Of a DNA stretch of 37,068 nt, positions 1-37,068 are shown one piece after another. The stretch is from the NCBI GenBank assembly GCA_022791775.1, contig JAAVZT010000029.1:1-37068 (forward strand). Reading direction: 5' to 3'. Under the pieces are notes generated by a model. It was not told the DNA's origin and made no database searches. It saw only the letters and a program-made list of their open reading frames with translations. The stretch is from Bacilli bacterium (GTDB taxonomy: Bacteria; Bacillota_I; Bacilli_A; RF39; UBA660). Both the position numbers and the translations under genes were made by a program. How positions within the stretch are numbered: position 1 is the stretch's first letter; every line of letters begins with the position of its first letter.

Positions 1-255
1 ATTTCAGTTTTGGGAGATGCTATGAGTGAAATGGGGCCTTTTTTCCAAGTATATTATGATATAGCTCATACGCAAAAAGCAATGATTGGATCTTGGTATG
101 GAAATGGGAGTGGTGGAGCTCCTACACATGTTTCTCCTTGGGTTCAAAGAGGCGGGGCTTTGTATTCAGGAAAAGAAGCTGATATATTTGCATTTGCAAC
201 CCATACAGGGGCCGGTTATAGTGATAAAAGTTACCGAATTGTTCTTTCGTTATAA
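1..255 (+). CDS. C-terminal fragment of SYAYW/FGE-like surface protein (partial, 5' end outside window)
   Basis: The reading frame is open from base 1 and ends at TAA 253-255, so only the last 84 residues are present. It aligns with the ends of the next two genes: an ILGDATGELGGF-like segment (here VLGDAMSEMGPF), then a WYGN...PW.QRGG...IF.F stretch, and the terminal SYRIVLSL. That pattern fits the end of a formylglycine-generating-enzyme/C-type-lectin-like domain. The positions that differ among the three copies lie between conserved WY, P-F/W, RG, AGIF and SYRIVL anchors. It is probably the first of three tandem surface-protein paralogs, each anchored by an N-terminal membrane helix; this one's N-terminus cannot be seen. 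The ATG at 22 is internal, not a start. Confidence 0.8.
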   Translation: MSVLGDAMSEMGPFFQVYYDIAHTQKAMIGSWYGNGSGGAPTHVSPWVQRGGALYSGKEADIFAFATHTGAGYSDKSYRIVLSL

Positions 256-280
256 CGTTTTTGAAACGTTTTTTTTTTAC
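254..280 (+). terminator. Intrinsic terminator after the first surface-protein fragment
   Basis: A 7-bp stem AACGTTT (254-260) and AAACGTT (264-270) with loop TTG is followed by a run of about ten T. It overlaps the stop codon of the upstream fragment. Confidence 0.85.
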
Positions 281-288
281 TGGAAATA

Positions 289-297
289 TGTTATGAT
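289..297 (+). promoter_or_regulatory. Extended -10 promoter for the tandem surface genes
   Basis: TGTTATGAT is an extended -10 (TGn-TATGAT) directly after the upstream terminator and about 40 bp before the GTG start at 336. The -35 region is only a T-run. The same TGTTATAAT-type motif precedes many genes in this window. Confidence 0.55.
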
Positions 298-335
298 ATT
301 TAAGATAGTAGAAAGTGATTCTAAAGGTGATGAGA

Positions 336-2204
336 GTGAAACGACAAAATAAAATATTTGTATGGGGATTAATTGGAGTAGTTATCGTTCTTCTTTTTGT
401 CTTATCTGTTAGTTATGCTTATTGGATGCTCCGTGAAGTGCAAAAAAATGCCAATATTATTACGACAGAGTGTTTTCATTTAACTTTTGAAGAGCAAAGT
501 AATAGCAACATTCAACTATTAGATGCTTATCCAATCAGTGATGAAGATGGGAAGAAGTTAACCCCTTATACTTTTCGAATAACCAATCAGTGTAAAATGA
601 AAGCTAAATATACCCTGCGTTTGGAACTAGATGAAATTAGTACTATGGATTCGAAGTATGTTAAGGTTATGTTAAATCAAAATCCAATTTTAAAATTGAA
701 TGAATTTTCTGAAATTAATCCCATCGGAAAAAATGTAAAAGTTGCTTATTTAATGGAAGAAATGACAATTCTTCCACAAGAAGAAAAAAGTTATGAGTTT
801 CGTTTATGGCTAGATGGGGGAATAAGCAGTGACAATATGGAAGTGATGAATCGTCTCTTAGAGGCTAAAATTACAGTAGATGGAGAATATGATTCTAGTT
901 ATACGGAGAGCTTATTAAATGGTGCAGATCCAGTTTTGAAAGATGGATTAATTCCAGTGACGATTGCTGCGAATGGGGAAGTTAAAAAGGCAAATTTAGC
1001 AAATGAATGGTATCGTTATGAAACTAAAAATTGGGCAAATGCCGTTATTTTAGAAGATGAGAGTATTCTTTATGAAGATGGAGACGTGATACCAGAAAGT
1101 AATATTGAATCTTATTTTGTATGGATTCCAAGGTATCGTTATCAAATTTTTAATCAAGGACTTTATTATGGATTATCTGAAAATAGTGATGCGACTCGAG
1201 AGATTCAAATTGTTTTTGAAACGAAAAAGGATAAAATTTTCCAGGGAACTAAAGAAGGAGAGTGGCTAACACATCCCGCTTTTACAGCTTTTGATGTAAA
1301 TGGTTTATGGGTTGGTAAATTTGAAACTGGATATAAGGGAGCAACTATTTCGACTGAGGCAGAACATAATGAACAAAATCCGAGTAAAGTTCAGATTAAA
1401 CCAAATGTATATAGTTGGAGAACAATTGACCTTGCTCATTCGCATTTAAATAGTTTTCATTATAAACGGGAATATGATTCTCATTTGATGAAAAATACCG
1501 AATGGGGAGCAGTTGCCTATTTGTCTCATAGTAAGTATGGAGTGATGGCTCCGATTCGGATTAATAATAATAGTTCATATTTAACGGGGTATGGTTCTGT
1601 AATTGAATGTGAACCTGGAAATTTAGCATCAGAATGTATGGTACATGGTACAAGTTCTGATATCACGGTTCCATATCAAGAAGGGAATGGTTTAAAAGCA
1701 AGTAGTACTGGAAATATTATGGGTATTTATGATATGAGTGGGGGTGCCCATGAAGGATTAATGGGTGTTATGTCAGATAAGCATGGGAGGCCATTTAGTG
1801 GTCGGAGCAGTCAGCTTCATTCAGGATTTAATGGTCCTCTTAGTTGTCCTACTTGTGACAATGATACGAGTGGAATTACAGAAATTACAAATGGAATCGA
1901 TTTTCCAGCTTATCCATATTATGATTTGTATGCATATTCAGAAGATACTTTTGATGCTACTAGACGTATATTGGGAGATGCCACAGGAGAATTAGGTGGA
2001 TTTAAAGCTCTTACTTCGGGCAGTTATACGAGAGGTCTTAATTCTTGGTATCAATCTGATAGTTTTTTCATTACAGCACAAGATCCATTCTTTTATCGAG
2101 GATATGAAGCGCAATTTGGAACTAAAGCGGGGATATTTCAATATACCTCTGCTACTGGTACATATTTTAATGGAACTAGTTTTCGAATTGTACTTGCGAT
2201 TTAG
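336..2204 (+). CDS. Membrane-anchored surface protein, SYAYW N-domain plus FGE/C-type-lectin-like C-domain (copy 2)
   Basis: This 622-residue protein has one N-terminal membrane helix (about residues 7-26) ending in SYAYW, and no C-terminal sorting signal, so it should be a type II surface protein. GTG 336 is chosen because AGGTGATGA lies just upstream and the N-terminus then aligns residue for residue with the next gene; in-frame GTG 315 and ATG 330 lack such support. Residues 30-190 form a predicted beta domain with a Cys pair (ECFHLTF, NQCK). The middle has WANAV and YFVWIPRYRY motifs. The last 250 residues contain NTEWGAVAYLS, YDMSGGAHEG and SFRIVLAI, resembling the FGE-sulfatase/C-type-lectin fold. 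The usual W of the GGAWE motif is H here. It forms an operon with the next gene (11-bp gap). The ligand is unknown. Confidence 0.85.
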   Translation: MKRQNKIFVWGLIGVVIVLLFVLSVSYAYWMLREVQKNANIITTECFHLTFEEQSNSNIQLLDAYPISDEDGKKLTPYTFRITNQCKMKAKYTLRLELDEISTMDSKYVKVMLNQNPILKLNEFSEINPIGKNVKVAYLMEEMTILPQEEKSYEFRLWLDGGISSDNMEVMNRLLEAKITVDGEYDSSYTESLLNGADPVLKDGLIPVTIAANGEVKKANLANEWYRYETKNWANAVILEDESILYEDGDVIPESNIESYFVWIPRYRYQIFNQGLYYGLSENSDATREIQIVFETKKDKIFQGTKEGEWLTHPAFTAFDVNGLWVGKFETGYKGATISTEAEHNEQNPSKVQIKPNVYSWRTIDLAHSHLNSFHYKREYDSHLMKNTEWGAVAYLSHSKYGVMAPIRINNNSSYLTGYGSVIECEPGNLASECMVHGTSSDITVPYQEGNGLKASSTGNIMGIYDMSGGAHEGLMGVMSDKHGRPFSGRSSQLHSGFNGPLSCPTCDNDTSGITEITNGIDFPAYPYYDLYAYSEDTFDATRRILGDATGELGGFKALTSGSYTRGLNSWYQSDSFFITAQDPFFYRGYEAQFGTKAGIFQYTSATGTYFNGTSFRIVLAI

Positions 2205-2215
2205 GGAGGTGAATT

Positions 2216-4078
2216 ATGAAAAACGAGAAAAAAATAATCGGCATTGGAATATTTCTTTTTGTGTTTGTAATCTTAGTTATTAGTAGTTCTTATGCTTATT
2301 GGCGGTTTCAAAAAAGTCAGTTAAATGCGAATGTGATTTCTAGTAAATGTTTTGATTTAACTTTTGATGAAACGAGAGGGAGTGATATTACTCTTTTAAA
2401 GACTTATCCAATTAGTGAGGAAGAGGGACAAAAAACAAGCCCATATATAGCGAAATTAGTTAATAAATGTGATAATGATTTAACATATCATTTTAATTTA
2501 GAAATATTGTCTGCGACGACATTAAAAGAAGAATTTGTAAAAGTACAATTTCAAAATGAATTAAAATTTTTAAATCTTTTTTCTTCTACAGATATTTATG
2601 TGAAGGGAGCTAAAAAAGCATATGAATTAGAAAATGGGGTAATTGGCGCGCATGAAACGAAGGAATTTCAACTCCGCCTTTGGCTAGATCAAAATGCTCC
2701 AGCTGAAGAGGCGATGTCAAAAGTTTTTGATTCGAAAGTTAGTGTGGTTGCAAGTTATCAAGATTATCGAGGAAAATATACTGAAGATATTTTGAATGGA
2801 GCAGATCCTGTACTAGCTGATGGTTTAGTTCCTGTTACAATTGCAGAGGATGGAACTGTTAATAAGGCTAATTTAGAAATGGAATGGTATCGTTATCAAA
2901 ATAAAAGGTGGGCGAATGCTGTTATTTTGGTTGATGAAAATACGAGTTATCAAAATGGAGAAGTGATACCAGAAAGCAATATTGAATCTTATTTTGTGTG
3001 GATTCCAAGATATCGTTATCAAATTTTAGATGATGGATTTTATACAGAACTTTCTCAAAATAGTGTCAGTAGAGCTTCTGAAATTGCAATTGTATTTGAA
3101 AATAGAGATGTTAAAATTAGTTCTGGAAAACGAAAAGGAGAATGGTTAACGCATCCGGCCTTTACTTCGTTTGATGTAAATGGAATGTGGGTCGGTAAGT
3201 TTGAAACAAGTTATGGTGATGGCAGTTATGAAGATAGTCAAAAAAATGAAATTGCTCCAGAAAAAGTTCAAATTAAACCAAATGTTGCGAGTTGGCGAGG
3301 AATAAATGTTGCGAATGCATTTCAGACCAGCTATCAGTATCAAAGAAATTTAGATTCTCATATGATGAAGAATACCGAATGGGGAGCAGTTGCATATTTA
3401 TCGCATAGTAAATATGGCATTCAAGATTCTGTTCGATTGAATAATACTTTTATTACTGGAGTGGCTGCTTTAAAAGAACCAACTTGTGGATACACTGGAA
3501 ATAATGAAGAATGTAATAAATATTCGAATACTTTTTTAGAATCTCTTTCTGCTCATTATAATACTTCTACAGGTTATTTAGCGAGTACGACAGGGAATAT
3601 TACTGGTATTTATGATATGAGTGGAGGAGCTTGGGAGTATGTAATGGGTGTGATGGCAGATAAAAATGGCCGTCCAATGAGTGGGCGCAGTAGTCAAGTT
3701 CATTCGGGATTTAGTGGAAGTTTAGGATGTCCTACTTGTGATAGTGATACTAGTGGTATTACGGAAATTACAAATGGCATTGATTTTCCTGAATCAAAAT
3801 ATTATGATTTATACGGTTATAATGAAAATACTTTGGTTTATAATCGGCGGTTATTGGGTGATGCAACTGGAGAACTTGGAGGTTTTATGAAAAATGAATG
3901 GAATCGATATATTAGTTCATGGTATCAAGATCATGCTGAATTTTTAAAACATTGGTATCCTTTCTTTTTCCGAAGTGGCTTAATTTCTTATGGAACAGGA
4001 GCTGGAATTTTCTTCTTTAGTGCAACAAGTGGTCTTGGAAATTCAGGTGGTTCTTATCGAATTGTATTAGCATATTAA
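2216..4078 (+). CDS. Membrane-anchored surface protein, SYAYW N-domain plus FGE/C-type-lectin-like C-domain (copy 3)
   Basis: This 620-residue paralog of the preceding gene begins at ATG 2216 after a strong AGGGAGGTG site. The N-terminal helix ends in SYAYW; the beta domain carries KCFDLTF and NKCD Cys motifs. The shared middle segment includes ILNGADPVLADGLVPVTIA, WANAVIL and YFVWIPRYRYQI. The C-terminal domain has NTEWGAVAYLSHSKYG, the more canonical YDMSGGAWEYVMG (compare GNVWEW of FGE-family folds) and SYRIVLAY. Residues between conserved anchors near the C-terminus differ strongly from copies 1 and 2, as expected for a ligand-facing surface. FGE-fold proteins include enzymes, but active-site cysteines are not evident, so a binding or structural role is more likely. 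Co-transcribed with copy 2 and closed by a bidirectional terminator. Confidence 0.87.
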   Translation: MKNEKKIIGIGIFLFVFVILVISSSYAYWRFQKSQLNANVISSKCFDLTFDETRGSDITLLKTYPISEEEGQKTSPYIAKLVNKCDNDLTYHFNLEILSATTLKEEFVKVQFQNELKFLNLFSSTDIYVKGAKKAYELENGVIGAHETKEFQLRLWLDQNAPAEEAMSKVFDSKVSVVASYQDYRGKYTEDILNGADPVLADGLVPVTIAEDGTVNKANLEMEWYRYQNKRWANAVILVDENTSYQNGEVIPESNIESYFVWIPRYRYQILDDGFYTELSQNSVSRASEIAIVFENRDVKISSGKRKGEWLTHPAFTSFDVNGMWVGKFETSYGDGSYEDSQKNEIAPEKVQIKPNVASWRGINVANAFQTSYQYQRNLDSHMMKNTEWGAVAYLSHSKYGIQDSVRLNNTFITGVAALKEPTCGYTGNNEECNKYSNTFLESLSAHYNTSTGYLASTTGNITGIYDMSGGAWEYVMGVMADKNGRPMSGRSSQVHSGFSGSLGCPTCDSDTSGITEITNGIDFPESKYYDLYGYNENTLVYNRRLLGDATGELGGFMKNEWNRYISSWYQDHAEFLKHWYPFFFRSGLISYGTGAGIFFFSATSGLGNSGGSYRIVLAY

Positions 4079-4101
4079 AAAAGCAAATGTTCGCTTGTAA
4101 T

Positions 4102-4128
4102 AAAACCAGAGTTTTTATCTCTGGTTTT
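4102..4128. terminator. Bidirectional terminator between surface gene and sortase gene
   Basis: A perfect 10-bp stem AAAACCAGAG (4102-4111) and CTCTGGTTTT (4119-4128) with a 7-base loop lies between convergent genes. A/T runs on both sides let it act in either direction. Confidence 0.88.
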
Positions 4129-4134
4129 ATGAAT

Positions 4135-5679
4135 TTAGGAAATTAATTTGGCATGGACTACAAATCTTTGATTGTCTCCTGTACAGGTCGAGAGAGTTAA
4201 GATATGATCGTCGTTATTTATTTCTATTTCAAAATTATGAATACTTCGGTTTTTGACTAAATTAATATAATTTTGGAAATCTTCTTCCGTGGCAAAGTTG
4301 GTCATTAAATAATCCGAAGTTTTATCTATCTTATATATGGAAAATATTTTCCAATTCATTGTTTCGTACATCGTATTAAAAGAAATCGTCGTATTTTCAT
4401 CATTTGTATACCAACTTCGATTGGCTACTTTGTGGAGTGTTCCAAACATGACTCCGCTATAGTACATGTTGTGTCCATAAATAATGGTGTTTTTGTTTAA
4501 TTCTTTTTCATTGTTGCGATAATCCATATAAATCCAACCATTTATATCATAATCTTTATATAAATTATTTTTTAGATAGAATTCATTGTCTTGACCTTTT
4601 ACTACAGGATAATCGATATTCGTATTATTTATTTTTAACCAACCGATAGTATCTTCGTTTATGGCTAGTAAAGAAGCAATATAGTTATTCTTGATTATAT
4701 GATCGTCATCATTTTTAATATTACTGTCTAGAACGTTGGATTGGATAATTTGTTCAATATTTTCTTGAATGGAAGTTACTTTTTTCATGGCAATGTAGTT
4801 TCTAGTTCCAATATAAGCTATAACAGAACCGACTAGAATAAAAATAATAATTCCACATATTTTCATAGTATTGATGATGAGTTGTTTGAATATATTTTCT
4901 TTTAAGTAATCTTCAGAGTAGTTTAAAGTGCATTTTAAATGATATTTTTTCCAATTTTTATTTAATTCTTTTAAATATTCCACTTGATTATCTTGAATGA
5001 TTTGACCAGGGATTTGAATGAGAACGCCCTTTAAATGGTTTTCTTTTAATGTTTTTAGTAAAAATTCAATATCGTCTTTTATAAAACTGCTAATGCGAAT
5101 GTTTTTTAAATACCGATTTATTTTTGTAAAGCTGATAAAATCTATTCGGTCTTCTTCGCTTAGAGGAAGTGTAATTCTAACATTCGTTTTATAATAAATT
5201 TTCGAATATTGAATTAAATTATTTTCTTGCATAAAGTTACTAATATAAAAAAATTCACTTCGTGATTCGACTTTAATATAATTTCGATCGAGCATTTCTA
5301 GCATATAAGATGGAATGTTATAACAGTTTACTGTTTTAATGTAATTGGAAGCAATAATTTCTTCACAGATCGTAAAAGTGATGGTTTCATCACTTTTAAT
5401 TTCAAGAGTTTCAATGGATGAAATATTTTTAAAAAAGGGTAAGAGAAAACTCGTTAGTTCATTATTATCTATCACTACTTTGGTTAATTTTTTCATTTCG
5501 CATAGTTCTTTAATAAATAAGGAGACGATTTTTTGATTATTTTTTAAATAATCTAAGCCGAAAATCAGTTCGTTATCACTAATAATGTTGGTATTAATTA
5601 AATCTTCCCGCATTTTATGGTGATTTTTGTAAGATAGTTTTAGATTATTATTTTCAATGCTGATTAAAACTTTTTTCAT
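4135..5679 (-). CDS. Class B sortase with a large LRR-like N-terminal cytosolic extension
   Basis: This is a 514-residue cysteine transpeptidase that should join sorting-signal proteins to the cell envelope. The C-terminal 190 residues are a class B sortase domain: catalytic His403 in YGHNM, Cys499 in TLSTCTG and Arg505 in QRFVV. A single membrane helix lies at about 271-291. Ordinary SrtB proteins are about 220-260 residues with only a short tail before the helix; here about 265 residues precede it. That extension has spaced Leu/Ile strands (for example LTKVVIDNNELTS and IETLEIKSDE) suggesting a leucine-rich-repeat-like cytosolic domain. The start ATG at 5679 has AAGGTGG upstream. It is divergent from a gene whose product carries an NPTTG sorting signal, its likely substrate. 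The sortase call is firm; the role of the extension is unknown. Confidence 0.92.
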   Translation of the reverse strand: MKKVLISIENNNLKLSYKNHHKMREDLINTNIISDNELIFGLDYLKNNQKIVSLFIKELCEMKKLTKVVIDNNELTSFLLPFFKNISSIETLEIKSDETITFTICEEIIASNYIKTVNCYNIPSYMLEMLDRNYIKVESRSEFFYISNFMQENNLIQYSKIYYKTNVRITLPLSEEDRIDFISFTKINRYLKNIRISSFIKDDIEFLLKTLKENHLKGVLIQIPGQIIQDNQVEYLKELNKNWKKYHLKCTLNYSEDYLKENIFKQLIINTMKICGIIIFILVGSVIAYIGTRNYIAMKKVTSIQENIEQIIQSNVLDSNIKNDDDHIIKNNYIASLLAINEDTIGWLKINNTNIDYPVVKGQDNEFYLKNNLYKDYDINGWIYMDYRNNEKELNKNTIIYGHNMYYSGVMFGTLHKVANRSWYTNDENTTISFNTMYETMNWKIFSIYKIDKTSDYLMTNFATEEDFQNYINLVKNRSIHNFEIEINNDDHILTLSTCTGDNQRFVVHAKLIS

Positions 5680-5711
5680 CCTTTACCACCTTTTTTCTTA
5701 TTGTTACCAAT

Positions 5712-5720
5712 ATCATATCA
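5712..5720 (-). promoter_or_regulatory. Probable promoter -10 of the sortase gene
   Basis: On the minus strand this reads TGATATGAT, an extended -10-like element about 33 bp upstream of the sortase start. TTTACA lies further upstream but at a non-ideal spacing. Confidence 0.4.
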
Positions 5721-5778
5721 TAAATTACTTCTTTCTTTGTAAAAAATCAAAAAAAAATGTAGAAATTCAGTATTTTTA

Positions 5779-5787
5779 TGTTATAAT
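5779..5787 (+). promoter_or_regulatory. Extended -10 promoter of the sortase substrate gene
   Basis: TGTTATAAT is a perfect extended -10, 41 bp before the start codon at 5829. No good -35 is visible, which extended -10 promoters tolerate. Confidence 0.7.
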
Positions 5788-5828
5788 GAGGACATAATAA
5801 ATTTAGAAATTGAAAAGAGGTTTAATTT

Positions 5829-6494
5829 ATGAAAAAGAAAATTTTCGGATTTGTGTTGGCACTAGTATTTGTAATGCTTCCAACTATAGTTCGAGCAGCA
5901 GATTTTGGTGGTAGTATTTTCTTATCTCAAGATGCAAATATGACTGTTACGACTTTAAATCCAGGTGTAACGGTTACTTGTCCTAAGGATGCATCTGGAG
6001 ATAATGCAACATGTTATATTGGTCTTCGGGTAACTAGTGGAACAGCAAAGAATTTATCAGTTAAAGCAACTCTTACCAATTTAAAGTATGATTCAATTGA
6101 AGAAATGAATGGTTGGACCTATACATCTTCTCCAACGATAAGTGGAAATACAGTTACATTTAATTTAGCTAATCGTACTGGAACAACTGCTGGAAATACT
6201 ATTTTAGTTGCCAAAGTTAGCTTTAAAGTAAATAATAAAGCACAAAATTGTAATTTGACATTAACTCCACTTGATAATCCAACAACTACACCAGAATCTT
6301 GTCGGGTAGAAGGCGGAAAATATTATTGTGAAAATGGAGTAGAATGTTCTAAAGAAGATTATGAAAAAAAATGTATTCCAGAAAATCCAACTACTGGTAG
6401 TGCAGTTCCATATCTTGTTGTATTAGGAGGACTTGGAATTGCTGGAGTGTTTTATTTTGTAACACGTAAAAAAGCAAAGATTTATCATGTATAA
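5829..6494 (+). CDS. Secreted, sortase-anchored protein with NPTTG sorting signal
   Basis: This 221-residue exported protein has a signal peptide (KKK, hydrophobic core, cleavage probably after VRA at residue 23). The C-terminus is a classic cell-wall sorting signal: NPTTG at 186-190, a hydrophobic segment, then a basic tail (TRKKAK). The body (about 25-150) is Thr/Asn/Val-rich with alternating strands and looks like an Ig- or cohesin-like beta sandwich. Three Cys pairs are possible (TCPKDASGDNATC, NC...SC, YYCENGVEC). NPxTG resembles the NPQTN-class signals of class B sortases, and the divergent neighbour is such a sortase, so the two probably form a substrate/enzyme pair. RBS AAAAGAGG lies upstream. 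The ligand or role on the cell surface is not evident. Confidence 0.88.
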   Translation: MKKKIFGFVLALVFVMLPTIVRAADFGGSIFLSQDANMTVTTLNPGVTVTCPKDASGDNATCYIGLRVTSGTAKNLSVKATLTNLKYDSIEEMNGWTYTSSPTISGNTVTFNLANRTGTTAGNTILVAKVSFKVNNKAQNCNLTLTPLDNPTTTPESCRVEGGKYYCENGVECSKEDYEKKCIPENPTTGSAVPYLVVLGGLGIAGVFYFVTRKKAKIYHV

Positions 6495-6500
6495 TTTTTA

Positions 6501-6529
6501 AGAAAGTTCGTAGAGCTTTCTTTTTTTTT
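6501..6529 (+). terminator. Intrinsic terminator after the sortase substrate gene
   Basis: The stem AGAAAGTTC (6501-6509) pairs with GAGCTTTCT (6513-6521, one G-T pair) around loop GTA and is followed by a T run. Confidence 0.85.
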
Positions 6530-6580
6530 GGTGCTAAAAATGCTTTGTCTTCATATATTTTTTTAGGAGGACAATTACTC

Positions 6581-9202
6581 ATGAACCAGAAAGGTGTTAA
6601 AACAGAAGATGTAGCTGTATTACGAAAAAAATATGGAAGCAATCAAATTAGTCAAGTAAAGGGGCATGGTTTTTGGAAGTTACTTTTAGAATCTTTGGGA
6701 GATCCTATTATAAAAATATTGTTGGTTGCTTTAGGAATTAAAGTTGTTTTTTTGTTTCGAGATTTTGATTGGTTTGAGACAGTTGGAATTTTAATTGCGG
6801 TTTTTTTAGCAACCTTTATTTCGACTATTAGTGAATATGGAAGTGAAGCAGCTTTTCAGCGTTTGCAAGAGGAGTCAAGTCAGATTGTGGTTAAGGTTTT
6901 GCGAGATGGTGTGGTGAAGGAAATTCCGATTGCAGAGGTTGTGGTAAGTGATGTAGTCTTATTGGTAAGTGGGGATAAAATACCAGCGGATGGATATTTA
7001 ATTGAAGGTAGTATGGGAGTAGATGAGTCATCTTTAAATGGAGAAAGTAAAGAGGCGATGAAGTATGCGGCTTTTGCTAGTAAAGTAAATGAAAAAAATG
7101 AAGTGTATCGAGGAACTGTAGTTTTGACTGGAATGGGACGCATGTTGGTTACAAAAGTAGGAGATCAAACTTTTTATGGTAATTTAGCTAAAGAAGTTCA
7201 AGAAAGTGAACCAGAAAGTCCCTTAAAAATGCGTTTAAGAGGTCTCGCTAAAGTTATTAGTCGGATTGGATATATTGGAGCTTTTTTTGTGACGTTATCT
7301 TATCTTTTTTCGGTTATTGTTATTCAAAATGAATTTGATGGTGCTAAAATTTTAGCGATGTTACAAAATTTTCCTTTATTAATGGATCATTTGATTTATG
7401 CGTTAACTCTTAGTGTTACAATTATCGTGGTAGCAGTTCCAGAAGGGTTACCCATGATGATTACTTTAGTTTTATCTAGTAATATGAAACGCATGCTAAA
7501 ACGGAATGTTTTAGTAAGAAGAATGGTAGGTATTGAGACAACGGGTAGTTTAAATTATTTATTAACGGATAAAACTGGTACTTTGACGAAAGGAAAGTTA
7601 GAAGTAACGAATTTATTTGATGCGAATTTAAAAACTTATCGAAATGAAGATGCTTTGAAACAACATTCTCTTTTTTATGAAAAAGTGTATCATGCCATTT
7701 TATGGAATAATGATGCGATGTATAGTGAATCTGGAGAAGTAATTGGTGGAAATTCCACTGATCGTAGTTTACTTTCTTTTGTTCATCCAAGTGAAATGAC
7801 AGTTGAAGTATTAAATCGAATTCCTTTTGATAGTAAAAATAAATATTCAGCAATTACTGTTTCAGAAAAGGGAAAAACAATTACTTATTTAAAAGGAGCG
7901 ATTGAAAAGTTATTACCGCATTGTACAAGATATTTAAATGCGTCAGGAGAAGAACGATATTTTGCTCATAAAGAAGGTATTTTAGAAGAAATAACACGGC
8001 TAACGAAGCAAGGAAATCGGTTATTGTTACTTGGATATATGAAAGATCGATTAACTGAAGGGGCATTTCAGGATTTGGTTTTCTTAGGAATAGTTTGTAT
8101 TCGAGATGAATTAAGAGAAGAAGCAAGTTTAGGGATTGAACATATTCGTTCTGCAGGAATTCAAATGATTATGATAACAGGGGATCATCCAGATACTGCA
8201 CGAGCTATAGCGACAGAATGTGGACTTATAGAATCCAAATCTGATTTGGTTTTGACGAGTAATGAGTTGCAAGGATTTTCAGATGAACAGATTGAAGCAT
8301 TCATTCCTCGACTTCGGGTTGTAGCGAGGGCTCTTCCTCAAGATAAGAGTAGACTGGTACGCATTTTACAAAATATGGATCAAATTGTTGGAATGACAGG
8401 AGATGGAGTAAATGATGCTCCAGCTTTAAAAAAAGCTAATGTGGGATTTGCGATGGGAAGTGGGACCGAGGTAAGTAAAGAAGCAAGTGATATCGTAATC
8501 TTAGATGATAATATTGAATCAATTAGTACGGCAATTTTGTATGGGCGAACCATTTTTAAAAGTATTCGAAAATTTATTATTTATCAATTAACTTGCAATA
8601 TGTGTGCTTTGTTTTTATCAATTGTAGGACCATTTATTGGAGTAAATACTCCCATTACGATTATTCAGATGTTATGGATTAATATGATTATGGACACCTT
8701 TGCAGGATTAGCGTTTTCTTTTGAACCAGCACTTTTAGAGACGATGAAGGAACCACCCAAAAAGAAAAATGAACCGATTATGAATACTTATATGTACAGT
8801 CAAATTATTTTTACGGGAATTTATTCTGCTTTGCTTTGTATTTTCTTTTTAAAAGCTCCTATTTTTAAAGAAATTATTCGAACAGGAGAAAATTATAAAT
8901 ATTTGATGACTGCTTATTTTGCATTATTTATTTTTATTGGAGTTTGTAATGCCTTTAATGCAAGGACACATCGATTAAATTTATTTGCGCATTTAAAAGA
9001 AAATATTGTATTTGTCATTACTATTATTTTTATATGTTCAGTGCAATGTTATTTAATCTATCATGGTGGAGATTTATTTCGAACTTATGGTTTAACGGCT
9101 TTTGAATTTGCTTTTGTTTTGTTGATGTCTTTTAGCGTTATTCCAGTTGATTTTATTCGGAAATATTTTATGAAGAAAAAAGGCTATGCGATAGGAGTTT
9201 AA
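6581..9202 (+). CDS. Calcium-type P-type ATPase (PMCA/PacL-like)
   Basis: This 873-residue ion pump probably exports Ca2+ across the cell membrane using ATP. ATG 6581 is chosen because AGGAGG sits at 6565-6570; an in-frame ATG at 6545 is upstream of that site. In order: N-terminal cation-ATPase region, actuator domain with LNGES (variant of TGES), PEGLP in transmembrane helix 4 (VAVPEGLPMMITL), phosphorylation site DKTGTLT with Asp330, nucleotide-binding domain, hinge TGDGVNDAP (about 606-614), and a C-terminal helix bundle with WINMIMDTFAGLAF, which carries Asn and Asp at helix-6 calcium-ligand positions. Length and motifs match the PMCA-type bacterial family. It stands alone between two terminators. 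The metal is inferred from family motifs; Mn2+ is possible. Confidence 0.92.
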   Translation: MNQKGVKTEDVAVLRKKYGSNQISQVKGHGFWKLLLESLGDPIIKILLVALGIKVVFLFRDFDWFETVGILIAVFLATFISTISEYGSEAAFQRLQEESSQIVVKVLRDGVVKEIPIAEVVVSDVVLLVSGDKIPADGYLIEGSMGVDESSLNGESKEAMKYAAFASKVNEKNEVYRGTVVLTGMGRMLVTKVGDQTFYGNLAKEVQESEPESPLKMRLRGLAKVISRIGYIGAFFVTLSYLFSVIVIQNEFDGAKILAMLQNFPLLMDHLIYALTLSVTIIVVAVPEGLPMMITLVLSSNMKRMLKRNVLVRRMVGIETTGSLNYLLTDKTGTLTKGKLEVTNLFDANLKTYRNEDALKQHSLFYEKVYHAILWNNDAMYSESGEVIGGNSTDRSLLSFVHPSEMTVEVLNRIPFDSKNKYSAITVSEKGKTITYLKGAIEKLLPHCTRYLNASGEERYFAHKEGILEEITRLTKQGNRLLLLGYMKDRLTEGAFQDLVFLGIVCIRDELREEASLGIEHIRSAGIQMIMITGDHPDTARAIATECGLIESKSDLVLTSNELQGFSDEQIEAFIPRLRVVARALPQDKSRLVRILQNMDQIVGMTGDGVNDAPALKKANVGFAMGSGTEVSKEASDIVILDDNIESISTAILYGRTIFKSIRKFIIYQLTCNMCALFLSIVGPFIGVNTPITIIQMLWINMIMDTFAGLAFSFEPALLETMKEPPKKKNEPIMNTYMYSQIIFTGIYSALLCIFFLKAPIFKEIIRTGENYKYLMTAYFALFIFIGVCNAFNARTHRLNLFAHLKENIVFVITIIFICSVQCYLIYHGGDLFRTYGLTAFEFAFVLLMSFSVIPVDFIRKYFMKKKGYAIGV

Positions 9203-9219
9203 GAGCTTATGCCTTTTTT
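9176..9219 (+). terminator. Intrinsic terminator after the PMCA-type ATPase
   Basis: AAAAAAGGC (9176-9184) pairs with GCCTTTTTT (9211-9219) across a 26-base loop that includes the stop codon region. It starts inside the 3' end of the ATPase gene. Confidence 0.65.
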
Positions 9220-9226
9220 CTTTTGA

Positions 9227-9255
9227 TTGCAGATTTGAACTATGGATGGTACAAT
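9227..9255 (+). promoter_or_regulatory. Promoter of the HEAT/GT2 operon
   Basis: TTGCAG (9227-9232), 17 bp, TACAAT (9250-9255) preceded by TGG, an extended -10. It lies 30 bp before the chosen start 9286, supporting that start over the upstream in-frame TTG at 9223. Confidence 0.6.
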
Positions 9256-9285
9256 AAATTATATATTTTTTGGTGGGTGTTTAAA

Positions 9286-10392
9286 ATGCAGTTTATGGAG
9301 TCATTCATTATTCTTTATATAGGGTTAGTGTGTTTTCTTATTTTATTTCATTTATTTGCAGGTATTCAAACGAAATTTCGTTCTGTTTGGAAGCGAAAAG
9401 AAAAGTATTTTTATAAAATGATTGTAGGAGAAGAACTCCAACGGTTAAATCGAAAAAAAGGAGTTTCTACTCATCATTTATCTCTTTTAAAGCGGCAATT
9501 GTTTCATGTCAATCATTTGTTATTGTTTGAAGATGTTTTAGTTGAATTTCAGAAGAAAAATAGTGGTTTAGTGGCATCTTATTGTAATCAAATTTCAGAG
9601 ATTTTTCCAGAATTGGCAAATCTGTATCGTGAGAAAAGTTCGATGCATAAAGCTTATTTTACTCATTTTTTGTCTATTTTTCCAGAAGTTATGCAACAGG
9701 ATGATAATTGTATTGAGTATGCTATGATGCATTTTGTTTATGATACTTCGGTCTATTGTCGAGAAAATGCTATGTTATTTTTTTATCATAAGGGAATTGT
9801 AAGTCAGATCATCAATTCATTAAAAAAAATTAGTACTCGTAATCTGTATTATAGTCCGAAACTTTTGGCTGATGATTTAGGAGAATTTCAAGGAGATCAG
9901 AACCTATTAGTTCAATCTTTATTAACAGAATTTGACTCGTTTCATGATTTAATTCAGTTAGGTATCATGAATTATTTTCGGTTTCAAAAAGTGGATTGTA
10001 TAGAAGTTATTTATCAAAAGTTTAAACAAGGTAAATATCATAAAGAAGTCATTCTTTCGATGATTCGTTACTTTGCTACTTTTCGTTATAAATATGTAAA
10101 AGATGATTTATTAAAAATTATGAAAGATACAGATGAAAGCCGTTATGAATATCGTTTAGTTAGCGCTTTTGCTTTATCACGTTATGATGAAAAAAAGGTT
10201 CGTTCCGTGTTAATTGATTCTCTTTGTGATCGAAATTGGTATGTAAGAAAGAATGCAGCATTGTCTCTTTCTAAAATGGATTTGACACAAGAAGATTTTG
10301 ATCATGTAAAAGCTTTACATGATCCTTATGGTCAAGAAATGTTTTATTATATGTGGCAGGATGCTAAAAATCGGAAGGAGGAGAATCTATGA
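9286..10392 (+). CDS. Membrane-anchored HEAT-repeat-like protein, partner of the GT2-like protein
   Basis: This 368-residue protein begins with a membrane helix (about residues 5-27), then basic and alpha-helical sequence. The C-terminal third holds HEAT/PBS-lyase-like helical repeats, for example YEYRLVSAFALSRYDEKKV followed by a VRKNAALSLSKMDL unit. ATG 9286 is chosen because GGTGGGTG lies 7 bases upstream and the promoter -10 overlaps the region upstream. Its stop overlaps the next gene's ATG (ATGA), so the two are translationally coupled. HEAT-repeat membrane proteins next to family 2 glycosyltransferases occur in other bacteria, where the pair is presumed to work in envelope polysaccharide synthesis. 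The repeats probably mediate protein contacts. The exact role is unknown. Confidence 0.75.
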   Translation: MQFMESFIILYIGLVCFLILFHLFAGIQTKFRSVWKRKEKYFYKMIVGEELQRLNRKKGVSTHHLSLLKRQLFHVNHLLLFEDVLVEFQKKNSGLVASYCNQISEIFPELANLYREKSSMHKAYFTHFLSIFPEVMQQDDNCIEYAMMHFVYDTSVYCRENAMLFFYHKGIVSQIINSLKKISTRNLYYSPKLLADDLGEFQGDQNLLVQSLLTEFDSFHDLIQLGIMNYFRFQKVDCIEVIYQKFKQGKYHKEVILSMIRYFATFRYKYVKDDLLKIMKDTDESRYEYRLVSAFALSRYDEKKVRSVLIDSLCDRNWYVRKNAALSLSKMDLTQEDFDHVKALHDPYGQEMFYYMWQDAKNRKEENL

Positions 10393-11717
10393 TTCAAAAT
10401 GAAAAAATAATATCCATTTTTTTCTGGCTTTTTTGGGGTGTTTTCCTTTATTTTGTTGTTTATTCCATTTGGGTATTTTGTTCTTATTTTCATTTTTATT
10501 TTAAAATCAAACGTCATCAGAAACATTTACTTTTTCAAAATCGTCTTTCTCATGAGTATTTTGTCCCTATTTCCATCATTGTTGCTACTTATAATGAGGT
10601 CAATGGACTGGTTTCTTCCATCGAATCACTTTGTCATTTAAATTATAAATTGTATGAAATTATTATTGTAGATGATGGGTCTACCGATCAAACCATTTCT
10701 AAATTAGTTCATCAATTTCATTTAAAAAAAATTGAGCGACCGATTCGTAAGATTTTAAAAAGTAAAGAAGTTGTAGAGATTTATGAATCAAGTAGTTTAC
10801 CTATTAAGATTATGTTATTAAAGAAGGAACATGGAGGAATGGCTGATGCTTATCATGCGGGAATTAATATTTCAACTTATCCCTATGTTACTTGTCTTAA
10901 GGTAAATCAACGACTTTCGAAAGATTCTCTTTCTAATTTAGCTCGACCTATTTTAGAGAATGAACATATCGTTATGTGTTCTGGAGTTACACAAATTGGG
11001 TATCAAGATGAAGAAGAAGCACTTTATTTTAGAACTTTTTATGAGTGGTTACAATTATTTTATTATGAAAGAAAGTCCATTACTAATATTGAACAATTGG
11101 GTATACCAACATTTCATTTGTTTCAAAAAAGTCTTGTTATGAAAGTTAGAGGATTTGATAAAGGAAGTATAGGAGAAAATTTTGAATTAGCGCGAAAAAT
11201 AGAAACATATATGATTCAAAAAGGAGAAAAAATTGCAAAACGAAATGTATATGATGCAATTTGTTTTTGGAAAGTTCCTTCTACTATGAATGGCTTTATT
11301 CGTCAGGAAAAGAAATATCGTTTGGGCTTTGTTCGGTGTTTTAAAAAACATAAAAAGATATCGAATTCCAAATTTAAAAATTTAGTATTTTCCATTTATT
11401 ATTATCTTTATGAACGATTTATGCCTATTTTCTTTCTTTGTAGTGTTTTGATTGGAATCTTTGGTTTAATTTATCATTTATTTTCTTGGCCCATTTTCTT
11501 TTCTTTTCTTGGAAGTTATTTCTTTTTGCTTGCCGTATTATCATTTTTTACCTTTTTAACACAGGTAAAATCCTTAGGTATTTCCTTGCAAGTTTCTACT
11601 TTAGTAGCTGGTTTTATATTTTGTTTTATTGAAGTAATCTGTATGCCATGGGTAATGCTTCTTCGTTTTTGTTTTCCTTTTTTCTTTCATGAAAAAAAGA
11701 AAGTTTCTTCTGTTTAA
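10389..11717 (+). CDS. GT2-family membrane glycosyltransferase-like protein with degenerate catalytic motifs
   Basis: This 442-residue protein has the architecture of processive family 2 glycosyltransferases: N-terminal helix (8-35), GT-A domain (about 56-315), and three to four C-terminal helices. The nucleotide-binding start is intact (PISIIVATYNE, IIIVDDGSTDQT, EHGGMADAYHAGI). The catalytic sites are not: where relatives have a DAD-type DxD motif it has KVN (171-173), TED is replaced by GEN (262-264), and QxxRW is replaced by QEKKY (306-310). It therefore looks like a pseudo-glycosyltransferase, perhaps a regulator or a binding scaffold together with the HEAT protein it overlaps by 4 bp. 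The reading frame is intact and long, so it is not a decaying gene. The fold assignment is confident; loss of activity is inferred from alignment by eye. Confidence 0.82.
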   Translation: MIQNEKIISIFFWLFWGVFLYFVVYSIWVFCSYFHFYFKIKRHQKHLLFQNRLSHEYFVPISIIVATYNEVNGLVSSIESLCHLNYKLYEIIIVDDGSTDQTISKLVHQFHLKKIERPIRKILKSKEVVEIYESSSLPIKIMLLKKEHGGMADAYHAGINISTYPYVTCLKVNQRLSKDSLSNLARPILENEHIVMCSGVTQIGYQDEEEALYFRTFYEWLQLFYYERKSITNIEQLGIPTFHLFQKSLVMKVRGFDKGSIGENFELARKIETYMIQKGEKIAKRNVYDAICFWKVPSTMNGFIRQEKKYRLGFVRCFKKHKKISNSKFKNLVFSIYYYLYERFMPIFFLCSVLIGIFGLIYHLFSWPIFFSFLGSYFFLLAVLSFFTFLTQVKSLGISLQVSTLVAGFIFCFIEVICMPWVMLLRFCFPFFFHEKKKVSSV

Positions 11718-11733
11718 ATCTTTTTTAAAATGG

Positions 11734-11759
11734 AAAAGCGTTTTTATAATGCTTTTTTT
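11734..11759 (+). terminator. Intrinsic terminator after the HEAT/GT2 operon
   Basis: Stem AAAAGC (11734-11739) and GCTTTT (11751-11756) followed by T residues; the loop is 11 bases. Confidence 0.6.
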
Positions 11760-11786
11760 GTTTATCATTTGCAGATATGTTATAAT
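11758..11786 (+). promoter_or_regulatory. Promoter of surface protein gene at 11831
   Basis: TTGTTT (11758-11763), 17 bp, TATAAT (11781-11786) with TGT before it: an extended -10. The segment ATCATTTG(C/T)AGATATGTTATAAT is almost identical to that before the next paralog. Confidence 0.75.
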
Positions 11787-11830
11787 TTAATTAGAAAATA
11801 GAAAAGAGTATTTTTTTAAGGAGTTATGAG

Positions 11831-13786
11831 ATGCAAAAGAAAAAATGGGTTATAGGTATTGTCATTTGTTGTGCGATGTTTTTTGCTTTTGGGATAAGTT
11901 ATGCTTTATGGCAAAAAAACGAATTTCAGAAGGAAATGAATCAAATAACAAGTGGATGTTTTTCTTTAACTTTCCAAAATGAGAGTAAAGGCATTATGTT
12001 AGATCAAGAGTTTCCTCTGTTGACAACCGATGGCCTTAATTTAACGCCATACACGTTCACGATTACAAATACTTGTAGCGTTTTTGCTTCTTTTGATATT
12101 ACTTTGAATACTTTATTAACTAGTACATTAGATTCTAAATACGTAGCAGTTGTCTTAGATCGGAATGCAGTAAAGACGTTTGAACAATATGATTTGTTAG
12201 ATACATTAGAAGGGTATCAAGAGAGTCGATTGTTGCAAAGTAGTTCATTATCTCCTAATGATAGTGAAACGTTTCATTTAAGAATATGGATGGACGAAAA
12301 TGTTGGACCTAAAGATGCCGAAGCTATGGATAAAATCTTTCAAGCTAAGATTGCAGTAATTGCAAGACCAAGTACGTATAGTCCAGTGGCATTAGGTTTT
12401 GATACTTTAGCAGAAGCTATGCTTGTGAATGAATATCAATCGGCCAATATGGAGCATGCGAAAGAAAAAATAGAAACTAAACAAGCACCTGATTTTAGTA
12501 AAACAGCTCCGATTATCGATTGGAAAGAAAAACAAGAGGAAAATATAACACTTCTTACCATTACGATGCCTCATCCAGAAAAAGTTGGAGAATATGATGG
12601 TTTTGATAATATTGAAAAAAGTTATTTACGTGTTTCCAATCATTATAATTTTAATGCAGAAACAGGAAAATATGATTTAATAGATCCCTTTTTAGTCGAT
12701 CCTACAGCGATTACGGATTATGATACGAAAAATTACTATTTTTGTTATGCAGGAACTAGTATTAGTGTAGATGATCGGGTGGATTCTTATCAAGTTACGA
12801 CAAATTGTTCAGAACTTTATCGTATATCAAGTACTTCGAAAGAGGAGGCTTTTGAGACTGGACCATCTGGAAAAGTATTTCAAATGATTCGTTATAATTT
12901 AAGTTCTTACAAATATTATCAGCAAGAAGTTGTAAGTGATAAATCTGATAAGGGCTTATATCTGACTTTAGATGATAATGGTGAAAGTTATTATTATCGT
13001 GGAAGTGTTAGTAATAATTATGTCAAATTTGCAGGATTTTACTGGCGAATCATTCGTTTAAATGGGGATGGAAGTGTAAGACTTTTATATGCGGGAGAGA
13101 CTCCTGATGCTAGTGGTTTATATTTATCTATTCAGAATCAGGCTTCTCATTTTAATTGGAATAAGGATTTGCCAGGATATGTAGGATATATGTATGGAAA
13201 TAATTTAGATACATATGAGAATGCGAGTAAAAATGAGCAAGATAGCACGATTAAAACAATATTAGATCAATGGTATCAACAAAATATTTTTGAAAAAGGA
13301 TATCATGATAAAATAGCCGATAGTATTTTTTGTAATGATCGTGAAATTTATAGTGGAGATGGATACAGTACTAATCTGCCAACTTATTATCAAACACATA
13401 ATCGGATGATTACAGAAAAAAATCCTACTTATTTTTGTTCACAGCGAAATGATCGTTTTACAGTAAGTGAAGAAAAAGGAAATGGAGCATTAACGTATCC
13501 AATTGGACTTATTACATCAGATGAATTAATGTATGCGGGAATGGTAGAGGGATATTTAAATAAGTTAAGTTATGTCTTTTCTTCTTTTCGATATTGGACG
13601 ATGTCTCCAGGTTTGTTTAACAATGGGGCCAGTGCTGCGATGGGAATTGATTTTCATGAATCTGGTCAATTTGGTTTTGATTACGTTGTATTTGGTTATG
13701 GAGTACGTGCAGTTATTAATATTCGACCGGAAGTTAAGATTACAAGTGGAATTGGAACTGCAAATGATCCGTTTGTAATTCCTTAA
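11831..13786 (+). CDS. Membrane-anchored surface protein, SYALW N-domain plus WRI/YWTMSP-type C-domain (paralog 1)
   Basis: This 651-residue protein starts at ATG 11831 after AAGGAG. A membrane helix (about 6-24) ends in GISYALW. Residues 30-190 are homologous to the N-domain of the genes at 336 and 2216, including the Cys pair GCFSLTF and TNTCS and LTPYTFTITN. The rest is unrelated to those genes. It contains FAGFYWRIIRLNGDGSVRLLY, IADSIFCNDRE, YPIGLITSDELMYAG, YWTMSP and the ending GVRAVINIRPEVKITSGIGTANDPF in shorter pieces. Proteins with this WRI...YWTMSP...VRPVINL pattern are common as large surface proteins in uncultured gut Firmicutes; function is not established. No sorting signal is present, so the N-terminal helix should hold it in the membrane. 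Monocistronic, with its own terminator. Confidence 0.85.
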   Translation: MQKKKWVIGIVICCAMFFAFGISYALWQKNEFQKEMNQITSGCFSLTFQNESKGIMLDQEFPLLTTDGLNLTPYTFTITNTCSVFASFDITLNTLLTSTLDSKYVAVVLDRNAVKTFEQYDLLDTLEGYQESRLLQSSSLSPNDSETFHLRIWMDENVGPKDAEAMDKIFQAKIAVIARPSTYSPVALGFDTLAEAMLVNEYQSANMEHAKEKIETKQAPDFSKTAPIIDWKEKQEENITLLTITMPHPEKVGEYDGFDNIEKSYLRVSNHYNFNAETGKYDLIDPFLVDPTAITDYDTKNYYFCYAGTSISVDDRVDSYQVTTNCSELYRISSTSKEEAFETGPSGKVFQMIRYNLSSYKYYQQEVVSDKSDKGLYLTLDDNGESYYYRGSVSNNYVKFAGFYWRIIRLNGDGSVRLLYAGETPDASGLYLSIQNQASHFNWNKDLPGYVGYMYGNNLDTYENASKNEQDSTIKTILDQWYQQNIFEKGYHDKIADSIFCNDREIYSGDGYSTNLPTYYQTHNRMITEKNPTYFCSQRNDRFTVSEEKGNGALTYPIGLITSDELMYAGMVEGYLNKLSYVFSSFRYWTMSPGLFNNGASAAMGIDFHESGQFGFDYVVFGYGVRAVINIRPEVKITSGIGTANDPFVIP

Positions 13787-13800
13787 AATATTAACAATTT

Positions 13801-13825
13801 AAAAGCAATTTTTTTGCTTTTTTTT
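13801..13825 (+). terminator. Intrinsic terminator between the two paralogs
   Basis: Stem AAAAGCAA (13801-13808) and TTGCTTTT (13814-13821), loop TTTTT, followed by more T residues. Its T-tract overlaps the -35 element of the next promoter. Confidence 0.85.
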
Positions 13826-13852
13826 GTATATCATTTGTAGATATGTTATAAT
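13824..13852 (+). promoter_or_regulatory. Promoter of surface protein gene at 13896
   Basis: TTGTAT (13824-13829), 17 bp, TATAAT (13847-13852) with TGT before it. Transcription should begin near 13859, so the in-frame ATGs before 13896 (13824 and 13851) are not starts. Confidence 0.75.
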
Positions 13853-13895
13853 GAAAAAAATAGAGAAAAATTATTTATTTTTAAGGAGTCGTAAT

Positions 13896-15866
13896 ATGCA
13901 AAAGAAAAAATGGATGATTGGTATTGTTATTAGTTTTGTTTTGGTTTTGATTCTTGGAATAAGTTATGCTTATTGGTATGTGACCAAATCACAAGAAGGA
14001 ATGAATCAAGTTCTTAGTGGATGTTTTTCTCTAGCTTTGCAAAGTGATAATAAAGGAATTGAGTTAGCGAAAGATCATCCAATATTAACGACAGAAGGTC
14101 TAAATTTAACACCCTATACATTTACTATTACAAATACTTGTAGTATTTTTGCATCATTTGATATAACTTTAAATACGTTATTAACTAGTACGTTAAATTC
14201 CAAATATGTAGCAGTTGTATTAGATCGAAATGCAGTGAGAACTTTTGATCAATATGATTTATTAGAAACGTTAGAAGGCTATCAAGAAAGCCGGTTATTA
14301 CAAAGTGGATCATTATCACCAAATGATAGTGAGACCTTTAATTTAAGAATATGGATGGATGAAGACGTAGGACCTGAGGATATGGATGCTATGAATAAAA
14401 TCTTTCAAGCTAAGATTGCAGTAATTGGAAGACCAAGTACATATAGTCCAGTGGAGCAGGGATTTGATACTTTAGCAGAAGCAATGCTTGTGAATGAATA
14501 TCAATCGACTAGTGTGGAGCATGCTAAAGGAAAAATAAAAACGAAGCAAGCTCCTGATTTTAGTAAGCCAGCTCCTACTGTAGAATGGCAAGAAGCTCAT
14601 GGAATTGCAACTTGGACTCCACGTCCTACTATGCCTCATCCAGATAAAGTTGGAGAGTATAATGGCTTTGATAAAATAGAAAAAAGTTATTTACGCTTTT
14701 CGCATAGTTATGGTTTTAATAGAGAAACTGGACGTTATCATTTAATCGATTCTTTTTTAGCAGATCCCAGGACGATTACGGATTTTGATACGAAAGATTA
14801 TTATTATTGTGGTGGAGGGACCGATATTAGTGCCAATGATTGGTTAACAGTATATCAAGATTATCAAAATTGTTCTTCTATCGTTAAAGTATCTGGTGTG
14901 ATAGCGAAGGATTTGGAACAGACAGGCCCATCTGGAACTAAATTTCAATTGATTGAATATAGAATACAAGGAAAAAATTATACACAGTTGGAGAAAGAAA
15001 GTGATAAATCAGATAAAGGTTTATATATGGCAATGGATGATAATGGAGAGAGTTTTTATTATCGGGGAAGTGTGAATAATAATTATGTCAAATTTGCAGG
15101 ATTTTACTGGCGAATCATTCGTTTAAATGGGGATGGAAGTGTAAGACTTTTATATGCAGGAGAGACTCCTGATGCAGAAGGTCAAAATTTATTTATAAAT
15201 AAGCAAAAAAATGCCTATAATAATCCCGCAAATTTACCTGGATATATAGGTTATATGTACGGACAAAATATGGATACTTATGAAAATGCGAGTAAGAATG
15301 AAATAAATAGTTCTATGAAAACGATATTGGATAATTGGTATCGAAAAAATATGGTTGAAAAGGGGTATAGTGATAAAATAGCGGATAGTATTTTTTGTAA
15401 TGATCGAGAACTACAAAGTGGTGATGGTGTTTCGGTCACTAAAAGAACATATTATAAGCCGTATCAGAGATTGGTTTATGATAAAAAACCAACCTTGATG
15501 TGTCATCAAAAAGGAGATCAATTTACAGTAAGTGAAGAAAAAGGAAATGGAGCCTTAACTTATCCGATTGGCCTTATTACTACAGATGAACTTATGTATG
15601 CGGGAATTACATCTGGAACAGATAGTTATTTAAATCGTTTAAGTTATGTTTCTACTACTAATTCTTATTGGACTATGTCATCCAGTTGGTTTAATAATGA
15701 TTCAGGAGCTGCTCAGGGTATGTATATGGATTCAGAGGGGTGTATTACAGTATGGTATCCCGTTTCTTATCCACATGGTATTCGTGCAGTCATCAATATT
15801 CGACCTGAAGTCAAGATTACAAGTGGAATTGGAACTGCCAATGATCCTTTTGTTGTAGCAGATTAA
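13896..15866 (+). CDS. Membrane-anchored surface protein, SYAYW N-domain plus WRI/YWTMSS-type C-domain (paralog 2)
   Basis: This 656-residue close paralog of the gene at 11831 has the same layout: membrane helix ending GISYAYW, N-domain with GCFSLAL and TNTCS, then the WRIIRLNGDGSVRLLY, YPIGLITTDELMYAG, YWTMSS and GIRAVINIRPEVKITSG modules. ATG 13896 is chosen because AAGGAG precedes it and the N-terminus then matches the paralog (MQKKKW). The segment between about residues 205 and 390 and the region after the WRI block differ most. One block of 99 bp is nearly identical to the paralog while flanks differ at synonymous sites, suggesting recombination between the copies. Both copies have separate promoters and terminators, so they may be expressed independently. 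Function unknown; probably a host- or glycan-facing surface protein. Confidence 0.85.
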   Translation: MQKKKWMIGIVISFVLVLILGISYAYWYVTKSQEGMNQVLSGCFSLALQSDNKGIELAKDHPILTTEGLNLTPYTFTITNTCSIFASFDITLNTLLTSTLNSKYVAVVLDRNAVRTFDQYDLLETLEGYQESRLLQSGSLSPNDSETFNLRIWMDEDVGPEDMDAMNKIFQAKIAVIGRPSTYSPVEQGFDTLAEAMLVNEYQSTSVEHAKGKIKTKQAPDFSKPAPTVEWQEAHGIATWTPRPTMPHPDKVGEYNGFDKIEKSYLRFSHSYGFNRETGRYHLIDSFLADPRTITDFDTKDYYYCGGGTDISANDWLTVYQDYQNCSSIVKVSGVIAKDLEQTGPSGTKFQLIEYRIQGKNYTQLEKESDKSDKGLYMAMDDNGESFYYRGSVNNNYVKFAGFYWRIIRLNGDGSVRLLYAGETPDAEGQNLFINKQKNAYNNPANLPGYIGYMYGQNMDTYENASKNEINSSMKTILDNWYRKNMVEKGYSDKIADSIFCNDRELQSGDGVSVTKRTYYKPYQRLVYDKKPTLMCHQKGDQFTVSEEKGNGALTYPIGLITTDELMYAGITSGTDSYLNRLSYVSTTNSYWTMSSSWFNNDSGAAQGMYMDSEGCITVWYPVSYPHGIRAVINIRPEVKITSGIGTANDPFVVAD

Positions 15867-15867
15867 A

Positions 15868-15895
15868 AAAACGACGTTCACGTTGTTTTTTTTGG
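15868..15895 (+). terminator. Intrinsic terminator after surface paralog 2
   Basis: Stem AAAACGACG (15868-15876) and CGTTGTTTT (15881-15889, one G-T pair), loop TTCA, then T residues. Confidence 0.85.
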
Positions 15896-15917
15896 AAAAA
15901 ATCTTACAAAATTGTAA

Positions 15918-15946
15918 TTTCATTCTAATTTAGCAAGTGATATAAT
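15918..15946 (+). promoter_or_regulatory. Promoter of the CtpE-like ATPase
   Basis: TATAAT at 15941-15946 is preceded by TGA, an extended -10; a weak TTTCAT lies 17 bp upstream. The start codon follows 19 bp later. Confidence 0.65.
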
Positions 15947-15964
15947 GGTTTCGAAGGTGATTTT

Positions 15965-18322
15965 ATGAATCTAGAACGTTTTTTTCCAGAAGTTCAAAAT
16001 GGTCTTTCGAAAGAACAAGTAGAAAAGCGTTTTTTAGATGGACTTAATAATTATGATGATCAGCCGAAGACAAAGTCTATCAAACAGATTATTGCTTCTA
16101 ATTTTTTTACTTATTTTAACTTTTTAAATATTTGTTTAGGGGCAGCGGTTTTAAGTGCTAGTATTTTTAGTGGTCAATTGTTTCAAGGGTTAAAGAATTG
16201 TTTATTTATGGGCGTTATTATTGTGAATTCGATTATTAGTATTGTTGAAGAAATTATTTCGAAACGAATTATTGATCGATTAGCTATATTATCGGAATCT
16301 AAAGTGACTGTTATTCGGGATGGAAATAAAAGTGAATTATCGATTTGTGATGTGGTATTGGATGATGTAATAGAACTTCGAAGTGGAAATCAAGTGGTTT
16401 GCGATGCAATTCTTTTAGAAGGCGATGTGGAAGTGAATGAAGCATTTATTACGGGAGAATCTGATCCTATTTTAAAGAAAAAGGGAGATTTGATTTTAAG
16501 TGGAAGCTTTATTGTTAGTGGAGTTACAAGAGCTCGAATAGAACATATTGGTAAGGATAATTATGTTTCTACTATTTCTTCTGGTGCAAAATATATGAAA
16601 AAAGCTAATTCTGTTATCATGGATTCTTTTGAAAAACTTTTACGAATTATTTCTTTTTTTATTATTCCCATTGGTATTGTAATGTATTTTAGCCAGTTGA
16701 ATGCTACTAATTTTGATGTGACTAGTGCTATATTTGCTACGGTAGCTGCGTTAATCGGTATGATTCCAGAGGGATTAGTACTTCTTACGAGTTCTGTAAT
16801 GGCGGTTAGTGTAATTCGTCTTGGTCGTTATAAAGTTTTGGTACAGCAGTTGCATTCCATGGAGACATTAGCTCGGGTTGATGTAATTTGTCTTGATAAA
16901 ACGGGAACATTGACAGAAGGAAAAATGGCTGTTAAAGAAATGTTTTTGTATGGAAAAACTAAATCTGATATGGTAGAAGAGATTATGAATGCCATTACCT
17001 CTCATTCTATTGATTATAATGCTACTATGAATGCATTTCGAGAAAGTTATTCTTTGGAGAATGATTGGGAACAAAGTGGTTTTATTCCATTTTCTAGTTC
17101 TCGAAAATATTCGGCACTGGAATTTGTCGATCATGGTGCATTTTATTTAGGTGCTCCAGAAATCTTATTTCCAAAAGATGAAAAGATCAAAAAACTAGTA
17201 CAAACTTATCAACAAGATTATCGAGTATTGGTTCTAGCTTCTGCACCAAAATTAATGGAAAAACCGCAAAATTTAAAATTGTTGGCTTATTTTTTAATTG
17301 AGGATGTGATCCGTAAGGAAGCAAAAGACACTATAACATATTTTAAAGATCAAGGTGTAACTGTTAAGATTATTTCTGGCGATAATGTAGAAACCGTTTT
17401 AAATATTGCATCTAAGGTTGGTTTGTCGAATGTGACAGGGATTGATGTTTCATCTTTAAGTGATGAAGAACTTTATGATGTACTATGTGATTATGATGTT
17501 TATGGAAGAGTTGCTCCTCATCAAAAAAAATTGATAGTTGAATATTTACAAAGCATGGGCCATACAGTAGCTATGACAGGGGATGGTGTGAATGATGTCT
17601 TAGCTTTAAAAGCAAGTGATTGTGGGATTGCATTAGCAAGTGGAAGTGAATCGGCAAGGAATGTTAGTCAATTGGTGCTATTGGATTCTAATTTTGATTC
17701 ACTTCCAAAAGTAGTTGCAGAAGGAAGAAGAACTATTAATAATATTGAGCGTTCCTCTTCTTTGCTTTTGGTGAAAACAATTTATACTGTTTTACTGATT
17801 TTGTTTAGTATTTTGATTTCAGCAAAATATTTCTTTGTACCAATACAATTAACTTTGATTACAGGATTTACTATTGGGATTCCATCTTTTATTTTAGCAT
17901 TAGAACCGAATCATGATTTGGTAACGGGAAATTTTCTTTTAAAGATTGTGAGCAAGAGTTTGCCTGTTGCTTTAACGGTGGTATTTAATATTGTTTTAAT
18001 TACAGCATTTAAGGAAACGTTTCATTTATCTTATGCTTTATCGAGTACTTTATCTGTTTTCTTGACTGCTACAACTGGCTTTATTTTCTTGTATCGAATA
18101 TGTAGACCATTTAATTTTTTAAGAACGGCTTTATTTTTCTTTTTGTTAGCTGGTTTTACTTATTGTTCTATTTTTCAATATGAATTTTTTAATATATCGG
18201 TTATAACGGAGGAAACATTATTAATATTTATTGTATTATATATTTGTTCTATGTATGTGTTTGATAAATTAAATCATCTTAGTATTTATTTCTTTCATAA
18301 AATTGATTCGAATATTCATTGA
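15965..18322 (+). CDS. CtpE-like P-type cation ATPase
   Basis: This 785-residue membrane ion pump starts at ATG 15965 after AAGGTGATTTT. Motifs in order: actuator ITGES, MIPEGLVLLTSSVMAV in helix 4, phosphorylation loop LDKTGTLTEG with Asp311, SGDN, and the hinge MTGDGVNDVLALKASDCGIA. The helix-4 sequence and VNDVLALK hinge (D-V in place of D-A-P) are typical of the CtpE-like branch rather than PMCA-type pumps. Mycobacterial CtpE has been linked to calcium uptake, so this protein may move Ca2+ in the opposite direction to the ATPase at 6581; that is an inference from family. It is shorter than the other pump. It is monocistronic and convergent with the cotJ genes across a bidirectional terminator. 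Confidence 0.9.
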   Translation: MNLERFFPEVQNGLSKEQVEKRFLDGLNNYDDQPKTKSIKQIIASNFFTYFNFLNICLGAAVLSASIFSGQLFQGLKNCLFMGVIIVNSIISIVEEIISKRIIDRLAILSESKVTVIRDGNKSELSICDVVLDDVIELRSGNQVVCDAILLEGDVEVNEAFITGESDPILKKKGDLILSGSFIVSGVTRARIEHIGKDNYVSTISSGAKYMKKANSVIMDSFEKLLRIISFFIIPIGIVMYFSQLNATNFDVTSAIFATVAALIGMIPEGLVLLTSSVMAVSVIRLGRYKVLVQQLHSMETLARVDVICLDKTGTLTEGKMAVKEMFLYGKTKSDMVEEIMNAITSHSIDYNATMNAFRESYSLENDWEQSGFIPFSSSRKYSALEFVDHGAFYLGAPEILFPKDEKIKKLVQTYQQDYRVLVLASAPKLMEKPQNLKLLAYFLIEDVIRKEAKDTITYFKDQGVTVKIISGDNVETVLNIASKVGLSNVTGIDVSSLSDEELYDVLCDYDVYGRVAPHQKKLIVEYLQSMGHTVAMTGDGVNDVLALKASDCGIALASGSESARNVSQLVLLDSNFDSLPKVVAEGRRTINNIERSSSLLLVKTIYTVLLILFSILISAKYFFVPIQLTLITGFTIGIPSFILALEPNHDLVTGNFLLKIVSKSLPVALTVVFNIVLITAFKETFHLSYALSSTLSVFLTATTGFIFLYRICRPFNFLRTALFFFLLAGFTYCSIFQYEFFNISVITEETLLIFIVLYICSMYVFDKLNHLSIYFFHKIDSNIH

Positions 18323-18351
18323 AAAAAGATAAGTTTTGGTCTTATCTTTTT
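18323..18351. terminator. Bidirectional terminator between ATPase and cotJC
   Basis: A perfect 11-bp stem AAAAAGATAAG (18323-18333) and CTTATCTTTTT (18341-18351) with a 7-base loop serves both convergent genes and overlaps the cotJC stop codon. Confidence 0.9.
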
Positions 18352-18907
18352 AATATCCTAATTTTTTATAATGATTGTATAGTTCTTGGAAGCGGTTAAA
18401 ATGAACGACTTCTCGTTGACGGAGCCATAAGAGTGGGCCGATTAAGTCTTCATCATCGGTTAAGTCAATTAAGTTTTCATAAACAGCTCTTGCTTTTTGT
18501 TCTGCAGCCATGTCTTCTTGGATATCTGCGATGACATCTCCAGTAACAGCGAAGTAGCTTACGGTGAATGGAACTCCATTTGAATCAGTTGGATAAATTC
18601 CTTTTCCGTGTTCTGTGAACATGCTTCCTAGACCACAAGCTTCTAATTCTTCGATGGTAGCGTCTTTTGTTAATTGATGAACCATTGTGGCAATCATTTC
18701 GCAATGTCCTAATTCTTCCGTAGCGATATCATTCAATAATGCTTTCCCTTTTTCATCTGGCATATTAAATTTTTGTGAGAAGTAACGCATGGAAGCAGCT
18801 AGTTCTCCATTTGGACCACCGAATTGTGTAATTAAATATTTTGCCATTTTCACATCTTTTTTTTGAATGTTAATTGGATAATTGGTGTGTTTGATATATT
18901 TAAACAT
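18350..18907 (-). CDS. cotJC: CotJC spore-coat protein, manganese-catalase-like
   Basis: This 185-residue protein matches Bacillus CotJC along its length: AKYLITQFGGPNGELAASMRYF, TEELGHCEMIATMVHQLTKDAT, NGVPFTVSYF, GDVIADIQEDMAAEQKARAVY and REVVHFNRF. The Glu and His residues in EELGH and REVVH are those of the di-manganese ferritin-like fold of manganese catalases. ATG 18907 is chosen because AGGAGAT lies just upstream; an upstream in-frame ATG at 19066 would place 53 unrelated residues before the conserved start. It overlaps the preceding cotJAB gene by 8 bp, so translation is coupled. In Bacillus the CotJ proteins are inner-coat components made in the mother cell; whether this organism forms spores cannot be seen here. 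Confidence 0.93.
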   Translation of the reverse strand: MFKYIKHTNYPINIQKKDVKMAKYLITQFGGPNGELAASMRYFSQKFNMPDEKGKALLNDIATEELGHCEMIATMVHQLTKDATIEELEACGLGSMFTEHGKGIYPTDSNGVPFTVSYFAVTGDVIADIQEDMAAEQKARAVYENLIDLTDDEDLIGPLLWLRQREVVHFNRFQELYNHYKKLGY

Positions 18908-19340
18908 ACATATCTCCTTCCTTATCATCCCAAGGCCACGGATTATTTTCCCATTCATAGGTTTTAAAATTTGCATTACTGATGGTAAGTGGTCCATAAG
19001 AATTGATATAGTCTTGTTGTGCTTTTTTTCCTTCCTCAATATATCTTTGATATAAACGATAGGCATCTATATCGTCTGGATGAATATCTAAGTATAAATT
19101 TAAATCGGTGATGGCAAAGGCATATTCCATTACTTTTAACATTTTTTGTTCTCGGTCATTTTTGGGAACTAATTTGACTGCGTTAAAGTTACGGTAGGGA
19201 ATATATTCATTTGTCATCATATTTCCTTTTTGGAATCCTTGATTTGGATTTGCAAATTTATTGCGATCAATTTCTAATTGGAATTCGCTTCCGGGAATTT
19301 CAAAAAAAGAAAAATCAAAATCGTTGTTATTAAATAACAT
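18900..19340 (-). CDS. CotJA-CotJB fusion spore-coat protein
   Basis: This 146-residue protein joins two proteins that are separate in Bacillus. Residues about 30-50 (NQGFQKGNMMTNEYIPYRNF) resemble the G-x-GT-F-PELYRPY end of CotJA. Residues 65-140 are clearly CotJB: an AITDLNLYLDIHPDDIDA block, YIEEGKKAQQDYINSYGPL, and the ending WENNPWPWD. The first 30 residues are acidic and Phe-rich and are not recognised. The start ATG 19340 has AAAGGGG upstream. It is followed by cotJC with an 8-bp overlap, keeping the cotJABC order. The CotJB part is secure; the CotJA part is judged by eye from a short motif. Confidence 0.82.
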   Translation of the reverse strand: MLFNNNDFDFSFFEIPGSEFQLEIDRNKFANPNQGFQKGNMMTNEYIPYRNFNAVKLVPKNDREQKMLKVMEYAFAITDLNLYLDIHPDDIDAYRLYQRYIEEGKKAQQDYINSYGPLTISNANFKTYEWENNPWPWDDKEGDMYV

Positions 19341-19360
19341 TTTTTTACCCCTTTCTTTTT

Positions 19361-19369
19361 TAGTATATG
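19361..19369 (-). promoter_or_regulatory. Possible sporulation-type -10 of the cotJ operon
   Basis: The minus strand reads CATATACTA, which fits the CATAnnnTA -10 of mother-cell sigma K promoters, about 21 bp upstream of the cotJAB start. A matching AC -35 at 17 bp is not seen, so this is tentative. Confidence 0.3.
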
Positions 19370-19384
19370 GATATTTATCCTACT

Positions 19385-19412
19385 TTGGAAAGGCGTTTAC
19401 CTATGTTATAAT
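19385..19412 (+). promoter_or_regulatory. Promoter of the small hypothetical gene at 19431
   Basis: TTGGAA (19385-19390), 16 bp, TATAAT (19407-19412) with TGT before it. It is divergent from the cotJ operon. Confidence 0.65.
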
Positions 19413-19430
19413 ACTTTTGGAGTGGTTATT

Positions 19431-19721
19431 GTGAATTTTGAAGAAACTTATCATTGTTTCATTAATGCTTATTTTGGAATACGAGAGCTAGATCAATATT
19501 TATATAAAGAATATGTTTTGCAAAAGATAGAAGATTATATGAAATCATATGTGCAACAAAATCCCAAATTTGTTTATCAAGAAGAAGAGGTTTTTCAAGT
19601 GATTCAAACTTCATCTATGAAAAGAAAGCTTCAGGATGCTTTACTTATTTTACCTAGAATTCAAGTGGATATGGATTTGATTTTATTTGTAAAACATGAA
19701 ATTCAAAATATGGAAGAATAG
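19431..19721 (+). CDS. Small hypothetical protein
   Basis: This 96-residue, mainly alpha-helical cytosolic protein with no signal peptide or membrane segment is not recognised. It is rich in Gln, Glu and Tyr and has a hydrophobic helix near the end (LLILPRIQVDMDLILFV). GTG 19431 is chosen because GGAG lies 8 bases upstream; the in-frame GTG at 19422 overlaps that site. The gene has its own extended -10 promoter and precedes a membrane-anchored thioredoxin-like gene by 54 bp. Confidence 0.65.
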   Translation: MNFEETYHCFINAYFGIRELDQYLYKEYVLQKIEDYMKSYVQQNPKFVYQEEEVFQVIQTSSMKRKLQDALLILPRIQVDMDLILFVKHEIQNMEE

Positions 19722-19746
19722 TTGCTATGAAAAAAAGTTATTTTAT

Positions 19747-19754
19747 GATAAAAT
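19747..19754 (+). promoter_or_regulatory. Possible promoter -10 for the thioredoxin-like gene
   Basis: TGATAAAAT resembles an extended -10, 22 bp before the start codon at 19776. No clear -35 is visible. Confidence 0.35.
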
Positions 19755-19775
19755 GACGGAAAGGAAAGTGAAAAT

Positions 19776-20585
19776 ATGGCGGAAGAAAAAAAGAATTCTA
19801 CTCGAAAAAAAACGAGTTCTAAAACAACAAAAAAAGGTAGCGCTAATTCAACTACCAAAAAATCTAGTTCCAATGTGACAATTAAAAAAGTGACTACTGT
19901 ACCGAAAAAATCTAGTTCAAAAATCTCAACTAAAAAGGTGACTTCTGTATCCAACAAGAATGAACCAAAAAAGAAAATAGAGAAAAAAGTTTTACAAGAA
20001 GTTGTTTCACCAACTTTAGAATTGAAAGAGCCGGAAAGGAAAGTTCCTCTATTAAACGAAATAGAGGGAAAAAAAGTAGGGGAATATAAAAATTATTTGT
20101 TAGCATTTGCTATCTTTATTGTAATTGTTTTAGGAACGATTTTTGGGCTGCAAATTTTTAAAAATTATCAAGAAAAAATGTATTTAAAGGGTTATTTTAA
20201 ACAAGAAAAAACAGATGTGACTATTCTTTCTTATGATAATGTAGCAAATGTTCTTGCGAGTACTAAAGGAAATGCTTTCTTCTTTTTCCATTATCGGGAG
20301 AATGAAGATACCTATCAACTGGAGAAAGAGATTTATCAAGTTGTAACAGATTTTCATTTGGCTGATTTCTTTTATTATGTTGATTTAACAGACATGGTAA
20401 CAGCAGATTGTGATCGAATTTGTCAAGTAAATCGTCTTTTCCCGGAAGCGAATGTTTCTCATGTTCCTGCTATCCTTTTTTACCAAAATCAAAGATTAAT
20501 CCATACTGTTATGAGAGAAGATCAAGCAATGTTAAAGGCTTCTGATTTTGCCCATGTTTTGGATATGTATGAATTTAAAAAATAG
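19776..20585 (+). CDS. Membrane protein with Lys/Ser/Thr-rich cytosolic tail and extracellular thioredoxin-like domain
   Basis: This 269-residue protein has three parts. Residues 1-70 are a low-complexity Lys/Ser/Thr tail with repeats such as KKSSS and TTKK, strongly basic and probably disordered. A membrane helix spans about 107-128. Residues 146-269 look like a thioredoxin fold: a strand GNAFFFFHYR where thioredoxin has its active-site approach, and HVPAILFYQNQRLIH with the conserved cis-proline (Pro231). The CxxC motif is absent; the only cysteines, in DCDRIC, lie elsewhere. It is therefore more likely a structural or chaperone-like protein than a redox enzyme. The basic tail could contact nucleic acid or phospholipid head groups. 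RBS AAGGAAAGTG; trmL follows after 8 bp, so they probably share a transcript. Confidence 0.72.
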   Translation: MAEEKKNSTRKKTSSKTTKKGSANSTTKKSSSNVTIKKVTTVPKKSSSKISTKKVTSVSNKNEPKKKIEKKVLQEVVSPTLELKEPERKVPLLNEIEGKKVGEYKNYLLAFAIFIVIVLGTIFGLQIFKNYQEKMYLKGYFKQEKTDVTILSYDNVANVLASTKGNAFFFFHYRENEDTYQLEKEIYQVVTDFHLADFFYYVDLTDMVTADCDRICQVNRLFPEANVSHVPAILFYQNQRLIHTVMREDQAMLKASDFAHVLDMYEFKK

Positions 20586-20593
20586 GAGATGTT

Positions 20594-21109
20594 ATGATCA
20601 ATATTGTGTTGTTTGAACCCGAAATACCAGGAAATACAGGTAATATTATGCGTACTTGTGTTGCAACTCACACGAAGCTACATTTAATTAAACCGCTTGG
20701 ATTTCAATTAGATGAAAAATCGATTAAACGAAGTGGAGTAAACTATGTTGCAGATTGTGATTATACTGTTTATGAAAATATTGAAGAATTTTTTGAACAG
20801 AATCAGGGAACTTATTATTTTTTAACTCGTTATGGTCATAAGCCTCATACTAGTTTTGATTATCATAATTCTCTAGAAGATATTTATTTTATTTTTGGAA
20901 AAGAAAGTACAGGAATTCCGCGAGAAATTTTAAAGCCACATTTGGATCATTGTATTCGATTACCGATGACTGATAAGGTCAGGGCTTTAAATTTATCAAA
21001 TACGGTAGCTATTATGGTTTATGAAGCGTTAAGGCAACAAGATTATTTGGATTTATTACGAGATGAACCTCATAAAAGTAAGACTTTTATTGAAGATGTG
21101 GAGCTTTAG
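20594..21109 (+). CDS. trmL: tRNA (cytidine(34)-2'-O)-methyltransferase TrmL
   Basis: This 171-residue SPOUT-class enzyme methylates the 2'-OH of the wobble nucleotide of tRNA-Leu using S-adenosylmethionine. The whole protein matches the TrmL/YibK pattern: start INIVLFEPEIPGNTGNIMRTC, IKPLGF, the motif FGKESTGIPREIL, and the knot end RLPMTDKVRALNLSNTVAIM. Length is normal for the family. RBS AGGAGAT directly precedes the ATG. The last 54 bp overlap the 3' end of the convergent membrane-protein gene, with no terminator between. Confidence 0.95.
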   Translation: MINIVLFEPEIPGNTGNIMRTCVATHTKLHLIKPLGFQLDEKSIKRSGVNYVADCDYTVYENIEEFFEQNQGTYYFLTRYGHKPHTSFDYHNSLEDIYFIFGKESTGIPREILKPHLDHCIRLPMTDKVRALNLSNTVAIMVYEALRQQDYLDLLRDEPHKSKTFIEDVEL

Positions 21110-21595
21110 ATTTCGTAAGAATCCAAAGAAATTGTCTAAGATAAATATGATTCCGATTGCTATAGATACCCAACGGGGTATTTTTTTTAGAAATGGTGAA
21201 AGTATTGGAAAAACTATGTATTCTAACATGATGGCCATGAGAGCCCAAATGATCGAGATTAAAATATTGATATATGGTCCAATGGATAAGGGGATGGACT
21301 CATAGTTCCAATAGGACGTTGAAAAAAAGAATTGAATTAAGATGCCGCCGATTTCTTCTAAAATGGTCAGGAGAAAAAGGCTATAAAGAAAACAATAGAT
21401 TACTTTTTTCTTACCTCGATATTTTTTACTTAGTGTTGTATTTAAAAAATCTGTAAGGAGTAATCCAATTCCATAAATTGGCATCCAAGGTCCCATTAAT
21501 ATATTTTGTTTTGCGTTTTTTAAAATAAAATGAAGAATCCATTCGAATAACCAACCTAAAATGGAAAATATCATGAATGTATTAAAATAGAACAT
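21056..21595 (-). CDS. PF06541-like integral membrane protein (putative ABC-type permease family)
   Basis: This roughly 179-residue protein has four to five membrane helices. The start FNTFMIFSILGWLFEWILHF and the following MGPWMPIYGIGLLL resemble the GWxxE...GP(W/L)xPIYG signature of the family described as putative ABC-transporter type IV (CmpB-like), whose real function is not established. ATG 21595 is favoured because the sequence just upstream (AGATGTGATC) can serve as ribosome site and a TATAAT lies between it and the in-frame ATG at 21640; the longer start would add 15 polar residues. It overlaps trmL tail to tail by 54 bp. Confidence 0.72.
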   Translation of the reverse strand: MFYFNTFMIFSILGWLFEWILHFILKNAKQNILMGPWMPIYGIGLLLTDFLNTTLSKKYRGKKKVIYCFLYSLFLLTILEEIGGILIQFFFSTSYWNYESIPLSIGPYINILISIIWALMAIMLEYIVFPILSPFLKKIPRWVSIAIGIIFILDNFFGFLRNLKLHIFNKSLTFMRFIS

Positions 21596-21631
21596 AATGA
21601 TCACATCTTTAGGATGTTCTTTTCTATTATC

Positions 21632-21648
21632 ATTATACATGTTATACT
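21632..21648. promoter_or_regulatory. Back-to-back divergent -10 elements
   Basis: The plus strand carries TGTTATACT (21640-21648), an extended -10 for the zinc-ribbon gene. The minus strand carries TATAAT (21637-21632) for the membrane protein gene. The two hexamers are 5 bp apart, so polymerase should not occupy both at once. Confidence 0.5.
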
Positions 21649-21665
21649 GTATTTAGGTGGTATAT

Positions 21666-21944
21666 ATGACTTGCAAAAATTGTGGAAATGCGCTTGGAAA
21701 CGAGCAAGCAATTTGTCCATTTTGTGGTTCTTTTTTGGATGCAAGTCAGATTTCTACTTGGAAAAAGGAACTTCAAACAGAAAAAAGCAAAATGCGTCCT
21801 GTTTTACTTAGTGAGCGTTATGGAATGTCTCCAATCAAATATGAACGGCAAAATGCAAAATTACAGACTAAATTAATTGTGATTTTGGTAATTATGGTTC
21901 TTTTGGTATTCGTTTTTTTAGGGGTTGTTTTCATAATTTTTTAA
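21666..21944 (+). CDS. Zinc-ribbon single-pass membrane protein
   Basis: This 92-residue protein begins with a zinc ribbon, CKNCGNAL...ICPFCGSFL (four cysteines as CxxC pairs), continues with a polar linker and ends in a membrane helix (about 69-91, LIVILVIMVLLVFVFLGVVF). The ribbon should face the cytosol. ATG 21666 is chosen because AGGTGG lies 6 bases upstream; GTG 21657 overlaps that site. Such small zinc-ribbon plus helix proteins are common in Firmicutes and their role is not known. Confidence 0.78.
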   Translation: MTCKNCGNALGNEQAICPFCGSFLDASQISTWKKELQTEKSKMRPVLLSERYGMSPIKYERQNAKLQTKLIVILVIMVLLVFVFLGVVFIIF

Positions 21945-21975
21945 AATTGGGACAAGATAAAAACAGGTGAAAAAA

Positions 21976-22491
21976 ATGGACTTGTTTTTTATTTGTTTGA
22001 AAATTTTTGGAGCTCGTATATTGGATGTTTCAATTGGAACGGTGCGAGCAAATGTGATATTACATGATAAAAAGTTTGTTGGTGCATTTCTTGCTTTTAT
22101 TGAAACATTTTTATGGTTTGTGGTAGCAAGAGAAGCTTTAAGAATTGATGTCTCGAATATTTTAATTCCTATATCATATTCACTGGGTTTTGCTTCAGGG
22201 ACTTTAATAGGCAGTTTTATTTCTTCTCGTTTCATAAAAGGAGTTTTTATGATTCAAGCAGTTGTTGATGAAAATAATGAGCGTATTTTAAAGGAATTAA
22301 AAGCAAAAGGGTATTTGGCTTCTATTTTAGAATTAAAAAACAATTTTGATGGGAATCCTCGAATGATGATATATTTACAAGTAAATGGGGAAACTTTAAA
22401 GAAAGCAGAAAAATTGATTCGGCGATGCGATCCAGATGCTTTTATTGCAATTAGTGAAACCAAGCGAGTTCAAAATGGATATGTAAAATAA
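21976..22491 (+). CDS. UPF0316/DUF2179 family membrane protein
   Basis: This 171-residue protein matches the UPF0316 family: N-terminal membrane segments with KIFGARILDVSIGTVRA, FLAFIETFLWFVVAREAL and YSLGFASGTLIGSFI, then a cytosolic DUF2179 domain (IQAVVDENNERILKELKAKGY...). DUF2179 domains occur in other membrane proteins as possible ligand-sensing modules; the function is not defined. ATG 21976 is chosen because AGGTGA ends 5 bases upstream, whereas the in-frame GTG at 21967 lies inside that site. It follows the zinc-ribbon gene after 31 bp and may share its transcript. Confidence 0.85.
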   Translation: MDLFFICLKIFGARILDVSIGTVRANVILHDKKFVGAFLAFIETFLWFVVAREALRIDVSNILIPISYSLGFASGTLIGSFISSRFIKGVFMIQAVVDENNERILKELKAKGYLASILELKNNFDGNPRMMIYLQVNGETLKKAEKLIRRCDPDAFIAISETKRVQNGYVK

Positions 22492-22536
22492 GGGACGTCT
22501 ATTTTATATAGGCATATATTATCATGAGGTGAAAGC

Positions 22537-23457
22537 ATGAATTTTGATTATGAATTTGGGAATCAAGCTTATCTTTATGATGATACGAGTGGAATTCAAT
22601 TGAAAAAATATCAAAAGATGGCAGATGAACAATCGCAAGATATGCAACCAGGTTTTGAGTATTTGATGACTCCACAGCCTATTTTTGATAATCCTGATTA
22701 TCATGGAAGTGGTAAGTTAAAGGATCGCGTTGCGATTATAACAGGAGGGGATAGTGGGCTTGGAAGAGCAGCAGCAGTTTTGTTTGTGAAAGAGGGAGCC
22801 CATGTTGTGATTCCTTATTTTAATGAGCATCAAGATGCTTATGAAACAAAAGCTTATTTGGAAAAATTAGGTGGAAAATGTTTATTATTAGCGGGAGATA
22901 TTTCTAAACCAGAATTTTGTCAAAGAATTGTCAAGGAAACGTTAAAATATTTTGGAAAAATTGATATTCTTGTCAATAATGCGGGAGTTCAATATCAGCA
23001 AGATGAGTTAACCGATATTTGTGATGAACAATTTGATTGGACGATGAAAGTAAATGTCTATGGAATGTTTTATTTGACAAAAGCGGTGTTGCCCCATTTG
23101 AAATCTGGGGCTTCGATTATTAATTTAACTTCTGTTACAACTTTTTATGGAGATCCGCAATTAATTGATTATGTGACTACAAAGGGTGCTATTGTAGGTT
23201 TTACGAGAGCTTTAGCACGAAATTTAGCCTTAAAAAATATTCGAGTGAATGCCATTGCTCCAGGATTTTTTTGGACACCATTGCAACCTGCTTGTTGGGT
23301 GAAAGAAAAAATTCCTTCATTAGGAGCCGATGCTGCGATGGCAAGAGGTGCTATGCCTTATGAACTTGCACCTACCTTTGTTTTTTTAGCTTCGGATGAT
23401 TCATCATATGTCACAGGGCAAGTGATTCACAATAATGGTGGACAAGTTATGGGTTAA
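22537..23457 (+). CDS. Short-chain dehydrogenase/reductase with N-terminal extension (YhdF/YdaD-like)
   Basis: This 306-residue NAD(P)-dependent oxidoreductase is of the long SDR subgroup that includes Bacillus general-stress dehydrogenases. It has a 60-residue leader before the Rossmann fold, which this subgroup also has (QDMQPG...M.P.P). Motifs: cofactor loop TGGDSGLG (69-76), NNAGV (147-151), and the catalytic triad Ser199, Tyr212 and Lys216 with the usual 13- and 4-residue spacing. The C-terminal VTGQVIHNNGGQVMG is typical. RBS AGGTGAAAGC precedes the ATG. The substrate cannot be told from sequence. It is cytosolic and stands alone before a terminator. Confidence 0.9.
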   Translation: MNFDYEFGNQAYLYDDTSGIQLKKYQKMADEQSQDMQPGFEYLMTPQPIFDNPDYHGSGKLKDRVAIITGGDSGLGRAAAVLFVKEGAHVVIPYFNEHQDAYETKAYLEKLGGKCLLLAGDISKPEFCQRIVKETLKYFGKIDILVNNAGVQYQQDELTDICDEQFDWTMKVNVYGMFYLTKAVLPHLKSGASIINLTSVTTFYGDPQLIDYVTTKGAIVGFTRALARNLALKNIRVNAIAPGFFWTPLQPACWVKEKIPSLGADAAMARGAMPYELAPTFVFLASDDSSYVTGQVIHNNGGQVMG

Positions 23458-23480
23458 ACGATTCTTAACAATCGTTTTTT
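23457..23480 (+). terminator. Intrinsic terminator after the SDR gene
   Basis: Stem AACGATT (23457-23463) and AATCGTT (23470-23476) with a 6-base loop, followed by T residues; it starts at the stop codon. Confidence 0.85.
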
Positions 23481-23590
23481 GTTTACATTCTTCTTTATAA
23501 TATTTTTAAAATGATTTTTTATTTATTTATATTATAAAATAAAGAATATATTTTTGAATTGGTTAGGATAAAAAGAAGGATGTGCTTTTT

Positions 23591-24952
23591 GTGAATTTAA
23601 AATCATTTCATAATGATAAAAAAATATCTAAAATTCTTTTCGTTTGCGTTTTTAGTATTTTTTTGCTTACTGGGCTACTTGTTATTTATCGAACTTATGC
23701 AGTATATGAAGAAAAACAAGTATATAATGTTATGAAGGGGCAAGTACCAAATCAAGATTACGATATAAGTTTGTCTTATTATTTTATGGATACAGATGGT
23801 AAGAAAACGATGTTATTAAAAGCTCCAACCGAACGAAATTATAATGTTGATGTTGTTTGTACGGAAGTCGCTATGGCTTCATGGGATTATGATAAATGGG
23901 GGCCTTTAATTACAAATTTAATAAATAATCGAACGAAATGTAACATTCTATTTCAAAAAGAACGAATTTTATTAGAGGATATAGTTCATGTTTCTAAAGT
24001 AACAAGTGGAGACGGTTTATATGAAGTTTTTCATGAAGATGCAGAAATTGCTTTTTCAGAGAATGAAAGTATTATCAAGAATTTAAAAATGACAGAATAT
24101 CGTTATGTTGGTTCTAATCCCAATAATTATGTGACATTTAATGAAGAAGCAGCGGGATGGCGAATAATTGGACTTGTAAATACTCTAGAAGGTCAACGAA
24201 TCAAGTTAATTCGTGATAATAGTATTGGCTATTATGTGTATGATTCTACTACAAATGATATTAATCAAGGTCATGGAGTTTCTCAATTTAATGTAGCAGC
24301 TATTAATACGCTTTTAAATTATACTTACTATAATCGAACTTTAGGAGAATGCAAAAATGGGGATAATAATTCTGTTATTTTTTGTGAATTTGCTGAAAAT
24401 GGTATTTTAAAAAATACAAAGGAACTTATTGATACCGTTACATGGACGATTCCCGTTAGTTCAGTACATAATTTTCTTTATCAGGTGACTGGGAAGTCTT
24501 CTACAAGACAACTTTATAATTATGAACATAGTAATAGTGTACATAATTGTATGGTAGGAGAGCGATGTAATGCTGTTTTTGATCATGTTACAAGTTTTAA
24601 AGCTCCGATAGGACTTATGAGTGCAAGTGATTATACATATGCCACCAAGGGTGGAGGATTAAAAAATCGGATGGCTTGTTTGGAAGCAGATGCTCTTTAT
24701 TGGGAAAATGATGAGAATAAAGAATGTTTTCAAAATAATTGGATGTATAAAAATTATTCTCAGATGACAATGCATGGTTATCCAACGGGAGACAATAGTC
24801 ATTATATAGTATATATTAATTCATCTGGCTCCGTTAAATTTGGAACCTCGATGTGGAGATATGAAGTACGACCAACTTTATATTTAAAAACTAGCGTGAA
24901 AGTTTCTAGTGGGGATGGAAGTCTAGAAGCACCATTTGTGCTTCGAACATAA
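23591..24952 (+). CDS. Membrane-anchored surface protein with WRI/VRPTLYL-type C-domain, lacking the SYAYW domain
   Basis: This 453-residue protein has an N-terminal membrane helix (about 14-35) and a large extracellular part without sorting signal. It shares the C-terminal module type of the genes at 11831 and 13896: a YRYVGSNPNNYVTFNEEAAGWRIIG block, APIGLMSASDYTYA, and the ending YEVRPTLYLKTSVKVSSGDGSLEAPF. It lacks the Cys-containing SYAYW N-domain of those proteins; its helix ends in YRTYAVYEEK. Several Cys residues (LGECKNGDNN, NCMVGERC, NKECFQNN) could form disulfides. GTG 23591 is chosen because AGAAGGA lies about 10 bases upstream, whereas GTG 23582 is only one base from it. The 130-bp upstream region is very AT-rich with no unambiguous promoter. 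Function unknown. Confidence 0.8.
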   Translation: MNLKSFHNDKKISKILFVCVFSIFLLTGLLVIYRTYAVYEEKQVYNVMKGQVPNQDYDISLSYYFMDTDGKKTMLLKAPTERNYNVDVVCTEVAMASWDYDKWGPLITNLINNRTKCNILFQKERILLEDIVHVSKVTSGDGLYEVFHEDAEIAFSENESIIKNLKMTEYRYVGSNPNNYVTFNEEAAGWRIIGLVNTLEGQRIKLIRDNSIGYYVYDSTTNDINQGHGVSQFNVAAINTLLNYTYYNRTLGECKNGDNNSVIFCEFAENGILKNTKELIDTVTWTIPVSSVHNFLYQVTGKSSTRQLYNYEHSNSVHNCMVGERCNAVFDHVTSFKAPIGLMSASDYTYATKGGGLKNRMACLEADALYWENDENKECFQNNWMYKNYSQMTMHGYPTGDNSHYIVYINSSGSVKFGTSMWRYEVRPTLYLKTSVKVSSGDGSLEAPFVLRT

Positions 24953-24957
24953 AAAAC

Positions 24958-24987
24958 TTGCTATTTTAAAAAGCAGTATGTTATAAT
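24958..24987 (+). promoter_or_regulatory. Promoter of the rimP-nusA-infB operon
   Basis: TTGCTA (24958-24963), 18 bp, TATAAT (24982-24987) with TGT before it. It lies directly after the surface protein gene and reads into the rimP leader. Confidence 0.7.
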
Positions 24988-25002
24988 TTATTTAACAGAT
25001 TT

Positions 25003-25032
25003 AAGTGGGCAGGAATTCCCACTTTTATTATT
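25003..25032 (+). promoter_or_regulatory. Terminator-like hairpin in the rimP leader (possible attenuator)
   Basis: Stem AAGTGGG (25003-25009) and CCCACTT (25018-25024) is followed by TTATTATT, and lies between the operon promoter and the rimP ribosome site. Similar GTGGG/CCCAC hairpins occur ahead of rimP in other Firmicutes; control by attenuation is an inference. Confidence 0.55.
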
Positions 25033-25052
25033 GTAGAGGTGATTATATCGAT

Positions 25053-25307
25053 ATGGACGGTAGAATAAAAAAGTTAGAAGAAGTGTTAATGCCTATTTTA
25101 CAAGAAAAAGAAATGGTAATTGATTCTATATCTTATGAAAAAGAAGGTAAATATTATTTTTTAAGAATTGTATTGGATCGAGTTTCTGGGATTGATTTAG
25201 ATAGCATTGTCATGGCGACTAATTTGATTAATCCTATTTTGGATGATTTAGATTTATTTGAAGATTCTTATATTTTAGATGTATTAAGTAAGGAGAGAGA
25301 ACAATGA
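25053..25307 (+). CDS. rimP: RimP ribosome maturation factor, N-terminal domain only
   Basis: This 84-residue protein corresponds to the N-terminal alpha/beta domain of RimP, which helps assemble the 30S subunit. Seen: an initial helix, YYFLRIVLDRVSGIDLDSIVMATNLINPILDD, and SYILDVLS where family members have the Y-x-LEVSSPG motif. The normal protein has about 150 residues with a C-terminal SH3-like domain; here it ends immediately after that motif (stop at 25305-25307). ATG 25053 is chosen because AGAGGTGA lies 10 bases upstream; an earlier in-frame ATG at 25005 lies inside the leader hairpin. The stop overlaps the nusA start (ATGA). Identity rests on position before nusA and the partial motif; the truncation is not caused by a visible frameshift. 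Confidence 0.82.
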   Translation: MDGRIKKLEEVLMPILQEKEMVIDSISYEKEGKYYFLRIVLDRVSGIDLDSIVMATNLINPILDDLDLFEDSYILDVLSKEREQ

Positions 25308-26419
25308 ATGGAAAAGAATTTTTAAGAGCACTAGATTTTATTGTGGAAGAAAAAAATATTAGTAAGCAAGTCGTATTAGAAGGAATGGAACAAGCTTTAT
25401 TGACGGCTTATAAGAAAAATTTTGATTCAAAAACTAATGCAAAGGTTGTGATTAATCCCAATACTGGTGATATTAAAGTTTTTTCTTATTATGTAGTTGT
25501 TCCCGAATTGGATTTTGGACGTGAAGAGGAAGACGAAGAAGGAAATATTGTAAAAATTCCTCCTGAAATTAATTTGGATGCTCAAATTACATTAGATGAT
25601 GCAAGAGATATTGTGAGTGATATTGAAATTGGAGAAACAATAGAAAAAGAAGTTACGCCGAAAGATTTTGGAAGAGTTGCTGCGGGAACAGCTAAACAAG
25701 TTTTAACGCAAAAGATTCGTGAAGCAGAGCGGAATAGTATTATGGCAGAATTTGAAGGAAAAACTGGAGAAATGATGGTTGGGATGTTAGCGATGGAAGA
25801 TTCTCGTAACTATTATGTTGATTTAGGTAGAACGAGAGGTATTTTACCGAAAACGGAAATGATTCCAGGAGAAACTTTAACTATGGGAACTAGTATTAAA
25901 GTTTATATTACAAAAGTAGAAGAAACAACAAAGGGACCGTTTATTTTGTGTTCTAGAAAACATTATGGATTTGTAAAACGGCTTTTCGAACAAAATATTC
26001 CAGAATTAGTAGATGGAACGATTGAATTATATGCAGTAGCAAGAGAAGCAGGGATTCGTAGTAAGGTAGCTGTTTTTTCAAGAAATGAAAAGGTGGATCC
26101 AAAGGGGGCTTGTATCGGAGAACGAGGTTCCCGAATTGGGAGTATTTTGAAAGATTTAAATGGAGAAAAAGTAGATTTAATTTTATATCAAGAAGATCCT
26201 AGTGCTTTTGTGGCAGAAGCGTTATCACCTGCTAAAGGAGTTATTGTGAATATTTTAGATCCGATGAAAAAAGAAGCTTTAGCAATTGTTCCTGAAAATG
26301 AACTTTCTTTAGCTATTGGAAAAAAAGGAAGTAATATTAAACTTGCCAGTCGACTTACGAAATATAAGATTGAAGTAAAAACGTTAGAGCAAGTTACGAA
26401 AGAAGGAAATCAAGCATAA
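25304..26419 (+). CDS. nusA: Transcription termination/antitermination factor NusA
   Basis: This 371-residue RNA polymerase-binding protein modulates pausing and termination. N-terminal domain 1-125 (ALLTAYKKNF...; conserved polymerase-binding fold), S1 domain about 135-200 (VDLGRTRGILPKTEMIPGE), KH1 (VDPKGACIGERGSRIGSI) and KH2 (ENELSLAIGKKGSNIKLASRL) in the usual order. It lacks acidic C-terminal repeats, as in other Firmicutes. Starts at ATG 25304, overlapping the rimP stop by 4 bp, after AAGGAGAG. ylxR follows 9 bp downstream. Confidence 0.97.
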   Translation: MNGKEFLRALDFIVEEKNISKQVVLEGMEQALLTAYKKNFDSKTNAKVVINPNTGDIKVFSYYVVVPELDFGREEEDEEGNIVKIPPEINLDAQITLDDARDIVSDIEIGETIEKEVTPKDFGRVAAGTAKQVLTQKIREAERNSIMAEFEGKTGEMMVGMLAMEDSRNYYVDLGRTRGILPKTEMIPGETLTMGTSIKVYITKVEETTKGPFILCSRKHYGFVKRLFEQNIPELVDGTIELYAVAREAGIRSKVAVFSRNEKVDPKGACIGERGSRIGSILKDLNGEKVDLILYQEDPSAFVAEALSPAKGVIVNILDPMKKEALAIVPENELSLAIGKKGSNIKLASRLTKYKIEVKTLEQVTKEGNQA

Positions 26420-26428
26420 GGAGGACTT

Positions 26429-26698
26429 ATGAAAGTAAAAAAAATACCCATGCGTACTTGTGTGGTAACAAAAGAAAAGTGTGAAAAAAGAGATTTGATT
26501 CGAGTCGTTCGGACGCCAGAAAAAGAAGTGCTTTTGGATCCAACTGGAAAAATGAATGGTAAAGGTGCTTATTTAAAATTGGACTTGGATGTTATTTTAA
26601 AAGCCCAAAAGTCAAAAGTATTAGATCGTGCATTAGACATAGAAGTGCCAGAGATGATTTATGAGGAGTTAAAGAATCAAGTTAATAATAGAAAGTGA
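26429..26698 (+). CDS. rnpM: YlxR/RnpM family RNA-binding protein (DUF448)
   Basis: This 89-residue protein has the DUF448 signature: PMRTCVVTKEKCEKRDLIRVVR with the two Cys, then DPTGKMNGKGAYLK. Bacillus YlxR (RnpM) binds RNase P RNA and alters its activity. It sits in the conserved place between nusA and infB, after AAGGAGG. The ylxQ gene (L7Ae-like) that normally follows in Firmicutes is absent here; infB begins 8 bp after the stop. Confidence 0.93.
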   Translation: MKVKKIPMRTCVVTKEKCEKRDLIRVVRTPEKEVLLDPTGKMNGKGAYLKLDLDVILKAQKSKVLDRALDIEVPEMIYEELKNQVNNRK

Positions 26699-26706
26699 GG
26701 AAACAA

Positions 26707-28818
26707 ATGAACGTTCGAGAATATGCAGAGAGTGTGAGTTTATCCGTAGCAGAAATTTTAAAGAAATGTGAGAGTTTAGGAATAGATGTAAGGGGGGCAG
26801 AAGATTTTTTAAGTGATGATGATGTTATTAATTTAGATTTTGCAATTAATTTAATTAGTACAGATCATGATACAACAATTGAAGAGGAAGAAAATATTGA
26901 TGAAGTAGTTGAAGACATTATTGAATCTAGTAATTTACAACATATTAGTGATCATACTAAAAAGCAGAAACTGAAAAAAAGAAGCGAAATTCAAACGAGT
27001 AAAGAAGAATATTTTAATAAGCGAAAAGCCATGTACAAGCATAAAGAAAAGTTGAAAACCAATGAAGCAGATGAGAATGTTGTTTTATATCAAACAGATA
27101 TGACAGTTGCATCTTTAGCAGAAGTTTTAGGAATTAGTGGAACAGATATTATTAAAAAGTTAATGAGTTTAGGGCTAATGGTTTCTTTAAATCAGGGAAT
27201 TGATTTTGAAAATGCTGAAATTATAGCAATGGATTATGGTAAAACATTAAAACGAGAAGAAACTCAAAATGTTGCAAATTTTGAAGAATATGAAATTCAC
27301 GATAAAGAAGAAGATTTGATGTTACGTCCAGCTGTTGTTACCATTATGGGACATGTTGATCATGGTAAAACTTCATTATTAGATTATATTAGAAAGAGTA
27401 AAGTCGTGGAAGGCGAGTTTGGGGGCATTACACAGCATATTGGTGCTTATCAAGTAACTCATGATACTGGGAAAATTACATTTATTGATACTCCAGGACA
27501 TGCAGCTTTTACTGAGATGCGGGCGCGTGGTGCTAGTGTAACCGATATTGTTATTATTATTGTAGCAGCAGATGATGGTGTTATGCCTCAAACGAAAGAA
27601 GCAATTGATCATGCTTTATCAGCGAAGGTTCCAATTATAGTAGCAGTTAATAAAATTGATAAACCAGAAGCAAATATTGAACGTATTATGCAAGAAATGA
27701 GTGAAAATGGTATTACACCAGAAGCTTGGGGAGGAGAGTATCCTTTTGTTCCGATTAGCGCTTTAACGGGTGAAGGTATTGATCTGTTGTTGGAAACTAT
27801 TACGACAATTAGTGAAGTAAATAATTATCAAGCTAATCCAAATCGTTATGCGGTGGGAACTGTAATTGAAAGTAAATTAGATAAAAATATTGGAGGAGTT
27901 GCTTCTTTATTAATTCAAAATGGAACGTTACGTTTAGGAGATCCGATCGTAGTAGGAACTTTTTTTGGAAAAGTTAGAACGATGAAAAATGATATGGGAG
28001 AATCTATTGTAGAAGCGGGACCTTCCACACCAGTTGAAATTACAGGTATCAGTGATAATCCAAGTGCTGGTGATAAGTTTATGGCTTTTGAAACGGAGAG
28101 TGAGGCAAAAAAAATTGCGGCTAGACGTAGTGAACAGAAAAAAATGAATTTGGGTCGCAAGGAAATTGTTTCATTAGATGATTTATTTGCTAAGATTAAT
28201 GCTGGTCAAAAAGAAATTAATGTTGTTTTAAAAGCGGATGTACGGGGATCTGAAGAAGCTGTTAAAAATGCGCTTGAGAAAATTGAAGTAGAGGGAGTTC
28301 GGGTTCAAGTGATTCGAAGTGGTATTGGAACGATTACTGAAAGTGATATTGTTCTTGCAAATGCTTCGAATGCGATTGTAATTGGTTTTAATGTAAGCCC
28401 TTCTGCTATTACAAAAGAAGTAGCTAAAGAATATAGTGTCGATATCCGTTTATATACGATTATTTATAAAGCAGTAGAGGAAATGGAACTTGCTATGAAA
28501 GGAATGCTTGATCCAGAATATGAAGAAAAAGTGTTAGGAACTTGTGAAATTCGTAAAATTTTTACGTTTAGTAAAGTAGGAAAAATTGCTGGATGTTATG
28601 TGACAGATGGGGTTATGAAAAATGGTGCCTGTGTCCGTGTGATTCGAGATGGTATTATCATTCATGATGGAAAAATTGCGAGTGTTCAACGAGAAAAAGA
28701 TACTGTAAAAGAAGTAAAAAAAGGATTTGAATGTGGAGTTACGTTGGAAAATTATAGTGATATAAAAGAACGAGATACCTTAGAAGCATATGAGATGGTA
28801 GAGGTGAAACGGATTTGA
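26707..28818 (+). CDS. infB: Translation initiation factor IF-2
   Basis: This 703-residue GTPase delivers initiator tRNA to the ribosome. Two IF2-N helical domains (residues about 1-50, [19 protein letters not shown], and about 135-180, [19 protein letters not shown]) are separated by a charged linker. The GTPase domain has GHVDHGKT from Gly215, then DTPGHAAF and NKID; then domains II, III and IV including the C-terminal fMet-tRNA-binding region. ATG 26707 is chosen because GTGAGG lies 6 bases upstream; GTG 26695 is inside the ylxR end. Length is at the short end for Firmicutes because the N-terminal linker is short. The stop overlaps the rbfA start. Confidence 0.97.
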
Positions 28819-29165
28819 ATCAAATTAAATTAAAACGAATTGAATCAGAATTAAATAAAACGATTGCTAATATTTTATTAGAAGAGTCGACGGATGAATT
28901 GTTAAAATCTATTACCATTACGGGGAGTGAAGTTGCGAATGATTTATCGTTTGCTAAAGTTTATTTTACTAGTTTAATTGAAATGGAACCAGAAAATTTG
29001 GAAAAGGAAATGAATGAAGCAAGTGATTTTATTCGTAAATTTGTAGCAGAACAAATGGATTTACGAAAAACGCCTGAATTAAAATTTGTTTATGACAAAT
29101 CGATTCAATATGGAAATCGGATTGAAAAAATATTAGCAGATATTCATGAAAAGGAAGAGGAATAA
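28815..29165 (+). CDS. rbfA: Ribosome-binding factor A
   Basis: This 116-residue KH-fold protein is needed for late 30S maturation. Conserved pattern: RIESELNKTIANILLEE, SLTITGSEV-like (SITITGSEVANDLSFAKVYF) and the ending DLRKTPELKFVYDKSIQYGNRI. The start is TTG 28815, overlapping the infB stop as TTGA, with GAGGTGA 8 bases upstream. Length is normal. Confidence 0.94.
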   Translation: MNQIKLKRIESELNKTIANILLEESTDELLKSITITGSEVANDLSFAKVYFTSLIEMEPENLEKEMNEASDFIRKFVAEQMDLRKTPELKFVYDKSIQYGNRIEKILADIHEKEEE

Positions 29166-29195
29166 TCTTCTTTTTCTATTTAAGGAAGTGATTAT

Positions 29196-30041
29196 ATGCA
29201 TGGTTTGTTAGTTATAGATAAGCCTAAGAATTGGACGAGCCGGGATGTTGTAAATTTGGTTTCAAAGTGTTTGCATACAAAAAAAGTTGGGCATTCAGGA
29301 ACTTTGGATCCACTTGCGACGGGAGTTTTAGTTCTTTGTGTAGGTGATTATACGAAATTGGTTAATCATATTACGAATCATCAAAAAGAATATATTGCTA
29401 CGATTCAATTTGGAATTCTTACAGATACATTAGATATTACAGGTACTGTTTTAGCGCATAATCAAATTTTTCCTTTAAAAGAAGATATTTTACTGGTATT
29501 ACCACAATTTTTAGGAGTGCAAATGCAAGAGGTGCCACTTTATTCGGCGAAGAAAGTGGCAGGAAAAAGATTGTATGAATATGCGAGAAATCAGGAAAAC
29601 GTTTCTCTACCAATGCAGCAAATTGAAATCAAAGAGTTAGAATTATTGGAGTATCATACTAATGAGGTAACTCTTCGATGTGTGGTCTCAAAAGGTACTT
29701 ATATTCGTAGTTTAATACGGGATATTTGTAATCAATTGGGGGTTTTGGGGGTAATGAAAGATCTAGTGAGATTTAGGCAGGGTAATTTTTTGCTTACGGA
29801 AGCTATTTCAATAGACAATGTGAAAGAAAATCATTTTTGCTTACAAGATTTTCATTCGTTTTTAGAATATGAAGCTTATGAAGTAACAAAAGAGGAATTA
29901 AATGTCATTTATCATCGAAATGAACTTTATCTTCCTTTCGATTCTACTTATGTTCTACTTTTACATCAAAATAGAGAAATTGCACTTTATCAAAAACATT
30001 TAGATCGTTATAAACCTCTTTTGGTGTTTGACAATTTTTGA
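29196..30041 (+). CDS. truB: tRNA pseudouridine(55) synthase TruB
   Basis: This 281-residue enzyme converts U55 of tRNA to pseudouridine. Motif I LLVIDKPKNWTSRDVV, the catalytic loop KKVGHSGTLDPLATGVL with Asp38, the YSAKKVAGKRLYEYAR region and VSKGTYIRSLIRDI are all present. The C-terminal part is slightly shorter and less conserved. RBS AAGGAAGTGA. In most Firmicutes ribF follows; here it does not. A separate promoter for the next gene starts inside the truB 3' end. Confidence 0.96.
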   Translation: MHGLLVIDKPKNWTSRDVVNLVSKCLHTKKVGHSGTLDPLATGVLVLCVGDYTKLVNHITNHQKEYIATIQFGILTDTLDITGTVLAHNQIFPLKEDILLVLPQFLGVQMQEVPLYSAKKVAGKRLYEYARNQENVSLPMQQIEIKELELLEYHTNEVTLRCVVSKGTYIRSLIRDICNQLGVLGVMKDLVRFRQGNFLLTEAISIDNVKENHFCLQDFHSFLEYEAYEVTKEELNVIYHRNELYLPFDSTYVLLLHQNREIALYQKHLDRYKPLLVFDNF

Positions 30042-30056
30042 TTTTTTTAATACAAT
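30028..30056 (+). promoter_or_regulatory. Consensus promoter at the end of truB
   Basis: TTGACA (30028-30033), 17 bp, TACAAT (30051-30056). This is the best -35/-10 pair in the window; the -35 lies inside truB. It drives the hypothetical gene at 30082. Confidence 0.8.
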
Positions 30057-30081
30057 AACAGTCATTTAAAGAGGTGATGAG

Positions 30082-30507
30082 ATGGAATTATCATTTGTTT
30101 ATGGAGTGGGAAGTCATGCCACAACCAAAGAATATGGATTTTGGAATACAAATTTTTTAAATCCATTACAAAAGCAAATTTCTTTATCAATTCCTCTTAT
30201 TACTTCTATAACGGTTCGGGCAACAATGAAAGAGCGAAAGAAAAATTTGTTTTCAATTTATGTAGGAAAAGAGATTGCTTTAGATGCACAGTCAAAATAT
30301 TATATTGAAAAGTATGATTTAGATAAGGAAGAATTAGCTCGATTTAAACAAAGAGGATATGAACGTGTTTGTCTTTTAAATTTTAAAAAGTATGATCTGA
30401 TTTTAATTGGTTTAAAAAAACAAGATCGTGTAGTTCCTGATTATTATGCGTTAAAAAATAATTTGGCGAAATTAGAACGGTTGCAAAAATATTTTCAAGA
30501 AGGATAA
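30082..30507 (+). CDS. Hypothetical protein after truB
   Basis: This 141-residue protein is not recognised. It has mixed strands and helices, no signal peptide or membrane segment, and many Lys and Tyr residues; the second half is helical and basic (DKEELARFKQRGYER, LAKLERLQKYF). It starts at ATG 30082 after GAGGTGATGAG, has its own strong promoter and is closed by a terminator, so it is a single-gene unit. Confidence 0.75.
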   Translation: MELSFVYGVGSHATTKEYGFWNTNFLNPLQKQISLSIPLITSITVRATMKERKKNLFSIYVGKEIALDAQSKYYIEKYDLDKEELARFKQRGYERVCLLNFKKYDLILIGLKKQDRVVPDYYALKNNLAKLERLQKYFQEG

Positions 30508-30519
30508 TCTTCTTTTTTT
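30497..30519 (+). terminator. Intrinsic terminator after the hypothetical gene
   Basis: Stem AAGAAG (30497-30502) and CTTCTT (30509-30514), with the stop codon in the loop, followed by T residues. Confidence 0.75.
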
Positions 30520-30532
30520 GTGCTTTTTATTT

Positions 30533-30538
30533 TATAAT
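30533..30538 (+). promoter_or_regulatory. Probable -10 of the polysaccharide deacetylase gene
   Basis: TATAAT lies 22 bp before the start codon, just after the previous terminator. No clear -35. Confidence 0.45.
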
Positions 30539-30560
30539 AGAAGGGAAAAGAGTTTATATT

Positions 30561-32261
30561 ATGAAAAAATTAGGTTCTCATAAGGTTATGATTTTTTGTA
30601 TTTTTTTCTTATTTGTTTTTCTCGTTATGCTAGGAGGAATTTTTTTATACTTTCAAAGATTAGAGCGCTTAGAAGCTGAAAAACTTTTAGATATTCAATC
30701 TCATTATTCTTCTTATGTATCATTAAGAGAAAATGCTAGTTTTTATGAATGGCAAGAAGGTTCTTATCAAAAAATAGGAAAAAGTTCTTCTATTGTGTCT
30801 TTTCCTCTTTCTAATATGGTTATTGAGTGTGCAGATCAAGAATATTTCTTGATTGAAGGTTCTTCTTATTATGTTTATTATAAGGATGTAATGCCTACTT
30901 TTTCTTATCTTCCAAAAACGATTCCTCATTATTATGTGCCTTTTAATGAACAAATAGAACAAGAATTTTTAGCGTTTTATCAAGACGGTCAAAAAAAATT
31001 TGAATTAACTTCTTCTTTCTCTTTACCAATTCTTTATCAAGATGATCAATATTATTATGTATCCTATTTTCAGGATATTTATGGAGTTTTAAAAGAAGGA
31101 ATAACTTTGAAAAGTCAGGAAGAAAAGTCAGTCGCAGCTGATTATGTTTCGGTTTTTCATTTTGCAAATCTGAAAAAGGAATGTCAAAGTGTATCTTGTA
31201 TGAATTCTCAAATATTAAAAGAATTTTTAAATGTATTTGCAGAAGAAAAGGTATATTCTATAGATTCTTCTGTTTATCTCGCCTGGTTGAAGCAAGAAAT
31301 TCGTTTAAAACCTGGAGCTGTTTTACTTTTGACTGATAGGGAAAATGAATTAGCTATTATGGAAGCTAAAAATTATCAGTTTCAAATGATAGCTGACTTT
31401 TCTTTTTCTTTTATTGATAGTAATGAATCGATGAAAATTGAGGGAAATCGTCAGAAAATGAACCGTTATGTTTTAAACGAGCGAGTGACAAAAGATGAGG
31501 TAAAGAAGATGATTGCTGGAGAAAAAGTTGCTTTGAAGCAAGATCCGATAGTTTCTACTCGAGGATTACCGAGTATGGATGCGAAAGCTACATCGATTGC
31601 TGTTTTAAATTATCATTTCTTTTATGATGCAGAACGTAATGAGAGATGTAATGAAAGCAATTGTTTAGATATTCGGAAATTTCGAGAACAGCTTAGTTAT
31701 TTGAAACAGCATCATTATAAAACGCTTACAATGGAAGAGTATCGAGCATGGATGTATCGGGAAATAGAATTACCTGCACGTAGCGTTTTGATTACAATTG
31801 ACGATGGAGCAATGGGAACCGGGAAACATAATGGAAATAAGTTGATTCCAATTTTAGAAGAATTTGATATGCATGCTACATTATTTTTGATTTCTGGGTG
31901 GTGGGCAATGGAAAATTATGAGTCCGATCATTTGGATATTGAAAGTCATACATATGATATGCATAAGGAAGGAGTGTGTCGCGGTGTTTCTAGAGGAGCT
32001 CAAATGCTTTGTTCTACGAAAGATCAAGTTTTAGAAGATTTGCGAAAGTCTGTGGAACTACTTGGTTCTAAAACCGCATTTTGTTTTCCTTTTTATGCCT
32101 ATAATGATTTAACTATAGAACTTTTAAAAGACATAGGCTTTCAACTTGCTTTTATTGGTGGCTCTCAAAAATCAAATCAAAATCATTCTAAATATAAGAT
32201 TCCTAGATATCCTATTCATAAAAGCATTACAATGGAGCAATTTCAAAATATGATTCATTAA
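30561..32261 (+). CDS. Membrane-anchored polysaccharide deacetylase (NodB family)
   Basis: This 566-residue protein has an N-terminal helix (about 8-30), a 300-residue extracellular region, and a C-terminal NodB domain (about 345-566). The extracellular region includes FYEWQEGSYQKIGKSSS and TLKSQEEKSVAADY pieces that look SH3-like. NodB motif 1 is TIDDG (Asp414, Asp415) and motif 2 is HTYDMH (His463, His468), the metal ligands. FPFYAYND stands where family motif 3 has R/FPYG. VLNYHFF near residue 350 is common in extracellular deacetylases of this kind. The likely substrate is peptidoglycan or an exported polysaccharide outside the membrane. RBS AAGGGAAAAGAG. It is monocistronic, since rpsO has its own promoter. 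Confidence 0.88.
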   Translation: MKKLGSHKVMIFCIFFLFVFLVMLGGIFLYFQRLERLEAEKLLDIQSHYSSYVSLRENASFYEWQEGSYQKIGKSSSIVSFPLSNMVIECADQEYFLIEGSSYYVYYKDVMPTFSYLPKTIPHYYVPFNEQIEQEFLAFYQDGQKKFELTSSFSLPILYQDDQYYYVSYFQDIYGVLKEGITLKSQEEKSVAADYVSVFHFANLKKECQSVSCMNSQILKEFLNVFAEEKVYSIDSSVYLAWLKQEIRLKPGAVLLLTDRENELAIMEAKNYQFQMIADFSFSFIDSNESMKIEGNRQKMNRYVLNERVTKDEVKKMIAGEKVALKQDPIVSTRGLPSMDAKATSIAVLNYHFFYDAERNERCNESNCLDIRKFREQLSYLKQHHYKTLTMEEYRAWMYREIELPARSVLITIDDGAMGTGKHNGNKLIPILEEFDMHATLFLISGWWAMENYESDHLDIESHTYDMHKEGVCRGVSRGAQMLCSTKDQVLEDLRKSVELLGSKTAFCFPFYAYNDLTIELLKDIGFQLAFIGGSQKSNQNHSKYKIPRYPIHKSITMEQFQNMIH

Positions 32262-32267
32262 AAATAG

Positions 32268-32296
32268 TTGAAAATATTGGCAAGTTGTAATATACT
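32268..32296 (+). promoter_or_regulatory. Promoter of rpsO
   Basis: TTGAAA (32268-32273), 17 bp, TATACT (32291-32296). The leader to the rpsO start is about 80 bases. Confidence 0.7.
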
Positions 32297-32319
32297 TTAT
32301 AAGAAAGAAGTTTATTCTT

Positions 32320-32377
32320 GATATTTAGAACCCTCTTTTCTAATATCCAGTTTAAACCGATTGAGAAAATAAGGAGG
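32320..32377 (+). promoter_or_regulatory. Structured rpsO leader, possible S15 autoregulatory site
   Basis: GATATTTAGAA (32320-32330) pairs with TTCTAATATC (32338-32347), a 10-bp stem with one bulged base. The loop CCCTCTT (32331-32337) can pair imperfectly with the rpsO ribosome site AAGGAGG (32371-32377), one mismatch and one G-U. In several bacteria S15 represses its own mRNA through leader structures of different shapes; the pseudoknot here is inferred. Confidence 0.5.
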
Positions 32378-32383
32378 ATTTTT

Positions 32384-32647
32384 ATGACAAAAGAAGAAAA
32401 AACAAAATTAATTAAAGAATTTCAAAAAAATGATAAGGATTGTGGAAGTGCAGAAGTACAAATTGCTATTTTAACACATGATATTAATAATTTAACAGAA
32501 CATTTAAAAATTCATATTCATGATTTTCATTCTAAAAGAGGATTACAAATGAAGGTTGGAAGAAGAAGAAAACTTTTAGATTATTTGAAAGAAAACGATG
32601 TTGTAGCTTATCGTGAGATTATTAAGAAATTAAATATTAGAAAATAG
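32384..32647 (+). CDS. rpsO: 30S ribosomal protein S15
   Basis: This 87-residue primary 16S rRNA-binding protein has the S15 motifs: [30 protein letters not shown], and [15 protein letters not shown] 32384 follows AAGGAGG; in-frame codons upstream to 32318 belong to the leader. Length is normal (usually 88-89). It is followed by a terminator, then pnp, the usual arrangement. Confidence 0.97.
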
Positions 32648-32648
32648 G

Positions 32649-32675
32649 GCGCTTAAGTTGTTAAGTGCTTTTTTT
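32649..32675 (+). terminator. Terminator between rpsO and pnp
   Basis: Stem GCGCTTAA (32649-32656) and TTAAGTGC (32661-32668, one G-T pair), loop GTTG, followed by T residues. pnp is then expressed by readthrough or from a site not seen. Confidence 0.85.
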
Positions 32676-32692
32676 GAATGATGGAGGCATAT

Positions 32693-34858
32693 ATGAAAAA
32701 AGTATATCAAATGGATTTTTTAGGACGAAACTTAGTAGTTGAAGTAGGGGAATTAGCGAAGCAAACAAATGGGGCGGTATTAGTTCGTTATGGAGATACG
32801 GTCGTATTATCGGTTTGCGTTATGGGTGGTACAGTAACACAAGATTTCTTTCCACTTCAAATTCATTATCAAGAAAAATTGTATTCGGTAGGAAAAATAC
32901 CTGGCGGTTTTATTAAACGAGAAGGACGACCTACTGATGAAGCTACATTAGCAGCTCGAATTATTGATCGTCCTATTCGGCCGATGTTTGATGAAAATAT
33001 TCGTAGTGAAATTCAAGTTATTAATACAGTATTGTCAGTTGATCAAGATAATTCGCCAGTAATGGCTGCTTTATTTGGTTCTTCTTTATGTTTAGGTTTA
33101 AGTGATATTCCATTTGAAATACCTGTAAGTGGTGTAGTAGTTGGTAAAATTGGAAAAGAGTATTTGATTAATCCTAGTGTGGAACAATTGGAACAAAGTT
33201 CTTTGAATTTAACGGTGGCAGGAACAAAAGAGGCCATTTGTATGGTTGAGGCAGGAGCCAGTGAATTAAGTGAAAAAGAAATGCTAGAAGGTATTTTGTT
33301 TGGCCATCAAGCGATTCAAAAACTGTGTGCTTTTCAAGAGGATATTATTAAAGATGCGGGTGTTTCTAAAATAGAAGTTCCTCTAAAAGTTCAAGATCAA
33401 GATTTGGTTAGTGCAGTTACTTCTTATGCTAAAGAAGATATGTTAAAAGCTATTCAAGTAAAAGGAAAGTTAGAAAGTTATCAAGCAATAGATGAGGTAA
33501 AAGAAAAAACTTTTAAACATTTTCAAGAAGTTTATCAAGATGTAGAGCATTTGGATGAAATATTAAAAGAGATTGGTAATATTTTGAATCAAATAGAAGC
33601 TCGTCAAGTTAGATACTTGATTACTTATAAAAAGATTCGCCCAGATGGAAGAAAAATGGATGAAATTCGTCCGTTATCTGCCTGTATTGATTTATTACCG
33701 CGAACTCATGGTTCAGCTTTGTTTACAAGAGGGCAAACTCAAAGTTTAGCTACAACGACATTAGGCGCGATTGGCGAACATCAAATTTTGGATGGCCTTG
33801 GAATTGAAGATTCGAAACGTTTTATGTTGCATTATAATTTTCCACCTTTTTCGGTTGGAGAAACGGGACGTTATGGTGCACCAGGAAGAAGAGAGATTGG
33901 ACATGGAGCACTTGGAGAACGAGCTTTGGCACAGGTTATGCCAAGTGAAGAAGAGTTTCCATATACTGTACGTGTAGTAAGTGAAATTTTAGAAAGTAAT
34001 GGAAGTAGTAGTCAAGCAACAATTTGTGCAGGCTGTCTTTCTTTGATGGCAGCAGGAGTTCCTATTAAAGCTCCAGTAGCTGGGATTGCAATGGGACTTA
34101 TTACTAGTGATGATGGCAAAAAATATACAATTTTAACTGACATTCAAGGCTTAGAAGATCATATGGGAGATATGGATTTTAAAGTTGCGGGAACCAAAAA
34201 TGGAATTACGGCTTTACAAATGGATATTAAAATTAAAGGTGTAACAGATAAAATCTTAAAAGAAGCGCTTTCTCAAGCAAAAAAAGCTCGTTTCGAAATA
34301 TTAGATATGATGGAAACAGTGATTGGAACACCTCGAACAACTTTAAGTCCTTATGCTCCAAAAATTGAAACGTTTCAAATTAATCCTGATAAAATTAAAG
34401 ATGTGATTGGTCGAGGCGGTGAAATGATTACTAAAATTATTTTGGAAGAAAGTAATGTTCGTACTGTAAATGATAAAGATGCTGTAAAAGTAGATTTAGA
34501 AGATGATGGACGAGTAATTATTTATCATACCGATCAAGAAATTATTCGGAGAACGAAAGAACGAATTTTAAATGTTGTTCGAGAAGTTGAATTTGGTGCA
34601 ATTTATCTTGGAAAAGTTACAAAAGTTGAGGAATTTGGATGCTTTGTGGAACTTTGGCCAGGGTGTGAGGGGTTGGTTCATATTTCTCAAATGAATTATA
34701 AGAGAGTTGATAACATGAAGGATGTTGTTAAAGTAGGTGATGAGTTAAAAGTAAAATCAATGGGATATGATAATCGTGGCAGACTTAATTTGTCTCATAA
34801 AGAAACTTTGCCTCCGCCGAAAAAAAATATTGAAAATGAAAAAGATTCTAAAAAGTAG
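32693..34858 (+). CDS. pnp: Polyribonucleotide nucleotidyltransferase (PNPase)
   Basis: This 721-residue 3'-5' exoribonuclease degrades RNA by phosphorolysis. First RNase PH domain (GAVLVRYGDTVVLSV, GFIKREGRPTDEA, RIIDRPIRPMF), central helical domain, second RNase PH domain (IRPDGRKMDEIRPL, HGSALFTRGQTQ, ETGRYGAPGRREIGHGAL, DIQGLEDHMGDMDFKVAGT), KH domain (KDVIGRGGEMI) and S1 domain (GKVTKVEEFGCFVELWPGCEGLVHISQM). ATG 32693 is chosen because GGAGG lies 5 bases upstream; ATGs at 32678 and 32681 precede that site. Length and domain order are normal. Confidence 0.97.
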   Translation: MKKVYQMDFLGRNLVVEVGELAKQTNGAVLVRYGDTVVLSVCVMGGTVTQDFFPLQIHYQEKLYSVGKIPGGFIKREGRPTDEATLAARIIDRPIRPMFDENIRSEIQVINTVLSVDQDNSPVMAALFGSSLCLGLSDIPFEIPVSGVVVGKIGKEYLINPSVEQLEQSSLNLTVAGTKEAICMVEAGASELSEKEMLEGILFGHQAIQKLCAFQEDIIKDAGVSKIEVPLKVQDQDLVSAVTSYAKEDMLKAIQVKGKLESYQAIDEVKEKTFKHFQEVYQDVEHLDEILKEIGNILNQIEARQVRYLITYKKIRPDGRKMDEIRPLSACIDLLPRTHGSALFTRGQTQSLATTTLGAIGEHQILDGLGIEDSKRFMLHYNFPPFSVGETGRYGAPGRREIGHGALGERALAQVMPSEEEFPYTVRVVSEILESNGSSSQATICAGCLSLMAAGVPIKAPVAGIAMGLITSDDGKKYTILTDIQGLEDHMGDMDFKVAGTKNGITALQMDIKIKGVTDKILKEALSQAKKARFEILDMMETVIGTPRTTLSPYAPKIETFQINPDKIKDVIGRGGEMITKIILEESNVRTVNDKDAVKVDLEDDGRVIIYHTDQEIIRRTKERILNVVREVEFGAIYLGKVTKVEEFGCFVELWPGCEGLVHISQMNYKRVDNMKDVVKVGDELKVKSMGYDNRGRLNLSHKETLPPPKKNIENEKDSKK

Positions 34859-34870
34859 AATCTTTTTTTT
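34841..34870 (+). terminator. Intrinsic terminator of pnp
   Basis: A perfect 10-bp stem AAAGATTCTA (34841-34850) and TAGAATCTTT (34856-34865), loop AAAAG, then T residues. The pnp stop codon lies in the stem. Confidence 0.9.
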
Positions 34871-34871
34871 A

Positions 34872-34900
34872 TTGAAAATGTAATATATTTTTGTTATAGT
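34872..34900 (+). promoter_or_regulatory. Promoter ahead of the LPYW-repeat gene
   Basis: TTGAAA (34872-34877), 17 bp, TATAGT (34895-34900) with TGT before it. It indicates the following damaged gene was once, or still is, transcribed. Confidence 0.6.
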
Positions 34901-34925
34901 AATTCGAAAAAAAAGGGGCGAGGTA

Positions 34926-35480
34926 ATCTATCCGGATGAATATGTTTTATTTCAAAAGATATTAAAAGATAAAGGGTTGGAATCTTTAAATAATAAAAGA
35001 TTGGCCAAAAGAAGTTTTATTAAAATGTTAGAAATTTTAGATTTACCTTATTGGGATGAAAAAGATGAACAAGGAAAATATATTTTTCGAGATTTATTAA
35101 CTTCAAGTATATGGAATAGTAATGTAGATAAAATACAATCCATTTTGAGATTGCCATATTGGGGGAATCCAATTTATCAACATTTGCTTACCTCTAGTTT
35201 GTGGATCTTAAATGCTAAGCATATTCAAGATGTGATTGAATTTTGTGAGACGATTGGAATAGAGCAATTTATTACAATATCTCTTTTAAAAAAATCCATA
35301 TTGCAATTAAAAGCTTTGATTCATTATTTAAATGAACAAAATATTTCAATTATTATCAATGGTAAATTAAATCCTATCTTTAATTATTCATCAAGCGTTT
35401 TGAAAAAGAAGTATCATATTGATTTAAAAGAATTAGTGCGAATAGAAAAGAAAGAAAATATAAAATTATGTTTGTCTTAG
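34926..35480 (+). pseudogene. LPYW-repeat protein, 5' part; no standard start codon, probably frameshifted
   Basis: The reading frame (Ile-Tyr-Pro-Asp-Glu-Tyr-Val... from 34926) is open and coding in character, but has no ATG, GTG or TTG at the expected place: AAAAGGGG (34911-34918) stands 7 bases before ATC 34926. The first in-frame TTG, 34977, directly abuts AAAGGG and would remove 17 matching residues. The protein contains repeats of about 32-38 residues with the core ILDLPYW...LLTSSIWNSNVDKIQSI and ILRLPYW...LLTSSLWILNAKHIQDV (gaps shown), probably paired helices. The frame stops at 35478-35480 while the next frame continues in similar helical sequence, so a frameshift near 35465-35480 is likely. 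An unusual start codon with two separate genes is the alternative. Function unknown. Confidence 0.6.
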
Positions 35481-35752
35481 AAAAGTTTTTAGATGAGGAA
35501 GAGTTACAGCAAGTAATGGAAATTTATTCAACTCATATTTTAATAAAATTAAACGAGAAAAATATGTTGAATATTATTCATTATTTGATACAGAATAAAA
35601 TAATCTATTGGCGAGATATTTTAATATCATATTTGGATTTATTTTTAATAGATAGTATGGAATTTATTTCAAAATTTGAATTATTAAGAAAAAATTATGG
35701 AATAGAGTTTATGGGAGAAAATTTAAATATTTTAGAAAAGTTGGCAAATTAA
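35468..35752 (+). pseudogene. LPYW-repeat protein, 3' part in another frame
   Basis: This 94-residue frame overlaps the preceding one by 13 bp and has no ribosome site ahead of its ATG (AAATATAAAATT). Its sequence is helical, Leu/Ile/Asn/Lys-rich and ends at TAA before a good terminator, as expected for the true end of the upstream gene. The junction would read ...KENIKLC / LEKFLDEEELQQ. It is therefore taken as the displaced C-terminal part of the same protein; an independent small gene is less likely. Confidence 0.55.
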
Positions 35753-35780
35753 AAATGGTCTAAATTGATTAGGCCATTTC
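35753..35780 (+). terminator. Intrinsic terminator after the repeat gene
   Basis: AAATGGTCTAA pairs with TTAGGCCATTT (one G-T pair) around a short loop ATTGA, at about 35753-35780. Confidence 0.75.
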
Positions 35781-35820
35781 TTAAATTGAAAAATGAACAG
35801 CTCCATAAAGGTGTTTTTTT

Positions 35821-35829
35821 TGATATAAT
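35821..35829 (+). promoter_or_regulatory. Extended -10 of the IS30 remnant
   Basis: TGATATAAT lies 34 bp before the transposase ATG at 35863, within what was the left end of the element. Confidence 0.45.
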
Positions 35830-35862
35830 AAAAGGGCCCAACCCAGCAAGGAGAGCTCATAA

Positions 35863-36130
35863 ATGAATTATAAACGATTAACAGAAAAAAGAAAGTAGAA
35901 ATTGATATTTTGTTGAAGCAACAATTATCAATGAGATAGATAGCAAAAAGATAGGGAGTAAAACTATATAAATGTGAGCCATATTTACATTAGTAAGAAG
36001 ATATTTACCCAAGGGAACATCATTTAAAATAACACCACAAATATATTTAGATGATATAGCATTTCATATAAATTCAATGCCAAGGAAAATATTTGGCTTT
36101 AAAAGTTCATACGAAATAGAATTAGAGTAA
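35863..36130 (+). pseudogene. Decayed IS30-family transposase (N- and C-terminal pieces)
   Basis: The start, after AAGGAG, encodes MNYKRLTEK, the usual IS30 transposase N-terminus. After one frameshift near 35893 it continues as VEIDILLKQQLSMR, a stop, then IAKR, matching EIEILLKQ..SMREIAKR of the helix-turn-helix region. From about 35993 to the stop at 36130, frame VRRYLPKGTSF...INSMPRKIFGFKSSYEIELE is the typical IS30 C-terminus (LPKGTSF and PRKxxGxK). Intact relatives are over 300 residues, so most of the catalytic core is deleted. No terminal inverted repeats were found. Confidence 0.82.
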
Positions 36131-36303
36131 TAAGTTTTTTTGCATGACTAAAATTATAATAATATATCCATTTTTTTATCAATGATTAAATAAGTACTTC
36201 TTATTATTGAAAATAAATAGCAAATAAAGGTATAAATTGACTATTATTTTTATATTTGTTAAAAAACTTATATCATGTGGTGTGGTTTAGATTTCAATTA
36301 AAA
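36131..36303. other. AT-rich stretch without recognisable gene
   Basis: Between the IS30 remnant and a terminator hairpin, all frames are broken and no RNA gene or repeat is recognised. It may hold the right end of the IS30 element. Confidence 0.5.
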
Positions 36304-36331
36304 AAAAAGAGAAAATTATTTTTCTCTTTTT
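36304..36331. terminator. Bidirectional terminator-like hairpin
   Basis: A perfect 12-bp stem AAAAAGAGAAAA (36304-36315) and TTTTCTCTTTTT (36320-36331) with loop TTAT, flanked by A and T runs. It lies downstream of the minus-strand transposase fragment. Confidence 0.75.
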
Positions 36332-36346
36332 CTTAATTTGTATTTC

Positions 36347-36374
36347 CATAATCTAATAGTATTATTAGATTATG
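36347..36374. repeat. Perfect 12-bp inverted repeat
   Basis: CATAATCTAATA (36347-36358) and TATTAGATTATG (36363-36374) around GTAT. The right arm covers the last codons of the IS3 orfA fragment, so it may mark the breakpoint of the element. Confidence 0.7.
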
Positions 36375-36430
36375 CTATATTCTTTTTCTTCCAAGGAATA
36401 TTTTTTAAATATTTGGCCTTTTGAAGCCAT
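36365..36430 (-). pseudogene. IS3-family orfA fragment (first 21 codons)
   Basis: On the minus strand AAAAGGAGGTG is followed by ATG 36430 and MASKGQIFKKYSLEEKEY, which matches the start of IS3-type OrfA proteins (MxxKGQxFxKYSxExK). The frame stops after 21 codons at 36365, where a native protein would continue with its helix-turn-helix. The rest of the element is missing. Its left end is probably near 36515. Confidence 0.75.
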
Positions 36431-36442
36431 AAAAATACACCT
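36408..36442 (-). promoter_or_regulatory. Hairpin sequestering the ribosome site of the orfA fragment (stem 36436-36457)
   Basis: TACACCTCC and GGAAGTGTA on the plus strand (about 36436-36457, loop TTTT) pair with one mismatch. On the minus-strand mRNA this would bury the AGGAGG site. The feature as listed covers the start region; the stem lies just upstream of the ATG. Confidence 0.4.
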
Positions 36443-36470
36443 CCTTTTGGAAGTGTATTTTAACACATTT

Positions 36471-36517
36471 TTTGAACTGTTTTTTATCGATGTCTACTCT
36501 AAGGATTGCAGTTCAAA
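36471..36517. repeat. 9-bp inverted repeat at the presumed IS3 left end
   Basis: TTTGAACTG (36471-36479) and CAGTTCAAA (36509-36517) are inverted around 29 bp. Read on the minus strand, TGAACTGCAATCC followed by AGTAGACA resembles IS3-family left ends. Confidence 0.5.
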
Positions 36518-36537
36518 TTTGTTGTTTTTTTTGTTTG

Positions 36538-37068
36538 TTATGGTGTAGATGGACCAGTAGGACCTTGTGGAATTGTTAAATTTAAGATAAAGTTTGGAGC
36601 ACTTCCTGTTATAGTAGCAGCGGCTGCAGAACCTGGGGCACCTGTTGTAACAGTACCGATCGTGATATTAGGTGTAGTTCCTGTTGGACCAGTAGGACCA
36701 GTAGGACCAGTAGCACCAGTAATACCCTGAGGACCGGTAGGACCAGTAGCACCCTGAGGACCGGTAGGACCAGTAGCACCCTGAGGACCAGTGGCACCAG
36801 TAATACCCTGAGGACCGGTAGGACCAGTAGCGCCCTGAGGACCGGTAGGACCAGTAGCGCCCTGAGGACCAGTGGCACCAGTAATACCTTGAGGACCAGT
36901 AGCACCAGTAGCGCCCTGAGGACCAGTAGCACCAGTAGCACCCTGAGGACCAGTGGCACCAGTAGCACCCTGAGGACCAGTAGCACCAGTAGCGCCCAGA
37001 GGACCAGTGGCACCAGTAGCACCCTGAGGACCGGTAGGACCAGTAGCGCCCTGAGGACCAGTGGCACC
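36538..37068 (-). CDS. Collagen-like Gly-X-Y repeat protein, C-terminal part (5' end outside window)
   Basis: On the minus strand the frame is open for 176 residues from the window edge to TAA at 36538. About 120 residues are uninterrupted Gly-X-Y triplets, mostly GAT, GPQ, GPT and GIT (for example [16 protein letters not shown]), the pattern of bacterial collagen-like proteins such as the BclA-type exosporium filaments. Then comes a short non-repeat tail: [23 protein letters not shown], in pieces, [20 protein letters not shown] and STP, typical of Firmicute collagen-like proteins. Thr in the Y position is a usual glycosylation site. The repeat region has noticeably more G and C than the rest of the window, set by Gly, Pro and Ala codons. 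The N-terminus, which would show how it is exported or anchored, is not in the window. Confidence 0.88.

Follow-up and report, generated by a model that had tools for sequence, protein, structure and literature searches.

Why would a class B sortase carry, ahead of its membrane helix, a folded domain that is longer than the enzyme itself? The question is raised by a gene from a Bacilli genome (GTDB order RF39, assembly GCA_022791775.1) that lies at 4135..5679 on the reverse strand of a stretch of 37,068 nucleotides, referred to here as the window. The gene is an intact ORF of 514 codons with an ATG start, and in its full length it occurs at one place only in its own genome.

Architecture of the Fused Sortase

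Several lines of evidence identify the C-terminal part of the protein (residues 334–513; 4141..4680, reverse strand) as a class B sortase. It scores 167.1 bits against TIGR03064, above the curated cut-off of 153.75, and matches both the Pfam Sortase model (E = 1.3e-15) and the sequences of solved sortase B structures in the PDB (E down to 6e-34). A Foldseek search with the full-length model likewise returns sortase B structures, with E values down to 1.5e-20, and in this model a helix (residues 465–478) between the strands 442–452 and 493–498 corresponds to the class B helix ahead of the strand that bears the catalytic cysteine. The catalytic residues are found exactly where a sequence-only reading of this DNA, which had also assigned the enzyme to class B, had placed them: His403 (codon 4471..4473), Cys499 in the motif TLSTC (4183..4185), and Arg505 (4165..4167), all on the reverse strand and each invariant in 68 of 68 relatives. 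Known class B sortases (TIGR03064; SrtB of S. aureus, B. anthracis, and C. difficile) share this catalytic domain with its His/Cys/Arg triad, the helix ahead of the catalytic-Cys strand, and an NPxT[GN]-like motif encoded in a neighboring gene, but have a very short cytosolic N-terminus, whereas here a folded domain exceeding the enzyme in length precedes the membrane helix. The linkage of the fused gene to genes for NPTTG/NPxTG proteins suggests that its putative cleavage site is of the NPxT[GN] type.

Hydropathy identifies residues ~269–291 (4807..4875, reverse strand) as the sole strongly hydrophobic segment of the 514-aa protein, and in the model this membrane helix is part of a long predicted helix that spans residues 256–314. 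Because SrtB has the topology of a type II membrane protein, and given an extracellular enzyme, the extension, which itself lacks a signal peptide, should lie in the cytosol (N-in, C-out). We delimit this N-terminal domain to residues 1–264 (4888..5679, reverse strand) on the basis of AlphaFold2, Foldseek, and conservation. When Pfam and NCBIfam were searched, no model covered these residues.

Translation of the sortase starts at residue 1, where the ATG is preceded at a distance of 6 nt by a good ribosome-binding site, AGGTGG (5686..5691, reverse strand). The possibility that the extension is an artefact, either because translation begins near residue 265 or because of an assembly or frame error, found nothing in its favor, although M272 is an in-frame ATG that would yield a sortase without the extension. 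No ribosome-binding site is found ahead of M272, and the same fusion occurs in 99 genomes of the family without internal stops. The ribosome-binding sites and the full-length conservation together rule out an internal start near residue 265, and we regard the chance of any such artefact as negligible.

A cytosolic extension as such has a precedent. SrtE1 of Streptomyces coelicolor, a class E sortase, requires its cytosolic extension for function in vivo; in the relatives of SrtE1 the extension comprises 100–200 residues, varies considerably in sequence, and carries acidic and basic patches, and such extensions are reported to be absent in nearly all other sortases (PMC5148588). The premise of the sequence-only reading that sortases need no cytosolic domain was thus mistaken. 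The protein described here resembles SrtE1 in its long N-terminal extension ahead of the membrane helix (residues 1–265) but belongs to class B rather than class E, and the extension is predicted to form a folded, conserved domain rather than a varying, patchy tail. Our survey of the literature, which left subscription papers mostly uncovered, found no sortase with an LRR and no class B sortase with a cytosolic domain. What is new here is the usual divergent arrangement of the sortase gene with a gene for a secreted protein that has an NPxTG-type sorting signal, together with the cytosolic tail that these presumed substrates share.

Distribution and Conservation of the Fusion

The fusion is present in all seven genomes of the genus, including the one under study; the other six copies are 68–75% identical to it, and that of genome G006 is interrupted by a contig end. 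With residues 1–264 as the query, 99 of 291 genomes in the same GTDB family gave matches, representing 51 of 150 genera, with identities down to ~24%. These relatives, among them Candidatus Ventrenecus, are Bacilli assembled from metagenomes. The matches lie nearly always in open frames of ~515–570 aa that have no internal stops, and every frame that was fetched with the domain also holds the sortase. A profile search of genomes drawn from the order was positive in 123 of 288, and in a class-wide sample of 395 genomes the domain was confined to the same family, with the exception of a single marginal match, itself partial (E = 0.002). In a published comparison at the level of orders, srtA/B are missing from RFN20 and ML615J-28 but not from RF39 (PMC10868615).

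N188 shows no variation among 68 distinct proteins, and Y44, N48, N153, D180, F184, L191, Y254, N262, and Q266 are nearly invariant as well. The median pairwise identity is 34% in the N-terminal domain, 22% in the membrane/linker stretch, and 52% in the sortase. Because the domain is better conserved than the linker, we conclude that it is under constraint. That it is nevertheless more variable than the catalytic domain, and that a long helix (256–314) surrounds the membrane segment, would be compatible with a structural role only, in which the domain stabilizes or oligomerizes the sortase in the membrane and recognizes nothing. We consider this improbable, given that the non-fused class B sortases of the family manage without the domain, that the domain persists without a sortase in one genus (g67), and that several of its positions are invariant or nearly so.

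In a FastTree phylogeny of the sortase domains, all 68 fused sequences are placed apart from all 46 non-fused ones, with low support (0.38) for the separating edge; this topology fits one single fusion event. A phage origin was rejected, as phage matches show less than 60% identity and none spans 80% of the query. The five phage matches listed all fall inside residues 260–514, that is, outside the extension.

Class B sortases without the fusion also occur widely in this family, and a genome often encodes several of them. They belong to the same catalytic family as the fused enzyme, often share a genome with it, and often stand next to a sorting-signal protein. Unlike the fused enzyme, they are mostly 235–290 aa in length and lack the domain, and their substrates often carry NAQTS/NPxTS motifs and tails such as KKKIA. 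At loci L156, L157, L163, L164, L172, and L182, non-fused class B sortases are found beside NAQTSS/NPQTSS rather than NPxTG proteins; these proteins end in short basic tails (KKKIA, KKKEIA) and represent a distinct variant of the sorting signal. The family also contains class B sortases with long N-terminal extensions of a different kind, namely L151/L187 (820 aa), L188 (656 aa), and L189 (590 aa), in which no Pfam match was found outside the sortase.

Copies of the domain that have a C-terminal membrane anchor and no sortase are encoded in genus g67 at L134 (4001–4870), L133 (3914–4795), and L135 (3857–4741, where the contig stops just after the domain gene). They lie beside prsA in L133 and L134 and are divergent from mraZ-rsmH-ftsL in L134 and L135, all gene names having been assigned by eye. 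Thus, the domain is able to occur on a polypeptide that lacks a sortase.

Predicted Fold of the N-Terminal Domain

Foldseek searches with the full-length model were swamped by sortases, and the domain was therefore modeled alone. AlphaFold2 predicts its fold with confidence (pLDDT 87.8, pTM 0.75): an N-terminal beta hairpin is followed by about eight strand-helix units, with predicted strands near residues 67, 91, 116, 136, 166, 193, 219, and 248. The best Foldseek matches are LRR proteins of the RI type (tropomodulin, leiomodin, Skp2, and NLRP3/NLRP9/NLRC4), with a best E value of 6e-4 and probabilities up to 0.99, yet with global TM-scores of only ~0.25. As in RI-type LRR proteins, the predicted strand-helix units recur ~20–30 residues apart. 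An LxxLxL pattern, with a hydrophobic occupancy of 90% or more at every anchor position, is present at four of the predicted strands (67, 91, 116, and 193), and the remaining four of the eight carry phi-x-phi.

Unlike RI-type LRR proteins, the domain has neither a match to an LRR family by sequence nor a significant internal repeat. No LRR family of Pfam matched any of 17 members even at E <= 1, a profile search of PDB sequences found no LRR, and a profile (HH) self-comparison of the domain gave no significant internal repeats. A plain LRR assignment by sequence was thus rejected; weak sequence matches to Cas1 (E = 0.0015) and to a plant LRR-kinase (E = 0.42) were not recovered by profile search either. 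Given this lack of a sequence match and the low TM-scores, we refer to the predicted domain as LRR-like and do not file it as a member of an LRR family. The same term had been used in the sequence-only reading, and it is upheld at the level of the predicted fold, by AlphaFold2 and Foldseek, but not by sequence. The 265-residue extension before the membrane helix is real; its occurrence in 6 of 6 other genomes of the genus and in 99 of 291 of the family, together with a pLDDT of ~88, shows that it is neither unconserved nor disordered. We describe the protein as a class B sortase whose N-terminal fusion partner is a folded, LRR-like cytosolic domain that has been conserved within a single family of gut Bacilli.

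The positions that form the concave face of a classical LRR are mostly variable. Conservation is instead concentrated at strand ends (Y120, R140, and E142), at N153 and D180/N188, and in the membrane-proximal stretch Y254–Q266. The nearly invariant polar residues among these (N153, D180, N188, Y254, and N262) might be taken to indicate a regulatory sensor that responds to a ligand or signaling protein and switches the activity or expression of the sortase, for example during growth or sporulation, and spore-coat-like genes do occur in the same window (18350–19340). We give this idea little credence: no known sensory or enzymatic fold matched the domain by sequence or structure, N188 may have a structural explanation as the counterpart of the Asn ahead of the strand in RI-type LRRs, and the link to sporulation consists of proximity at the scale of the window only.

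A Divergent Gene for a Presumed Substrate and Its Cytosolic Tail

Transcribed divergently from the sortase gene is a gene (5829..6494, forward strand) for a 221-aa secreted protein with a signal peptide and a C-terminal sorting signal (LPXTG_anchor 16.7 bits, cut-off 15.9), which we presume to be the substrate of the fused sortase. Its C-terminus consists of the motif NPTTG (6384..6398, forward strand; located by pattern search), a membrane segment, and the residues RKKAKIYHV, of which the last five, KIYHV (6477..6491, forward strand), were recognized as the cytosolic tail by comparison of tail patterns. This arrangement recurs in the relatives. Among the 46 fused loci that have an upstream neighbor, the immediate one is a divergent secreted protein with a sorting signal in 30, compared with 9 of 267 other nearby ORFs.

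A search of the own genome by pattern and by profile found two C-terminal NPxTG signals; the second (NPQTG...KKKNRFL) is located elsewhere and, ending in NRFL, falls outside the strict tail pattern described below. The genome also encodes a second sortase domain, which is of another type. At locus L018 (380–1884) of this genome, the second sortase-like gene (191 aa) directly follows the gene for a protein that ends in a VPNTY-type signal, and a VPDTY-type protein is encoded further upstream, which suggests a separate set of sortase and substrates.

Sortase substrates carry a sorting motif, a membrane segment, and a charged cytoplasmic tail, in that order (PMC4155245, PMC10107303), and their last residues remain cytosolic until cleavage. 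The prevailing view takes this tail to be a simple stop-transfer anchor with a positive charge. Beside the fused sortases, however, the tails that follow the NPxTG-like motifs share the consensus K-phi-x-[K/H/R/N]-[I/V]-COOH. Counted as K-phi-x-[KRHNQT]-[IVM] at the C-terminal end, a pattern that was drawn from this same first set, it is present in 31 of 34 fusion-linked substrates and in none of 14 substrates that genomes of this family encode next to a non-fused class B sortase (Fisher p = 1.4e-9, a value that overstates independence because the loci are related). The last residue is I, V, or M in 33 of the 34 linked to the fusion, whereas tails beside non-fused class B sortases read, for example, KKKIA, KKVLN, or KKAKK. 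A held-out set of 37 further fusions includes a divergent substrate in 20 cases and no such gene within 2 kb in the other 17; the pattern is found in 17 of these 20 substrates, and 19 of the 20 end in I, V, or M.

The 34 fusion-linked substrates fall into ~11 unrelated clusters of ectodomains, and the 14 contrasting ones into 10. The tail recurs across these clusters and is thus retained even when the displayed domain changes. Among the contrasting substrates, two (at L182 and L186) come from genomes that carry the fusion too (G159 and G062, respectively), and their lack of the tail suggests that it is the sortase, and not the genome, with which the tail is associated. The same ending is seen in unlinked large surface proteins of fusion genomes (frames of 636–1135 aa), such as KFYRI in a 1135-aa frame and KIFKI in a 1064-aa frame. 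A profile of the sorting signal, built with the tail included, matches in 46 of 99 fusion genomes at E <= 1e-6, compared with 1 of 192 others. That sole exception is G187, a 64%-complete genome of genus g49, in which another member (G280) has the fusion. At E <= 1e-3, the same profile found no sorting signal in 38 of the 99 fusion genomes. The association between tail and fusion, established by computation, is a correlation.

A Proposed Model for Two-Sided Reading of the Sorting Signal

Where a cytosolic domain and a fitting cytosolic tail are found together, direct capture is the most economical interpretation. We propose, with a probability of about 0.45 and on the basis of this correlation, that the cytosolic domain binds the tail of the substrate and hands the substrate over to the sortase to which the domain is fused. 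The protein would be inserted as a type II membrane protein, with residues 1–265 in the cytosol, one helix in the membrane, and the sortase outside. After export by Sec, the short C-terminal tail of the substrate would stay in the cytosol, where the LRR-like domain would capture the sequence K-phi-x-[basic]-[I/V]-COOH (KIYHV in the present case) and so hold the substrate beside the enzyme. On the outside, Cys499 would then cut the NPxTG motif and attach the protein to the wall, so that the sorting signal would be read twice, once on each side of the membrane. Both the binding of the tail and any effect on anchoring are what we infer here. Because the concave positions of the LRR-like fold are mostly variable, a peptide site is expected only at the strand ends (Y120/R140/E142) or in Y254–Q266.

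The main rival to tail capture is a docking or localization adaptor, in which the domain binds the Sec translocon, the divisome, or the elongation machinery and so places the sortase at sites of wall synthesis; the substrate tail would then be a separate habit of stop-transfer sequences in this lineage. Sortases of cocci do co-localize with SecA and the septum by means that are not known (PMC12445088), the cytoplasmic extension of SrtE1 is needed in vivo with other proteins as its proposed partners (PMC5148588), and the sortase-less, tail-anchored domain of genus g67 (~290 aa) is encoded near prsA and mraZ-rsmH-ftsL. Docking alone, however, leaves unexplained why the last five residues differ between the substrates of fused and non-fused sortases, even within one genome, and inspection of the fused loci revealed no conserved cell-division neighbor. 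We regard docking as a real possibility, if on balance an unlikely one. The suggestion made from the sequence alone, that the extension may regulate or localize wall anchoring, was too vague: a role in control is plausible, and the genomic context and the tail favor recognition of the substrate, with localization as the rival.

We also hypothesize, still more tentatively, that capture of the tail would let a sortase recognize its sorting signal on the cytosolic as well as the outer side of the membrane and so sort the substrates of parallel class B sortases within one cell. If true, the choice of substrates by sortases would have a second, intracellular code, which would provide a simple answer to how substrates are kept apart in cells with multiple sortases, and surface display would gain a new handle. 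It would also give a testable function to a conserved domain without a Pfam family in uncultured gut Bacilli.

Other Genes of the Window

The window also contains two tandem pairs of genes for large secreted paralogues (315–2204 with 2216–4078, and 11831–13786 with 13824–15866). The encoded proteins have SYAYW-type N-termini, which we take to be a SipW/TasA-like signal, and the product of 2216–4078 shows a weak FGE-sulfatase-like match at its C-terminus that is below the cut-off (E = 0.013). A HEAT-repeat membrane protein is encoded at 9223–10392 and overlaps the next gene, a glycosyltransferase (10389–11717). The spore-coat-like genes at 18350–19340 resemble CotJC/CotJB by eye, and a collagen-like protein with GATGPTG repeats is encoded at 36538–37068. 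These spore-coat-like and collagen-like genes are possibly remains of sporulation or of an exosporium in a genome of 1.1 Mb.
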